From: a virus
Reading direction: 5' to 3' (one strand)
Length of the DNA stretch: 43,124 bases
IMG/VR virus record: IMGVR_UViG_3300035703_000161
Span: 1-43,124 of that record
The notes beneath the pieces were generated by a model. That model was given only the letters and a program-made list of their open reading frames with translations. It had not been told where the DNA came from and did not search any database. Shown one piece after another: positions 1-43,124 of this stretch. Both the position numbers and the translations under genes were made by a program. Position 1 is the stretch's first letter. Each line of letters opens with the position of its first letter.

Positions 1-127
1 AATCTGCGGGATGCGCTCGATGATGGGGTCCAGGTTCTCCTTGGTGACCTTGCCAACGGCGGAAAGTTGAGACAGTTGCCGGATCACCTCCTTGAAGTCT
101 TCCTTTCCGCCGCCAACCGTCGCCAGG
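1..127. repeat. Terminal direct repeat, copy 1 (circular closure)
   Basis: The first 127 bases are identical to the last 127 (42998-43124). Both copies lie inside the tape-measure gene and continue its frame. This is what an assembler leaves when a circular or circularly permuted molecule is closed with a 127-base k-mer. It is better explained as an assembly overlap than as a biological terminal repeat. Confidence 0.95.
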
Positions 128-516
128 GCGTTCCCTAGCTCCATCATGATTTTGCGCGATTCGTCGGCACTGCTGCCGAGAGTCTGGAGGCGGATGGAAC
201 CCTGCACCGCTTCTTGCAGACCAAGGCCGGGAAGCTTCGAGACGACCTTCAGCCGCTCCAATTCCTTGCCTGCCGCCGCCGAAGACTTCATGGTTGCCGA
301 GAGGCCTTTCTCTAGCTTCTCCATGTCGGCAGCAGCAGCGAGAGCGCCCGCGCCAGCGGCGATCAGTGGAGCACTGAAGCCGATGGACAGCGCCTGACCA
401 GCCTGTGACATCGACGCACCAAACCGCTGGATCTTGCCCAGGCTGGCGTTCAGCTTTCGATCAAAATCGTCTGTCGAAGCTCCGATTCTTACGATCAAAT
501 TTGAAAGAACGCCCAT
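1..516 (-). CDS. Tape measure protein, N-terminal part (continues at window end)
   Basis: This is the first 172 codons of the tape measure protein, the coiled rod that fixes tail length inside the tail tube. It starts at ATG 516 (MGVLSNLIVRIGAS) and stays open through base 1. After closure it joins the rest at 42997, giving 784 residues ending at 41159. The N-terminal pattern (polar strand, 'GASMSQAGQALSIGFSAP', then Ala-rich helices) is typical of phage tape measures. A GAGG ribosome site lies five bases before the ATG, inside the 3' end of the inserted HNH gene. The HNH stop codon abuts the start with no gap. Identity is firm from context and composition. Confidence 0.93.
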   Translation of the reverse strand, partial: MGVLSNLIVRIGASTDDFDRKLNASLGKIQRFGASMSQAGQALSIGFSAPLIAAGAGALAAAADMEKLEKGLSATMKSSAAAGKELERLKVVSKLPGLGLQEAVQGSIRLQTLGSSADESRKIMMELGNALATVGGGKEDFKEVIRQLSQLSAVGKVTKENLDPIIERIPQI

Positions 517-1080
517 TTATGCCTCGATCAATCGATCCCATTTCAAGCCTGCTGCCTTGAGATACGCTTCTGCTAACCTAATGCAAGCCGCTTTCTCCTC
601 TGCTGTCGTTGCATTTTGCACATCATCGACTAACTGCCCAGCGCCGTGAGGAACTACTTTTAGCTCTAGGTTTTCAATACGGTAATCTGTTTTGATTCCA
701 TTTTTGTGATGCACATGCTCCCAAGGCTGAAGGGGCCTGCCTAAATGCTCCTGCATTACCTCTCGGTGCACCATGTAATAGCGACCGTTCATGTTCACGC
801 ATGGATATCCACGCCGAATGGTTTTCTTGCCGGTTGACCAATGCAGGTTTCGCCTTGGGGTTTTACCTCCGCGCTCCCGACGAAAGCATCCACATGATTT
901 TGTGTTGCCGTTCTTCAGGTTTCCGCCCATGACAGTTTTCTCGCCGCCGCACTCACAGTCGCATAACCACAGTCTTTGCCCACTTGCAGTTGCGGTACCG
1001 ATCAATTCTCTAACCGTAAGGCGATGAAACGTTTTGCCGGTCAGATCATAAGTTGCAGATGGTTGGCGGCTAGATCTCAT
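517..1080 (-). CDS. HNH homing endonuclease
   Basis: A 187-residue free-standing HNH endonuclease. Residues about 14-64 form a cysteine-rich DNA-binding segment (WLCDCECG..KSCGC), a usual partner of phage HNH_3 enzymes. The nuclease motif follows: MVHREVMQEHLGR, then WEHVHHKNG with the paired histidines and a downstream NLELK. Such enzymes nick alleles lacking the insertion and spread by repair. It sits between the tail chaperone and the tape measure, normally adjacent genes, and abuts the tape-measure start. An AAAGG site precedes ATG 1080. The gene looks more AT-rich than its neighbours, consistent with recent arrival. Confidence 0.9.
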   Translation of the reverse strand: MRSSRQPSATYDLTGKTFHRLTVRELIGTATASGQRLWLCDCECGGEKTVMGGNLKNGNTKSCGCFRRERGGKTPRRNLHWSTGKKTIRRGYPCVNMNGRYYMVHREVMQEHLGRPLQPWEHVHHKNGIKTDYRIENLELKVVPHGAGQLVDDVQNATTAEEKAACIRLAEAYLKAAGLKWDRLIEA

Positions 1081-1102
1081 TGTTTACCTTTGCCTACACC
1101 CA

Positions 1103-1596
1103 TTAGCGTTTAGCCTTTGCCTGCTGCATTGCCTTCTCTTGTTCGTCGTTCTTGATCTTTAGGTACGCGGCCCATTCGGCGAACTCTGACGACGGCATTT
1201 CGTCGAGTAATCGCCATACGGGCATATGCAGGAGTTCGGCGAGCGCGAAAGCAAATCGGCGCTCGCCCTCTAGTTTTTTTCGAGATCCTTCGCGGTGTCT
1301 TCGGTCATGCCTGAGAGCCGCAGAATCTCCGTCACTACGCGGTCAAGAACCGCGCCGGACTTCTGCAGTAGCGCGTCCTGATGCGCGGGCTCGAAGACCT
1401 TCGCGCCGGTCTCGTCGGTCAGCGTGGCGATCACCAGCCGCACCACGGCTAGCGCCGGGGTCTTCTTAGCGTCCTCGCCGAACTTCACGCGCTCAGCCGC
1501 CGTGATTTCACGGATGCCAACCGTAACGCCCCATTCGGGGACTTCCACCGTCGCCGTCTTCAGCGGTACGGCGAGGATTCTCTCTGCAATGTTCAT
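1103..1596 (-). CDS. Tail assembly chaperone GT, -1 frameshift product
   Basis: The last sense codons of the G frame read GAA AAA AAC before TAG. This contains the A-AAA-AAC heptamer, one of the most efficient -1 slippery sites known. Slipping back one base at 1274-1280 opens a new frame that runs 56 codons to a TAA at 1105-1103. It gives a 164-residue fusion with a C-terminal half rich in Leu, Glu and Trp (FALAELLHMPVWRLL, then SSEFAEWAAYLKIKN). That resembles gpT domains that bind the tape measure. The T stop overlaps an ATG (TAATG). G/GT frameshifting is conserved in siphophage tails; the heptamer and open frame are directly visible. Confidence 0.88.
1270..1596 (-). CDS. Tail assembly chaperone, unshifted product (gpG-like)
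   Basis: A 108-residue protein in the position of lambda gpG, between the tail tube genes and the tape measure. Such chaperones hold the tape measure soluble during tail assembly. The sequence is mixed alpha/beta (VPEWGVTVGIREITAAERVKFGED...) and ends LEKN-stop at a homopolymeric A7 run. The stop lies directly after a slippery heptamer that gives a longer product by -1 frameshifting (see the GT entry). The start is ATG 1596, and the gene lies 8 bases downstream of the tail tube paralogue. Confidence 0.85.
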   Translation of the reverse strand: MNIAERILAVPLKTATVEVPEWGVTVGIREITAAERVKFGEDAKKTPALAVVRLVIATLTDETGAKVFEPAHQDALLQKSGAVLDRVVTEILRLSGMTEDTAKDLEKN

Positions 1597-1604
1597 GGCT
1601 CTCC

Positions 1605-2210
1605 TTAGCTCGATGCGTAGTCCAAAATTCCGTGGACGGAAAACTGGACGTTTTGTTTTACGGTCTCGTTTACGCCGCTGGTCGTGCCTTGGCTTGACAG
1701 CATTGCGCCGAAGACATAGCGGTCAGCGCCCGATACGTTGAGGTAGCAGGCAATGACGAAATACTTATCGCCGTTGGTGAAAAAGTACTCGTCCTCGTAG
1801 AACCGCTGGAACGAACACGTCGCGTCACGCATGACGCAAGTACGCTCCTTCCAGGAGTCCCCGAATGTCTGCGTCTCTTCGAGCATCGGCTGCACGTCTA
1901 GGCTCCACTCGAAGCCCTGCGCGGCTTGCGCCAGCGTCAGATACTCGCCGGTTACGGTGATGGTGCCCGCTGGCGTATAGTCCTGGAAGTAAACCTTCCC
2001 TGTTCCGTAGGCTACCTGATAGCGGCTGGTCGGGACCGTAGACACGCCATCCAAAACGGTGAACGTAGCGTTCGGGTTGATGGCCCGCTTCGCCGCGTCG
2101 GTGATTTGATAGACACCAGATCCGAGCGAGGTGGTGGCCTCGCCCGTCATGCTGGTGCCGGAAACACTGGCGATGTAAATGTCGGCATTACGCCCTGCGA
2201 GAACAGCCAT
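1605..2210 (-). CDS. Major tail tube-like protein, long paralogue
   Basis: A 201-residue, beta-strand-rich protein in the tail tube slot. It shares the signature LDV..LEETQ.FGD.WKER with the gene immediately upstream, so the two are paralogues. This copy carries about 75 additional residues, mainly an N-terminal extension (MAVLAGRNADIYIASVSGTS, then a region with TGKVYFQDYTPAGTITV). One paralogue is probably the tube protein and the other a minor or decorated variant; the sequence does not say which. Start ATG 2210 has a strong AGGAGG site. Confidence 0.78.
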   Translation of the reverse strand: MAVLAGRNADIYIASVSGTSMTGEATTSLGSGVYQITDAAKRAINPNATFTVLDGVSTVPTSRYQVAYGTGKVYFQDYTPAGTITVTGEYLTLAQAAQGFEWSLDVQPMLEETQTFGDSWKERTCVMRDATCSFQRFYEDEYFFTNGDKYFVIACYLNVSGADRYVFGAMLSSQGTTSGVNETVKQNVQFSVHGILDYASS

Positions 2211-2219
2211 GGTGCCTCC

Positions 2220-2600
2220 TTAGGCGTAGGTCAGTGCGCCGGATCCGGTCACGGTGTAGTTCACCGTAACGAGTCCGTTTTCAGCCGCCGCAATGGACGC
2301 CTGAACGAACGCATTCCCCGAGTAGTAATTCGTCCCGTCGATGTAGAACCGGGCGGCGACGGTCGTACCGCCGAGAAACGCCGTTTGCATTGCGACGTGT
2401 CCGTTGGTGTCGGTGTCGTCGAAGCGCCCGGATGCCGAGCCGCTCCATTCGCGGATCGTCGCAGAACGCTCCTTCCAGACATCGCCGAAAGCCTGCGTCT
2501 CTTCGAGGCCGGTGGACACGTCCAGGGTCCAGTTGTCGATTTCTGCTACTACGTTTGCACTGAGCCGGAAAGAACCGGCATTTCCTACCATGATTGCCAT
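2220..2600 (-). CDS. Major tail tube-like protein, short paralogue
   Basis: A 126-residue beta-rich protein (MAIMVGNAGSFRLSANVVAE..., LDVSTGLEETQAFGDVWKER, ending GSGALTYA). Length and position between tail terminator and chaperone fit a siphophage tube subunit. ATG 2600 is chosen because AGGAGG lies four bases before it. The same frame stays open upstream but only across the tail-terminator gene. It is paralogous to the next gene downstream. Confidence 0.78.
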   Translation of the reverse strand: MAIMVGNAGSFRLSANVVAEIDNWTLDVSTGLEETQAFGDVWKERSATIREWSGSASGRFDDTDTNGHVAMQTAFLGGTTVAARFYIDGTNYYSGNAFVQASIAAAENGLVTVNYTVTGSGALTYA

Positions 2601-2608
2601 AAGGCCTC

Positions 2609-3031
2609 CTAGATGTCGTGGATAAAGTCGAACTCCAGCACGGTGGCGTAGAGCTTGGAATTGGTTTCGAGGGCGTCTTCGTACTCGTTCCGTCGCCCGT
2701 TCAGGTGGGTGCTTTTCACGCCAAGGCCGGAGGCATCGGCAATGTATTGCTCCTGGCCGATGATGGCCGCGTACACGAGGTCCGCCAGGTCGTCGGATGC
2801 CTTCGGGTTGCCCTGCGCCATGCAGTACAGCGACACCGGGCGGCGCGTTGCGGTCGGAATCTGCCGCCCGATGGAGTGGAACGGCTGATCGTCCATCGTC
2901 TCGATGATGATGGCCGGATACTTCGTCACTCGCCCCTGATCGGCGTGGGCATCGAAGACGCGATCGGCCACGACGGTCACCACGTCGGGCACGGTCTGCA
3001 GGTAGCGGAAGAGAGCCTGATAGATCCTCAT
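2609..3031 (-). CDS. Tail terminator / tail completion protein (DUF3168-like)
   Basis: A 140-residue protein in the canonical slot between the gp10-like joining protein and the tube. It has the layout of the lambda gpU / DUF3168 family: an N-terminal helix (MRIYQALFRYLQT), strands with YPAIIIETMDD, and a C-terminal LYATVLEFDFIHDI. Such proteins cap the growing tail tube. The start overlaps the stop of the gp10-like gene by four bases, implying coupled translation. Confidence 0.75.
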   Translation of the reverse strand: MRIYQALFRYLQTVPDVVTVVADRVFDAHADQGRVTKYPAIIIETMDDQPFHSIGRQIPTATRRPVSLYCMAQGNPKASDDLADLVYAAIIGQEQYIADASGLGVKSTHLNGRRNEYEDALETNSKLYATVLEFDFIHDI

Positions 3032-3567
3032 GCGGCCCTCGCGATGGCATCAAACGCGGCTTTAACCCGCTGCTCCAATAACCGCTTGATCCGCAAGCGC
3101 TGCGACTTGATCGCGTTTTGAAAAAACGGATTCGGCCGGCTACCGGGATGCTGGATCTTCGTCCGCACCTGATCGCCAACCCGCGCAAGCCACTGGAACG
3201 CCCGCGCCGCTATCCGCATTTTCTTGCCCGCAATCGTGTGCGGCTTCGTTCCGAACTCGACTAGATGCGCGTGCGGCGCCGCGCCTTTCAACGTGAAAGC
3301 GAAGGCCTGGAGGAAGTTCTTGTACTTGCGCCCAGAAGCGGCCCTGAGCGATTTCCGCAACCCGCCCGGCTGATACGTCTTTCCGCGCTGGCGCGTCGCG
3401 TAGGGCGCGATTGGTGCTCGGCGCGCGGCCTCGTCGCGGATCATCTGCGCCGATTCGAGAAGCGCCTGCCTAATCGGTTCGCCGGTCGCCGTCGCCTGCA
3501 GCTTGCGAAGCTGCTGCGTCAGGTCTTCGATACCCGAAACCGTAATCGCCCGGACTTGCCGCGCCAC
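3028..3567 (-). CDS. HK97 gp10-like head-tail joining protein
   Basis: A 179-residue basic protein with the HK97-gp10/minor tail protein Z pattern. A helix carries 'GIEDLTQQLRKL', then ALLESAQMIRDEAARRAP, then 'PHAHLVEFGTKPH' (the VEFGT motif is diagnostic) and a C-terminal NPFFQNAI segment. Members work at the head-tail joint next to the terminator protein. It overlaps both neighbours by 1-4 bases. Confidence 0.85.
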   Translation of the reverse strand: MARQVRAITVSGIEDLTQQLRKLQATATGEPIRQALLESAQMIRDEAARRAPIAPYATRQRGKTYQPGGLRKSLRAASGRKYKNFLQAFAFTLKGAAPHAHLVEFGTKPHTIAGKKMRIAARAFQWLARVGDQVRTKIQHPGSRPNPFFQNAIKSQRLRIKRLLEQRVKAAFDAIARAA

Positions 3568-3905
3568 TAGATCAGCACCTCAGTCGCCTGCATCGTCAGC
3601 ATTTCGTCGCGTTCGTCAGGGTTCAGAATGCTCTTGATATCGAAGTACCGCGTCCGGCCGGTTTTCAGGTCGTCGTAAACAATTCGCATGTCCGGGGTCA
3701 GTCCCGGCAGGTAGCGTAGGCGTATCGTGTGGGTCAGGTCCGCGATGACTTGCCGCGCCGCGAAGAACTCGCGCCCGTTTCCAGTCTCGACGGAGGCCCA
3801 TACCTCGGCGAACGTGCCCCAGGTCTCCGTCCGGTCCCCGTCGCCCGACACGTCGATGGTCTTCTGCTCGATGCGGATCTGATGCCGCATCGCTCCGGCC
3901 CTCAC
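3567..3905 (-). CDS. Head closure protein (phage head-tail adaptor family)
   Basis: A 112-residue protein of the SPP1 gp16/HK97 head-tail joining type (PF05521-like): 'MRHQIRIEQKT', then TWGTFAEVWASVE, then EFFAARQV..LTHTIRLRYLPGL and TRYFDIKSILNPDERDEM. These proteins plug the connector after packaging. GTG 3905 overlaps the upstream stop (GTGA); ATG 3890 is an alternative start closer to the family's usual N-terminus. Confidence 0.85.
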   Translation of the reverse strand: MRAGAMRHQIRIEQKTIDVSGDGDRTETWGTFAEVWASVETGNGREFFAARQVIADLTHTIRLRYLPGLTPDMRIVYDDLKTGRTRYFDIKSILNPDERDEMLTMQATEVLI

Positions 3906-4114
3906 AGCATCTCCACTCGAGCCTGAGCCATAAAATCGCCGTCGCCGATAAGACTGCGGCAGTCAATTAGTTCAATAGCCGTAACATGGAGCCCTGTCTT
4001 TCGGCGGAACTCCTGAATCATCCGATTTACCTCAACCTCGAAGGCTTGTTTGGCCTTAGCGGCTTCGATGACAGTGATATCAAGCGGGTACAACTGTGCG
4101 TGTTCAAACGCCAT
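3902..4114 (-). CDS. Small protein of unknown function in the connector cluster
   Basis: A 70-residue protein (MAFEHAQLYPLDITVIEAAKAKQAFEVEVN...). It is predicted to be helical with mixed charge. It lies between the gp6-like connector and the head closure gene and overlaps the latter by four bases. I do not recognise a family. Position suggests a head-tail joining role, but nothing in the sequence proves it. Confidence 0.6.
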   Translation of the reverse strand: MAFEHAQLYPLDITVIEAAKAKQAFEVEVNRMIQEFRRKTGLHVTAIELIDCRSLIGDGDFMAQARVEML

Positions 4115-4141
4115 CTGGTATAGCCTCCAATGCCCCAGCCC

Positions 4142-4723
4142 TCACAGCCACACCCGCCAAGGCGCAATTAGCGCGGAGACGGCGAAGGGCAATTCGGCCT
4201 CATCGACCGCGGCGGTCGTGCCAACAATCACCGCTTCACGGTTCTCATAGAAGTGCGAGGCCAGCATCCGGATAGCTTGCTTCAGTGGCAGCGGGACGGA
4301 TGCCGCGTTACTCCAGCCGCAGACGAACTGGACTTCGATGGGGTCGGTAGTTTCGAGCGTGTCCGTGGGCCACGTCTTGTTGTATTTAAGCCGCAGAACT
4401 CCAGGAGTGCGAAGCGAAACGGCGTACTCGGTCGTCGGCAGCGTCGTCTGGGTCCCCGCCGTGTTGGTGTACTTTAAGTGGGTCACCGAGACGAGCGGAG
4501 AGTAGGGAAGTACGATTTCCCCAGAGGCCGGGAAGCCGTCTAGGAACAGCTTCCAGGTCTGCTGGAGAAATCGACGGTTGCAGATCGTCTCCAAGTGTGA
4601 CGCCGCCGCGTGGATGTAGGGTTGAAGCTGATCGAGAGGCTGGCCCTTAGCGCGTGCGTGCGCCTCGAACTCAGCTTCATACAGCGGCCATTCAGTCGGC
4701 GGCGTGACAAGTTGGAGATTCAT
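4142..4723 (-). CDS. Head-tail connector / adaptor (HK97 gp6-like)
   Basis: A 193-residue protein with the gp6-like pattern. The helical N-terminus (DQLQPYIHAAASHLETICNRRFLQQTW) is followed by 'LPYSPLVSVTHLKY', strands, and a helical C-terminus 'PLPLKQAIRMLASHFYENRE'. The family forms the ring under the portal. It lies directly after the capsid-region genes. Start ATG 4723 is three bases after the preceding stop. Confidence 0.85.
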   Translation of the reverse strand: MNLQLVTPPTEWPLYEAEFEAHARAKGQPLDQLQPYIHAAASHLETICNRRFLQQTWKLFLDGFPASGEIVLPYSPLVSVTHLKYTNTAGTQTTLPTTEYAVSLRTPGVLRLKYNKTWPTDTLETTDPIEVQFVCGWSNAASVPLPLKQAIRMLASHFYENREAVIVGTTAAVDEAELPFAVSALIAPWRVWL

Positions 4724-4726
4724 GAA

Positions 4727-5203
4727 TTAGGCGATTTCAGTTGCGGTCGTCGAGCCACCGAAGCGCGGGCCAGCCAGGGCGATAGCGATGCCGCCGAGAA
4801 CCGGCGAATCGACTACCTCGACGGCCTTGAGTCGAACCAAGTGGTAATCAGTCGCCGCCAACGCTTCGGCCGCCACCTGGATGACGTAAATCTGGCTCGA
4901 ACCGGCAGTGGTCGTGAAACCAGCCGCCGCTTGCGCCGTCAGATCGCCCTGTACGTCGTTCGTCGTGATCGACTTCGAGTAAAACGGGATCGCCGTAACG
5001 GCGGTCGCGCTGAAGTCGCTACACGCTTCGACCGTGATGGTCGAGGTGCCGGTGGTGCCGACACCCTTATAGACCAAGAACAGCGCCGACTGGTGGTTAG
5101 CCAGGTCCACGACGTCCGAGGTGACCGTGCCCGAGAAGGCATCGGCCACCGGGTCAAGACCCTTGATGAAGTGCAGATTGTTCAGAAGTTCATAGGGAAT
5201 CAT
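4727..5203 (-). CDS. Hypothetical virion protein next to the capsid gene
   Basis: A 158-residue protein rich in Thr, Val and Ala with predicted beta strands (SALFLVYKGVGTTGTSTITVE). It has few charged residues and no signal peptide. Being between major capsid and connector, it could be a head decoration or other accessory head protein. I do not recognise the family. Start ATG 5203. Confidence 0.6.
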   Translation of the reverse strand: MIPYELLNNLHFIKGLDPVADAFSGTVTSDVVDLANHQSALFLVYKGVGTTGTSTITVEACSDFSATAVTAIPFYSKSITTNDVQGDLTAQAAAGFTTTAGSSQIYVIQVAAEALAATDYHLVRLKAVEVVDSPVLGGIAIALAGPRFGGSTTATEIA

Positions 5204-5217
5204 CTGGTGTTTCCTCC

Positions 5218-6525
5218 TTAGGCGCGAGCGTCAACCGTGACAAACGGCGACAGCGTATTGGTGCCCTTGAAGGGCGTGATGGGTTGCTTGATGGCCGATT
5301 GCCCATTCACGTCGATGGACCACTTGAAGGTCATCTCGTCGTAAATGAAACGGAAGTGCATGGACTGCGCCGCCCGCACGCCGCCCTTGGTGATGGTGAC
5401 GTACTTGGACAGGTTCGCCAGAACCACGTCGCCCTTGTCGCCGAGGGTTTCGGCCTGCTCCACCGGGATCACCGGGAAGCCGAGAAACGTGCCGTACTGA
5501 ATCGCACCGGCGACGCTGTTGTTCGGCAGGAACACCGGCTGCTGGCCGATGGTCATCAGCGGGAATTGGCCGATAACGTCGGGGTTGCAAAGCCACACGA
5601 TCCGATCGCCCGGTTCGCGGTAGAGACGGGACAGCATCGACGTGGCGTTTTCGATCACGAACGTGTCAGCGGCCTGCCCGGACTTCTTAGCCACGCTGAC
5701 CATCAGGGCGCCGCCGAAGTTTTGAACAGAGAAGCCGAGGGGTTTGCCCACGCCGTCGCCGCGCCAGATGGCGTCGTCCAACTTGAAGGCGATTTCCGAA
5801 GCGAAAGCGTTCTCGAAGACAGCAGCCATCGCCGGGGCGTTCCGCAGAAGTCGCTCCGTCGCATACGCCAAGCACTTCAGCGATTCAAGCCGGATTTCGT
5901 GGCGTGAGAGCTTCGGCTTCGTCGCGGTCGGGGCGTCGGCCTCGCCGGTCCAGTAAGCCTGCACGCCACCGAAACGGGAACCGTTCGCGCGGCTGGTCTC
6001 GTCGATGTACGGCAGTTCAAGCGAGTCGCTGCCTTCGCCAATCGGGATCTGATTCGTCAGCGGGAATATCCGCGCCGTCTCGCTGGCACGCTGCAACAGC
6101 GCCGTCGAGAAGTCGGTGCCGACAGCGAAGCCGCCGTCAGCCGGAACGGCCGAGGATGCGCCGGTCGGGCTCAGTTGCTCATACAGCCGCTTGTCAACGT
6201 TGCCGCCGAGACCCTGGAAGGCGTCGCGCGGGGACATCGCGCAGGCGATGGCGAAAAGATTCTCGCCGAGGCTGGCAAATGGCCGCTTGGCTTCGTTGTC
6301 GCTCGTCACCCGGCCGGGTTCGCGCGAAGCGTTTGCTTTCGCCCGGTTTTCGAGGTTTTCGACAGCCGCAAGCTGTTCCTTGACGGTCTTCAGTTCGGCC
6401 TCTTTCGCATCGACGGAAGCCAGGTGCGCAACCGGATCGGTAGCCGCAGCGGAAGCCGCCAAAAGCGCACTGTACTCAGTTTCCAGCGCGGAAATGCTCG
6501 ACAGAAGTTCTCGTTTGTTCTTCAT
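5218..6525 (-). CDS. HK97-fold major capsid protein
   Basis: A 435-residue capsid subunit. Residues about 1-80 are a charged coiled coil (MKNKRELLSSISALETEYSA..., KEAELKTVKEQLAAVENLEN), the delta/scaffold domain removed by the prohead protease. The HK97 fold follows, with signatures 'SGASS'-like linker, 'VPADGGFAVGTDF', 'DDAIWRGDGVGKPLGF', 'LCNPDVIGQFP' and C-terminal MHFRFIYDEMTFKWSIDVNG. Length fits HK97 gp5 relatives. The protease gene is immediately upstream and the adaptor genes downstream, the standard order. Confidence 0.95.
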   Translation of the reverse strand: MKNKRELLSSISALETEYSALLAASAAATDPVAHLASVDAKEAELKTVKEQLAAVENLENRAKANASREPGRVTSDNEAKRPFASLGENLFAIACAMSPRDAFQGLGGNVDKRLYEQLSPTGASSAVPADGGFAVGTDFSTALLQRASETARIFPLTNQIPIGEGSDSLELPYIDETSRANGSRFGGVQAYWTGEADAPTATKPKLSRHEIRLESLKCLAYATERLLRNAPAMAAVFENAFASEIAFKLDDAIWRGDGVGKPLGFSVQNFGGALMVSVAKKSGQAADTFVIENATSMLSRLYREPGDRIVWLCNPDVIGQFPLMTIGQQPVFLPNNSVAGAIQYGTFLGFPVIPVEQAETLGDKGDVVLANLSKYVTITKGGVRAAQSMHFRFIYDEMTFKWSIDVNGQSAIKQPITPFKGTNTLSPFVTVDARA

Positions 6526-6534
6526 GTCTACTCC

Positions 6535-7152
6535 TTAAATTCGCCCCAGCACGCGCCAACGCCGCTCGCGCAGCGCCAACTCATGCAGGGCTTTGTTTTT
6601 CTCCGCGCTGTACGCGGTAGAAGCTTCGGCGGCCAGTCGTTGACTGGCCATCAAAAATTGGGCGTTTGGGTCTGCCCCCAGCGGAACGACGCTGATCTCG
6701 TAGGGCTTCCACTTCGTCGCCATGTAGTGCTTTCGGTCCTTCGGCGAATCCTTCGACAGTTCGATGTCGAGGATCTGCACGCCCATGGACACGTTGCGGA
6801 GCGTGCCCTCCTGGATTCGTTGCCAGATCGGCTCAACGTCTTCGGCCTCGGAGATCCGCAGCGTTGCCTCGTAGCCGCGCCCGGTGCGCTCGGCAGACTC
6901 CACGGAACCGATTACGTTCTTGGCCTCGTAGGATTGGTGGCCGTCAAGAACCGGCGCACCGATGACGCTCGACAAGTCAGCCCCGCCGAGGTCGAACGAC
7001 AAGTCGTACTCTTCGCCCGTAAACCAGTTGAAGCGGTCCACCTTGGCACCGGAGTAGAACAGAACGCGCCGTAGCCGGGGCGCGGTTTCGTCCGCGTCCA
7101 TCGGGGCCAGAACCGCAGTGGGGCACTGTAATAGCTGCTCGATTGTTTTCAT
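6535..7152 (-). CDS. Prohead protease (HK97 gp4/S78 family)
   Basis: A 205-residue serine protease that matures the procapsid by removing the capsid delta domain. Catalytic candidates are visible: His72 in 'VLDGHQS', Ser122 in 'RNVSMGVQ' and Glu152 in 'YEISVVPLGADPNA', the family's conserved tail motif. It overlaps the portal stop by four bases and precedes the capsid gene by nine bases. Confidence 0.93.
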   Translation of the reverse strand: MKTIEQLLQCPTAVLAPMDADETAPRLRRVLFYSGAKVDRFNWFTGEEYDLSFDLGGADLSSVIGAPVLDGHQSYEAKNVIGSVESAERTGRGYEATLRISEAEDVEPIWQRIQEGTLRNVSMGVQILDIELSKDSPKDRKHYMATKWKPYEISVVPLGADPNAQFLMASQRLAAEASTAYSAEKNKALHELALRERRWRVLGRI

Positions 7153-8351
7153 TGCTGCACGCCTCCTGCGAACTGCCCCGCTTGCTCAACCGGCACCATC
7201 GCGCCTTGAATCAGGTACTTCTCGCCGCCGTCGTAAGGGTTTAAATTTTCCTTGGCACGAATCTCGTTCGCGTTCAGCACGCCAATATTTCGCAGCGTGC
7301 TGTAGAACGTGCCGCGGCTCGCTGCATCGCCGCGCAACAGCGCGTCCATGTTGAACTCGGCGTAGTACAGCGCCGCTTCGCGCGGGCCGAAGAGCTGCAT
7401 CTTGATCCGCTTCTCAATGCGCGTCAGCCACGGCCGGATCGTGTGGGTCGCGAAGTCAATTCCCTGATGCTCGATGTTGTTATTGGTGGAGCGTGTCAGG
7501 TCCTGGATCATGTGCGGCGGGACGCGATAGATAGAGCAGATATCAGACTTCTGGTACTGTCTGAGCTCCAGGAACTGCATGTCCCTGTGATTGATCGAAA
7601 CTGTCTTGATCTCCCCGCCCTGCTCAAGCACGCCGATCTTGCCCGCGTTCTTCACGCCGCCGAACTCCTGGAGAAACCACGTTTGAAGGTTTTTCCTCGC
7701 CTCATTCGACAGCGCCTGCGGCACCGTCAGATAGGCCGGGGGCGTGGCGTTATTGCGGAAGAAGTTCGCCCCGTACGATTCAGCGTCAAGCGTCATCCCG
7801 ATGCTCTGCGCCATGTAGGTGACGGGCGAAAACCCAGTCAGGTAGTCTTCGCCGTCGTAGCCTAGGCCGGGGATGTGAAAGATATCCGAGGCCGTGTACT
7901 GATCTTGGCCGTAGGTGTAGACGAGAATTCCGGTTTGCTTGTCGCGTTTAACGGACATCTTCGACGGGTCCATCGGCACAAGCCGCGTCACGTCGCCCCG
8001 CTGATTCGTGTAGATGCGGGCGTAGAAGTTGCCCTGCAGACAGAGGCACTTCGCGGCGAGCTCCCAGAACTCAAACGCGCTCATGTCGTCGTTCGGCGAG
8101 TCGTGGAGCAGATAGTATAGAGCGTGGTTGCGATCGATCTCCCGGCCGTCCCGCGTGCGCCGGTAAACGCCACACGGAAGACTGCCGATCGTTTCGGCAA
8201 TCACACGGACGCAGGCCCAGACAGCCGACAGGCGCATCGCCGAATCAGCGGACACACCGAAGGTGTACCCGCCAACCGGCTTGTACCAGAAGTCGCTGTC
8301 AGGCGGGGGTGTTGCCCCCAGCTTGACCATCATTCGTCCGAAAAGATTCAT
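7149..8351 (-). CDS. Portal protein (HK97 family)
   Basis: A portal subunit of about 400 residues. Family features include 'SAVWACVRVIAETIGSLPCGVYR', 'HALYYLLHDSPN', 'FWELAAKCLCLQGNFYA', 'GFSPVTYM..SIGMTLDAE', 'DICSIYRVPPHMI' and C-terminal 'LNANEIRAKENLNPYDGG'. ATG 8351 is preferred. GTG 8357 and TTG 8360 are in frame, but both overlap the terminase stop and lack a better ribosome site. The gene follows TerL and precedes the protease. Confidence 0.93.
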   Translation of the reverse strand: MNLFGRMMVKLGATPPPDSDFWYKPVGGYTFGVSADSAMRLSAVWACVRVIAETIGSLPCGVYRRTRDGREIDRNHALYYLLHDSPNDDMSAFEFWELAAKCLCLQGNFYARIYTNQRGDVTRLVPMDPSKMSVKRDKQTGILVYTYGQDQYTASDIFHIPGLGYDGEDYLTGFSPVTYMAQSIGMTLDAESYGANFFRNNATPPAYLTVPQALSNEARKNLQTWFLQEFGGVKNAGKIGVLEQGGEIKTVSINHRDMQFLELRQYQKSDICSIYRVPPHMIQDLTRSTNNNIEHQGIDFATHTIRPWLTRIEKRIKMQLFGPREAALYYAEFNMDALLRGDAASRGTFYSTLRNIGVLNANEIRAKENLNPYDGGEKYLIQGAMVPVEQAGQFAGGVQQ

Positions 8352-8353
8352 AC

Positions 8354-9934
8354 TCACCAAGAAACTGAAACCGGCATCCGGTCTTCGTACACCGAGCGGT
8401 CAGAGTCGGGACCGACGACCATAATTCCCGTAGCCATAACCGCCGCGATCGCTAAGTCGTTCCGGCTGGAGTCCCGTCGCCGGTCAGAGTGAACCGGCTT
8501 GATATTCCCGGCCGGGTCGTGCATTACTTCCGTGCAGTCCAGGCACCAGCGGAAAACCGGGTTTCCGTCATGCACCAGCGTTTGCTCATGCACCAGCGAC
8601 TCGAACCGCTTCGCCGCGGGCGACATACTGCCGAACCCTTGGCCGAACTCGATAACCTTTAGGCCCGCCGCCTGCAGTTCTGCCGCCGTGTCTCGAGCGC
8701 CCCAGCGGTCAAAGGCGATGGCTTCGATGCGGTACTGCTCGGCGAGGTCTTTGATGTGCTGGACGACGTAGCGCCAGTCAGTCGTGTTGCCGGGCGTCAG
8801 CAGGACGTGGCCGTCTTCAGCCCAGATGTCGTAGCGAACGCCGTCCGATTGGGATTTCTCTTGTACTGCAGATTCCGGGATGTATCCCCAGGCTTTGTAA
8901 TAAACCTTGCCTTCGTAGGGCCAGCAGAGCGCGAAGGCCGTAAGGTCACGAACTGCCGCAAGATCCAGCCCGCCGTAGCAGGGCACGCCGGTTAGGTCCG
9001 GAATTTCACCGACGCAGGCGTCCCACTGGCGGAGTGGAATCCATTGCGAGTTCGCCGAGGTCCACTGATTTAGGTACAGCCTTCGGAATGTGTTCTGCCG
9101 CTCGGGTCGCGCCAGCGCTTGCCGGAACTCCTCTTCGTAGTCGCTGAGTTCGTGCAGGATACCTAGCGTTGGGAGAGCCATCGGCCAGAGCGATTGATCG
9201 GCCCAGTCCGACTCTTGCGGGACTTCGTAGATCAGCGGGAAGTAGCTATCGTCAACGACCTCGCCAGACAGCACCCGCTTCGCATACTTGTATTCGCGGT
9301 AGCAGATGCTTTCCTGATTGCTGCCCGCCGTCGTGATGACTACCCAGAGCGGATTTCGGCGCGACTTGCTGCCGGTCGTCAGGGCGTCGTATAGTTCCTG
9401 TTCCGCGGCGCCCCAGGCGTGGAGTTCATCGAAGACGACCAGCGAGGGGTTATAACCGTGCTTCCCAGCGCCGTCGCTGCTCAGTGCGCGAATCGTGCTG
9501 CCGGTTTCCTTGTGTCGAATCAGCTTTCGTGATTCGGTAATCTGTACCAGCGGTTCTAGATCCGGGTGAATCCGAATCATCGAAGCTACCGCATCGAAGC
9601 AGATGCTGGCCTGGTCGCGATCCTTCGCGGCCATGTAGATTTCTTGGTTTGGCTCCGGGCTCAGGAAGAACTCAGCGATGACCAGCGCGGCCACCGTTTG
9701 GGTTTTTGCCTGCTTGCGCCCCATGGAGCAGTACGACTTGCGGTAAACGCGCCGGCCGTCTGACCGCTTCCAGCCGAGGAGGTTGGCAATGAGCTTGCGC
9801 GAGTGCGGCAGGAGCACGAACGGCTCCGGCTCGCCACTCTTGGTTGACTTCGTCAGCGTCAACGTGCCGATCAGCGTCTCTGCCAGCGATACCGCGTCCT
9901 GGTCGAACCAGATACTACGCTCGCTGTTTCGCAA
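8354..9934 (-). CDS. terL: Terminase large subunit
   Basis: A 526-residue packaging ATPase-nuclease. The P-loop-like segment is SMGRKQAKTQT (70-80), a common terminase deviation from classic Walker A. Walker B is LVVFDE (165-170). The RNase-H-like nuclease has acidic positions D324 in GGLDLAAVRD, D409 in IAFDRWG and D493 in SSRNDLAIA. The start appears to be TTG 9934, because no ATG or GTG lies in frame nearby. The gene overlaps the small terminase by 20 bases. Similarity is closest to the Terminase_1/HK97 group. Confidence 0.93.
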   Translation of the reverse strand: MRNSERSIWFDQDAVSLAETLIGTLTLTKSTKSGEPEPFVLLPHSRKLIANLLGWKRSDGRRVYRKSYCSMGRKQAKTQTVAALVIAEFFLSPEPNQEIYMAAKDRDQASICFDAVASMIRIHPDLEPLVQITESRKLIRHKETGSTIRALSSDGAGKHGYNPSLVVFDELHAWGAAEQELYDALTTGSKSRRNPLWVVITTAGSNQESICYREYKYAKRVLSGEVVDDSYFPLIYEVPQESDWADQSLWPMALPTLGILHELSDYEEEFRQALARPERQNTFRRLYLNQWTSANSQWIPLRQWDACVGEIPDLTGVPCYGGLDLAAVRDLTAFALCWPYEGKVYYKAWGYIPESAVQEKSQSDGVRYDIWAEDGHVLLTPGNTTDWRYVVQHIKDLAEQYRIEAIAFDRWGARDTAAELQAAGLKVIEFGQGFGSMSPAAKRFESLVHEQTLVHDGNPVFRWCLDCTEVMHDPAGNIKPVHSDRRRDSSRNDLAIAAVMATGIMVVGPDSDRSVYEDRMPVSVSW

Positions 9935-10298
9935 GCTCTAACACCGTTGCGGCCGCGCTCTTGGCCTTTTCTTTCTTCACGTCCCGAACCCCAGCCCGAG
10001 CCCGATTCCTTGGCCCCATGTTCAACTGCGCCCGAAGCTCATCGATCTCCCGCTGAATGGCCAGCCACTCACGGTTATCTGTCACCGCGTCGCGCCGAAT
10101 CATCGCGTTCGCGAGGTCCGCGTACTGCTCAGAGTCCACTTGGAGAATGGAGACATTCGAGCGCCGGTTTTGATCGACCAACCGGGCGAACAGCTTTTTT
10201 GCCTTCGCGCTCAGTCCGGGCGGAGGAACGATTTCCTCCTGGATCAGTTGCACTTCTTTGGCCGGGTCGATGCGCGGCTGGAATCCTCTGGCTCCCAT
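9915..10298 (-). CDS. terS: Terminase small subunit (P27 family)
   Basis: A 127-residue DNA-recognition subunit. It shows the P27-like layout: basic N-terminus (MGARGFQPR), 'PPPGLSAKAKKLFARLVD', 'VDSEQYADLANAMIRRDAV', and a charged helical C-terminus. With TerL and the adjacent HNH nuclease it should recognise and help cut packaging sites. The HNH-TerS-TerL-portal order fits cos-type HK97 relatives. Confidence 0.88.
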   Translation of the reverse strand: MGARGFQPRIDPAKEVQLIQEEIVPPPGLSAKAKKLFARLVDQNRRSNVSILQVDSEQYADLANAMIRRDAVTDNREWLAIQREIDELRAQLNMGPRNRARAGVRDVKKEKAKSAAATVLELAKQRA

Positions 10299-10391
10299 AT
10301 TTCTACTTCTGTAGTACCTTTTCGGAAAGTTTCGACTTTATCGCACGCGATGGCGAACATGGTGCTGCGTAAAAACTTGTAAGGATTAGGG

Positions 10392-10715
10392 TTACCCCTC
10401 CCGTCTGATCCTCACCTCAGCCGCCGTCTTGCGTGCATGGCAGCGAATACACAGCGCCTGCAGGTTCGACCGGTCAAGTCTCGGCCCACCATCAGCTAGC
10501 GCGACGATGTGGTCTACCATCTGCGAGGCGTTTATCTGGCAGTGTCGGCAGATTGGCTCTTCTGCGCGAACCATGCGAGACAGCTGTTCCCAGGTCGCAT
10601 CGTATCCACGCCGGGTGGAGTCGGGTCTTAGGTCTGGCCTTGGCTGCTGATCTGGGCATCTCCCCTGGTGCGCTGTTCTGCATCGGGGGCACCAGCGGGG
10701 CGGGGCGAGGGGCAT
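10392..10715 (-). CDS. HNH endonuclease of the packaging module
   Basis: A 107-residue HNH nuclease with N-terminal zinc pair CPRC, then RGYDATWEQLSRMV, CRHC, 'MVDHIVALADGGPRLDRSNLQ' and CIRCHARKT. This is the HK97 gp74-like type found beside terminases and needed with them for specific cos cleavage in studied phages. It is distinct from the homing HNH at 517-1080. The start region overlaps the upstream 78-residue frame by 88 bases; ATG 10715 keeps the N-terminal zinc pair normal for the family. Confidence 0.9.
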   Translation of the reverse strand: MPLAPPRWCPRCRTAHQGRCPDQQPRPDLRPDSTRRGYDATWEQLSRMVRAEEPICRHCQINASQMVDHIVALADGGPRLDRSNLQALCIRCHARKTAAEVRIRREG

Positions 10716-10864
10716 GGGAATACGTCAGGACCTTCGCCGATGGTGGGATCGATGTGGACGGGGTAGCAGAGGAGCATGGTCCGACGGATTGCCAGTAGTA
10801 CGTCCTCGTAGTCAACGCCAGCGGCTGCAGGCGGCTCCAGGAACGACCGATCAAACCGCCTCAC
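10628..10864 (-). CDS. Small unknown protein overlapping the HNH gene
   Basis: A 78-codon frame beginning at GTG 10864, which overlaps the preceding stop (GTGA). The non-overlapping part reads MRRFDRSFLEPPAAAGVDYEDVLLAIRRTMLL, a plausible soluble helix. The last 29 codons run inside the HNH gene in another frame. The start-stop coupling favours a real gene; the long overlap argues against it. No family recognised. Confidence 0.42.
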   Translation of the reverse strand: MRRFDRSFLEPPAAAGVDYEDVLLAIRRTMLLCYPVHIDPTIGEGPDVFPCPSPRPAGAPDAEQRTRGDAQISSQGQT

Positions 10865-11076
10865 CGCCGATAGCCCGCGCAAACGTCCATCCGGTGCTCG
10901 TAGTACGAACTAACCGAAGCCTTCACCCGGCGCACCGTGTGATTGCCTTCCGCATCCAATCGGCCCCGCTCAGACTTCAGAATCGTGCGGACTTGCTGGA
11001 TGGGCTTGATGAGCTTCCAGGCTTTCAGTTTGCCGTTTGCCATCCGCACCGGCTGCAGCGCCTTGTACGCCAGCAT
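10861..11076 (-). CDS. First gene of the late transcript, unknown small basic protein
   Basis: A 71-residue basic protein (MLAYKALQPVRMANGKLKAWKLIKPIQQV...). ATG 11076 is chosen because the longer frame upstream (to 11343) runs through a promoter and a terminator hairpin. A perfect inverted repeat CGTCAG-N3-CTGACG (11077-11091) abuts the ATG and could hide the ribosome site. It might be a late regulator or terminase accessory; no family recognised. Confidence 0.5.
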   Translation of the reverse strand: MLAYKALQPVRMANGKLKAWKLIKPIQQVRTILKSERGRLDAEGNHTVRRVKASVSSYYEHRMDVCAGYRR

Positions 11077-11104
11077 CGTCAGGATCTGACGTTCCGTGGC
11101 CCGC

Positions 11105-11163
11105 AAAAAAAGAGGGCCGTCTTTCCGTCGAACCTCGAAAACAGGTTCAGCAAGAAAGACGGC
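11105..11163 (-). terminator. Leader terminator or attenuator before the late genes
   Basis: A nested hairpin read on the minus strand. The outer arms GCCGTCTTTC/GAAAGACGGC (11116-11125 with 11154-11163) enclose an inner GAACC/GGTTC stem. CCTC and a T7 run (11111-11105) follow. It lies about 190 nt after the predicted late start site and before the first late gene. It would stop transcription unless an antitermination mechanism acts. Confidence 0.65.
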
Positions 11164-11303
11164 ATGCAAATCGGAGAGGAGAACCGATGAAGACAAGAAA
11201 GCCCTCGGAGTTGAACGGCCCGTACTGCGTCGCCGTTCGGGTGCTGGACTCTTTTGCGCTGTCCCAGGCAAGCGGTAGCGTTGGATAAACTCTACAGGGG
11301 CAG

Positions 11304-11331
11304 GATATACCATCGGTTGTGGTGGTGTCAA
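11304..11331 (-). promoter_or_regulatory. Predicted late promoter
   Basis: On the minus strand TTGACA (11331-11326, perfect -35) is separated by 16 bases from TATATC (11309-11304). The predicted start is near 11297, reading towards HNH, terminase and all structural genes. It is the closest match to a sigma70 promoter in front of the late block. Confidence 0.6.
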
Positions 11332-11377
11332 CAGAAAACACAATATGTTTTGGTCGACACGCCCATGGCAGGATTCA

Positions 11378-11560
11378 TGGAACGCTGGAACGCTAGTGGA
11401 ACGCTACCGCAAATAGGTTAGCGTTCCACTCCAAACCAATGATTCTATATATACTTATCTCCTCTGGAACGCATGGAACGCTGAAAATACAAAAGTAGTG
11501 AAAACACAGAGAGGAAAATAGGGAATAGGAAATCGTGCGTTCCAGCGTTCCAGCGTTCCA
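11378..11560. repeat. Iteron field: nine copies of TGGAACGCT in both orientations
   Basis: Nine 9-mers in a gene-free 262-base region. Plus orientation: 11378, 11386, 11397, 11465 (last base A) and 11474. Minus orientation: 11420, 11536 (one variant base), 11544 and 11552. Adjacent copies overlap by one base, an eight-base period. An AT-rich stretch (about 11437-11460) lies between the two clusters. Such arrays serve as replication-origin iterons, terminase cosB-type sites or operators. Position between primase-helicase and terminase genes allows any of these. Confidence 0.85.
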
Positions 11561-11571
11561 CTCCTAAACGC

Positions 11572-11594
11572 AAAAAGCCCCGCCGAAGCAGGGC
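11572..11594 (-). terminator. Rho-independent terminator of the replication block
   Basis: Minus-strand hairpin GCCCTGC-TTCG-GCGGGGC with one G-U pair and an exceptionally stable C(UUCG)G loop, followed by TTTTT. It lies 12 bases past the primase stop and closes the early transcript. Confidence 0.9.
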
Positions 11595-11605
11595 CGATTG
11601 GTGCT

Positions 11606-13651
11606 CTAAAGTAGCCGTAAGCCTATGGCCGCTCGGGCTTTACGCCCTTGGAAGTGCAGCGGAGATGCTGTCACCTCATAACCGGCTGATCTCAGTAAAG
11701 ATGCAAACCACTGGGGCGTGACCGTCTTGCCGTACCATCGGCTAAACCGGTCCCGCATGTCTGGCAATGGCGCCCGGCCGCCTTCCTCAATCTCACACGC
11801 CTCTGCAATCCACTCCACTATCGGATTCTGACTCGCCCGATACTCTTCAACCTCAGCGCGTCCCACGCTGGTGAACGTCCCGCCGTTGAGGTACAACCGC
11901 TGGGCACCGTAAAGCGCCCAATGCAAGATCCCCTGAATCTCGGCGCGGAGCTTGTCCCAGATGGCCCGGTCCTGCTGCGCCAGCGGGATTACGTGATTGA
12001 ACGATATCAGGAGCAGCCGGTTAAACGTGCCCCGGCTGCGGTCGTTGATCGTAGGCAGTACGTTCGTGACGATTACGTGCTTGGCGATCGGCACGTCGAG
12101 CACGGGCGGCAGGAACTTCTCGTCAAACAGAATCGGCTCTTCCGTGCTCACCAGTGTTTTGAATCCACCATCGGCGATCATGGCGTCCGAGGTAAGCTCC
12201 GTGAGAAGATTGACCAGCTTGCCCCGCAGCGGCGCCCGCTTCCGCGGATCGTCCATAGACTCGACGCCAACCGCGCAGCAGTTCGCCTGTCCGGCCACTA
12301 CGCGCAACAAATACGGGATGGTCGATTTACCGCAATCGGATTCACCCTTACACAGCAGGGCTTTTTTATACGTCGCGTGGGGCATCAGGCAATAACCGAA
12401 GAACTCCTGCAGCGCGTCCTGCTTGGCGTCCTGGTCAACGTCGCCGCCGAAGTAGGTATCGAGGCACTCTTGCCAAACTGGGCACGTGCTTGAAGAGTCG
12501 TATTCATGCGGGACGCAGGATTGCAGATAGTCCTGCTTGCGATGCGAGCGGAGCGACATCGACCGCACGTCGATCACGCCGTTCATCAGCGGAATTTCGT
12601 ACTTCTCTAGATTCCGCCAGCGCACGTTATCGTTCCGTGATTCGTCCACGATGCGATTGGCGATCTCCGAACGCCGCTTCATGTTCGAGTGCCGCGGCTC
12701 GGCTCGGAGTGCCAGGTGCTTAAGCGATCCGGCGTCGATCTGGCCCCAGTGCGTGCCGTTGTACTGGTAGAGGACGCCGTTGTGATTCAGGAAGGCATGC
12801 TGCTGCATCAGCCGGTCAGCGTGGGCGTTGGGGGTGAGCTTGGCTGGAACTTCGACGTCGGATGCTTCATATTCGGCGTCAATGGGTTCGGGCTCGGCCT
12901 GCTGAACGTATTCCGGCGACATCCCCGGCGCGTACCGCTTGCAGACATCGGCCACCAGCTTCACGATGTTTTTTTCGGGAGGTACGATTTCACAGCGCTT
13001 TGAGAGAGTGATGAGCGCTGGTAGGATCTCGGCCTCGTCCATCCCGTACTTGGACCGCATCGAGCAGGCGTACTTGAACAGCGTTGTGTGCTGCTGGCCA
13101 TGCGGAATGATGTTCGGCGCTGGCCCGACTCGCTGACTGCCGGTAGGCTTCAGCCGCTCCAGTAGCCAGTCGGGAGCGTTTGCCGGTTGCCCTACAGGGA
13201 ACTCATCCGGGCAATCCCAGGCATACTCCTGCTTCGTGTCTGGGTGGATCGACGGCGCCGCAACGATGTAGCCACCGACGCCGCGGATGTCAATGTGCGG
13301 CCCGATCTTCGAGGTGGAGTTTTGGACAGCGAACTCAGGCGACTTGAACAGGAAGTGTCGGCCGTCCGTACCCGTGACCGCCGTGATCGTTTCCGGCAGG
13401 CTGACCGACTCCAGCCACTCGGCGGCATCGGCGTGCTTGGAATCGACGTCGAGGACGAACCACATCACGCCAGTCTTTAGGCCGATGTTGTACTGCGGGT
13501 TTTCTGTCCACCAGCGGCGGATTACGGTTTCGTCGGTTGTGGCGTCTAGGCATCCGTGCTTCGATGCGGGAATCTTCGAGAGCGGCTTGAGCGGATGAAC
13601 CGGCCAGCCGCGGCGGGCGTAGTGGAGGGCGGCGTCGATTAGTTTAGACAT
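11606..13651 (-). CDS. Primase-helicase: prim-pol plus D5/SF3 helicase
   Basis: A 681-residue replication protein. Residues about 1-165 form a bifunctional primase-polymerase domain with metal-binding VLDVD (66-70) and His99 in GTDGRHFLF. The C-terminal half is a D5-type superfamily 3 helicase: Walker A GESDCGKST (436-444), then 'LLTELTSDAMIADGGFKTLVS' downstream. A winged-helix-like tail ends the protein. ATG 13651 overlaps the SF2 helicase stop by eight bases and fits the family's N-terminus (MSKLIDAALHYARRGWPV). It is the main candidate for the phage replicative helicase-primase. Confidence 0.93.
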   Translation of the reverse strand: MSKLIDAALHYARRGWPVHPLKPLSKIPASKHGCLDATTDETVIRRWWTENPQYNIGLKTGVMWFVLDVDSKHADAAEWLESVSLPETITAVTGTDGRHFLFKSPEFAVQNSTSKIGPHIDIRGVGGYIVAAPSIHPDTKQEYAWDCPDEFPVGQPANAPDWLLERLKPTGSQRVGPAPNIIPHGQQHTTLFKYACSMRSKYGMDEAEILPALITLSKRCEIVPPEKNIVKLVADVCKRYAPGMSPEYVQQAEPEPIDAEYEASDVEVPAKLTPNAHADRLMQQHAFLNHNGVLYQYNGTHWGQIDAGSLKHLALRAEPRHSNMKRRSEIANRIVDESRNDNVRWRNLEKYEIPLMNGVIDVRSMSLRSHRKQDYLQSCVPHEYDSSSTCPVWQECLDTYFGGDVDQDAKQDALQEFFGYCLMPHATYKKALLCKGESDCGKSTIPYLLRVVAGQANCCAVGVESMDDPRKRAPLRGKLVNLLTELTSDAMIADGGFKTLVSTEEPILFDEKFLPPVLDVPIAKHVIVTNVLPTINDRSRGTFNRLLLISFNHVIPLAQQDRAIWDKLRAEIQGILHWALYGAQRLYLNGGTFTSVGRAEVEEYRASQNPIVEWIAEACEIEEGGRAPLPDMRDRFSRWYGKTVTPQWFASLLRSAGYEVTASPLHFQGRKARAAIGLRLL

Positions 13652-15233
13652 GGGCGTCGCCGCCTGAGAAGTCAGATTCGGTTCGATCAGGCGACGTACA
13701 CCATCCGCAGGGCGGGTGCCCCATGTGGCAAGTACAGGATTGCGGCTCGAACTGCCGGTTCCACGCCGCCCACCGATCCGCATACTCCTGAATCAGTCCC
13801 GCATTCTGCTCATTCCACTCCTTCCGCCACCCCGACTCCGGTCGCTGCTTGAAGATCCCCTCGTACTTCACGAACGCATACCCCTTCGAGAACGGCGAAC
13901 CGTCTTTCTTGCGCTCGGTGTGTTGGTCGCGGAGTAGCTGGAAGTACTTCCGCCTCCGCTGCGCCTCGGTGTACTCACGGATCCGCTTTTCGGTGACCTC
14001 TTCCAGCACGCCGTTGTAAACCTTCAGTTGCTTCTGCTTGGCGCGAACGGCGAACACATACCCGCACTTGCACACGTCGTCCTGTAGCTCCGCCACCTCG
14101 CCGCAGTCCGGGCATACCTTGAACGTCTCCGCATACGAAACCTGTTTGCCCCGCTTCCGCGTCGAGTCGTCCAACAACTGCCAGTTCTGTTCAGCAGTGA
14201 CTAGCCCGTGTTCCATAGTGCAGTTGCCGTGGTCCAGTATCAGGCAATCCGTCTTGCCGGGGGCCGTGCGCAATCCGCGGCCCGCCATCTGGAGATATAG
14301 GCCCTTGCTCTTCGTGGGCCGCGCCAGGACGACGGCAGACACCACGGGCACGTCTACGCCTTCGGTCAACACCATTGCGTTGCTGACGACCGTCAGGCGT
14401 CTATCGGCGAGGCGTTGCAGGATGGATTCCCGTTCTTGTTTCGGCGTCTCCCCGTCCAAATGCGCGGCGCGGATTCCAGCCGCCAGGAACGCCTCCACGA
14501 TGGTCCTGGAGTGCTTCACGCCCGCAGCGAATACCATTGTCGGCCGTCCGTTCGCCAGTCGCAGCCACTCGGTCACCGCATCGCCCACGAGGTGCGGTTT
14601 GTTCACCGCATCGGCGAGTTCGTCGCGGTCGTAGTCGTTGCCAGCTATCCGGACGCCATGAAGGTCGATGCGGCGACCAGCGAAGGAACGGGGCGGAACG
14701 AGGTGCCCCTGCTGGATCAGCTCCGCGATGGGCGGGCACTGCACCATTACGTCAAACATCGACGCGAGGCCTTTTCCGTCGCCGCGGATCGGCGTAGCGG
14801 TTAGGCCGATCTGGTATGGATTACCAGCGTTCCGGATGACTTCCTGATAGCTGTTCGCCGTCGCCCTGTGCGCCTCGTCGATCATGATGAGCGACGGCGC
14901 AACGTCGAAGTCCCGGTTCATGAGAGTCTGCACCGATGCCACCTGCACGAGCTCATGCGGCCGGTCGCGCCAGTGCTGCCCCATCACGACGCCGTGACGG
15001 ATGCCGAACTGGTCGAGGCGGGTAGAGGCCTGAGTCACTAACTCCGATCGGTGTGCTAAAAACCAAACCCTTCTACCTTTCGACACTGCGCTGGCAATGA
15101 TACTTGCGGAAATTGTGGTTTTCCCAGCGCCCGTGGGGGCAACTAGGAGAACCCTTCTTGCTCCGTCAGAAAACGCTACCCGAACCTGCTCTATGGCTGC
15201 TTGCTGATATGGCCGCAATTGTTGTCCGCTCAT
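13644..15233 (-). CDS. DEAH-box superfamily 2 helicase
   Basis: A 529-residue helicase with motif I APTGAGKTT (32-40), motif II DEAH (119-122), motif III TATP (145-148) and motif VI MAGRGLR. A four-cysteine zinc knuckle (CPDC...CKC, about 385-400) lies in the C-terminal region. The far C-terminus carries more cysteines (CTCHMGHPPCGWC). Similar helicases sit in phage replication modules, probably for recombination-dependent replication or fork remodelling. The start ATG overlaps the GIY-YIG stop by four bases. Confidence 0.92.
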   Translation of the reverse strand: MSGQQLRPYQQAAIEQVRVAFSDGARRVLLVAPTGAGKTTISASIIASAVSKGRRVWFLAHRSELVTQASTRLDQFGIRHGVVMGQHWRDRPHELVQVASVQTLMNRDFDVAPSLIMIDEAHRATANSYQEVIRNAGNPYQIGLTATPIRGDGKGLASMFDVMVQCPPIAELIQQGHLVPPRSFAGRRIDLHGVRIAGNDYDRDELADAVNKPHLVGDAVTEWLRLANGRPTMVFAAGVKHSRTIVEAFLAAGIRAAHLDGETPKQERESILQRLADRRLTVVSNAMVLTEGVDVPVVSAVVLARPTKSKGLYLQMAGRGLRTAPGKTDCLILDHGNCTMEHGLVTAEQNWQLLDDSTRKRGKQVSYAETFKVCPDCGEVAELQDDVCKCGYVFAVRAKQKQLKVYNGVLEEVTEKRIREYTEAQRRRKYFQLLRDQHTERKKDGSPFSKGYAFVKYEGIFKQRPESGWRKEWNEQNAGLIQEYADRWAAWNRQFEPQSCTCHMGHPPCGWCTSPDRTESDFSGGDAHV

Positions 15234-15949
15234 GCCTGCACCGCCTTTTTTGCTTCGTGTTTCCTTCGGCGCTCATCCGACCACGGGATACCCTTCCTAG
15301 TGATGGAGAAGTGCTGCCGTAGCTCTTGGCTGACTGGGTGCCCCATCAAGGACCGAGATAGTTTCTTTCTCGTTTCCTCGCTCTTGACTTTACCTACGTG
15401 AGAAGCAGACATCTTGGCCTTAGTTTCTTCTGATACTGCCCTGCCAAGCGCTTTCGCCCTGATCTTGTCCTTAGTTTCTTGTGACATCTTCCGGCCAATG
15501 ACCTTGGCTACTCGCTTTTCGATTGCCTCTTTTGACTGCTTCCTGCCTATGTTTGAACTTATGGCGGCGTTAATCCAATTTACATATCGCTTACTCTCGC
15601 GAGACTGATTGCCGATCTTTCGGCGGGTTTCTTCGCTGACAAGCAAACCGCACGCACCATCGCCACCATTGGTCGAATTGGTAAGCCGCACGCCAAGATT
15701 TCGATAATGCTGTATCCAGTACTTCTCACGCTCCTGCCATGGCCCATCGCCCCGTTCAAGAATGACCAGATTCGGCGAATTCCCTTCGGATAGCAGCTTC
15801 TTTATCCAGCTGTTTTTGTGGCTATCTTTTCCATTGCAGTGGTATATGTGCTGGTACAAACGCTTCTTTGGGTTAGCGGTATAGCCGATGTAACGGACGG
15901 CTTCTGTTTTAGGGTCTGTCAGCGCGTAAATGAACCATTGGGCGCTCAT
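15230..15949 (-). CDS. GIY-YIG homing endonuclease with NUMOD3 repeats
   Basis: A 239-residue endonuclease. The catalytic module has FIYAL and YIG (20-22), Arg30 and 'WQEREKYWI'. From about residue 105, repeated NUMOD3 DNA-binding motifs follow (VSEETRRKIG, MSQETKDKI, VSEETKAKM, KSEETRKKL), the classic homing arrangement. ATG 15949 overlaps the VRR-NUC stop by one base and its own stop overlaps the helicase start by four. The insertion therefore kept both neighbours intact. It looks AT-richer than flanking genes, a sign of transfer. Confidence 0.93.
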   Translation of the reverse strand: MSAQWFIYALTDPKTEAVRYIGYTANPKKRLYQHIYHCNGKDSHKNSWIKKLLSEGNSPNLVILERGDGPWQEREKYWIQHYRNLGVRLTNSTNGGDGACGLLVSEETRRKIGNQSRESKRYVNWINAAISSNIGRKQSKEAIEKRVAKVIGRKMSQETKDKIRAKALGRAVSEETKAKMSASHVGKVKSEETRKKLSRSLMGHPVSQELRQHFSITRKGIPWSDERRRKHEAKKAVQA

Positions 15950-16287
15950 CACTCAAACCCCTCCGCGAAATACCACGTCTCGAACGCCAGCCCGGAATCC
16001 GCCACGCAGCACGAAATTCCCTGGTGCTTGCGCTTGGCGATGTACTCGCGCTGCTTCGGCCGTGCGGCCTTGCCCGGTGCCTTTACCTCAACCTCCAGGT
16101 ATCGAACCGTGCCGCGTTCGGTCGGCTTCATCGCTGACCAGTCGGCCATGCCCTTCTCGCCGATGCGGACGGAGTGCCCCGCGTTCGTGCGAAACACGCC
16201 CGAATGCTGCCGCCGAACGATCCACCCATGGCGCACTAGAAACCGTAGGATTTCGGCCTCGACGTCATTTTCTGTTACAGTAGACAC
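15949..16287 (-). CDS. VRR-NUC domain nuclease
   Basis: A 112-residue PD-(D/E)xK nuclease of the VRR-NUC family, with Glu9, 'GMADWSAM' containing Asp49, EVEVKAP with catalytic E67-x-K69, and 'PKQREYIAKRKHQG'. Such stand-alone domains act as Holliday-junction or branched-DNA nucleases beside replication genes. Start is GTG 16287 behind a strong AAGGAGGGG site. It would partner the helicases downstream. Confidence 0.9.
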   Translation of the reverse strand: MSTVTENDVEAEILRFLVRHGWIVRRQHSGVFRTNAGHSVRIGEKGMADWSAMKPTERGTVRYLEVEVKAPGKAARPKQREYIAKRKHQGISCCVADSGLAFETWYFAEGFE

Positions 16288-16312
16288 GTCTCCCCTCCTT
16301 TTGGGGTGCTCC

Positions 16313-16349
16313 CTGCCTCGTAGGCAGCGTCGGCAAAACAGAAACCGAC
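16313..16349 (-). other. Two hairpins in the nuclease leader
   Basis: CTGCCT/AGGCAG (16313-16318 with 16322-16327, three-base loop) and GTCGG/CCGAC (16329-16333 with 16345-16349) fill the 75-base gap before the VRR-NUC gene. No T tract follows, so a processing site or translational control element is more likely than a terminator. Confidence 0.45.
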
Positions 16350-16362
16350 ACGGCAGGTTTAG

Positions 16363-16557
16363 TTATGTGGTTTGCGGCGCCACCCGCCGCACGATAAACG
16401 ACTGCGCCTGCACGTCGGGCCGGGCGGGACGGCGGAGGACTTCGATGTTGTCAACGAACGTGATGATGTCCGCCTGCGTGTCGATGGCCCGCCCGACGTA
16501 GCGAGACACGAGGTCCCACGGGATGTCGGGCTCGTGCTGGATGATGATGCGGGTCAT
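16363..16557 (-). CDS. Unknown 64-residue protein
   Basis: MTRIIIQHEPDIPWDLVSRY..., ending FIVRRVAPQTT. A compact alpha/beta small protein with no recognised motif. ATG 16557 overlaps the previous stop by four bases, which fixes the start. It is the last member of a translationally coupled string of accessory genes before the nuclease. Confidence 0.7.
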   Translation of the reverse strand: MTRIIIQHEPDIPWDLVSRYVGRAIDTQADIITFVDNIEVLRRPARPDVQAQSFIVRRVAPQTT

Positions 16558-16730
16558 CGGCGCCTCCGGACGACGCGAAGCATGTTGGTGGGCACGGCGA
16601 ACGGAACCCACTTGCGCCCCATCGAGATTCTCGAATAGTGCCCAAGTTGCGGATAAAACCCGAAGCCCACCACTCGCCACCGGCATTTATCCTTCGGGTA
16701 CTGCACGATATCCCCCTTCCGTATGTTCAT
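16554..16730 (-). CDS. Unknown 58-residue basic protein
   Basis: MNIRKGDIVQYPKDKCRWRV... with strands suggesting a small beta-barrel (KOW/SH3-like 'GDIVQY' start) and a basic tail LRVVRRRR. Both ends overlap neighbours by four bases. A nucleic-acid-binding role would fit the charge but is inference. Confidence 0.68.
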   Translation of the reverse strand: MNIRKGDIVQYPKDKCRWRVVGFGFYPQLGHYSRISMGRKWVPFAVPTNMLRVVRRRR

Positions 16731-17083
16731 CCCGTCACCGCCTGATACAGCGCGTGGGCGAGGGCGGCGGCGGGTTGCTCGGAGTATGCGGACTGCGTTC
16801 GCCAGTCGGGGTGCCGCCCGTTGTAAACGAAACCGCGCATCACTGTATCGCCATATTCCGGCGATACGATAGACCAATTGCGGGCATTCTCGTCCCCCTT
16901 CCGCCACGCCTCCGCCGCCCGGATGACGGCGTCGAGGTCGGTGGAGTAGTCGTCTATCGGTAACCACGAAATCCGCTGATTTTCGCCGTCGATTTCTTCG
17001 CGGCGGTATCCGTCAAAATTCCTGACGGTATACCCCTCGCATTTCTCGGCAATGATGCGGTCGTGCTCTCTTGTCCAGGTCAT
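16727..17083 (-). CDS. Unknown 118-residue protein (Ea22-like neighbourhood)
   Basis: MTWTREHDRIIAEKCEGYTV..., with 'ISWLPIDDYSTDLDAVIRAAEAWR' and C-terminal 'AAALAHALYQAVTG'. The opening and the D-Y-S-x-D motif resemble small phage proteins annotated as BC1872-like or Ea22-like, a comparison from memory. ATG 17083 overlaps the upstream stop (ATGA). Confidence 0.7.
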   Translation of the reverse strand: MTWTREHDRIIAEKCEGYTVRNFDGYRREEIDGENQRISWLPIDDYSTDLDAVIRAAEAWRKGDENARNWSIVSPEYGDTVMRGFVYNGRHPDWRTQSAYSEQPAAALAHALYQAVTG

Positions 17084-17289
17084 GCGGTCACCTCGTTGAA
17101 CTTGCGCACGGCACCCGATAAAGACTGGGTCTCGTCCACTAACACGCCGCCCTGATACAGGCAGAACCACGTCGAGTGGCCACCGTAGCGGTCAGTTCGC
17201 ACTTCCGCCTTAAGTGCAACGGATCGAATCTCGTCAACATAAGCAGCCATCAGAACGCTGTGCTCGCCCTGCAACTCCTCAATCGTCAT
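17080..17289 (-). CDS. Unknown 69-residue protein
   Basis: MTIEELQGEHSVLMAAYVDE..., with 'STWFCLYQGGVLVDETQSLS'. No recognised family. Four-base overlaps with both neighbours make it a genuine member of the coupled accessory string. Confidence 0.68.
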   Translation of the reverse strand: MTIEELQGEHSVLMAAYVDEIRSVALKAEVRTDRYGGHSTWFCLYQGGVLVDETQSLSGAVRKFNEVTA

Positions 17290-17543
17290 ACTCCCTTCCT
17301 CCTCAATTTCTCAATCGCCTCAATCACCATCTCCGCCTCCAGGTCCGCCCGTCGCAGGTCACCGCGTAGGCAGCGCAACCGAGCCAAGTCCATTTGGCCA
17401 TCCCACCGCCGCACGACCTCCAACGTGTCCTGCAGCTGCTCCCGGCACCGCTCCACCCGCGCCCGCAGCGCCTCGACGGTCATCTCCGGGGCGCGGTCCG
17501 CGGCGGTGCTCCGGGAGCGGGGGTGGGGCTTGGCGGAGGTCAT
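17286..17543 (-). CDS. Unknown 85-residue coiled-coil protein
   Basis: After a basic N-terminus (MTSAKPHPRSRSTAADRAPE) it is a continuous charged helix (MTVEALRARVERCREQLQDT..., ending EAIEKLRRKGV), probably a dimeric coiled coil. ATG 17543 overlaps the previous stop by four bases. Function unknown. Confidence 0.68.
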   Translation of the reverse strand: MTSAKPHPRSRSTAADRAPEMTVEALRARVERCREQLQDTLEVVRRWDGQMDLARLRCLRGDLRRADLEAEMVIEAIEKLRRKGV

Positions 17544-17887
17544 GGTTTGCTCCGTGCCGCGTCGATGGCGGCGTTGCGGGTCTTGCCGTGGTGGTAGCGC
17601 CTGCGCCACGGTTGGGCATCGCAGGAGATCACCATCCACCGGGACTGACTGCCGATGTAGGTCACGTCTACCTTCCTCTCCTCGCACCACGCCTCCCGCT
17701 CCAGGGCGTCGGCGGCGGCGGTGACGTCAGAGGCATATCCGTCTAGCTCTTCAACGTACAGACGAAGGGCGTGGCCGTTGCGGACGGACGAAGCATCATC
17801 TCTGTTCAGGTCCGCATCATGCTTAAATTTCCCCGCCATCTGTCTCAGCCGCGCCACCTGGGCGGCGGTGTCTGGGTTATTCGGCAT
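17540..17887 (-). CDS. Mosaic accessory protein, MPNN-type N-terminus
   Basis: A 115-residue protein. The N-terminus MPNN...ARLRQMA is shared with the 90-residue gene at 24831-25103. The C-terminal part WCEERKVDVTYIGSQSRWMV...AAIDAA is shared with the 82-residue gene at 26313-26561. It therefore combines two modules found separately elsewhere in this genome. It resembles Ea22-like phage accessory proteins. The start overlaps the helicase-methylase stop by 11 bases. Confidence 0.72.
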   Translation of the reverse strand: MPNNPDTAAQVARLRQMAGKFKHDADLNRDDASSVRNGHALRLYVEELDGYASDVTAAADALEREAWCEERKVDVTYIGSQSRWMVISCDAQPWRRRYHHGKTRNAAIDAARSKP

Positions 17888-20222
17888 AGCACGCCTCCTC
17901 TGCAAACATTTCACCTTGCCCCGAACCGTCCATCTCGGCTTGCCGAAGATTCTTGCACGCCAGTTCAAAGTACGTCGGCTTCAACTCGGTGCCGATGAAT
18001 CGCCGTCCTTCTTTCAGTGAAACGTAGCCCTCGCTGCCGATCCCCATGAACGGGGATAACACAAGATCGCTAGGGTTCGACCATAACCGGACGCCACGCT
18101 CGATCACGTCAAGTTGCAGTGGGCAAATATGCCGCTCGTCGTTCTGCTCTTTCGCCCCATCGCGGTTGAGCGTCTTCGATTGCTGGATGTCCATCCAAAC
18201 AGGAGAAGCGTACCGCTGCCACAGATCGACCGGAAACGACTCATACGTTTTGGTCACAGGCTGAGGGTTCGCCCCCGGCTTCCGCATCGTGACGAGGTAA
18301 TCCGGGATCCCCTGTCTGCTCATCGCTGAGTCTTTGCGGAGTTGCTTGTACAGCAGGCCGATTGCCTTGGTTCGCTGCATTGCCGTTACCGGGTCTTTCC
18401 AGATGCAAACCTCGGAGTGAAATATGAACCCGCAATCCTCAAACCAGCGGATCATTTGCCCGCGAAAGTCCCTAATGCCAATGAATCCATCCCTTTCCTT
18501 CGAAAAAGGCAGGTTCATGCAGTGGAACGATAGAAGCCTTCCCGGCATAAGCACCCTGTACAGTTGCGGGATCAGGAACTTGAAGTGCCGCTCGAACTCC
18601 GCGTAATTCTTGCAGTTTCCCATGTCGCGGTCGCTGTTGCTGTAGGTGTACAGCGAGGCGAAGGGCGGCGAGAAGATCGAATACCCCACGCTGCTGTCCG
18701 GCATCCGGGAGACGTGCTCGACGCAATCACCCAGTAACGCCGTCCACGACTTCCCACGCCGCTCATCTTCCGCGTATTCCGCCTTCTGGATCGCGCTAGA
18801 GAATACCTCTTTCCGCATCTCATCCTTCATGTACTCGACCATCGCTTCCATCATTCGCTCTGAATCGCTCTCTTTCCGTTGAATGTTCCGAACTACAGCG
18901 CCCTCGATGTCAGCGGTGATGACATAGACATCGACAGGGCTCTTTTGACCAAACCGCCAGCACCGGCGGACGGCTTGGTAGTACTGCTCGAACGAATCCG
19001 ACAGGCCAACGAATGCGATCTTGTGGCAGAACTGAAGGTTCAACCCGAACCCTGCAATCTCCGGCTTCGTCACCAGGACACGAGCCTCGCCGTTGATGAA
19101 CTTCAGAAGGTTAGCCTCCTTTTGTTCTTCTGACTGCGATCCCGTCACCTCGATTGCGCCGCCGATGGCAGCGGCCAGCTTCGAGCTTTCCTCGTTGCGT
19201 CCGCACCAGACTACCCACTGATCCTGATCGCCATTGGCATACTTGGCGCATTCTGTAACACGCTGGTCGATAGTCAGCTTCCGCGCCTGCTGCCGCTCTT
19301 GCAGGGACTCGGCTTCAATCTGAAACAGCCTGCCATCCTGAACCACTCCGCTTTCCACCGCCACCTGATTAATGTTGAGCGGCGGAAGAGAGTAAGGCCC
19401 GTCATCAAAACCCAAGTCAGAAGGCTTTCGGATGGCGACAGCCCACGAGCATACCCACTTCCAGAACACCGGCTCCGCGTGACGCTTCAGCCGCCACTTC
19501 GACGTGTCAGCCCCGTCGTGAGTAAAGAACATGGCCAGCATCTCGGCGCACGTCATCACGCCTAGATACTCGGCATGGTTGCCGAGCTCCATGTAATCGT
19601 TCGGCGCGGGCGTGGCCGACGCGCAAAGGCGATACGGGATAACGGACGAGAACTCCGTCACTGCCTTTCGGAACTTGCCGTCGAATCCTTTGAGAATGCT
19701 GGACTCGTCCAGGACGATGCCCGCGTAATCGTTCGGATTAAACCGATGCAGTTTCTCGTAGTTTGTGACCTGAATTGCGTCATCGGTCGGTCCATGTACG
19801 TGCGCGACGCCCCCGATGCCAAACTTCTCTGCTTCGTTCTTGGTCTGCGCCCCCACTACCAGCGGAGCCAGCATGAGAACCTTGCCCGCCTTAGCGGAAA
19901 CATGCCGCGCCCATTCCAACTCCATGAACGTCTTGCCCATGCCAGTGCCAGCGAATATCGCGCTTCGGCCTCGACGGACGGACCACTTTGTTATCACCGG
20001 CTGATGCAAGTGCATCCGCGGGTTGATGTCATCGACGTGGAACCCGGCGACGGGCGCGGCGACGTGCTTACTGCCGATGTATTCTCTGTAGTTGTTTTCC
20101 ATCTCCCTCTCCATAAGAAACTCCTCTGCGAACCAGTCATGACACCCCAACCATGCGCCGGGGTCGGGGTAGAGCGCCGCGCAGCGGAGCTGCTCAGCGC
20201 GGGCGTGGGTTATGGTGGGCAT
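17877..20222 (-). CDS. Helicase-DNA methyltransferase fusion
   Basis: A 781-residue fusion. The N-terminal half is a SNF2-like SF2 ATPase: Walker A GTGMGKT (92-98), motif II DESS (172-175), SATP (202-205) and motif VI QAVRRCWRFGQ (416-426). Residues about 490-765 form an amino-methyltransferase of permuted (beta) order. The catalytic SPPF (518-521) comes before the AdoMet-binding SPFMGIGSEG (723-732). SPP(F/Y) favours N4-cytosine or N6-adenine modification. The ATPase could move the methylase along phage DNA, shielding it from host restriction. It overlaps the C5 methylase gene by 29 bases. Confidence 0.92.
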   Translation of the reverse strand: MPTITHARAEQLRCAALYPDPGAWLGCHDWFAEEFLMEREMENNYREYIGSKHVAAPVAGFHVDDINPRMHLHQPVITKWSVRRGRSAIFAGTGMGKTFMELEWARHVSAKAGKVLMLAPLVVGAQTKNEAEKFGIGGVAHVHGPTDDAIQVTNYEKLHRFNPNDYAGIVLDESSILKGFDGKFRKAVTEFSSVIPYRLCASATPAPNDYMELGNHAEYLGVMTCAEMLAMFFTHDGADTSKWRLKRHAEPVFWKWVCSWAVAIRKPSDLGFDDGPYSLPPLNINQVAVESGVVQDGRLFQIEAESLQERQQARKLTIDQRVTECAKYANGDQDQWVVWCGRNEESSKLAAAIGGAIEVTGSQSEEQKEANLLKFINGEARVLVTKPEIAGFGLNLQFCHKIAFVGLSDSFEQYYQAVRRCWRFGQKSPVDVYVITADIEGAVVRNIQRKESDSERMMEAMVEYMKDEMRKEVFSSAIQKAEYAEDERRGKSWTALLGDCVEHVSRMPDSSVGYSIFSPPFASLYTYSNSDRDMGNCKNYAEFERHFKFLIPQLYRVLMPGRLLSFHCMNLPFSKERDGFIGIRDFRGQMIRWFEDCGFIFHSEVCIWKDPVTAMQRTKAIGLLYKQLRKDSAMSRQGIPDYLVTMRKPGANPQPVTKTYESFPVDLWQRYASPVWMDIQQSKTLNRDGAKEQNDERHICPLQLDVIERGVRLWSNPSDLVLSPFMGIGSEGYVSLKEGRRFIGTELKPTYFELACKNLRQAEMDGSGQGEMFAEEACYAE

Positions 20223-20856
20223 AGGCCTCCTTGATGCGCCGGCCGATCCAAAACATCACAGGTCTCGCCATTGAGTTGCCCAAGGCTTTGTATCTCGGCC
20301 CATCCGCGGCGCCGGGGATGTTGGTGTAGTTGTCAGGGAATCCCTGAAGGCGCTCGCATTCGACGGGCGTTAGGCGGCGGACGGCCATGTGGGCAACCGC
20401 TTGAACCTTCTGCCGCGCTTCGATGGTATACGCAACGTCAGCCTGCACCCCGACCCCATCCGGCCCAGACTCAGGATTTTCTCTGGTCGCACCGGCCTGG
20501 ATGCTGTACGCAACGGCGCCGACTCCAATCCCGCCACGGCCACCATTTGGCGTCAGCAGCGCGTTTGCCGTCCCGTCGGCTCTGGCCTCAAGGTCGGTGC
20601 TGTCACCGCAATCGCATTGAAAGTAGCCTAGGTCTTCACGCTCGTTCAATACTGGCACCAACGGCGTCCCCCGTCCCGTCCCGTCCTCGGAAGCGTCAAA
20701 GCCATCGGCGCGGAGGGCGTGGGCGATGCCAGGGACGCTATTCGTATCCAAGGTTCTAAAAGGCTTGTTCGCGTAGTGCCAGCCAACATTTCCTCCGGTG
20801 CCTTGGTTGCCCAGCTCCAACCCCACAATGAACGTCTCACTCTCCGCGTCTATCCT
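20194..20856 (-). CDS. C5-cytosine methyltransferase, C-terminal part (other frame)
   Basis: The frame continuing the Dcm-like enzyme after the G9 tract, from codon AGG at 20856 (RIDAESETFIVG). It contains target-recognition material ('ADGFDASEDGTGRGTPLVPV', common in phage Dcm enzymes), motif IX region 'RRLTPVECERLQGFPDNYT' and motif X 'YKALGNSMARPV'. It has no start of its own near the tract. An 8-base tract would join it to the N-terminal part as one 470-residue protein. Confidence 0.85.
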   Translation of the reverse strand, partial: RIDAESETFIVGLELGNQGTGGNVGWHYANKPFRTLDTNSVPGIAHALRADGFDASEDGTGRGTPLVPVLNEREDLGYFQCDCGDSTDLEARADGTANALLTPNGGRGGIGVGAVAYSIQAGATRENPESGPDGVGVQADVAYTIEARQKVQAVAHMAVRRLTPVECERLQGFPDNYTNIPGAADGPRYKALGNSMARPVMFWIGRRIKEAYAHHNPRPR

Positions 20857-21607
20857 GCCCCCCCCCGCCTTTGGCGTTGAGGCACATGGCAACAACCGGA
20901 TCTTGCCCGCGGGTGTCGCCCCCATGCTCGACTCCCTGGCCACTACTTGTAAGGCTTGGCGCAACTGGATGGGCAACTCCTTCCCCCGCCGTTCTGCTCG
21001 GCGGAGAATCCCGGCGCAAGCCTTCCCACTCAAGAAGTATTTCGGCGGGATGGGGCCGGTCTCCAGAATTTGCGACAACGAACACACGCTTGCGTCGTTG
21101 GGCCAAGCCGAAGTATTGGGCATCCAGGATTCGCCACGCTGCTCTCCTGTCGGGTCCATCGACCACGCCCGAACTCGGCCATCCTTGCTCAAATACGATG
21201 GGCTCATCACTGCCGACAAGCGCACCCAGGAAGCAGCCAAAGGCGTTGTCACTCGTTGAAAGAACTCCGGGCACGTTCTCCCAGACAACGGTATGGGGTC
21301 GAATAATGTTGATTGCACGAACGAACTCCAGGGTGAGATTGCCTCGCTCATCGGCGAGGGAGTTGCGAAGGCCAGCGACGGAAAACGCTTGGCATGGCGT
21401 GCCCCCGACGCAAATATCGACGTTGCCGATATAGGGGGTCCAGTCGGCCTTGGTGAAGTCGCCAAGGTTAGGCACATCGGGGTAGTGATGCGCCAAGACG
21501 CGGGACGGGAAACGGTCGATTTCACAGAAGGCGACGGGTTGCCAGTTGAGTGGATGCCACGCGGCCGTAGCGGCTTCTATTCCCGAGCAGAACGAAAGGT
21601 ATCTCAT
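20837..21607 (-). CDS. C5-cytosine methyltransferase, N-terminal part, frame broken at a G9 tract
   Basis: Dcm-family DNA methylase. Motif I is FCSGIEAATAAW, motif IV is GGTPCQAFSVAG with catalytic Cys72, motif VI is ENV (110-112) and motif VIII is QRRKRVF. The frame enters a run of nine G (minus strand, 20866-20858) and ends 20 bases later after KGGGGQDRRGE. The expected continuation lies one base out of register. Start is ATG 21607, overlapping the zinc-protein stop (ATGA). It is either phase-variable, a recent loss, or a homopolymer count error. Confidence 0.88.
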   Translation of the reverse strand: MRYLSFCSGIEAATAAWHPLNWQPVAFCEIDRFPSRVLAHHYPDVPNLGDFTKADWTPYIGNVDICVGGTPCQAFSVAGLRNSLADERGNLTLEFVRAINIIRPHTVVWENVPGVLSTSDNAFGCFLGALVGSDEPIVFEQGWPSSGVVDGPDRRAAWRILDAQYFGLAQRRKRVFVVANSGDRPHPAEILLEWEGLRRDSPPSRTAGEGVAHPVAPSLTSSGQGVEHGGDTRGQDPVVAMCLNAKGGGGQDRRGE

Positions 21608-22125
21608 CGCCCCCACCCATGCACCGCCGGAATCCGCGTGACCTCATGCCCCCGCACATCCACCGGCTCCACCCGCTCGATCGCCTCAGGGCCGATGACC
21701 ACCGGCACATTCGGCACCGGCACGCGGCGAATGGTGGGCTTGGCGACACGAAGCGCGGGACCCTTTACGGGCTTTACTGCCACCGGCTTTACCGCAGCAT
21801 TGCGCTCCGGCTTCTCCGGCCGCTCGACGCCGAATCGGAACTGATGCGGCATGGTCCCGCGCTGGGCGCGCCGATTGTTCCGCTCCCTTGCTCGGTAGCA
21901 GTCGGAGCAGAGGGCTAATTCACAATTCATATCGCGCGGCTTCCCGCACGCCGGGGTACGGCACACGGTGGCCTTGCCGCGCTTCGGGACACCGGCCTCG
22001 CGGCGGGCCTGGTCGGCCTTGGCCGTGGCGTAGGCGTTGTAGCAGGTGCGGCAGAGGGCCAAGTCACATTTCGGGTCGCGTGGGGCTTGGCAGACGCGGC
22101 AGTGGGTCTGGTATTTACGTGGCAC
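21604..22125 (-). CDS. Protein with duplicated C4 zinc motifs and a proline/valine-rich tail
   Basis: A 173-residue protein starting at GTG 22125. Two copies of a cysteine motif are present: CRVCQAPRDPKCDLALCRTCY and CRTPACGKPRDMNCELALCSDCY, separated by a basic linker. They are followed by a basic, Pro/Val-rich tail (KPVAVKPVKGPALRVAKPTI). This looks like a tandem zinc finger from internal duplication. It may bind DNA next to the methylase it is coupled to, but I know no family for it. Confidence 0.7.
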   Translation of the reverse strand: MPRKYQTHCRVCQAPRDPKCDLALCRTCYNAYATAKADQARREAGVPKRGKATVCRTPACGKPRDMNCELALCSDCYRARERNNRRAQRGTMPHQFRFGVERPEKPERNAAVKPVAVKPVKGPALRVAKPTIRRVPVPNVPVVIGPEAIERVEPVDVRGHEVTRIPAVHGWGR

Positions 22126-22285
22126 GTTGCAGCCCCCGCAACCACTTCTCAAACAAACTGCGCGTGATGCACCGCTCGACGGCCAGGCCGTTGTCCTCTT
22201 CGCGGAACCACACATAGCTTGCAGTCAGCCGGAACACGCGCCGGGTGCGACCGGCTACGGTGTAGGGGGTGTGGTTAGTGAGCAT
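22115..22285 (-). CDS. Unknown 56-residue protein
   Basis: MLTNHTPYTVAGRTRRVFRL..., ending FEKWLRGLQRAT. Basic, with a beta-hairpin-like centre. ATG 22285 and the stop each overlap neighbours by 11 bases, placing it firmly in the coupled string. No family recognised. Confidence 0.65.
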   Translation of the reverse strand: MLTNHTPYTVAGRTRRVFRLTASYVWFREEDNGLAVERCITRSLFEKWLRGLQRAT

Positions 22286-22520
22286 GGCGACGCCCCGCAC
22301 GACGCGCCGCCGATTCGGCGAACGCTTCCATCTCAGCCCGGAGTTCCCCGAACTCGACCAAGCCGTTATCGCCCATAGACAACGTCTCAATCATGACCAA
22401 GACCGACAGCGCCCCCGCAAAGAAAGCCTGCCGCATTTCGGTGCGCTGTGTCCCGGACGCATCGGCAGGAATTACGCGCCGCGCATAGTCGTTGTACTGC
22501 TCTTCGATTCGCCTACGCAT
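22275..22520 (-). CDS. Accessory protein paralogous to 26803-27048
   Basis: An 81-residue helical protein (MRRRIEEQYNDYARRVIPAD, then TEMRQAFFAGALSVLVMI, then AEMEAFAESAARRAG). The same three blocks recur in the gene 4.5 kb upstream in transcription, so these are diverged duplicates. The central hydrophobic stretch could touch a membrane or form a core helix. Function unknown. Confidence 0.75.
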   Translation of the reverse strand: MRRRIEEQYNDYARRVIPADASGTQRTEMRQAFFAGALSVLVMIETLSMGDNGLVEFGELRAEMEAFAESAARRAGRRHAH

Positions 22521-22800
22521 TCGCCACCATTCTCCCCCAAGTCTCCCAATCCACCACGAGCACCGGCTGCCCCGGAACCCGCAGCCACGGGCCTTTGCTG
22601 GTCACCGCCTCCACGGTCACATGCACGTTTGACCGCGTGACATCGCCGATGGTTGGGTGCCAGACGATCCGGTGAACGGATCGCAGTTCGGGGCGGGTTA
22701 GTTTCTCGATTCCCATTCGTTCCTCCATTCGGTATTCTTCGATCTGCCAGCGCGGGGTGCGCTCGATGGCGGGGTCGTCGTGGTCAACGCGGCGTAGCAT
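22513..22800 (-). CDS. Unknown 95-residue protein
   Basis: MLRRVDHDDPAIERTPRWQI..., then 'HPTIGDVTRSNVHVTVEAVT' and 'PGQPVLVVDWETWGRMVANA'. Beta-rich C-terminus. ATG 22800 is chosen because the upstream gene stops at 22784; a methionine 25 codons earlier would overlap that gene further. No family recognised. Confidence 0.65.
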   Translation of the reverse strand: MLRRVDHDDPAIERTPRWQIEEYRMEERMGIEKLTRPELRSVHRIVWHPTIGDVTRSNVHVTVEAVTSKGPWLRVPGQPVLVVDWETWGRMVANA

Positions 22801-23254
22801 CGGGGGCCTCCGGCGCGGGCAGCATGGGCAGGGCGTGGGTGGGGGTGCCATAGAGCCGATCACTGACCGTTCCACTTATTCGCCAACGGCCCATCATCCA
22901 GCGACACTTAAACCACTGCTCGTAGTCCGGCTCCCAAACCATCCACCAATTTCCGTCCCGATGCTTCTCCCCGATCACCTCCGGCACCGTCAGCCGTGCG
23001 GCGGCGAGGAGGGCGGGGAGGGCGTTGTAAGACAGCACAAGGCGTCGTGCCTCTGCCTCGCCGATAAAGCCAGACAAATTGAACCCGCCGCTCCCCGGCC
23101 CGTCGTAATACCCCTCGCCACCCAAGATGCCCCAGTACGTCGGGTCCTCGTCCATACCGGCTCCGCCGTTGGGCAACAGCCGGACATCTCCCGGCGTCGC
23201 GGCCTTGTGCGCCGCCTCCAGGGCGTCGAGTTCGGCGGGGGTTAGGCGGGGCAT
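22784..23254 (-). CDS. Mosaic accessory protein, MPRLTPAELDALE-type (copy 1)
   Basis: A 156-residue protein whose N-terminus MPRLTPAELDALEAAHKAAT and central NALPALLAAARLTVPEV match the 156-residue gene at 23734-24204. The C-terminal halves differ. It resembles Ea22/Ead-like phage proteins with the opening '..LDALE.A..ATPG'. The first codons lie in a 40-base exact direct repeat shared with copy 2. Confidence 0.75.
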   Translation of the reverse strand: MPRLTPAELDALEAAHKAATPGDVRLLPNGGAGMDEDPTYWGILGGEGYYDGPGSGGFNLSGFIGEAEARRLVLSYNALPALLAAARLTVPEVIGEKHRDGNWWMVWEPDYEQWFKCRWMMGRWRISGTVSDRLYGTPTHALPMLPAPEAPDATPR

Positions 23255-23259
23255 GGGGT
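23220..23259. repeat. 40-base direct repeat at an accessory gene boundary, copy 1
   Basis: Identical to 24170-24209. It covers the last codons of the upstream gene (..TPCPA-stop) and the first codons of the MPRLTPAELDAL gene. It is a natural site for homologous exchange of whole accessory genes. Confidence 0.9.
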
Positions 23260-23733
23260 GACCTCCTGAGTAGCAAGCATTTCCCATCTGATCTTGGCTT
23301 GCTGTGATATGGCGTCGAACTCGCGCAGTCGTCCTAGCTTTTCGCGATTCCAACCGCCGTGCGGCTTGACTTGCGCTATAGCCTTCCAGCCCGCACCTCT
23401 TAGTGAAGAACCGCTTTCGTCTTGGAGTGTGTAAGTGATTATCTTCCTGCCTCCCATAGCTCGCCACGCTCTCCAGCAAGCGCCATATAGAAATGAGTTC
23501 GTGTTCTTTGGTGCGTCAGGTGAGCAGCACGTCCTCAAGACTTCTGCGGTCCAACCATCGTCGAGCAGTCGAGCTATTGGACGGCCCACGATGGCAACCC
23601 CCACAAGTCCATTTGTCGCCGCTCCAATCGAGAACTTATGCCCAACGGTCGGCTTACTGTGGCGGTGGAATGTAGCGACGAAACTGTTTGCGTCAGCCAA
23701 CGTTAAAGGAATCAGAATTAGCTTTTCGTCCAT
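23242..23733 (-). CDS. XF1762-like protein (GNAT-related fold)
   Basis: A 163-residue protein with the family's successive signatures: 'ADANSFVATFHRHSKPTVGHKFS', 'GLVGVAIVGRPIARLLDDG', 'AEVLRTCCSPDAPKNTNSFLYGACWRAW' and 'IITYTLQDESGSSLRGAGWK'. Family members occur in phages and islands and resemble acyltransferases, but no substrate is known to me. It looks AT-richer than neighbouring genes and lies between the two 40-base repeats, so it is probably a recently acquired cargo gene. Confidence 0.85.
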   Translation of the reverse strand: MDEKLILIPLTLADANSFVATFHRHSKPTVGHKFSIGAATNGLVGVAIVGRPIARLLDDGWTAEVLRTCCSPDAPKNTNSFLYGACWRAWRAMGGRKIITYTLQDESGSSLRGAGWKAIAQVKPHGGWNREKLGRLREFDAISQQAKIRWEMLATQEVTPCPA

Positions 23734-24204
23734 CTACTTCCCCTCCTGTTGATCCACCCACGCGACGGCAGAACTCTGGGCAGCGGCTAACGTGTCAGCT
23801 TCTCCAGACCGATAACAAAGATCGGAACGAGTCGCCATCCAGTGCCACTTGCCGTTCAATCCTTCCCACACGCAAAGGTGGAACCGTTTGTATCTGCGCT
23901 GGTACTCCAGTTCCCACAGTGCGTCGTTGGAATGCCGCCCCCGCATCACTTCCGGCACCGTGGCGCGGGCGGCGGCGATCAACAAGGGGAGGGCGTTGTG
24001 GGCGAGGGCAGTTGCTTCGACGTTTGCCGCCGCTTGCTCCATAGCTGGCCCAAATGTCATGGGAATCCGTATGCCACGAAAATGAATCTGGGTCCCTATG
24101 GCGGTGTTCAGGTTTCCGTAGCTGTCTACGCTCCACTCCCCCGGCGTGGCCTTCGCCAGCGCGGTTTCAAGGGCGTCGAGTTCGGCGGGGGTTAGGCGGG
24201 GCAT
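23734..24204 (-). CDS. Mosaic accessory protein, MPRLTPAELDALE-type (copy 2)
   Basis: A 156-residue Ea22-like protein. The N-terminal module matches copy 1 (22784-23254). The C-terminal ending TLAAAQSSAVAWVDQQEGK matches the 119-residue gene at 24479-24838 (TLDAAKAAAVKWVDGQEGR). It is therefore a hybrid of two local modules. The start overlaps the DUF3850 gene by 13 bases. Confidence 0.75.
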   Translation of the reverse strand: MPRLTPAELDALETALAKATPGEWSVDSYGNLNTAIGTQIHFRGIRIPMTFGPAMEQAAANVEATALAHNALPLLIAAARATVPEVMRGRHSNDALWELEYQRRYKRFHLCVWEGLNGKWHWMATRSDLCYRSGEADTLAAAQSSAVAWVDQQEGK

Positions 24205-24209
24205 GGGGT
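24170..24209. repeat. 40-base direct repeat at an accessory gene boundary, copy 2
   Basis: Identical to 23220-23259 and placed in the same relation to its two genes. Recombination between the copies would delete 950 bases, one XF1762-like gene and one accessory gene, without breaking any frame. Confidence 0.9.
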
Positions 24210-24476
24210 ATCCTCCAGCTGCAGGACGACGTACCCCGGCTCGATGCCGAACTGTCCGCCGGTCAGAATCCACTTAATGCGGCGAACAATCACGCGCTCC
24301 CGCCCTTGCCAGTCCAGTTCGACTTTGTGGTGTGCGTCGTCGCGAAGGCGCACTAGTTCAACAACATCTCCCTTTTGAAACCCCCGGTCATCTTGGCGCA
24401 CCTCAAAGTTCTTGTCGCCGCGCTGAACGGCATCCCAGTATTGGGGCAGTGTCTTGAGTTTGTGTACCATCTCCAT
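24192..24476 (-). CDS. DUF3850 (ASCH/PUA-like) protein
   Basis: A 94-residue protein matching DUF3850: MVHKLKTLPQYWDAVQRGDK, 'NFEVRQDDRGFQKGDVVELV', then 'RRIKWILTGGQFGIEPGYVV'. The PUA-like barrel suggests RNA or modified-nucleotide binding; the biological role is unknown. ATG 24476 has GGAGGGG eight bases upstream; ATG 24470 is a possible alternative. Confidence 0.87.
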   Translation of the reverse strand: MEMVHKLKTLPQYWDAVQRGDKNFEVRQDDRGFQKGDVVELVRLRDDAHHKVELDWQGRERVIVRRIKWILTGGQFGIEPGYVVLQLEDTPCPA

Positions 24477-24478
24477 AC

Positions 24479-24838
24479 TTATCTCCCCTCCTGCCCATCC
24501 ACCCACTTCACGGCGGCGGCTTTCGCGGCGTCGAGGGTGGGGGCGCTACCGCTTACCGCGTAAACGGCCTCATTGCCTTGGTGGCTGACTGCCCACATAC
24601 AGATATCTCCGAAGACAAACTCAACCGCCATAAACCGACCTCGATACAAAGCAACAACGGATCCAGGGAATTCGGGAAACCCGAATCCCTCCCACCGCAC
24701 CCCATCCCGCCCCCGCAACATCGCGGCGGCTTCGCGGAGGAGGGCGGCGAAACCATCAGGTGGGTTCAGGCTGCATCCGTAGCGGTCGATCTTGCGGGCT
24801 TCGTCCTCCATGATCTTGGCCTTCTGTTCGTTATCCAT
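24479..24838 (-). CDS. Mosaic accessory protein with WVDGQEGR C-terminus
   Basis: A 119-residue protein (MDNEQKAKIMEDEARKIDRY..., DGFAALLREAAAMLR). Its middle is beta-rich (SVVALYRGRFMAVEFVFGDI) and the C-terminal module TLDAAKAAAVKWVDGQEGR is shared with the gene at 23734-24204. It fits the Ea22-like accessory group. Start ATG 24838 overlaps the previous stop by eight bases. Confidence 0.72.
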   Translation of the reverse strand: MDNEQKAKIMEDEARKIDRYGCSLNPPDGFAALLREAAAMLRGRDGVRWEGFGFPEFPGSVVALYRGRFMAVEFVFGDICMWAVSHQGNEAVYAVSGSAPTLDAAKAAAVKWVDGQEGR

Positions 24839-25103
24839 GGTTCCCCTCCAGCCGCGCCAGGGCTTCCACGCACGTCTCGTGAATGCAGGTGATGCAGTCC
24901 ACGTTGTCGTGCTCGTTGCAGTAGCTGTTGCCGACGTTGGCGATGTCGCCCAGCGCCGCCTTCGCCACCTCGACGGCTTCCAGGGCCTCGGCCCCGGCGA
25001 GGAGGGCGGGCTTGGTGCGCGTTACATACCCATCGGGTAGGCCTATACCATCCATATTATTCGCCATCTCCCGCAGCCGCGCCGCCTGCTGGTTATTCGG
25101 CAT
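24831..25103 (-). CDS. Mosaic accessory protein, MPNN-type, cysteine-bearing
   Basis: A 90-residue protein starting MPNNQQAARLREMANNMDG, the module also opening the gene at 17540-17887. The C-terminal half has 'SYCNEHDNVDCITCIHETC', four cysteines plus histidines that could bind a metal. ATG 25103 overlaps the preceding gene by 11 bases. Confidence 0.7.
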   Translation of the reverse strand: MPNNQQAARLREMANNMDGIGLPDGYVTRTKPALLAGAEALEAVEVAKAALGDIANVGNSYCNEHDNVDCITCIHETCVEALARLEGNHG

Positions 25104-25938
25104 CCCCCACCCCCTTCCCCGCCCGGAGCGCGGCGGCACGGTCGCGAAGTGAATCCGTCGTCATCTCCATAAAATGGGTGCCAAATCGCTCCTCGTTTTC
25201 AACGCACATCCGCTCCAACTCCTCCGCCGCCGCCTCGCGCCGCTGCTGGGCGAGCCAGGCGAGGGCGGGTTGGGCGTCGAGCATGAAGGCCATGCCCTCT
25301 ATCTCATCGCGCAGGTAGTCGCCAACATTCAGAGACCAATCACCAATTGCGCTCCGAGGGTCATGCCCCCGCTTCACGCACTGGTCGAGCAGTATCCAGC
25401 GGGCTTTTTCGGCAACGCCCTTCAGCACCTCCACGGCCCGAGCTTCCCCGGCGCGGGCGGCGTCGAGGTCGCGGAGAATGCCCCGCCAGTGGTCCACAGT
25501 CGTCGTGTACGTCGGCCCGCCCGCTGGCCGGAGCTCGATGCCACGCTCGGCCGCAAACGTCCCGCACGAAAAGTCGGGATACGGGCAGTTGTTTTCCTCG
25601 GCGGCAAGCTCGGCCTTCGCCGCGTCCCGCTCGGCTTGTAGTCCCGTCACCTGATAAGCAAGATTCCGAAACGCTTCGGCCTCGGCAGCGTGAGCGCGGA
25701 CCTCTCTTTGCAGTTGTTCCACTTTGGTGTTCGCCCGGTTCCACTCTGCGATCACCATCTCTGAGTACCGCACCGCGTTGTCCCGCTCCCCCTCCAGTTC
25801 GGCGCACCGGGCGCGGAGGGCTTCGAGGTCAGCCAGCACGTCGCGGATTGCCTGCTTGTCCTGCTGGCGTATCCCTGGGACATCGGATTCAGCCAACAGT
25901 CCCAACAGTTCGATCTGCCAAAGCATTGCATCTTTCAT
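25093..25938 (-). CDS. Ea22-like coiled-coil accessory protein
   Basis: A 281-residue, highly charged helical protein. Residues about 20-110 form long coiled coils (VLADLEALRARCAELEGERD, then 'KVEQLQREVRAHAAEAEAF'). A middle block with 'NNCPYPDFSCGTF' follows, then another helix pair and 'HFMEMTTDSLRDRAAALRAG'. The layout matches large Ea22/Ead-like proteins of unclear function. ATG 25938 is coupled to the upstream stop (ATGA). Confidence 0.72.
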   Translation of the reverse strand: MKDAMLWQIELLGLLAESDVPGIRQQDKQAIRDVLADLEALRARCAELEGERDNAVRYSEMVIAEWNRANTKVEQLQREVRAHAAEAEAFRNLAYQVTGLQAERDAAKAELAAEENNCPYPDFSCGTFAAERGIELRPAGGPTYTTTVDHWRGILRDLDAARAGEARAVEVLKGVAEKARWILLDQCVKRGHDPRSAIGDWSLNVGDYLRDEIEGMAFMLDAQPALAWLAQQRREAAAEELERMCVENEERFGTHFMEMTTDSLRDRAAALRAGKGVGDAE

Positions 25939-26312
25939 CGTCCACCTCGCGCCGCGCGAAGGGCGGCCCATGCAGCGTCGTATCTGGCAGCGTGAGAGCT
26001 GCCGGTGTCCGCGAAGTCCGCCAGCGCCGCATCGCAGTACTCCCGTTCCACCTTGACCCGTTCGGCGGCGGCCGGCAGGGGGATGCTGAGTGCGGGCATC
26101 GGAGAGCGCAGCCGCGCCCAAGCTGCAGAAACTTCGAGGGCGTCGTAGTCCTCGGAGCCCTGCCTGCCGGAGTGCCGGAATAGGTGATCGATCTGCGCGT
26201 CTCGCTTCCCCAGCGCCCCCCGCAACTCGAGCACCTGCCCGGCGAGGGCGTCCCGCTCGGCTTTCAGTTCCTCGCTCTCGAATAGGATCTTGGTTACTTC
26301 TGCGTTTAGCAC
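25935..26312 (-). CDS. Coiled-coil accessory protein
   Basis: A 125-residue protein: MLNAEVTKILFESEELKAER..., then 'LAGQVLELRGALGKRDAQID', ending YDAAWAALRAARGGR. Probably pairs structurally with the larger coiled-coil gene it overlaps by four bases. Start is GTG 26312, abutting the previous stop. Function unknown. Confidence 0.68.
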   Translation of the reverse strand: MLNAEVTKILFESEELKAERDALAGQVLELRGALGKRDAQIDHLFRHSGRQGSEDYDALEVSAAWARLRSPMPALSIPLPAAAERVKVEREYCDAALADFADTGSSHAARYDAAWAALRAARGGR

Positions 26313-26561
26313 TTACTTCCCCTCCCTCATCGCCCGGTCAATCGCGGTGTCGCGGTCGGGGTCGGAGACCTCCCGGAACCAACCCTCTTCGCTCATCCAC
26401 TGGACCCACCACAACTGCTCAAAATACGAATAAATCACGTCGGCCTTCCTCTCCTCGCACCACCGCGCCCGCGCTTCGTGCTCCCGCATCCCCGCCATGT
26501 CCACGGCCAGGGCTTCGCGGTGACGCTGGTCCTGCATGGCGTGCATCTGGTCGTCGCTCAT
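26313..26561 (-). CDS. Mosaic accessory protein with WCEERK C-terminus
   Basis: An 82-residue protein (MSDDQMHAMQDQRHREALAV...). The C-terminal module WCEERKADVIYSYFEQLWWV...TAIDRAMREGK recurs in the gene at 17540-17887, 8.7 kb away. ATG 26561 overlaps the upstream stop by four bases. Confidence 0.7.
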   Translation of the reverse strand: MSDDQMHAMQDQRHREALAVDMAGMREHEARARWCEERKADVIYSYFEQLWWVQWMSEEGWFREVSDPDRDTAIDRAMREGK

Positions 26562-26806
26562 CGGGTCACCTCCGCATTCCGCCATGCCGCCACGACCTCA
26601 CCCCGCGCCGCGGCAGCCGCAGCATCGACGCCGGTACGGAACCGGGCGTAGCCTTCCGCCAGGGCGAAGAGGGCGCGGCTCACGGCACCCACGGCGACGC
26701 TCAGCCAGAGGATGCAGTGGTACAGCCCGTCGCGGTTGGTGGTCCGGTGGCGGAGGAAGGGGAGCATCGCGACGGCGAGGAAGAGAAGGACTAGCAGGGG
26801 GATCAT
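26558..26806 (-). CDS. Small membrane protein, two predicted helices
   Basis: An 82-residue protein. Residues 1-18 (MIPLLVLLFLAVAMLPFL) and about 29-49 (LYHCILWLSVAVGAVSRALF) look like membrane helices, followed by an Ala-rich amphipathic tail. It is an early gene, so superinfection exclusion or host-membrane takeover is more likely than lysis; that is inference. Coupled by four-base overlaps on both sides. Confidence 0.7.
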   Translation of the reverse strand: MIPLLVLLFLAVAMLPFLRHRTTNRDGLYHCILWLSVAVGAVSRALFALAEGYARFRTGVDAAAAAARGEVVAAWRNAEVTR

Positions 26807-27048
26807 GCGCGGCCTCCGGCTTTGGCTGTCGCCTCGGCGAATGCGTTCATCTCGGATTCGAGGTCCAGTACGATAGCGGCCTCGTCTGCGCCCTCTTCGG
26901 TCGCTTCTCTCAATATCCCCATAAACGAGAACGCGCCGACGAAGAACGCCTGTCGCGTTTCCTTCCGCTGGATTGCCCCTGCTTCCTTCGGCAGCACATT
27001 CGCCGCGTAGTCGTTGTAAACCTCTTCGAGTCTTCTTTTACGCATCAT
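26803..27048 (-). CDS. Accessory protein paralogous to 22275-22520
   Basis: An 81-residue protein sharing three blocks with its paralogue: RRLEEVYNDYAANVLPKE, RKETRQAFFVGAFSFMGIL and ESEMNAFAEATAKAGG. The central AFF.GA hydrophobic run is conserved between copies. Start ATG 27048 overlaps the 41-residue gene's stop (ATGA). Confidence 0.75.
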   Translation of the reverse strand: MMRKRRLEEVYNDYAANVLPKEAGAIQRKETRQAFFVGAFSFMGILREATEEGADEAAIVLDLESEMNAFAEATAKAGGRA

Positions 27049-27170
27049 TCCTCTCCTCCTTCCTCCGCCCCGTCCGCATCGAACGGGGGTTGTGTGTCTG
27101 GTTGCCGGAGCCACTGGGCGCTGGCGAAATCGTGGCGGTCGCTGGTGGGGAGGTCAGAACGGCGTGTCAT
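27045..27170 (-). CDS. Small acidic protein of 41 residues
   Basis: MTRRSDLPTSDRHDFASAQW..., ending DADGAEEGGEE. ATG 27170 lies inside the last codons of the SSB-like gene (17-base overlap), and its TGA overlaps the next ATG by four bases. It fills what would otherwise be a 105-base gap in a coupled string, which supports reality. The acidic tail is reminiscent of DNA-mimic proteins, but it is too short to claim that. Confidence 0.55.
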   Translation of the reverse strand: MTRRSDLPTSDRHDFASAQWLRQPDTQPPFDADGAEEGGEE

Positions 27171-27582
27171 CGCCAATTGCCCCACTGAACTCGTCAGGCT
27201 TCCTTGGCCCACCAAACGGCGAAGGCGCATCGACCACCTCAGTCGCAGGCTTGCGTTCACGGCGGGGGTACAAGTTCGCCAGCTTCACGCCGTACTTCCC
27301 CTCCTCTTTGGCGTGGGCGGTTGCCTGCTTCTCGGACAGCCGTGCGTTGATCTTGCGAATCCAATCGGGTCCGGTGATGTCGTCTGGAGTGCAACCAAGG
27401 TCTTCCAGCGTCTCCCGCGTGTAGGGGAGAGCCTTGTCAGTCAGGAACTTATTGACGGAATCCTGCGTCCCATCGGCGAAGCGCAATGCAAACTCCAGCG
27501 CCTTGCTTTGCCCCTGCCCGAGTGCGATGTGCCGCACGCCGATAATGCGGCAGTCGTAAAACTGACCGTGTTCGTAGGTCAC
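27154..27582 (-). CDS. SSB-like single-stranded DNA-binding protein
   Basis: A 142-residue protein with an N-terminal beta-rich core (QFYDCRIIGVRHIALGQGQ, then ALEFALRFADG). A flexible Pro-rich linker and acidic tip GDDTPF mirror the SSB C-terminal interaction peptide. It follows the exonuclease-RecT pair, the usual place for a phage SSB or DUF669-like protein. GTG 27582 overlaps the RecT stop (GTGA). Confidence 0.8.
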   Translation of the reverse strand: MTYEHGQFYDCRIIGVRHIALGQGQSKALEFALRFADGTQDSVNKFLTDKALPYTRETLEDLGCTPDDITGPDWIRKINARLSEKQATAHAKEEGKYGVKLANLYPRRERKPATEVVDAPSPFGGPRKPDEFSGAIGDDTPF

Positions 27583-28310
27583 GCCGCCACCTCTTCACCC
27601 TTCGCGGCGGCTAGCTTCTCGGAGAGCGACGTTACCAGCGTGGACGCCGCCATGCGGATCTCCGTCTCCTGAACCACCGCATCGACCAACTCGCCAACCT
27701 CAGGCACCGAAGCCCCGATCACATCTGGCGCGTGCCACCGCTGGAAGTTGGAGATCATGCGGGCGAACAGCATGTTTTTCGGGATCTTGTCGTAATTGCC
27801 CGGCTTGCGTTTGCCGTCCTTCTCTTCCTTGCCGCGTGCGTTCTCAACGTACCCGGCCTTGTTCGCTTCCTCGATGGTGAATGCAAAGTCGAGCGGCTTG
27901 TCATTGGCATCGGTGATCGCTTCGCCCTTGAGGTAGAAGCGGTACTTGCTCACCGTGTCATCGTGCTGTAGCACCTTCCACGAGTAGCCAGCCTGCCGCA
28001 GGAACAGCGCCTTATAAGCAGCCCGCATTGCTGGACGCCCGCCGATTAGGTCGAGCGCCTGCAAAGACTGCGCCCCGTTGAGGCCGAAGTCACGACCAAG
28101 GGCGATGATGTACGTCGCCTGCTCCTCAGTCATGCTAGCGCCGCTGGCGTACTTTTTCGCCACGATGCCATCCGAGATGGCGTATTCTGCGGCCATCCGC
28201 GCCGCCTGATTCTCGACGATATAATCCAGCGTCGAGCGGCTTTGCTGCTGCGCCGGTGCTGTCTGCGCCTCTCGAATCTGCTCCACGAGTGGAGCGGTCT
28301 GTGTTGCCAT
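27579..28310 (-). CDS. RecT-family single-strand annealing protein
   Basis: A 243-residue annealase. Typical features: 'TLDYIVENQAARMAAEYAIS', TEEQATYIIALGRDFGLNG, 'QALDLIGGRPAMRAAYKALF', and 'GNYDKIPKNMLFARMISNFQRW'. It would anneal strands resected by the adjacent exonuclease, for recombination-dependent replication and repair. ATG 28310 is chosen because only this gives a normal RecT N-terminus; the open frame further upstream overlaps the exonuclease gene. Confidence 0.88.
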   Translation of the reverse strand: MATQTAPLVEQIREAQTAPAQQQSRSTLDYIVENQAARMAAEYAISDGIVAKKYASGASMTEEQATYIIALGRDFGLNGAQSLQALDLIGGRPAMRAAYKALFLRQAGYSWKVLQHDDTVSKYRFYLKGEAITDANDKPLDFAFTIEEANKAGYVENARGKEEKDGKRKPGNYDKIPKNMLFARMISNFQRWHAPDVIGASVPEVGELVDAVVQETEIRMAASTLVTSLSEKLAAAKGEEVAA

Positions 28311-28329
28311 TATTGTTTCTCCTTCCCCG

Positions 28330-29250
28330 TTACGCCGGGAACACGCGAAATGGACGGGACACGGAAGGCTTAACAACGGCCTCGTATACGTCCGGGAACT
28401 TGGATTTGAGCGCCTTGGAATCGACGCGCATTGATGTCTGCGGCTTGCAGAGCACACGGAAGCCGGGAGCCATTGCCCCGGCCCGGTCGCCGAGTAACCC
28501 CATCGCTTCGGCCTTCACGCTGTCCATGGCGTCTTCGGCTTCGTCGCGTACTTCGCGAAGTTGCAGGTACTCCTGCGCCAAGTCGGCCAGCGCCGGGATC
28601 TCGTCGCCCGTGTCGGTGGCGTCCACGGATTCGAGCAACGCGACGCCTTGGCACGAATGCCGCCACTCACAGGACTGGCAGCGCTTATCGGACACCGGCA
28701 AGCGGTCGGGTTCGCCTTCGCCCTGGACCATTGCCCAGAACTGCGCCACCATCTCGCGAACAAGATCGAACGCTTGCGCGTCGAAGCTGACCTCGAAGTG
28801 ATCGAACCGCCAGTTACTCGGTTCGAGAATCGCGAACGCGCCCCAGCGGTAACCGGCGTGGCCCATATACCACTGGATCTGAAGTTGGTACGAGAGCGGT
28901 AAGCCTTCCTTCTGGAACTTGCGGAAGCTCCGCTCATTGGCCGACTTCGTTTCGAGGATGCCGGGGCCGCGCGGGTCGTTCAGGATGATGCGGTCGGGTT
29001 GGCCGATCTCGTATTCCCTCTGCCCTTGGATCGTCTTGCGGCGGCGGACATCGTTGCCGGTCTTCTCGCAGTACTCCTGCACGATGAGAGGTTCCAGCTT
29101 TGTGCCGCGAATTAGATGTCCTTTGAACTCGATGGCGTAGTCGGGCTTGATGCCTCGCTTCTGATACCAGAGCTTCCGAGCGCATCCGTATGGCGGGGCG
29201 TTGACTACGCTACCGATGTCACTCCCTCCGATGTGTTTCGTTCTGTCCAT
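28330..29250 (-). CDS. YqaJ-type exonuclease with Cas4-like iron-sulfur cysteines
   Basis: A 306-residue lambda-exonuclease-fold enzyme: GGSD (8-11), Glu53, Asp86, ExK in ETK (100-102) and YQLQIQWYM. It also has Cys23 in 'YGCARKLWY' and C191-x2-C194-x5-C200, the spacing of the AddB/Cas4 [4Fe-4S] cluster that locks the nuclease fold. It should resect double-strand ends for RecT. ATG 29250 is preferred over an in-frame TTG six codons upstream. Confidence 0.9.
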   Translation of the reverse strand: MDRTKHIGGSDIGSVVNAPPYGCARKLWYQKRGIKPDYAIEFKGHLIRGTKLEPLIVQEYCEKTGNDVRRRKTIQGQREYEIGQPDRIILNDPRGPGILETKSANERSFRKFQKEGLPLSYQLQIQWYMGHAGYRWGAFAILEPSNWRFDHFEVSFDAQAFDLVREMVAQFWAMVQGEGEPDRLPVSDKRCQSCEWRHSCQGVALLESVDATDTGDEIPALADLAQEYLQLREVRDEAEDAMDSVKAEAMGLLGDRAGAMAPGFRVLCKPQTSMRVDSKALKSKFPDVYEAVVKPSVSRPFRVFPA

Positions 29251-29270
29251 GTTTGCTCGTTGAGACAATA

Positions 29271-29315
29271 CGGGGCCGCTGCGCTGCGAGAGCGCCGCTT
29301 CTTGGTTTGGCCCCG
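29271..29315 (-). other. Structured leader upstream of the exonuclease gene
   Basis: CGGGGCC/GGCCCCG (29271-29277 with 29309-29315) encloses a second stem GCGCT/AGCGC (29281-29285 with 29291-29295). It lies in the 177-base gap before the exonuclease start. No T tract follows, so a translational or stability element is likely. Elsewhere in the gap an AAGGAGG on the minus strand (around 29390) has no start codon at useful distance. Confidence 0.5.
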
Positions 29316-29427
29316 ATGGACCGGCCTAGGGTTCCACGCTTTCCACAGCGCACGAATCCGGTTAGCGACTTAACGGCGGGCGCCTCCTTTTTCGTAAGTT
29401 AGGCCGATCTATCCGGGCCACGCCGGA

Positions 29428-29685
29428 TTAGTTCCAAAACTGCAAGATATTGCCAAACAGCGACGCCAGGAAAAACCACAGCAGCGCGTCGGCCCAGCGC
29501 TCGGAACGACGAAGGCGCATCTGGCAACGCTCAAGCCGATGCTCCAATTCCCAAGCGCAATCCCGCGCTATCATCCGCCCCACTTCGCTGCGCCGGTCGT
29601 CCATCTCGGCGTCAGCGATGTGCCGCACCGTGCCCGCGTCAAACTGCGCGGCGCGGGATTCGAGTTCGTGTTTCCATGTCCACAT
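29428..29685 (-). CDS. Small protein with C-terminal membrane anchor
   Basis: An 85-residue protein. A charged helical N-terminus (MWTWKHELESRAAQFDAGTV...) is followed by a C-terminal membrane helix WADALLWFFLASLFGNILQF. This is tail-anchored topology, with the bulk probably cytoplasmic. ATG 29685 is preceded by a G10 tract and GAGAACG within its ribosome-binding region. Function unknown. Confidence 0.68.
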   Translation of the reverse strand: MWTWKHELESRAAQFDAGTVRHIADAEMDDRRSEVGRMIARDCAWELEHRLERCQMRLRRSERWADALLWFFLASLFGNILQFWN

Positions 29686-29694
29686 AATCGTTCT

Positions 29695-29704
29695 CCCCCC
29701 CCCC
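29695..29704 (-). repeat. G10 tract in the ribosome-binding region
   Basis: Ten C on the plus strand (ten G in the mRNA), 9-20 bases before ATG 29685. Length changes here would alter Shine-Dalgarno spacing. Its length could also be miscounted by sequencing. Confidence 0.8.
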
Positions 29705-29713
29705 ATCCCCCAT

Positions 29714-29742
29714 CAGCGGCGAACGTCGGGGGTTCGCCGCTG
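29714..29742 (-). other. Perfect 11-bp hairpin in leader
   Basis: CAGCGGCGAAC / GTTCGCCGCTG (29714-29724 with 29732-29742), seven-base loop, between two early genes. It is followed by G runs, not T, so it is not a classic terminator. It may protect or gate the downstream message. Confidence 0.7.
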
Positions 29743-29757
29743 GCCCAAGGGGTTTGT

Positions 29758-29970
29758 CTATTCGTGGAGGGGCTCCTTTTTGCTGATGAAATGCGGCCCG
29801 TGGGCCGTGGCAGTGAAGCCAAGCAAGACCAAGCGGGGCTTGCTTCGTTCCACGGCCTTCCTCAGCCGCTCCACCTCGTTCCGCTCTTCCACTACCACCG
29901 CGCCGATGCGGATGTAGTGTTCGATCATGGCGCGGGCCGTGGCTTGGGAGTCGATGGCGCGGCGGGTCAC
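29758..29970 (-). CDS. Unknown 70-residue protein
   Basis: MTRRAIDSQATARAMIEHYI..., with a charged helix (VVVEERNEVERLRKAVERSK) and 'PRLVLLGFTATAHGPHF'. No family recognised. ATG 29970 overlaps the previous stop by four bases. Confidence 0.65.
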   Translation of the reverse strand: MTRRAIDSQATARAMIEHYIRIGAVVVEERNEVERLRKAVERSKPRLVLLGFTATAHGPHFISKKEPLHE

Positions 29971-30155
29971 TGGCGCACCTGCCAGGCGAGTTGCAGGCCA
30001 ACCGCAGCATTGAAGATCAGCACGGCGGCAACCCCGCCGAAGGCCATCCGCTCAAATAGGTACAGGTGCGGGGTCGCCAAGGCGTGATACCCGCAGGAGA
30101 CGCCACCGGCAAGCATGGCGAGGGCGACGAGGGCGACCACCGCCGCCGCCTTCAC
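29967..30155 (-). CDS. Small membrane protein, two predicted helices
   Basis: A 62-residue protein starting at GTG 30155: VKAAAVVALVALAMLAGGVS is the first helix and 'MAFGGVAAVLIFNAAVGLQL' the second. The GTG overlaps the stop of the 38-residue gene (GTGA), fixing the start. The first helix could also act as a signal peptide. Likely an early membrane factor. Confidence 0.66.
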   Translation of the reverse strand: MKAAAVVALVALAMLAGGVSCGYHALATPHLYLFERMAFGGVAAVLIFNAAVGLQLAWQVRQ

Positions 30156-30268
30156 CGGGGCCTCCCGGTGCCGCAGATGATGACATACCCGAGGCCGATC
30201 ACCAGCGCCATCGTAAACGCAAACTGGATCGCCTCGCCGGGTGGGATGTTGAGGATGGCGGCTGTCAT
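30152..30268 (-). CDS. 38-residue single-helix membrane protein
   Basis: A frame of 38 codons: MTAAILNIPPGEAIQFAFTM, then ALVIGLGYVIICGTGRPR. It has one membrane helix and a short basic tail. ATG 30268 overlaps the upstream stop (ATGA) and its own stop overlaps the downstream GTG (GTGA). That double coupling is strong evidence for a real gene. No family recognised. Confidence 0.66.
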   Translation of the reverse strand: MTAAILNIPPGEAIQFAFTMALVIGLGYVIICGTGRPR

Positions 30269-30453
30269 GCGGCACCGCCGACAACGAAGCACTCTACCGG
30301 CGGCTGAGCGCCCCCGCCAAGTAAAACCGTCTCCCCGGCACGAAGGCGATCGATATTCGCCATCAACTCGTCGCTATCGCCGTTCTCGGATATGAATTGC
30401 TCTATCTCGACAAAAGCCTGAGCGTACTGCCCCTGAATCCGGATGCTGACCAT
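30265..30453 (-). CDS. Unknown 62-residue protein
   Basis: MVSIRIQGQYAQAFVEIEQF..., ending PPVECFVVGGAA. Small alpha/beta protein. ATG 30453 comes two bases after the ribbon-helix-helix stop. No family recognised. Confidence 0.66.
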   Translation of the reverse strand: MVSIRIQGQYAQAFVEIEQFISENGDSDELMANIDRLRAGETVLLGGGAQPPVECFVVGGAA

Positions 30454-30455
30454 CG

Positions 30456-30629
30456 TCACGCCGCTACCTCCGCCGCCTGCAACTGCGCGAGCCGCATCCG
30501 GATATATTGCGCCTGGGTAAGTTTGCACGCCGCCGCCTCCGTAGCCACCCATGCGATCTGATCCGGTTCAAGTGCGACGCAGATTCGCTTTGCGTCGTTT
30601 TGCGTCATTTCATTACGTTCTGCGTCCAT
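30456..30629 (-). CDS. Ribbon-helix-helix DNA-binding protein
   Basis: A 57-residue protein. The strand KRICVAL is followed by helix EPDQIAWVATEAAACK and helix TQAQYIRMRLAQL, the Arc/CopG ribbon-helix-helix pattern. It is probably a dimeric repressor or activator of the early genes. ATG 30629 lies where transcription should begin, so the mRNA may be leaderless, fitting the absence of a Shine-Dalgarno. A second ATG seven codons in is possible. It is the only clear transcription-factor fold in the genome. Confidence 0.75.
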   Translation of the reverse strand: MDAERNEMTQNDAKRICVALEPDQIAWVATEAAACKLTQAQYIRMRLAQLQAAEVAA

Positions 30630-30635
30630 GTGGCA

Positions 30636-30665
30636 AGATTACGCCAGATGACCGTACGCCGTCAA
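30636..30665 (-). promoter_or_regulatory. Predicted promoter of the ribbon-helix-helix gene
   Basis: TTGACG (30665-30660), 18-base spacer, TAATCT (30641-30636) on the minus strand. Transcription would start six or seven bases later, at the A of the ATG (30629). A TTTCG/CGAAA inverted repeat lies just upstream, around 30674-30690. Confidence 0.55.
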
Positions 30666-30707
30666 TAGAAATCTTTCGGGGTGTCGAAAATTCTTCCCCT
30701 GAAACGC

Positions 30708-30730
30708 AAAAACCCCGCGCTAGGCGGGGT
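30708..30730 (-). terminator. Rho-independent terminator after the first early genes
   Basis: Minus-strand hairpin ACCCCGC/GCGGGGT (30724-30730 with 30712-30718) followed by a run of T. It includes the stop codon of the zinc-ribbon gene in its loop and separates it from the regulator's promoter. Confidence 0.88.
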
Positions 30731-30926
30731 CATGCGGGCACGGGCGGCGGCGAAGGCGGGCCGATACCACAGCGCCGCACCGCGGGCACGGTGCCAGCTT
30801 GGGCGGCTTGCCTGGTGGCCGCTTGCGGCGGGCCAGTTCGGCTTCGAGGGCTTCGCGGGGGATGCGGGAGAGGTCGGGGAGTTTAGGGATAAGACTCTGT
30901 GGGCAATCGCACGCCCCGCTGCGCAA
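30720..30926 (-). CDS. Small zinc-ribbon protein
   Basis: A frame of about 68 codons ending CPRCGAVVSARLRRRPCPHD, a C4/C3H zinc-ribbon-like end, after a basic Pro-rich stretch. No ATG or GTG lies in frame. TTG 30926 or TTG 30935 are the candidate starts, and both overlap the upstream gene by 44-53 bases. The start is therefore uncertain. Confidence 0.5.
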   Translation of the reverse strand: MRSGACDCPQSLIPKLPDLSRIPREALEAELARRKRPPGKPPKLAPCPRCGAVVSARLRRRPCPHDPA

Positions 30927-31128
30927 GCATCTCAACCAACAATTCCGCGCTCATCCCGCCGCCGCAGTTAATCGCGGCAAGGCAATCGGCCGATGTGCCA
31001 CGCGGTTCATCGGTGGCGTGGGTGTAGCCGTCCGTTCCTTCCCAGAAGGTCATGTCCTGTTCGTGGGTGCATTCGTCGCTCATGATCGCAGCGATGCGCT
31101 TGATGTCTTCGGTGGTCTTGAGTATCAT
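30883..31128 (-). CDS. Unknown 81-residue protein
   Basis: MILKTTEDIKRIAAIMSDEC..., then 'TFWEGTDGYTHATDEPRG', ending VRLPTESYP. Acidic, with four cysteines. ATG 31128 has GGAG six bases upstream. Its leader lies opposite the candidate plus-strand RNA at 31135-31211, whose transcript would pair with this ribosome site. Confidence 0.68.
   Translation of the reverse strand: MILKTTEDIKRIAAIMSDECTHEQDMTFWEGTDGYTHATDEPRGTSADCLAAINCGGGMSAELLVEMLAQRGVRLPTESYP
31100..31128 (+). promoter_or_regulatory. Predicted plus-strand promoter for a small RNA
   Basis: TTGATG (31100-31105), 17-base spacer, TATCAT (31123-31128). This is the only convincing plus-strand promoter I found that is followed by a plus-strand terminator. 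Confidence 0.5.
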
Positions 31129-31134
31129 GGTTCT

Positions 31135-31211
31135 CCGGCCTCCCAGCCGGTGGATTGCAACATTTTGTTGATTGCTGTTGGACTAGGCCGGGCGGCTAGC
31201 CCGGCCTTTTT
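31135..31211 (+). ncRNA. Candidate antisense small RNA, OOP-like
   Basis: A transcript of about 77 nt from the predicted promoter would contain three elements. Stem CCGGC/GCCGG is at 31135-31139 with 31146-31150. Stem CAACA/TGTTG is at 31158-31162 with 31166-31170. The nine-base-pair terminator follows. It is antisense to the whole leader and ribosome site of the gene at 30883-31128. Size and layout recall lambda OOP RNA. No expression evidence exists here. Confidence 0.45.
31185..31211 (+). terminator. Plus-strand Rho-independent terminator
   Basis: AGGCCGGGC/GCCCGGCCT (31185-31193 with 31199-31207), five-base loop, then TTTTT. The T run follows only on the plus strand, although no plus-strand gene precedes it. 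This implies a plus-strand transcript. Confidence 0.8.
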
Positions 31212-31214
31212 CAT

Positions 31215-31484
31215 TTACGCCGCTTCGAGCAGCTTTACCGCCAATGCCGTCCAGCGCACAAGCGCTTCGCCGGTGGCCTGATCGTCGCGGCGCCCCTTCA
31301 GTATGTCGATGATGGTTCCAGCGGCCAAGGCCTGCGCCTTTGCGGTCGCGGAATCAATGCGGGCGATCAGCGCCGTGGCTTTCGGATTGTCGGCGGGGAT
31401 CATCGCCTTCCATGTCGCTACGCCTTCGGCATACTGCGCCATCAGGTCGGCTGCATATTCGATTTGCTTAACAGTGCCAGTCAT
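31215..31484 (-). CDS. First gene of the early transcript, unknown
   Basis: An 89-residue helical protein (MTGTVKQIEYAADLMAQYAE..., ending WTALAVKLLEAA). ATG 31484 has GAGGAG nine bases upstream and lies about 20 bases after the predicted early start site. First genes of early transcripts often disarm host functions, but nothing here identifies a target. Confidence 0.72.
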   Translation of the reverse strand: MTGTVKQIEYAADLMAQYAEGVATWKAMIPADNPKATALIARIDSATAKAQALAAGTIIDILKGRRDDQATGEALVRWTALAVKLLEAA

Positions 31485-31508
31485 TTGTTTGATCTCCTCT
31501 ACACCTCC

Positions 31509-31537
31509 AGAATACACATACTCCACAGTATGTGCAA
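31509..31537 (-). promoter_or_regulatory. Early promoter with embedded palindromic operator
   Basis: TTGCAC (31537-31532), 17-base spacer, TATTCT (31514-31509) on the minus strand. A perfect inverted repeat CACATAC-N6-GTATGTG (31515-31534) fills the spacer and overlaps the -35 hexamer. A repressor bound there would block RNA polymerase. Confidence 0.65.
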
Positions 31538-31559
31538 GGGAAAAACGCACGCCCCAAAT

Positions 31560-31591
31560 AAAAAAAGCCCCCGCCGGTTAGGGCAGGGGCT
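31560..31591 (-). terminator. Rho-independent terminator of the late block
   Basis: Ten-pair minus-strand hairpin (31582-31591 with 31566-31575, one wobble) followed by T7 (31566-31560). It lies 24 bases past the last late gene and just upstream of the early promoter. Confidence 0.9.
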
Positions 31592-31615
31592 TGAGTATCT
31601 ACGGCAGTGCGGGCT

Positions 31616-32218
31616 TTACCACGCCTGAATTTGCACGCGCTTCCATGCGCCGCTGGCAGTGCAGAAATACAGATAATCCACATCCCCGGCGATGGTCCCT
31701 GCCGTACACGCTGCCGCCGCTGAAACTGGAGTCGTCGGGCCAACGACCAGAGACCAAGGGGCCCAAGCTGCGCCGTTCCATCGGAGCAGTTGCCCAAGAG
31801 ATGCGCCCTGCTGCCGGATCTGCGACGGCAGAAACAGCACGGTTGGCGTCGGCGCGGTCGTGGAACGGATCGCGCGGATGGTGGTCGCGCCGGTCGGGAC
31901 CACCCAGGTTTCTGACCAGCCAGCGCCACTCGTGGGCGAATAGCGGGCCGTGTACGAGGTCCCGGTGGGCGTGATGGCGTCGTTGGCGTACAGCGTGATC
32001 GAGAACGCGCCGTTGGTCACGGTCACAGTCTGCGACCAGCCGGAGAGCGTCTCCGAGCCAGCGTACAGCGGTTGCGCGGTCGCCGGGTTGTTAAGGGTCA
32101 CGACGACCGTACCGCTCCAGTTGCCGCCCATTGGCGTTTTGATAGTGTCGGTGATCGTGACCGTGCTCTGCGCGTGCAGCATCGCCCCGGCGAAGGCCAG
32201 GTAAATCAATAGTTTCAT
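31616..32218 (-). CDS. Exported beta-rich tail-associated protein
   Basis: A 200-residue protein with a Sec-type signal peptide, MKLLIYLAFAGAMLHAQ, probably cut after HAQ or nearby. The mature part is Thr/Ser/Gly-rich beta sheet, like fibre or immunoglobulin-like domains. A segment 'LGQLLRWNGAAWAPWSL' resembles tail-fibre repeats, and the C-terminus holds two cysteines. It is the last late gene, next to the holin. An exported virion accessory or host-surface protein are both possible. Confidence 0.7.
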   Translation of the reverse strand: MKLLIYLAFAGAMLHAQSTVTITDTIKTPMGGNWSGTVVVTLNNPATAQPLYAGSETLSGWSQTVTVTNGAFSITLYANDAITPTGTSYTARYSPTSGAGWSETWVVPTGATTIRAIRSTTAPTPTVLFLPSQIRQQGASLGQLLRWNGAAWAPWSLVVGPTTPVSAAAACTAGTIAGDVDYLYFCTASGAWKRVQIQAW

Positions 32219-32226
32219 GGGTGCTC

Positions 32227-32634
32227 CTATTTCGTCCCGAGGTCGCCGCCCAGTTCCCCGCGCAGCTTGGCGATTGCGGAAATCAGAATGCGCGGCAAGG
32301 GTAACCCAAGGCGTCCGGCGTTTTCCGCAATGCTGATAAATTCCGTAGTGCAGAAGAAACCGGCTACGGCCGCGCCAGCGTCAAACCCCAACGAATGCCC
32401 CGCGTTGAAGGTGTGCGCCGCCCCAACCATGATGAGCATCATGGCTTTCTTCCGCATCCCCTGCCAGGATGCGTCGGAGGAGGTTTCGCCTTTATTCCCA
32501 GCGATTAGCAAGCCGGAGGCGATGTCTAAAACAATCAGGCCGAGTAGCGTGTAAACCATCGGGTTTAACCCTCCCCAGAATCCGACAGCCAGCGCAACCA
32601 ACCACGCGCCCTTTGCTCGTACATAATCAATCAT
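32227..32634 (-). CDS. Holin (phage holin family)
   Basis: A 135-residue membrane protein: 'AWLVALAVGFWGGLNPMVYT', LLGLIVLDIASGLLIAGNKG, 'MRKKAMMLIMVGAAHTFNAG' and a last hydrophobic segment, then a charged tail. The 'VLDIASGLLIAG' turn before a charged loop is typical of Holin_4_1/toxin-secretion holins. It lies in the lysis region near the M15 endolysin. Start overlaps the previous stop by four bases. Confidence 0.82.
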   Translation of the reverse strand: MIDYVRAKGAWLVALAVGFWGGLNPMVYTLLGLIVLDIASGLLIAGNKGETSSDASWQGMRKKAMMLIMVGAAHTFNAGHSLGFDAGAAVAGFFCTTEFISIAENAGRLGLPLPRILISAIAKLRGELGGDLGTK

Positions 32635-32957
32635 TCGGGCTTTCCTCCCACTGCTTTCGTGATTAGCACCTGAAACTCAGCCAGCTTCTGCATCGCGTCG
32701 GCCAAGGCTTCTTCGTCGATGATTTCCTTCCCCGTCAGCCGCTCTACTTCGCGGGCCATCAGCGGGGCGGACCATTCGAGCGTGCGCATGGCGTTCTGCA
32801 GCTTCTCCGGGCCACTGCCGCCCGCCTGCTCTGCGGCGGTCACCGCGCTGTAGACCGTCTGCGCCAGCGCATTGAACGGCGGCGGCGTGAACATCAGCGC
32901 GATGGGCGCGGCGGTCTTCACCCCGCGCCCCAGTTTCGTGATCCATCCCCAGGCCAT
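32631..32957 (-). CDS. Unknown 108-residue late protein
   Basis: MAWGWITKLGRGVKTAAPIA..., an amphipathic, partly hydrophobic N-terminus ('PIALMFTPPPFNALAQTVYS'), then a charged helical half ending LITKAVGGKPE. Coupled to the holin by a four-base overlap. It could be a holin partner; no family recognised. Confidence 0.6.
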   Translation of the reverse strand: MAWGWITKLGRGVKTAAPIALMFTPPPFNALAQTVYSAVTAAEQAGGSGPEKLQNAMRTLEWSAPLMAREVERLTGKEIIDEEALADAMQKLAEFQVLITKAVGGKPE

Positions 32958-32959
32958 AG

Positions 32960-33613
32960 TTACCCCCGGTCCAAGTCGTTGTAGATGCGGCGGTAGGCCG
33001 TCTCGCCCTTCGTCGCGATCCAGTAGGCCGCGTCGTGGACCTCGATCATCCGCCACACGGTCCCCATCTCATACCGCAGATGGAGGTGAATGGGCTTGTC
33101 GGGCGGGAAGCCTTCCCGGACCATCTCCTCGGCGTCGAAGTACGTCTCACCCAAACCGCCACCGTTGGCGATCAGCTTCGGCGTGGGCAGCGCCATGCCG
33201 TTGCGATACCGAGCGGATTTCGCGGAAAGCTCTTCGGCCAGCAGCCGCCCCTCGGCGATGGTGGCCGTGTCCGTTTCGGACTTGCCCTCGAAGGTGGCGG
33301 CGTATTTCTTCAGGATGTCGGGCTTGCCGACTCGGGCAATTCTATCAAACATGGTGGGGTCCTTGGATGGGTTGGATAAATTGAATTCTTCGGATTGGCG
33401 AGAATTCAATTTATGAACCTCGTCAATCGTGATATTGGGGCGATGAAGCTTTAGATTTCCGTAGGCGAGACTAGCAGCCTGCTCGGCCTTGTCTTTCGCC
33501 GTCATGGCCGCGCTCATAGCGCGGAGCTTGGCAATCGTCTCCGGCTTGGCGAAGAACTTCTCAGCGTCGAGCACGGGGCGACCGTCGGGGGTGATAATTA
33601 GGCAGTCGCTCAT
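32960..33613 (-). CDS. Unknown 217-residue late protein
   Basis: MSDCLIITPDGRPVLDAEKF..., a helical middle ('DPTMFDRIARVGKPDILKKY') and C-terminal 'HDAAYWIATKGETAYRRIYN'. No signal peptide or known motif. ATG 33613 lacks a visible Shine-Dalgarno and sits at the foot of the stacked hairpins at 33614-33719, suggesting structure-dependent translation. Confidence 0.62.
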   Translation of the reverse strand: MSDCLIITPDGRPVLDAEKFFAKPETIAKLRAMSAAMTAKDKAEQAASLAYGNLKLHRPNITIDEVHKLNSRQSEEFNLSNPSKDPTMFDRIARVGKPDILKKYAATFEGKSETDTATIAEGRLLAEELSAKSARYRNGMALPTPKLIANGGGLGETYFDAEEMVREGFPPDKPIHLHLRYEMGTVWRMIEVHDAAYWIATKGETAYRRIYNDLDRG

Positions 33614-33719
33614 GGAGCACCGGTGCCCCGTGATTGAAATGGCTCACGGGGCGAAGCCTAACGGACCATTTGCCCGAGGTCAGGAAAATGGTCCGGCAAC
33701 CTGCCAGCCGAGGCTGGCA
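33614..33719 (-). other. Three perfect hairpins plus a palindrome in a late intergenic region
   Basis: From the ATG of the 217-residue gene upstream there are four elements: near-palindrome 33614-33629; stem GCCCCGTGA/TCACGGGGC (33625-33633 with 33644-33652); stem CGGACCATTT/AAATGGTCCG (33662-33671 with 33686-33695); stem TGCCAGCC/GGCTGGCA (33702-33709 with 33712-33719). No T tract follows any of them. It could be a structured leader, a processing cassette or a protein-binding site. I recognise no named RNA class. Confidence 0.75.
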
Positions 33720-33728
33720 TTCTCGCAA

Positions 33729-33911
33729 TTATCGGTTGGTTAGTTGGTGCCACGCCGCGTCTACCCGCGCCCACTGCTTCAGCTCCAGGTGGCCCGCGCG
33801 GAGCGATTCGACGTAACGGTTATAGTGCGTCGCGAAGTGGTTCAGGTCGTCCAGGTCAGTCGGTGCCGGAGTCGGGCGGCCGAACAGGGCGAGGAGGAGG
33901 CGACGGGTCAT
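33729..33911 (-). CDS. Unknown 60-residue protein after the endolysin
   Basis: MTRRLLLALFGRPTPAPTDL..., ending VDAAWHQLTNR. Short hydrophobic start, otherwise soluble and helical. ATG 33911 overlaps the endolysin stop by four bases. Possibly a lysis accessory by position only. Confidence 0.62.
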   Translation of the reverse strand: MTRRLLLALFGRPTPAPTDLDDLNHFATHYNRYVESLRAGHLELKQWARVDAAWHQLTNR

Positions 33912-34330
33912 TTCGGCAGTTCCCCCCACACCCCGCTCCATCGAACCTGCCCTCCGTTGCGGTCGTAGGCCCAAACGACGCGCCCACCGCGCGGCACGCC
34001 GCCCCGGATGTCCAAATGCACGAACCGCTGGTGCGGCGCCACCCCCACACCGGTAAACTCCGGGAAGTCTTTCAACGCGGCCCAGATCATCGCCTGCGGC
34101 GGCCCGGTGATGTCCGCGGCGATGCCTTCCGTGTGGCGGCCGGGCTTCGCTTTAACGCGCTCCAGTCGATGCCGCGGGCATCGGTAGCCGCTGGTGATGC
34201 GAATGGGGCCGAGCCGGTCGCGGAGGCCCTGGAGGAGCTCCACTAGGCGGAACTGCACCCCAAGCGCGCCGCAGCAGGTACAGGCGAACTCGCTCGCGCG
34301 GAAGTCACGGGTTAGTTGGTCGGTGTTCAT
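33908..34330 (-). CDS. Endolysin: M15 D-Ala-D-Ala-type peptidase
   Basis: A 140-residue peptidase M15_3-like enzyme with zinc ligands His67 and Asp73 in GRHTEGIAADI and His105 in RFVHLDIR. The family opening 'FRASEFACTCCG' and 'RITSGYRCPRHR' are present. It cleaves peptide bonds in host peptidoglycan. It has no signal peptide, so it needs the holin. Start overlaps the phosphoesterase stop by four bases. Confidence 0.9.
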   Translation of the reverse strand: MNTDQLTRDFRASEFACTCCGALGVQFRLVELLQGLRDRLGPIRITSGYRCPRHRLERVKAKPGRHTEGIAADITGPPQAMIWAALKDFPEFTGVGVAPHQRFVHLDIRGGVPRGGRVVWAYDRNGGQVRWSGVWGELPK

Positions 34331-35193
34331 CCGGCAGACTCCGCTGTTGTAATCACTTCCAGCCCATTGCGGTCGCGCCACAGGTCGAAGTGCAACCACC
34401 AGCCGCCGAGCGGCCGAGCCGAACGGCCCTTCTCGATGTGGTAGCCGCTGCCGTCGAGGTGCTCCCGCTTGTAGCAGCTTCCACGGAGGAATAGCTGGTG
34501 CATCTCGACCACGCTGCCGACATGATCCAAGTGGAGAACCACGTTCTCGTCACAGTTCTTGCGGTGGATGTGGCCGCTGTAGTGGCCGTTGGCAATGTAC
34601 TGCCCCCGCGTCCGGCTGTTGTCGATGAGGCCGCGTGTGACTTCTCCGCCGCCGCCGTAGCCGTGGTGGTAGTGCAATATCCAGCTTGCGTTGTGCTTGT
34701 TGGCGTCAACAAACCGGAACCGCACGAACCCCATGAACGGCATATGAAGCACGGGCGACTGCCCCTGCCGCAGAGCCTGGACCAGCCGTTCGATCAGGTC
34801 CGTCTGGTGGTGCTTGAGCATCGCCGTCTCGTGGTTGCCGTCGGAGATTATCGCGATGTTCCGAGCATATTGTCCGTAGAGATCCGCGTGAAAATTTACC
34901 AGCCGGTCAAGGTAGTTCCCGCCGCGCATCTCAGGTCGGAGATGGGATTCGCTGGCCCGCTTGTCCCACTTACCCTCCATGGCGCAGAACGTGTCGCCGA
35001 GCTTCAGGATCGGCGCGCCCGCATCGACCGCTTGCTGGTGGTGCTTGCGGATGAGGCCCAGGTCGGCCTGGAGGTTATCCGCGTGCTCGTCGGACATTAG
35101 GAGCACGCTAAACCGCTCTTTCTTGCCGGAGGCCCGGAACACGATCTCGGCTGACAACTGCCCGAGACGTTCGACGGTCCAGCGGTTGGCCAT
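34327..35193 (-). CDS. Calcineurin-like metallophosphoesterase
   Basis: A 288-residue enzyme with the full metal-site set: D35-x-H37 in MSDEH, GD at 66-67, GNHE (119-122), His176 in 'HYHHG' and 'GHYSGHIH' (203-210). Such enzymes hydrolyse phosphomono- or diesters. No signal peptide is present, so it should act in the cytoplasm despite lying among exported proteins and the endolysin. Substrate unknown. Confidence 0.88.
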   Translation of the reverse strand: MANRWTVERLGQLSAEIVFRASGKKERFSVLLMSDEHADNLQADLGLIRKHHQQAVDAGAPILKLGDTFCAMEGKWDKRASESHLRPEMRGGNYLDRLVNFHADLYGQYARNIAIISDGNHETAMLKHHQTDLIERLVQALRQGQSPVLHMPFMGFVRFRFVDANKHNASWILHYHHGYGGGGEVTRGLIDNSRTRGQYIANGHYSGHIHRKNCDENVVLHLDHVGSVVEMHQLFLRGSCYKREHLDGSGYHIEKGRSARPLGGWWLHFDLWRDRNGLEVITTAESAG

Positions 35194-35618
35194 CAGTTGA
35201 CCGCCACCTTCGCCGATTCCCGCAACTCGGTGACTTCGACGCTGACGATCTCAATTTCCCCAAGCACCCAGGAGGCCCCCGAGTCGTAGGTCGGGTGGAC
35301 CTCGGCGAACTGCACGACCGTATCAAGGTGGCCGTTTCTGCGATAGGTCATGCTGATGCGGAACGCGCGGATGGTGGGGTCGCTGGAGCGCACCCAGACC
35401 TGCTGGCCCTTCTGATCCGGGAACATCGCTGCGCCCGTGGTGCGGCGCAGCATCGGGTAGTCGATGCACTGCACCCTGACGTAGCCGGTGGCCGTTTTCG
35501 TTTCGCGGCCGCAGAGGTCGGAGGGTTGCGCCGAAGCCACCGTAGCCCATGCGAAGCACGCGGCCAGAGCGATGACCGCAAACGTGAACAGGTCAATGAG
35601 AAACGTCCGGATACTCAT
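35193..35618 (-). CDS. Exported protein 1 of the late cassette
   Basis: A 141-residue protein. MSIRTFLIDLFTFAVIALAA... ending ..ASAQ is a signal peptide or N-terminal anchor. The mature part opens 'PSDLCGRETKTATGYVRVQC', with two cysteines able to form a disulfide, and is otherwise beta-rich. ATG 35618 overlaps the previous stop (TAATG). No family recognised. Confidence 0.68.
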   Translation of the reverse strand: MSIRTFLIDLFTFAVIALAACFAWATVASAQPSDLCGRETKTATGYVRVQCIDYPMLRRTTGAAMFPDQKGQQVWVRSSDPTIRAFRISMTYRRNGHLDTVVQFAEVHPTYDSGASWVLGEIEIVSVEVTELRESAKVAVN

Positions 35619-35881
35619 TACTTCTTCACTTCTTTCACCGCTTCGGCCTTCTTGACCGACGCCGTGGCCTGGTCGAACTGGCACGCGGCAAGGTCGATCC
35701 CGGCGCGCTTGCAAGCGCCCTCGAAGACCTTCTGCGCGTCGGCCTGGATTTCTTTCTTCTGGGACTCCAAGATGGTCAGCTTCAGTTGCGCGTTTTCCAG
35801 CGCCAGCTTTTCCTCGTTGGTGAGCGGAGTCTGCCCGAGGGCAAGCGCCGCAATGGTCAGTGTCAGTGTGATGGTACGCAT
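35618..35881 (-). CDS. Exported protein 2 of the late cassette, coiled coil
   Basis: An 87-residue protein: signal peptide MRTITLTLTIAALALGQ, then a charged helix (EEKLALENAQLKLTILESQK) with two cysteines ('GACKRAGIDLAACQF') and a Lys-rich end. A periplasmic coiled coil near lysis genes could be a spanin component, but no partner lipoprotein is clear. ATG 35881 is preferred over an upstream ATG that overlaps the neighbour and hides the signal. Confidence 0.66.
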   Translation of the reverse strand: MRTITLTLTIAALALGQTPLTNEEKLALENAQLKLTILESQKKEIQADAQKVFEGACKRAGIDLAACQFDQATASVKKAEAVKEVKK

Positions 35882-35885
35882 AAAA

Positions 35886-36278
35886 TCATTGGGCCTTTGC
35901 CGCATCGAACAGGGCCTTCCGCGCCGTTTCGATAGCAGCTTCGCGGGCTTTGAGATCGTCGATCAGCGGCTTGAGTTGAGAGGAGGGATACAGCGGCGCG
36001 AGCTCCTTCGCCTTCTCGATGACGATGGCGCGCACGTACAGCGCGGCGTTCGCGAACTTCGCGCGGCAGTTGATCTTGTTGCCGTCGCCGTCCAGGTCGC
36101 ATGCCTGCTGCGTGGCCATGTATTGCGAGAGCACCTGGAGGCCAGCGGCGGCCGGGGCTCCGGTGATCGTCTCGGTTGATTCGGTGCCGTCCGCCGCGAC
36201 GACTGTGATCCGCAAGGCGGACTTGTCTTGGGCGAGGCAGGCGCCCGCGAAAATTAAGAGTAGTAGGGTGGTACGCAT
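35886..36278 (-). CDS. Exported protein 3 of the late cassette, EF-hand-like loop
   Basis: A 130-residue protein with signal peptide MRTTLLLLIFAGACLAQ. The Cys before AQ could instead make a weak lipobox. The mature part has 'ACDLDGDGNKINC', a calcium-loop-like DxDxD sequence between two cysteines, then a helical tail (LIDDLKAREAAIETARKALF). No family recognised. It follows the tail fibre by seven bases. Confidence 0.66.
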   Translation of the reverse strand: MRTTLLLLIFAGACLAQDKSALRITVVAADGTESTETITGAPAAAGLQVLSQYMATQQACDLDGDGNKINCRAKFANAALYVRAIVIEKAKELAPLYPSSQLKPLIDDLKAREAAIETARKALFDAAKAQ

Positions 36279-36285
36279 AAGTCGT

Positions 36286-39222
36286 TTAGGGGGTTCCGCA
36301 AGTCGCCGCCGTTACGAGGCCGCGCGACACGGTGAGAGTCTTGATCGCTTCACCGGCGCCACACGAATAGGTAGCGGTTGCCGTGGCCGAGCCGCCCGTC
36401 GTGACGGTGCCGGAAAAATCTACGCTTGATCCAGCATCAGAAAACAGGCTCCCCCCGCTCTGCAGGGTGATATTTGCGCCGTTCCTGATCCGGTGCGATC
36501 CGTAGGTGTCCGCGCCGTTGTAGAAGAGTCCGGCCACTCGCTGCGATGCTGAGCCGATTTCCCACGTTGAACTGATGCTCGGCAGCAAGTTGCCGCCGAA
36601 CGTAACTCCGGCAGTGCTCAAGGTTCCGTTTACCGCAAGCGTCCCAGTCACAACCACGTTGCCGCTGATGGTGCCGCCGCCCGTGGTGTAGCAAGTAGGG
36701 CACGAGATAGTCCCAGATCCCGTGATGGTCCCGCCGGAGATCGGGCCGGACGTTGCGATGGACGTTACCGTGCCAGAGCCTTTTCCGTTCAATTGCGTCT
36801 GAATGTTCGACGTGACGCCATCCAAAAAGCTGACCTCGGCAGGACTGATCGAAGCAGAGGCCGCACTGATCGTGCTGCCAGTTTCAAGTATGAGAGTGCC
36901 GCCGCTCTGATAGGCAGTATTTGCTCCGTTACGAACGCGGTGCGATCCGTACTGATCCGCGCTCGCGTAGAAAATTCCGCCAACTCGGAACCCGGCTTCG
37001 CCGATGTCGCAACAAAGGTCCGTCAGCGGGCGGACTAGGCCGTTGAATATCAGTGTGCTGTTGGTAGTCAGCACCCCACCTATAGTCTGATTACCAGACC
37101 AACTATTGCCGCCTGCGAGATTCCCTTTGGCATTCAACTGCGTCTGAATTGCCGCAGTCACGCCGTCCAGATACCCCAGTTCCGTTGTGGAAATCGACGT
37201 GTTCAGCGTGCCGGTAAACGACAGGTTCCCCGTCACAGCCAACCCTGCCGCATTCACCACCACCGAAGTCGTCCGCGAAGCCGCACCGTTCGCCGTCGTC
37301 TCGAATCTCAGTTCGGTGCCTTGCGCGGAACCAGCGGACCAGTTCTGCGTGGCCCATGCCGTGATGTTCGCGCCGTTGTAGTTCGCGCCGCCCGTGCGAA
37401 GGCCGAAGGCATAAAACGCAAGCCGATCGCCCGATGCCGGAGCGGTCTCAATAGCCGCCTGGATGCCCGCGCCGCCCGATGGCGAAGGCGTGCCGGAGTT
37501 GTGGATGCGGAGGCCGTTCACGTCCGCAGCACGGCTAAACAGCGTTGCCGTGGTCAGGTCCGTCGAGCCGACTGCGACGGCCGTCGCAAAGGTCGAGGTG
37601 CTACCGAACGTCGCCGCGCCGGTAGCGCGAAACGTGCCGGATACGTCGAGCTTCGTGGACGGAGATGTACACCCGACGCAGACCGCGCCGCCGAGGTTGG
37701 CTATAGCAACATCGCGAAACGCAACGCCCTGGGATAACGCATTGATGGAAAAATACGGGGTACCCGCCGAAGCGATGAAGCCTAGGAACGCTCCTTGCCC
37801 TGGCAACGCAACATCGGCATTGCCGATGTACAGAATACTGTCAGTGGAGCCGCTGCCGGAGTACACCTTGGCCGAGCCTGTAACGTCCAGTCGATGCGCT
37901 GGGGAAGAGTTCCCGATTCCGACTTTGCCCGCCGAAAAGTAGATATCGCTGCCAGTCGTTGTCCATTGCGAAGTCCCGGGCGTGGCCCAGTCGCCGCTGC
38001 CGTCCGTGCCGGTGGCGGTCCAGACTTGGCCTACGGTCGAGGAAGTCCCGAGTTTCACGGTGCCCGCGAAATCCACGTCATAGCCCCAGATCTTCCCCAT
38101 GCGAACCGACGAGGAGCCGATCGGCGTCCCGCCGTCCGTGCCGCCCGCAAATGCAGTCGTCGCCGTGATGGTTCCGGCCGTCGCGGAGCCCGCGCTCAAT
38201 GCGTTGGTGATGGTGGCAGCATCGCCCCAGATGGACAACCAACGCGCGGAGGTATTGCCAAGCGTCGGCATTGCCGAGTCGTTCACCGCGTCGCCGTCTG
38301 CCGTGGCGCGCTGAGCGGGCCGGAGTTCGCCGAACACGCGAACATAGTTCGCCGCGCTGGATGCCTCTTGCCGTACCGCTTGCAATGCACGAGAGCCGCC
38401 ATTGTCGCGGAGAGTCCACGCGCTCGTTACGGTCGTCGCGTTTGCCCGTTGGTCCCAGAATGCCGTGCCGCCGAGGATGTCCGAGATCTCCAGCTTGCGG
38501 ACCTTCGTGTAGGCGGCCGCCACGCCACCGGGGGCCGCGTTGATGTTTTCGACGTTGAGAGTCTGGAAATAGTTCGTCGCGTCCCCGATATCCGCCGTCG
38601 AAGGCGACGTCGTGAGGATGTGCGAGGAGATCGTAGCCGTCCCCGCAACGGCAAGCGTGCTCGCCAACGTCACCGCGCCCGCCGCCCGGAACGTCCCGGC
38701 CACGTTGAACAGGAACGATGTATTGATTGCGCCCACGCCCACGACACCTTCACTCGGCTGTAGAAGCAACTGATTATTGACGCCCCCGTAGGCGTACGTC
38801 GTTGGGTCCGTCTGCCCGTCAAGCATCGTCTGGATGCCCATCTGGTTATCGGCAATTCGATACATCACGAGCCGATCAGCGCCGGAGACGCCGAAATACT
38901 TAAAGCCTTCGACCTCTTGGTTGGTCGTCGTTAGTACCGCGCCCGCACCAGGGCAGGCCGCGAAAGACAACACTCCCGCCGTGGTGCCTGTAAGGCAGTG
39001 GCCGTTAGATGCGGGCGCGGCGGTGGGCAGGGTGAGGGTGTACCCCGCCGTCGCCACGTTCGGAGCCTTCAAGACTACAGCCTTTCCGTCCGCTCGCGTC
39101 GTGTCGAATTCGATCTGCCCGACAGCGGTTCCGTCCGTCGTCGGGATGATGCGGATCTGGCCGATTTTGAACTGAGCGAGCAACGAGAACGGCAGCAGCG
39201 CCGTGATGATAATTGTCCGCAT
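36286..39222 (-). CDS. Tail fibre with N-terminal signal peptide
   Basis: A 978-residue fibre. It begins MRTIIITALLPFSLLAQ, a convincing signal peptide. After it come Gly/Thr/Ser-rich beta repeats, several 'IG..S.R...L' units, two 'LDGVT..IQTQLN.KG' units and two near-duplicate segments (FYASADQYGSHRVRNGA and FYNGADTYGSHRIRNGA). Ten cysteines occur, some as CC, CVGC and CPTC. It should be the receptor-binding fibre. ATG 39222 overlaps the hub stop by one base; the open frame upstream lies inside the hub gene. Confidence 0.85.
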   Translation of the reverse strand: MRTIIITALLPFSLLAQFKIGQIRIIPTTDGTAVGQIEFDTTRADGKAVVLKAPNVATAGYTLTLPTAAPASNGHCLTGTTAGVLSFAACPGAGAVLTTTNQEVEGFKYFGVSGADRLVMYRIADNQMGIQTMLDGQTDPTTYAYGGVNNQLLLQPSEGVVGVGAINTSFLFNVAGTFRAAGAVTLASTLAVAGTATISSHILTTSPSTADIGDATNYFQTLNVENINAAPGGVAAAYTKVRKLEISDILGGTAFWDQRANATTVTSAWTLRDNGGSRALQAVRQEASSAANYVRVFGELRPAQRATADGDAVNDSAMPTLGNTSARWLSIWGDAATITNALSAGSATAGTITATTAFAGGTDGGTPIGSSSVRMGKIWGYDVDFAGTVKLGTSSTVGQVWTATGTDGSGDWATPGTSQWTTTGSDIYFSAGKVGIGNSSPAHRLDVTGSAKVYSGSGSTDSILYIGNADVALPGQGAFLGFIASAGTPYFSINALSQGVAFRDVAIANLGGAVCVGCTSPSTKLDVSGTFRATGAATFGSTSTFATAVAVGSTDLTTATLFSRAADVNGLRIHNSGTPSPSGGAGIQAAIETAPASGDRLAFYAFGLRTGGANYNGANITAWATQNWSAGSAQGTELRFETTANGAASRTTSVVVNAAGLAVTGNLSFTGTLNTSISTTELGYLDGVTAAIQTQLNAKGNLAGGNSWSGNQTIGGVLTTNSTLIFNGLVRPLTDLCCDIGEAGFRVGGIFYASADQYGSHRVRNGANTAYQSGGTLILETGSTISAASASISPAEVSFLDGVTSNIQTQLNGKGSGTVTSIATSGPISGGTITGSGTISCPTCYTTGGGTISGNVVVTGTLAVNGTLSTAGVTFGGNLLPSISSTWEIGSASQRVAGLFYNGADTYGSHRIRNGANITLQSGGSLFSDAGSSVDFSGTVTTGGSATATATYSCGAGEAIKTLTVSRGLVTAATCGTP
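36430..37010 (-). repeat. Internal repeats in the tail fibre
   Basis: Two diverged units encode (R)V.G.FY..AD.YGSHR.RNGAN...QSGG, near 36440-36540 and 36890-36990. Each lies downstream of an LDGVT unit. Such repeats let fibres lengthen or shorten by recombination. Confidence 0.7.
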
Positions 39223-41162
39223 TAATCCACTCCCACTGCAGGCGTCACGCATCGCAAAAAGTCGCCGTTTCGCATCGTCATGAACTCGAAGATGTTGATA
39301 GCGCTGGCTTCGCCGTCGAGCGCTATCGCGCCGGTGCCCGCAAACTTCGCGCCCCATGCGACGTTACGGCCCGCAGTGCCATCTGCCACGAAAATCAGCA
39401 TGAATCGCGTCCCCGGCGTCACCGCGTCGGATCCGAAAACTACATCGGTAATGGTCGTTGTCGCCCGGTTAAGTACGATTTCCTGAACCAACCCGTTGGC
39501 GAGATCGAGCGTGATGCTGGCAGCGCCGGCCACCAGATAGATCCCGCTCGATGTACTCGTCGGAGCCGCAGGCGTGAGCACGCCGCCAGAAACGGAACTG
39601 CTTGCCGCGCCGCCGCCGATCATGGCTTTCCAATACTCCTGGATTCCGATAATCGATGTTCCACTGATAGCCCGCACGCGAGCCCTGAGGTACTGCCCTG
39701 CAACGTCCGTCAGGTACACCTCATTTACCAGATAGGTGGCCGAACTCACGCCGCGCGCGGTGTTCGCTACGGTCTGCAACTGCCCCGGCTTGACCGTCGC
39801 GCAAAGGGGTTCAACGATCTGGTCTGTCTCGTACTCGACTTCCACAACCGGGTTCTTTCGCGCCGCGATCACGGCCTCAGCCGCTAAGAATGCTTGGATC
39901 TGCCCGACTTCGCGCTCTGCGTAGCGCTCATAGCGTCCGCTGCCGCCGTCTTCCTGGGTTATCGTTGCCGTGATATCGCTGGAGTCTTCCGCCGTCACTA
40001 CGTCGGCACCAAATTTTTGATAGACGACGGTGAGCGTGTTGCCGCTGGTCAGCACGTCGCCCGCCGCGTCTTGCCGGATCTTGGTTGAGCCAAACTCCCA
40101 GTACCACTCCCGGTCGGCGTCGGCGAGGAACTGGCCGATCTCTGCTACCTGCCCGTCTACGCTGATACTCACTATCTGCGCCAACCGGTGCGCTAGCGTG
40201 AAGGTCCGCGCAGATCCGTCGCCCGCGAACGATTCCGTCTCGCTGACGATCTGGTTCCAAGGCACCCGGGTGAGGATCGCGTTTACCTTGTCCTCGCGCG
40301 TGCGGCGGATTCGCAGTGAGCGATAGTTGCCGCTGGTCGTGGAGACGTTGAACGGCGCGCTGGAAAACGTGCGCGGCTTGAAGTACAACTCCCTCTCCTC
40401 GTCCATCCACACAGCGAAGCCGCATACTTGGGCGAGTTCGTTAATCGCTTCCATAACGCTGGTGTTGGCGTCGAACGTCACCACGTCAAGCACCGCGCCC
40501 GCGTCCACGTTGGTGGTCCCGATACCTTCGTTTGAAGCGTAGTTCGTGACGAGGTCCACCACGACGTCGCCCGCGCGGGTGGTGAGCAGGACCTGGTCCA
40601 GCGTGCCGTCGTCCAGGATGTTTACCGCACTGCCGCCGCTCGTCAGGGATAGCTGGAGCGTGCTCCCGGATGCGCCGATGACGAAGTACTCGATGGTTGC
40701 GTCGAGCCCGTCGCAGAGCGTGCCTTGCGCGTGAGCTTTTACCCGAACGCGGTCCCCATTGGTACGCCCGTGCGCCGATACCGTCGTCAGCGTGTTCGTC
40801 GATGCGTCCGCCGTGAAAAGAAAGGTGCCGTCGTAGTGCGCTGGCAGCGAAGTGCTCGGGTTGTAACAGCGCCGCCGGTCCAAGCGCTGCTCCCAGGTGA
40901 TGCCCCGGATATCATAAAACGCGCCTGCGGCTGAGCCCGCCTCAGTGATCGAAACCTCGGATACCTCATCGACCGAACCGGCCCATAGTTTGGTTGCTCC
41001 GTCGAACAGTTCTATCTGGTGGCCCTGCTCAGGTCGATACGCGCCGCTCGTTGAGATCACGCGCATATTGAACGATCCACGCTGACCGGCCGTCGCCGCG
41101 ATGTTTAGCGAGTAGTGAGCGATTTCGCGGATGGCGCCGTCGATGTAAACGTCGAGGCTCAC
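39222..41162 (-). CDS. Tail hub / tip protein
   Basis: A 646-residue protein directly after the tape measure, where the tail tip genes lie. The N-terminus (MSLDVYIDGAIREIAHYSLN) and 'FDGATKLWAGSVDEVSEVSI' followed by 'RGITWEQRLDRR' resemble hub (gp27/Tal-like) domains. The C-terminal part is a beta-rich module before the fibre. It may combine distal tail and hub roles, since no separate Dit gene is visible. GTG 41162 overlaps the tape-measure stop (GTGA). Confidence 0.75.
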   Translation of the reverse strand: MSLDVYIDGAIREIAHYSLNIAATAGQRGSFNMRVISTSGAYRPEQGHQIELFDGATKLWAGSVDEVSEVSITEAGSAAGAFYDIRGITWEQRLDRRRCYNPSTSLPAHYDGTFLFTADASTNTLTTVSAHGRTNGDRVRVKAHAQGTLCDGLDATIEYFVIGASGSTLQLSLTSGGSAVNILDDGTLDQVLLTTRAGDVVVDLVTNYASNEGIGTTNVDAGAVLDVVTFDANTSVMEAINELAQVCGFAVWMDEERELYFKPRTFSSAPFNVSTTSGNYRSLRIRRTREDKVNAILTRVPWNQIVSETESFAGDGSARTFTLAHRLAQIVSISVDGQVAEIGQFLADADREWYWEFGSTKIRQDAAGDVLTSGNTLTVVYQKFGADVVTAEDSSDITATITQEDGGSGRYERYAEREVGQIQAFLAAEAVIAARKNPVVEVEYETDQIVEPLCATVKPGQLQTVANTARGVSSATYLVNEVYLTDVAGQYLRARVRAISGTSIIGIQEYWKAMIGGGAASSSVSGGVLTPAAPTSTSSGIYLVAGAASITLDLANGLVQEIVLNRATTTITDVVFGSDAVTPGTRFMLIFVADGTAGRNVAWGAKFAGTGAIALDGEASAINIFEFMTMRNGDFLRCVTPAVGVD

Positions 41163-43124
41163 TTAGGAATGACTCCGAGCTGCTTCAGTTCGCGCGTGAT
41201 GGCTTCGAGCACCTGACGCGGATCGCCGCCGTTTACGTTGATCGTCACGGAAGCCGCGCCGCCACCAGCAACGCCCATCTGCCGCGTCTCCATGCGGATC
41301 AGCGACTCCCAGATGTCCTTTAGTTTCGGAAGGTACTCGTTTTGCTTTTCGAGGATATAGAGCAGGTGGATCTGGGAGTAGCGAACTTCTTTCTCGATCA
41401 GGTCGAGGGTCTTGTTCATCGCGGCGAACTGGAAGTTACTGATTACCGATGAAATCGCAGTCACTACGCCGGAAACAGCCGTTACCATAGCTGTAACTGG
41501 GTTGGCCGCAGCTATTGCCGACCCCAACGATCCAGACGAACTGCCTGCCGCTCCTGCGATGCCCCCCGCAGCACTGCCGATGCCGCCCGCAGCGCTACCG
41601 ATGCCGCCAGCCGCGCCACTAGCCGCGCTGCCGCCACCGCCGAACACGCTGCCAATTTTCGCGGCCACGCCACCAAGTGAGGTAAGCAGCCGACCGAGAG
41701 CTTTAATCCCCTCGTTAACAGCGAACTCGATGCCGGTGCGAAGCAGCCCATCGACGGCAGCGCTTCCGACCTTGCGGAAGGCTTCGCCAACGCTCTCGGT
41801 TCCACGGATGATGTTTACTACCGCTCGGCTGAAGTCTGTTTGGATCGTGGAAACTTGTCGCGAAATGCCGGTGCGGACGTTTTTCCAGGCGTCGGATGCA
41901 CCTTTGGCCGTCTGCCGAATCAGTTCCAGATTGCGGCGGCTGGAACGAGCAGCGTCAGAGCCGTCGAGGACTGCGCCACCGGGCAGGCCGGGCACATTCG
42001 GCGTAGGTAGGTTGCGGATATCAACAGTTGAGCCGCGAAGTTCTGGGGCCTCTTCCGTAATGCGCAGTTCCCGCAATGCAGCATTGGCCGCCTCAGCAGC
42101 GCTGCCGTACTTAACGAGCGCCGCAACGCCATCGGTGAGCCGCTGGTTATACGCCGCAGTCAGCAGCGCGAGTCGCTCCTTAATAACCGCAGAATTGAAC
42201 TCGGCCTCGTAGGTTCGGACTACACCTTTGCCGTAAATCTGAACCAGTTCAGTAGCTTTTTCGACGGCGGGGTTCAGCGCTTGAACTCCCGTCTTGGTTT
42301 TCTCGACTCCACGCGCAAAGTTCAACAGGCTTTCATAGCCGTCAGTAACCATCGGTGCAAACTTGCCCTGAGCGGCTAAATTCTCTTGGTAGGTCTTCGT
42401 CAGGCCGTCTAGGAACTGCTTGTTATTCGCTGCCGCCTTAGCATGATTATTGAGTGCCGTTTCAGTGCGTGTCAGTGGCTCCAGGATCATATAGAGGCCC
42501 GAAGCAATAGCTGTAAAGCCCGCAGCCTTGCCTAAAACCTGCATAGTTACGCCAAGCCCGCCAAGGGCACTGGCAACGCGGTTGATCGCGGCTACGACAA
42601 TGCCGCCCTTTTCGATCAGCGTACCGAGTCCGACGATGACCAGCGGCGCAGCCGCAGCAACAGCGCCAAGCTGCACGACTAGGCCCTGTGTCGCGGGGCT
42701 CAGTTCGTTGAACGCAACAGCTAGCGCCTTCGCGCGTTCAACGCCAGGATTAATGAACTCTTCTAGTACCTTCTTACCAATCGGCAACAAAGACTTCCCG
42801 AACTCCGCCGCCGTCTCAAACGCGCTTTCTTTCAGGTTTTCCAGCGAGTTCGCAAACGTCGCCCCAGCGCGTTCGCCCTTGCCTAACTCGCCGACAATGA
42901 TGTCGATAAACTGCTTGGAACTAATCCCGAGCCGCTCAAACGTCTTCGCCGGGTCACCGATGGACTCCGGCCCGAACTTCTCGCGCATGATCGCGGCAAT
43001 CTGCGGGATGCGCTCGATGATGGGGTCCAGGTTCTCCTTGGTGACCTTGCCAACGGCGGAAAGTTGAGACAGTTGCCGGATCACCTCCTTGAAGTCTTCC
43101 TTTCCGCCGCCAACCGTCGCCAGG
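41159..43124 (-). CDS. Tape measure protein, main part
   Basis: The remaining 612 residues of the 784-residue tape measure, plus the 127 bases that duplicate the window start. It has long helical segments, hydrophobic stretches ('GLVVQLGAVAAAAPLVIVGLGTLI') and a Gly/Ala-rich repeat (GGIGSAAGGIGSAAGGIAGAA). The C-terminal end is 'VTINVNGGDPRQVLEAITRELKQLG', typical of tape measures. The GTG at 43084 is not the true start: the frame continues through the junction to ATG 516. About 260 nm of tail is not inferable exactly, but the protein is short to medium for a siphophage. Confidence 0.93.
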   Translation of the reverse strand, partial: LATVGGGKEDFKEVIRQLSQLSAVGKVTKENLDPIIERIPQIAAIMREKFGPESIGDPAKTFERLGISSKQFIDIIVGELGKGERAGATFANSLENLKESAFETAAEFGKSLLPIGKKVLEEFINPGVERAKALAVAFNELSPATQGLVVQLGAVAAAAPLVIVGLGTLIEKGGIVVAAINRVASALGGLGVTMQVLGKAAGFTAIASGLYMILEPLTRTETALNNHAKAAANNKQFLDGLTKTYQENLAAQGKFAPMVTDGYESLLNFARGVEKTKTGVQALNPAVEKATELVQIYGKGVVRTYEAEFNSAVIKERLALLTAAYNQRLTDGVAALVKYGSAAEAANAALRELRITEEAPELRGSTVDIRNLPTPNVPGLPGGAVLDGSDAARSSRRNLELIRQTAKGASDAWKNVRTGISRQVSTIQTDFSRAVVNIIRGTESVGEAFRKVGSAAVDGLLRTGIEFAVNEGIKALGRLLTSLGGVAAKIGSVFGGGGSAASGAAGGIGSAAGGIGSAAGGIAGAAGSSSGSLGSAIAAANPVTAMVTAVSGVVTAISSVISNFQFAAMNKTLDLIEKEVRYSQIHLLYILEKQNEYLPKLKDIWESLIRMETRQMGVAGGGAASVTINVNGGDPRQVLEAITRELKQLGVIPK
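41558..41637 (-). repeat. Gly/Ala repeat in the tape measure
   Basis: Tandem units encoding GGIGSAA (with one GGIAGAA variant). It is a flexible linker and a possible slippage site affecting tape-measure length. Confidence 0.7.
42998..43124. repeat. Terminal direct repeat, copy 2 (circular closure)
   Basis: Exact copy of positions 1-127. Removing one copy gives a closed genome of 42,997 bp, and the tape-measure frame then reads through the junction without interruption. Confidence 0.95.

Follow-up and report, generated by a model that had tools for sequence, protein, structure and literature searches.

Why a strong intrinsic terminator should point along the plus strand of a phage whose recognised genes all lie on the minus strand is the question raised by the locus described here. 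The virus record, a phage from environmental DNA, is 43,124 bases long and was analysed whole (referred to below as the window). Its genes for terminase, portal and tail proteins occupy one side of the window, and those for primase, helicase, methyltransferases, RecT and YqaJ the other. The best matches of terminase and portal are distant phages, mostly of Firmicutes, while searches of bacterial genomes returned no terminase relatives and the holin query no match; the signal peptides ending in LAQ give the phage what we take to be an acidobacterial look. Neither an integrase nor a repressor was found among the proteins scanned, a subset of the open reading frames, and a role of the locus in lysogeny is therefore not indicated. 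The window also encodes a Mom-like DNA modification protein (23242-23733, PHROG 1384, E 5e-33) and holds DNA methyltransferase matches at 17877-20222 and 20837-21616. The features of the locus are collected in Table 1.

Table 1. Positions and strands of the features at the locus, in window coordinates.
Feature	Position	Strand	Basis and remarks
Terminator downstream of cassette	30711..30731	-	Terminator scan
p81, presumed target	30883..31128	-	81 aa; coding score 0.31 bits/codon, other frames all negative
Predicted antisense promoter	31100..31128	+	TTGATG 31100-31105, 17-nt spacer, TATCAT 31123-31128; in first codons of p81
p81 ribosome-binding region	31133..31144	-	GGAG 31136-31133, GGGAGG 31144-31139; read from sequence
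Predicted antisense RNA, about 75 nt	31135..31211	+	Inferred from promoter and terminator
Hairpin 1	31135..31150	+	CCGGC-CTCCCA-GCCGG; minus-strand copy of the repeat holds the p81 Shine-Dalgarno GGGAGG
Antisense intrinsic terminator	31185..31211	+	AGGCCGGGC-GGCTA-GCCCGGCCT-TTTTC; 9 pairs, -20.6 kcal/mol
p89, upstream gene on same transcript	31215..31484	-	89 aa; coding score 0.40 bits/codon
Probable cassette promoter	31509..31537	-	TTGCAC-N17-TATTCT; also in relatives with a different cassette
Terminator upstream of cassette	31565..31592	-	Terminator scan

A predicted plus-strand promoter and terminator

An earlier note on this DNA had proposed that a plus-strand promoter, TTGATG-N17-TATCAT, and a strong plus-strand terminator behind its -10 give rise to a short antisense RNA, there being no plus-strand gene to explain the terminator. 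These elements are borne out by the present analysis. Indeed, the antisense terminator is the sole strong plus-oriented one in the window, it begins 56 nt after the promoter, and it is identical in the sister contigs described below; the other three strong terminators (11595-11576, 31592-31565 and 30731-30711) point along the minus strand, in the direction of the genes. The promoter matches the consensus at 9 of 12 positions, and sites with that many matches are not more numerous in the window than in shuffled DNA. In a weight-matrix scan with a sigma70-like model, whose consensus may differ from that of the host, the site nevertheless ranks first on the plus strand of the 43 kb and second among the 86,178 positions of both strands. 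The same matrix places the proven sar and oop promoters of P22 only at ranks 26 and 24 on their strand, so that the site is closer to the consensus than two proven promoters. The first-ranking promoter-like site of the window, with both strands counted, is TTGACA-N18-TATCCT at 11302-11331 on the minus strand, close to the start of the open reading frame at 10861-11343 and with a terminator at 11595-11576.

The spacing of the two elements was evaluated by a simple pair rule, namely a promoter with this score followed at 20-120 nt by a terminator. The window has one such pair, whereas simulation of sequence predicts 0.005 per strand; this estimate is post hoc, the site having already been singled out. 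Applied to Rhodobacterales loci (1.8 Mb of strand), the rule returned two pairs, both on the SorX element; since these loci were fetched for containing that element, the control speaks for a low background elsewhere more than for independent discovery. The terminator rule misses the real sar and oop terminators of P22 owing to the limits it sets on loop and tail, and is thus strict rather than complete.

The antisense -10 overlaps the ATG of p81 and the whole promoter falls within the start of the p81 coding sequence. Both hexamers are identical in the seven sister contigs but, as they lie in p81 codons, their conservation may reflect the p81 protein, and conservation of the promoter is inseparable from that of the first codons of p81. 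The placement of the hexamers in coding sequence, together with the unremarkable number of 9/12 sites, would suit a reading in which only the terminator matters: the plus-strand hairpin and T run would stop stray antisense transcription, or would have come with the cassette, and the promoter match would have arisen by chance in the p81 codons. We consider this unlikely, as graded scoring ranks the site first on its strand, its coincidence with a terminator is rare, and relatives that lack the cassette have no such terminator, which argues against a general need for one.

The predicted RNA and its presumed target

The RNA would be antisense to the gap between p89 and p81, which measures 86 nt and carries no coding signal by codon usage, both flanking genes being coding. 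p81 has no match in Pfam, PHROG, PADLOC or phages, and its structure model is too poor for use; p89 is modelled with three predicted helices (pLDDT 81), belongs to no known family and has no PDB match at E <= 0.001. Another open reading frame, p71 (30720-30935), lacks a coding signal and was rejected as a gene. The RNA is expected to begin at 31134-31138 and to end in the T run. It thus lies wholly between the p81 start at 31128 and the p89 stop at 31215-31217, ending 3 nt short of the latter, and its complementarity to the minus-strand mRNA between the two cistrons is perfect. The p81 GGGAGG is covered by the predicted RNA; GGAG is covered only if the RNA starts at or before 31133. The earlier claim that the RNA pairs with the leader and ribosome site of the next minus-strand gene therefore stands as a prediction; nothing in the analysis supports the label of that gene as an early gene. 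p81 sits in a variable cassette between lysis and recombination genes.

Collectively, the rank of the promoter, the coincidence of the pair, the non-coding gap and the retention of the element in the sister contigs make a plus-strand antisense RNA over the p81 leader and ribosome-binding region a well-supported prediction. From this arrangement we infer that the RNA is produced, pairs in vivo and represses p81. RNA polymerase would start at the promoter inside the 5' end of p81 and produce a plus-strand RNA of about 75 nt that stops at 31211, whose pairing would cover the p81 leader including GGGAGG and thereby block p81 translation. The resulting duplex would probably be a substrate for RNase III, p89 would stay translatable during the block of p81, and converging polymerases could add a measure of interference.

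The predicted RNA folds at -35.4 kcal/mol (z -2.9), and the minus strand of the same region folds too (z -3.5, better than 200 of 200 shuffles). The two further hairpins that had been described between promoter and terminator are present as inverted repeats; they are uninformative on strand, since an inverted repeat forms a hairpin on either one; the middle one is weak and not kept, being further weakened in the sister contigs by GC to AA at 31157-31158. The good minus-strand fold is the main attraction of a reading in which the hairpins work in the minus-strand mRNA, the strong stem protecting or separating the p89 message and the second one masking the p81 Shine-Dalgarno sequence, with p81 depending on preceding translation. 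In keeping with this, the p81 ribosome site lies partly inside a weak stem that includes GGGAGG, and the gap contains a mini-ORF of about 29 codons (31214-31129, minus strand) whose ATG directly follows the p89 stop and whose stop overlaps the p81 ATG. The junctions, TAAATG for p89/mini-ORF and ATGA for mini-ORF/p81, form a layout that could invite translational coupling. However, the mini-ORF was rejected as a gene, as its coding score is 0.04 bits/codon and it is interrupted by a stop in the sister contigs; the stem over the Shine-Dalgarno sequence has little stability by itself (the folded stretch gives -4.4 kcal/mol), and the one-sided T run and the promoter are left unexplained. Regulation by the mRNA hairpins alone is therefore judged quite improbable, and such hairpins would in any case be compatible with the antisense RNA rather than exclusive of it.

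Comparison with known antisense and small RNAs

A handful of model temperate phages are the source of the well-studied phage antisense RNAs, sar and OOP among them. The sar RNA of P22 is an antisense RNA encoded between arc and ant, where it blocks the ribosome site of ant (PMC7968456), and in P22-like phages it is carried inside the 'ant moron' (PMC2629481). In P22 coordinates, the end of arc is at 15022 and the start of ant at 15091; sar occupies 15021-15090, and its promoter Psar sits within ant at 15097-15125. The predicted RNA resembles sar in most of its layout: it is antisense to a gap whose flanking genes run the same way (p89 and p81, both coding on the minus strand), its promoter lies in the 5' end of the downstream gene, its intrinsic terminator lies at the end of the upstream gene, 3 nt before the p89 stop, and it covers the ribosome-binding region of the downstream gene. 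An RNA of about 70-75 nt in a moron of the late region is a further likeness (PMC2629481, PMC7968456, PMC12197685). The two differ in their genes, as p81 is an 81-aa orphan that matches no family and does not qualify as an antirepressor like Ant, and p89 is an 89-aa helical orphan that is not known to be a repressor. The gap is also longer (86 nt here, 68 nt in P22), and the likeness that emerges is one of layout. The predicted RNA is thus classed as sar-like in design and not as a homologue of sar, and the explanation that we favour as probable is a gene for a cis-encoded antisense RNA of the P22 sar type, housed in a moron-like cassette.

The comparison originally offered was with OOP of lambda, a 77-nt RNA (PMC12197685) that overlaps 52 bases of the C-terminal coding region of cII (PMC5869508). 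Both are short antisense RNAs that start from a promoter close to the beginning of the downstream gene and end at an intrinsic terminator; OOP, however, enters the coding end of cII, whereas the predicted RNA ends at 31211, short of the p89 stop, and has no overlap with the p89 coding end. OOP was thus rejected as the closest analogue on geometry, and the position of the RNA wholly between two genes makes sar the stronger comparison. Another arrangement of this kind is that of CopA and tap-repA of plasmid R1, in which an antisense RNA lies over a leader with a possible mini-ORF coupling to the regulated gene. Here, the mini-ORF has neither coding signal nor conservation, and p81 has no known identity as a replication protein.

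The 3' part of the element also calls to mind SorX of Rhodobacterales. At the gathering threshold no Rfam family matches the window, and up to E = 1 the sole match is SorX (RF02784), over the full model at 31141-31212 on the plus strand, scoring 31.2 bits, below the gathering cut-off of 46.6, with E 9e-4 for the whole window. The shared part is CTGTTGGAC placed two bases ahead of the same terminator stem, or CUGUUGGAC two bases before a GGCCGGGC terminator. The CCUCC directly before CUGUUGGAC is missing, and the window has GATTG in its place; in a comparison of 117 rows, the window itself included, CCTCC directly precedes the motif in all bacterial copies with enough upstream sequence. A search of 257 billion bases of genomes for CTGTTGGAC, two bases and the terminator gave 115 stretches, by title nearly all from Rhodobacterales, and terminators alone reach up to 26 bits to other small RNA models. 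SorX itself is cut from an mRNA 3' UTR (PMC8625941).

With its score below the cut-off and CCUCC missing, membership of the SorX family was rejected, and the match is taken as a resemblance, perhaps due to chance. As the window's sole sub-threshold hit, it falls on a small RNA model, on the plus strand and across the element, which counts in favour of the predicted RNA. A trans-acting small RNA akin to SorX or imitating it, and acting on host mRNAs, would account for the full-model match and for a pattern nearly confined to one order. Against this stand the low score, the loss of CCTCC, the bits that terminators reach by themselves, and the failure to find any relative of the phage YqaJ exonuclease among 198 genomes from the order to which one Rhodobacterales locus belongs, and we regard such a role as very unlikely. 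Just as little probability is given to a combined function, by which one RNA would silence the cargo in cis and enter the host small RNA machinery in trans through its host-type 3' end (CUGUUGGAC plus terminator). Apart from the locus itself, the genome stretches with this pattern (L031-L145, about 115) form a broad SorX-like set with CCTCCCTGTTGGAC-NN-GGCCGGGC-N5-GCCCGGCC-TTTTT, often behind a hairpin of the CGGGGTTATG type.

A variable cassette and its relatives

The sar-like element belongs to a variable cassette that separates lysis from recombination genes. Outside the window, p81 and p89 occur only in seven sister contigs, with the element between them; these contigs have one distinct sequence in the region, so that only two distinct sequences of the element are available (window and sister). 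They differ at four positions over 171 nt (31087, 31114 in the promoter spacer, 31157 and 31158), and the flanks of the sister contigs differ from the window by about 5-7%. No wider relatives of p81 or p89 were found in annotated phages. Five further contigs (L018-L020, L024 and L025) have the flanks and the palindromic promoter region in common with the window and enclose different small genes; two relatives (L023 and L026) are without the cassette. At the cassette site of the four relatives scanned (L019, L025, L026 and L023), there is neither an antisense terminator nor a promoter-like site. The element is thus absent from relatives with no cassette or a different one, which indicates a cassette-bound unit of the moron type. 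Promoter and hairpin are either both present or both missing, and no relative showed the loss of the promoter with retention of the hairpin that the earlier note had named as evidence against its proposal.

If this reading is true, a sar-type unit resides in the swappable cassette of an uncultivated phage with no recognised repressor or integrase among the proteins scanned, which would suggest that moron cargo can bring its own antisense lock along. Being simple, the pair rule could be applied to viral contigs at large to find more cases, and enough divergent copies for covariation.

Some further observations concern the borders of the cassette and its neighbourhood. Downstream, p57 (30456-30629) encodes a 57-aa protein with a ribbon-helix-helix (Arc/CopG) look by eye and 41-86% identity in relatives; it has no match in Pfam and none of relevance in the PDB, so that an Arc-like identity is without support from solved structures. 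Between the -35 and -10 of the probable cassette promoter lies a perfect palindrome, CACATACT-N4-AGTATGTG (31515-31534), present in a single copy in the window, which looks like an operator. The site as a whole is a hypervariable place for small genes (30711-31592 in the window, 3656-4747 in L019 and 1998-2100 in L023). In L023, p200 precedes a pair of near-identical terminators spaced 64 nt apart, and near-identical copies of border terminators could serve as recombination sites.

Follow-up and report, generated by a model that had tools for sequence, protein, structure and literature searches.

Genomic setting of the hairpin cluster

The window, meaning the whole stretch of DNA analysed, was a 43,124-base IMG/VR record (IMGVR_UViG_3300035703_000161) of a tailed phage in which the packaging, tail, and lysis genes all lay on the minus strand. 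The minus-strand order around the locus was phosphoesterase, M15 endolysin, a 60-aa gene, a spacer (positions 33614–33728), a 217-aa ORF, a small gene, and holin (Table 1). Three hairpins, H1, H2, and H3, followed one another in the spacer. The 60-aa gene gave no relative when used as a query against viral contigs. A distant homologue was present in contig L042, adjoining the same phosphoesterase, with no hairpins 3' of the gene. Relatives of the whole spacer were sought in phages, in IMG/VR, and in the record itself, and none was found beyond L002.

Table 1. Features in and around the hairpin spacer, with positions in the window.
Feature	Position	Strand	Remark
Phosphoesterase	34327-35193	-	In exchanged module
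Endolysin, peptidase M15 family	33908-34399	-	In exchanged module
60-aa gene, 5' of hairpins	33729-33911	-	ATG overlaps endolysin stop (ATGA)
H1, TGCCAGCCTCGGCTGGCA	33702-33709/33712-33719	-	8 bp and 2-nt loop; physically 7 bp and CUCG tetraloop
H2, CGGACCATTTTCCTGACCTCGGGCAAATGGTCCG	33662-33671/33686-33695	-	10-bp outer stem, mismatch, 4 inner pairs
H3, GCCCCGTGA-N10-TCACGGGGC	33625-33633/33644-33652	-	9 bp, 10-nt loop
Near-palindrome, GCACCGGTGC	33617-33626	.	Overlaps one H3 arm; just 5' of ATG 33613
217-aa ORF, 3' of spacer	32960-33613	-	Relatives share residues 88-217
Fourth hairpin, 14 bp perfect, AT-rich, ATAAATTGAATTCT/AGAATTCAATTTAT	33376-33414	-	Within ORF residues 66-87, just 5' of conserved start; also in L002
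Likely start of conserved gene	ATG 33352-33350; AAGGA 33364-33360	-	Start of match with relatives
Exchanged module (phosphoesterase, endolysin, 60-aa gene, hairpins, 86-aa extension)	33353-35198	-	Different block in sister phages L003-L016

The 217-aa protein had 14 relatives in sister phages, which aligned only from residue 88, corresponding to ATG 33352, and no homologue among named phages. An earlier, sequence-only reading of the locus stated that the gene after the hairpins has no Shine-Dalgarno sequence; this is correct for the ATG at 33613 but not for the conserved start, which has AAGGA 7 nt upstream. Residues 1–65 were coding-like, with a third-position GC of 0.74, whereas residues 66–87 were not. 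Since the relatives matched from residue 88 only and the composition changed at residues 66–87, the ORF probably joins two pieces, a reading backed by the swapping of the block 33353–35198 in sister phages. L002 was the only relative with the extension of the ORF, and its contig stopped at codon 4. Its sequence and that of the window differed at 3 of about 250 positions in the extension region and by several per cent over the next 300 nt.

Structure of the cluster

Three perfect stems of 9, 10, and 7–8 pairs occupied positions 33625–33719. H1 began 9 nt past the stop codon of the 60-aa gene, and H2 began 33 nt past it, with H1 between. Of all sets of three disjoint stems within 110 nt in the whole window, the cluster ranked first (26 pairs), and no such triple occurred in any of 30 first-order shuffled windows. 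The minus-strand RNA had a folding energy of −69.4 kcal/mol, compared with −45.8 ± 4.3 kcal/mol for shuffled sequences (z −5.4), and none of 200 shuffles was as low. The plus strand of the spacer also folded well (z −3.5). In the predicted fold, UUAGGC beside H2 paired with GCCUAA in codons 4–6 of the ORF, and the AUG lay in a small loop.

These results bore out the three inverted repeats described in the sequence-only reading (9, 10, and 8 pairs, with the near-palindrome), its view that such pairing is beyond chance, and its statement that the RNA layout has no known name, as no Rfam family matched. That the stems and the near-palindrome fill almost all of the intergenic region also stood, with the spacer corrected to run on the minus strand from the stop of the 60-aa gene (33729) to ATG 33613. 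The idea of a single stacked motif controlling the next gene was not sustained, because the three hairpins differed in their affinities and their position after a stop codon pointed to a role in the 3' untranslated region. The evidence did not show the hairpins as one motif: H2 was a copy of a dispersed family, H3 had a stem frequent in phage terminators, and H1 was generic. Because no relative had the same spacer, H1 and H3 were assessed from their structure.

The stem of H3, GCCCCGTGA/TCACGGGGC, was found in 56 viral contigs with many loop lengths, often between A- and T-tracts as a terminator stem. In the spacer, all three stems lacked a following T-tract on both strands, and no terminator-like site was found in 33300–34000. 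The same phage had a canonical U-tract terminator at 31565–31592. As such terminators occurred elsewhere in the phage, the cluster was not simply its usual terminator. A separate 12-bp perfect hairpin, AGTGGAACGCTA/TAGCGTTCCACT, was observed at 11395–11430 of the window, in the interval separating the primase gene from the next one.

The H2 family

H2 belonged to a family of 30-letter hairpins with the pattern GACCATTTT-nnY-GACGYC-Rn'n'-AAAATGGTC. The arms were conserved in sequence on both sides, and the centre of the element, GACGTC, was itself palindromic. The spacing was fixed wherever it had been left free in the search. A search of 398 Pseudomonadota genomes for GACCATTTT-N(6-20)-AAAATGGTC located the pattern at 17 distinct places; the 9-nt arms were exactly 12 nt apart in every one, a spacing that H2 shared with the other family copies. 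Five viral contigs had the pattern CGGACCATTT-N(8-20)-AAATGGTCCG, with the two parts separated by exactly 14 bases in each of them, and four bacterial contigs carried CGGACCATTT-N14-AAATGGTCCG. The pattern GACCATTTTCC-N8-GGAANATGGTC was present in 36 viral contigs, where by our estimate far fewer than one would be expected.

A covariance model was built from 34 family copies, with the window left out. It matched H2 at 33664–33693 with 37.9 bits and an E-value of 4.5e-6 on the minus strand, and with 34.3 bits on the plus strand, the E-values being rough. The next-best match in the window had an E-value of 0.71, leaving H2 as the only strong match, and 288 kb of unrelated phage DNA gave no match at E ≤ 1. 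In the 34-copy alignment, 5 of the 12 pairs had changed on both sides (15 cells; 0 of 500 shuffles). The paired fraction was 98% of cells and fell to 36–59% for slid structures; some alignment rows had been oriented to favour G–U pairs, and this increases the paired percentage while leaving the number of two-sided changes unaffected. The variable inner positions changed together, as CC/GG, GC/GC, CG/CG, GT/AC, and GG/CC. The sequence-only reading had looked to relatives for a covariance model and for preserved pairing. For the H2 family, to which both analyses were applied, the model recovered H2 as its sole strong match, and pairing was kept through compensatory changes. The compensating changes and the conserved arms suggest selection on the family.

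No Rfam family exceeded its gathering threshold over the element in the window or in 13 loci with family members, and a search of the window up to E 10 gave nothing but a chance mir-456 match (E 1.8). The accattttcctgac sequence was not found in the literature searched. The H2 family is widespread and apparently has no name in Rfam, for the loci tested, or in the papers searched.

Location of the family copies

The most frequent position of non-coding copies was directly past a stop codon. Among intergenic copies, 11 of 23 lay within 20 nt of an ORF stop, compared with 14.5% of random intergenic positions, and about half were not near a called stop; genes in metagenomic contigs were simple longest-ORF calls. 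In isolated phages, the copy lay 4 nt past a stop codon in Bordetella phages CN1 and MW2, 18 nt past in Bordetella phage FP1, and 6–7 nt past in Flavobacterium phage tant8-1. Nearly all changes among the CN1, MW2, and FP1 hairpins preserved pairing on the coding strand, either as G–U or by compensation; MW2 had one broken pair, close to the base. The G–U pairs fell on the transcribed strand in 8 of the 9 independent loci, including the window, where an adjacent gene gave the direction, although this count is our own, small, and partly post hoc.

As a rule there was one copy per genome, and the window had one. Two intact family members and one decayed member, differing in their inner pairs, stood in tandem in L116 (8110–8220). 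Some H2 relatives were followed by TTTTT (L123, L125, and L137). A decayed H2-type copy lay between two canonical terminator copies in the sister phages L002, L003, L004, and L016 (L003:6715–6830; L002:1970–2085), and the same site in the window, L009, L013, and L015 had a single terminator with no H2-type copy, the counterpart in the window being 31565–31592. This terminator duplication can be read as an insertion or as a deletion by repeats.

Many bacterial and prophage copies lay within dinD-like genes, where the same 30-nt palindrome as in the non-coding H2 encoded D-H-F-x-D-V-x-K-M-V and the x codons covaried as reverse complements. The amino acid pairs V/N, G/T, A/G, R/T, and P/R followed from these codons. 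Pairing held at 12.6 of 15 positions in 24 distinct dinD sequences from viruses, compared with 10.8 ± 0.2 when halves were exchanged between sequences (0 of 2000), and part of this excess may be inherited, as the exchange ignores shared ancestry. The protein motif accounts for the fixed spacing in dinD but not for the match between the halves. These observations suggest that dinD codon choice is constrained by nucleic-acid structure. The dinD coding palindromes with codons covarying beyond amino-acid need were seen at L106:685–716, L147:3207–3236, L155–L159, and L160–L239.

A further copy lay upstream of the dinD-like gene in L190 (505), L215 (517), and L246. In L246, copies at 1158, 1409, and 1864 were upstream of, inside, and just downstream of the gene. 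The possibility that H2 is a relic of dinD was rejected; most non-coding copies had no dinD homology in their flanks, and the window contained no dinD homologue. The literature searched gave no link between DinD and palindromes, with part of the search matching whole words only and so unable to match 'palindromic'.

Comparison with known elements

Phage intergenic hammerheads with palindromic stem III sequences have been reported (PMC3088659). In L045 (4952–5036, minus strand) and L046 (10108–10192, minus strand), an H2-type palindrome formed stem III of a type II hammerhead (RF02276; 62.1 and 53.7 bits, respectively). Both contigs also carried a C4 antisense RNA. H2 and H3 in the window had the same order as stem III and stem I of these ribozymes, but a type II hammerhead was rejected since the core (CUGANGA, GAAA, UH at the junction) was missing: no GAAA preceded H2, no CUGANGA followed H3, and there was no hammerhead match in Rfam to E 10. 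In L140 (4099–4128, minus strand), an H2-type palindrome lay between GAAAC and GAGCAGCC just upstream of a gene and is perhaps a decayed type II hammerhead.

Repetitive extragenic palindromes (REPs) are 20–40 bp long (PMC3733652). H2 resembled them as a short, non-coding palindrome of similar size, often found downstream of genes. Unlike REPs, H2 had no GTAG/CGTC end tag, a low copy number, and no TnpA_REP in sight, and its family was spread over phages of very different hosts instead of being multiplied in one genome. The H3 stem was identical to the GCCCCGTGA stems of phage intrinsic terminators, but the G+C-rich stem and U-tract of a Rho-independent terminator were not found together on either strand. 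The promoter-early stem-loops (PeSLs) of T4-type phages are short intergenic stem-loop cassettes that are tied to module exchange and carry a promoter. The cluster differed from these in that no promoter-like site was found at this locus.

Possible role of the hairpins

We see about an even chance that the 60-aa gene has a structured 3' untranslated region, made up of the three hairpins, that acts at the mRNA level. The location of the cluster 9 nt past the stop, together with the crowding of H2 relatives just after stops, points to such a role, and the post-stop position, compensated pairing, and G–U pairs on the transcribed strand argue for a hairpin formed in RNA at the 3' end of an mRNA. 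The minus-strand transcript would fold directly past the stop of the 60-aa gene, in a late operon after the endolysin gene. The hairpins may protect, or set, the 3' end of lysis transcripts coming from upstream, and may let only part of transcription through to the next gene. H2 itself recurs in phages at this position after many different genes, with both its sequence and its structure conserved, and a factor may recognise its conserved arms. Protection from 3' exonucleases, a processing site, and partial termination are all possible, so that RNA stability, processing, or termination may be affected; we place most weight on 3'-end protection.

It is unlikely that H2 instead works as DNA, as a palindromic site for a dimeric regulator or a recombinase (for example through 11-bp arms and a 6-bp centre), with the hairpin as a by-product. 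The arms conserved on both sides, the palindromic GACGTC centre, and the nearly palindromic element as a whole would suit such a protein, as would the copies upstream of or around the dinD-like genes of L190, L215, and L246 and the two to three tandem copies in L116. However, the variable inner positions stayed complementary, which a protein ignoring those bases would not need, and G–U pairs tended to the transcribed strand. Two copies formed hammerhead stem III, the copies crowded after stops and not at promoters, and no integrase or regulator gene lay near H2 in the window. That H2 is a small REP-like palindrome, mobile or spread passively, functionless for the phage and gathered in the same spacer with an unrelated H1 and H3, also appears rather unlikely. 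Its dispersal over unrelated phages and contexts, the location of the spacer inside an exchanged module, and the decayed copy between duplicated terminators, absent where the terminator is single, agree with mobility. Against it stand the usual single copy per genome, the lack of a visible target-site duplication at H2, and the conserved arms with compensating changes, which suggest selection; the terminator duplication could equally reflect repeat-mediated deletion. The sequence, pairing, and fixed spacing kept past stop codons in unrelated phages, in hammerhead stem III, and in dinD make neutrality of H2 unlikely.

Two further readings carry less weight. A row of ordinary transcription terminators is very unlikely: the wide occurrence of the H3 stem, in many contigs with A- and T-tracts, and the TTTTT after some H2 relatives speak for it, but none of the three stems was followed by a T-tract, and the phage has its canonical terminator at 31565–31592. 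We consider it highly improbable that the cluster is a leader controlling translation of the 217-aa ORF, in which a small hairpin holds ATG 33613 and pairing of UUAGGC with GCCUAA could mask this start. The predicted fold, the missing Shine-Dalgarno sequence at 33613, and the coding-like codons 1–65 would fit a leader, but the start of the conserved gene is at 33352, preceded by a separate AAGGA, H2 relatives lie after stop codons, and no relative shares the arrangement.

A broader proposal, which we hold tentatively and consider unlikely to be right, is that the palindrome is a shared regulatory hairpin read by a single conserved factor of bacteria, or by the DinD-like proteins themselves. 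Its placement by phages behind stop codons and within ribozyme stems, and its presence in the coding sequence of dinD, would then amount to a regulon that spans phages and rests on one hairpin of RNA or DNA. The H2 family offers a concrete target for identifying the factor that may recognise it and its effect on phage mRNA.
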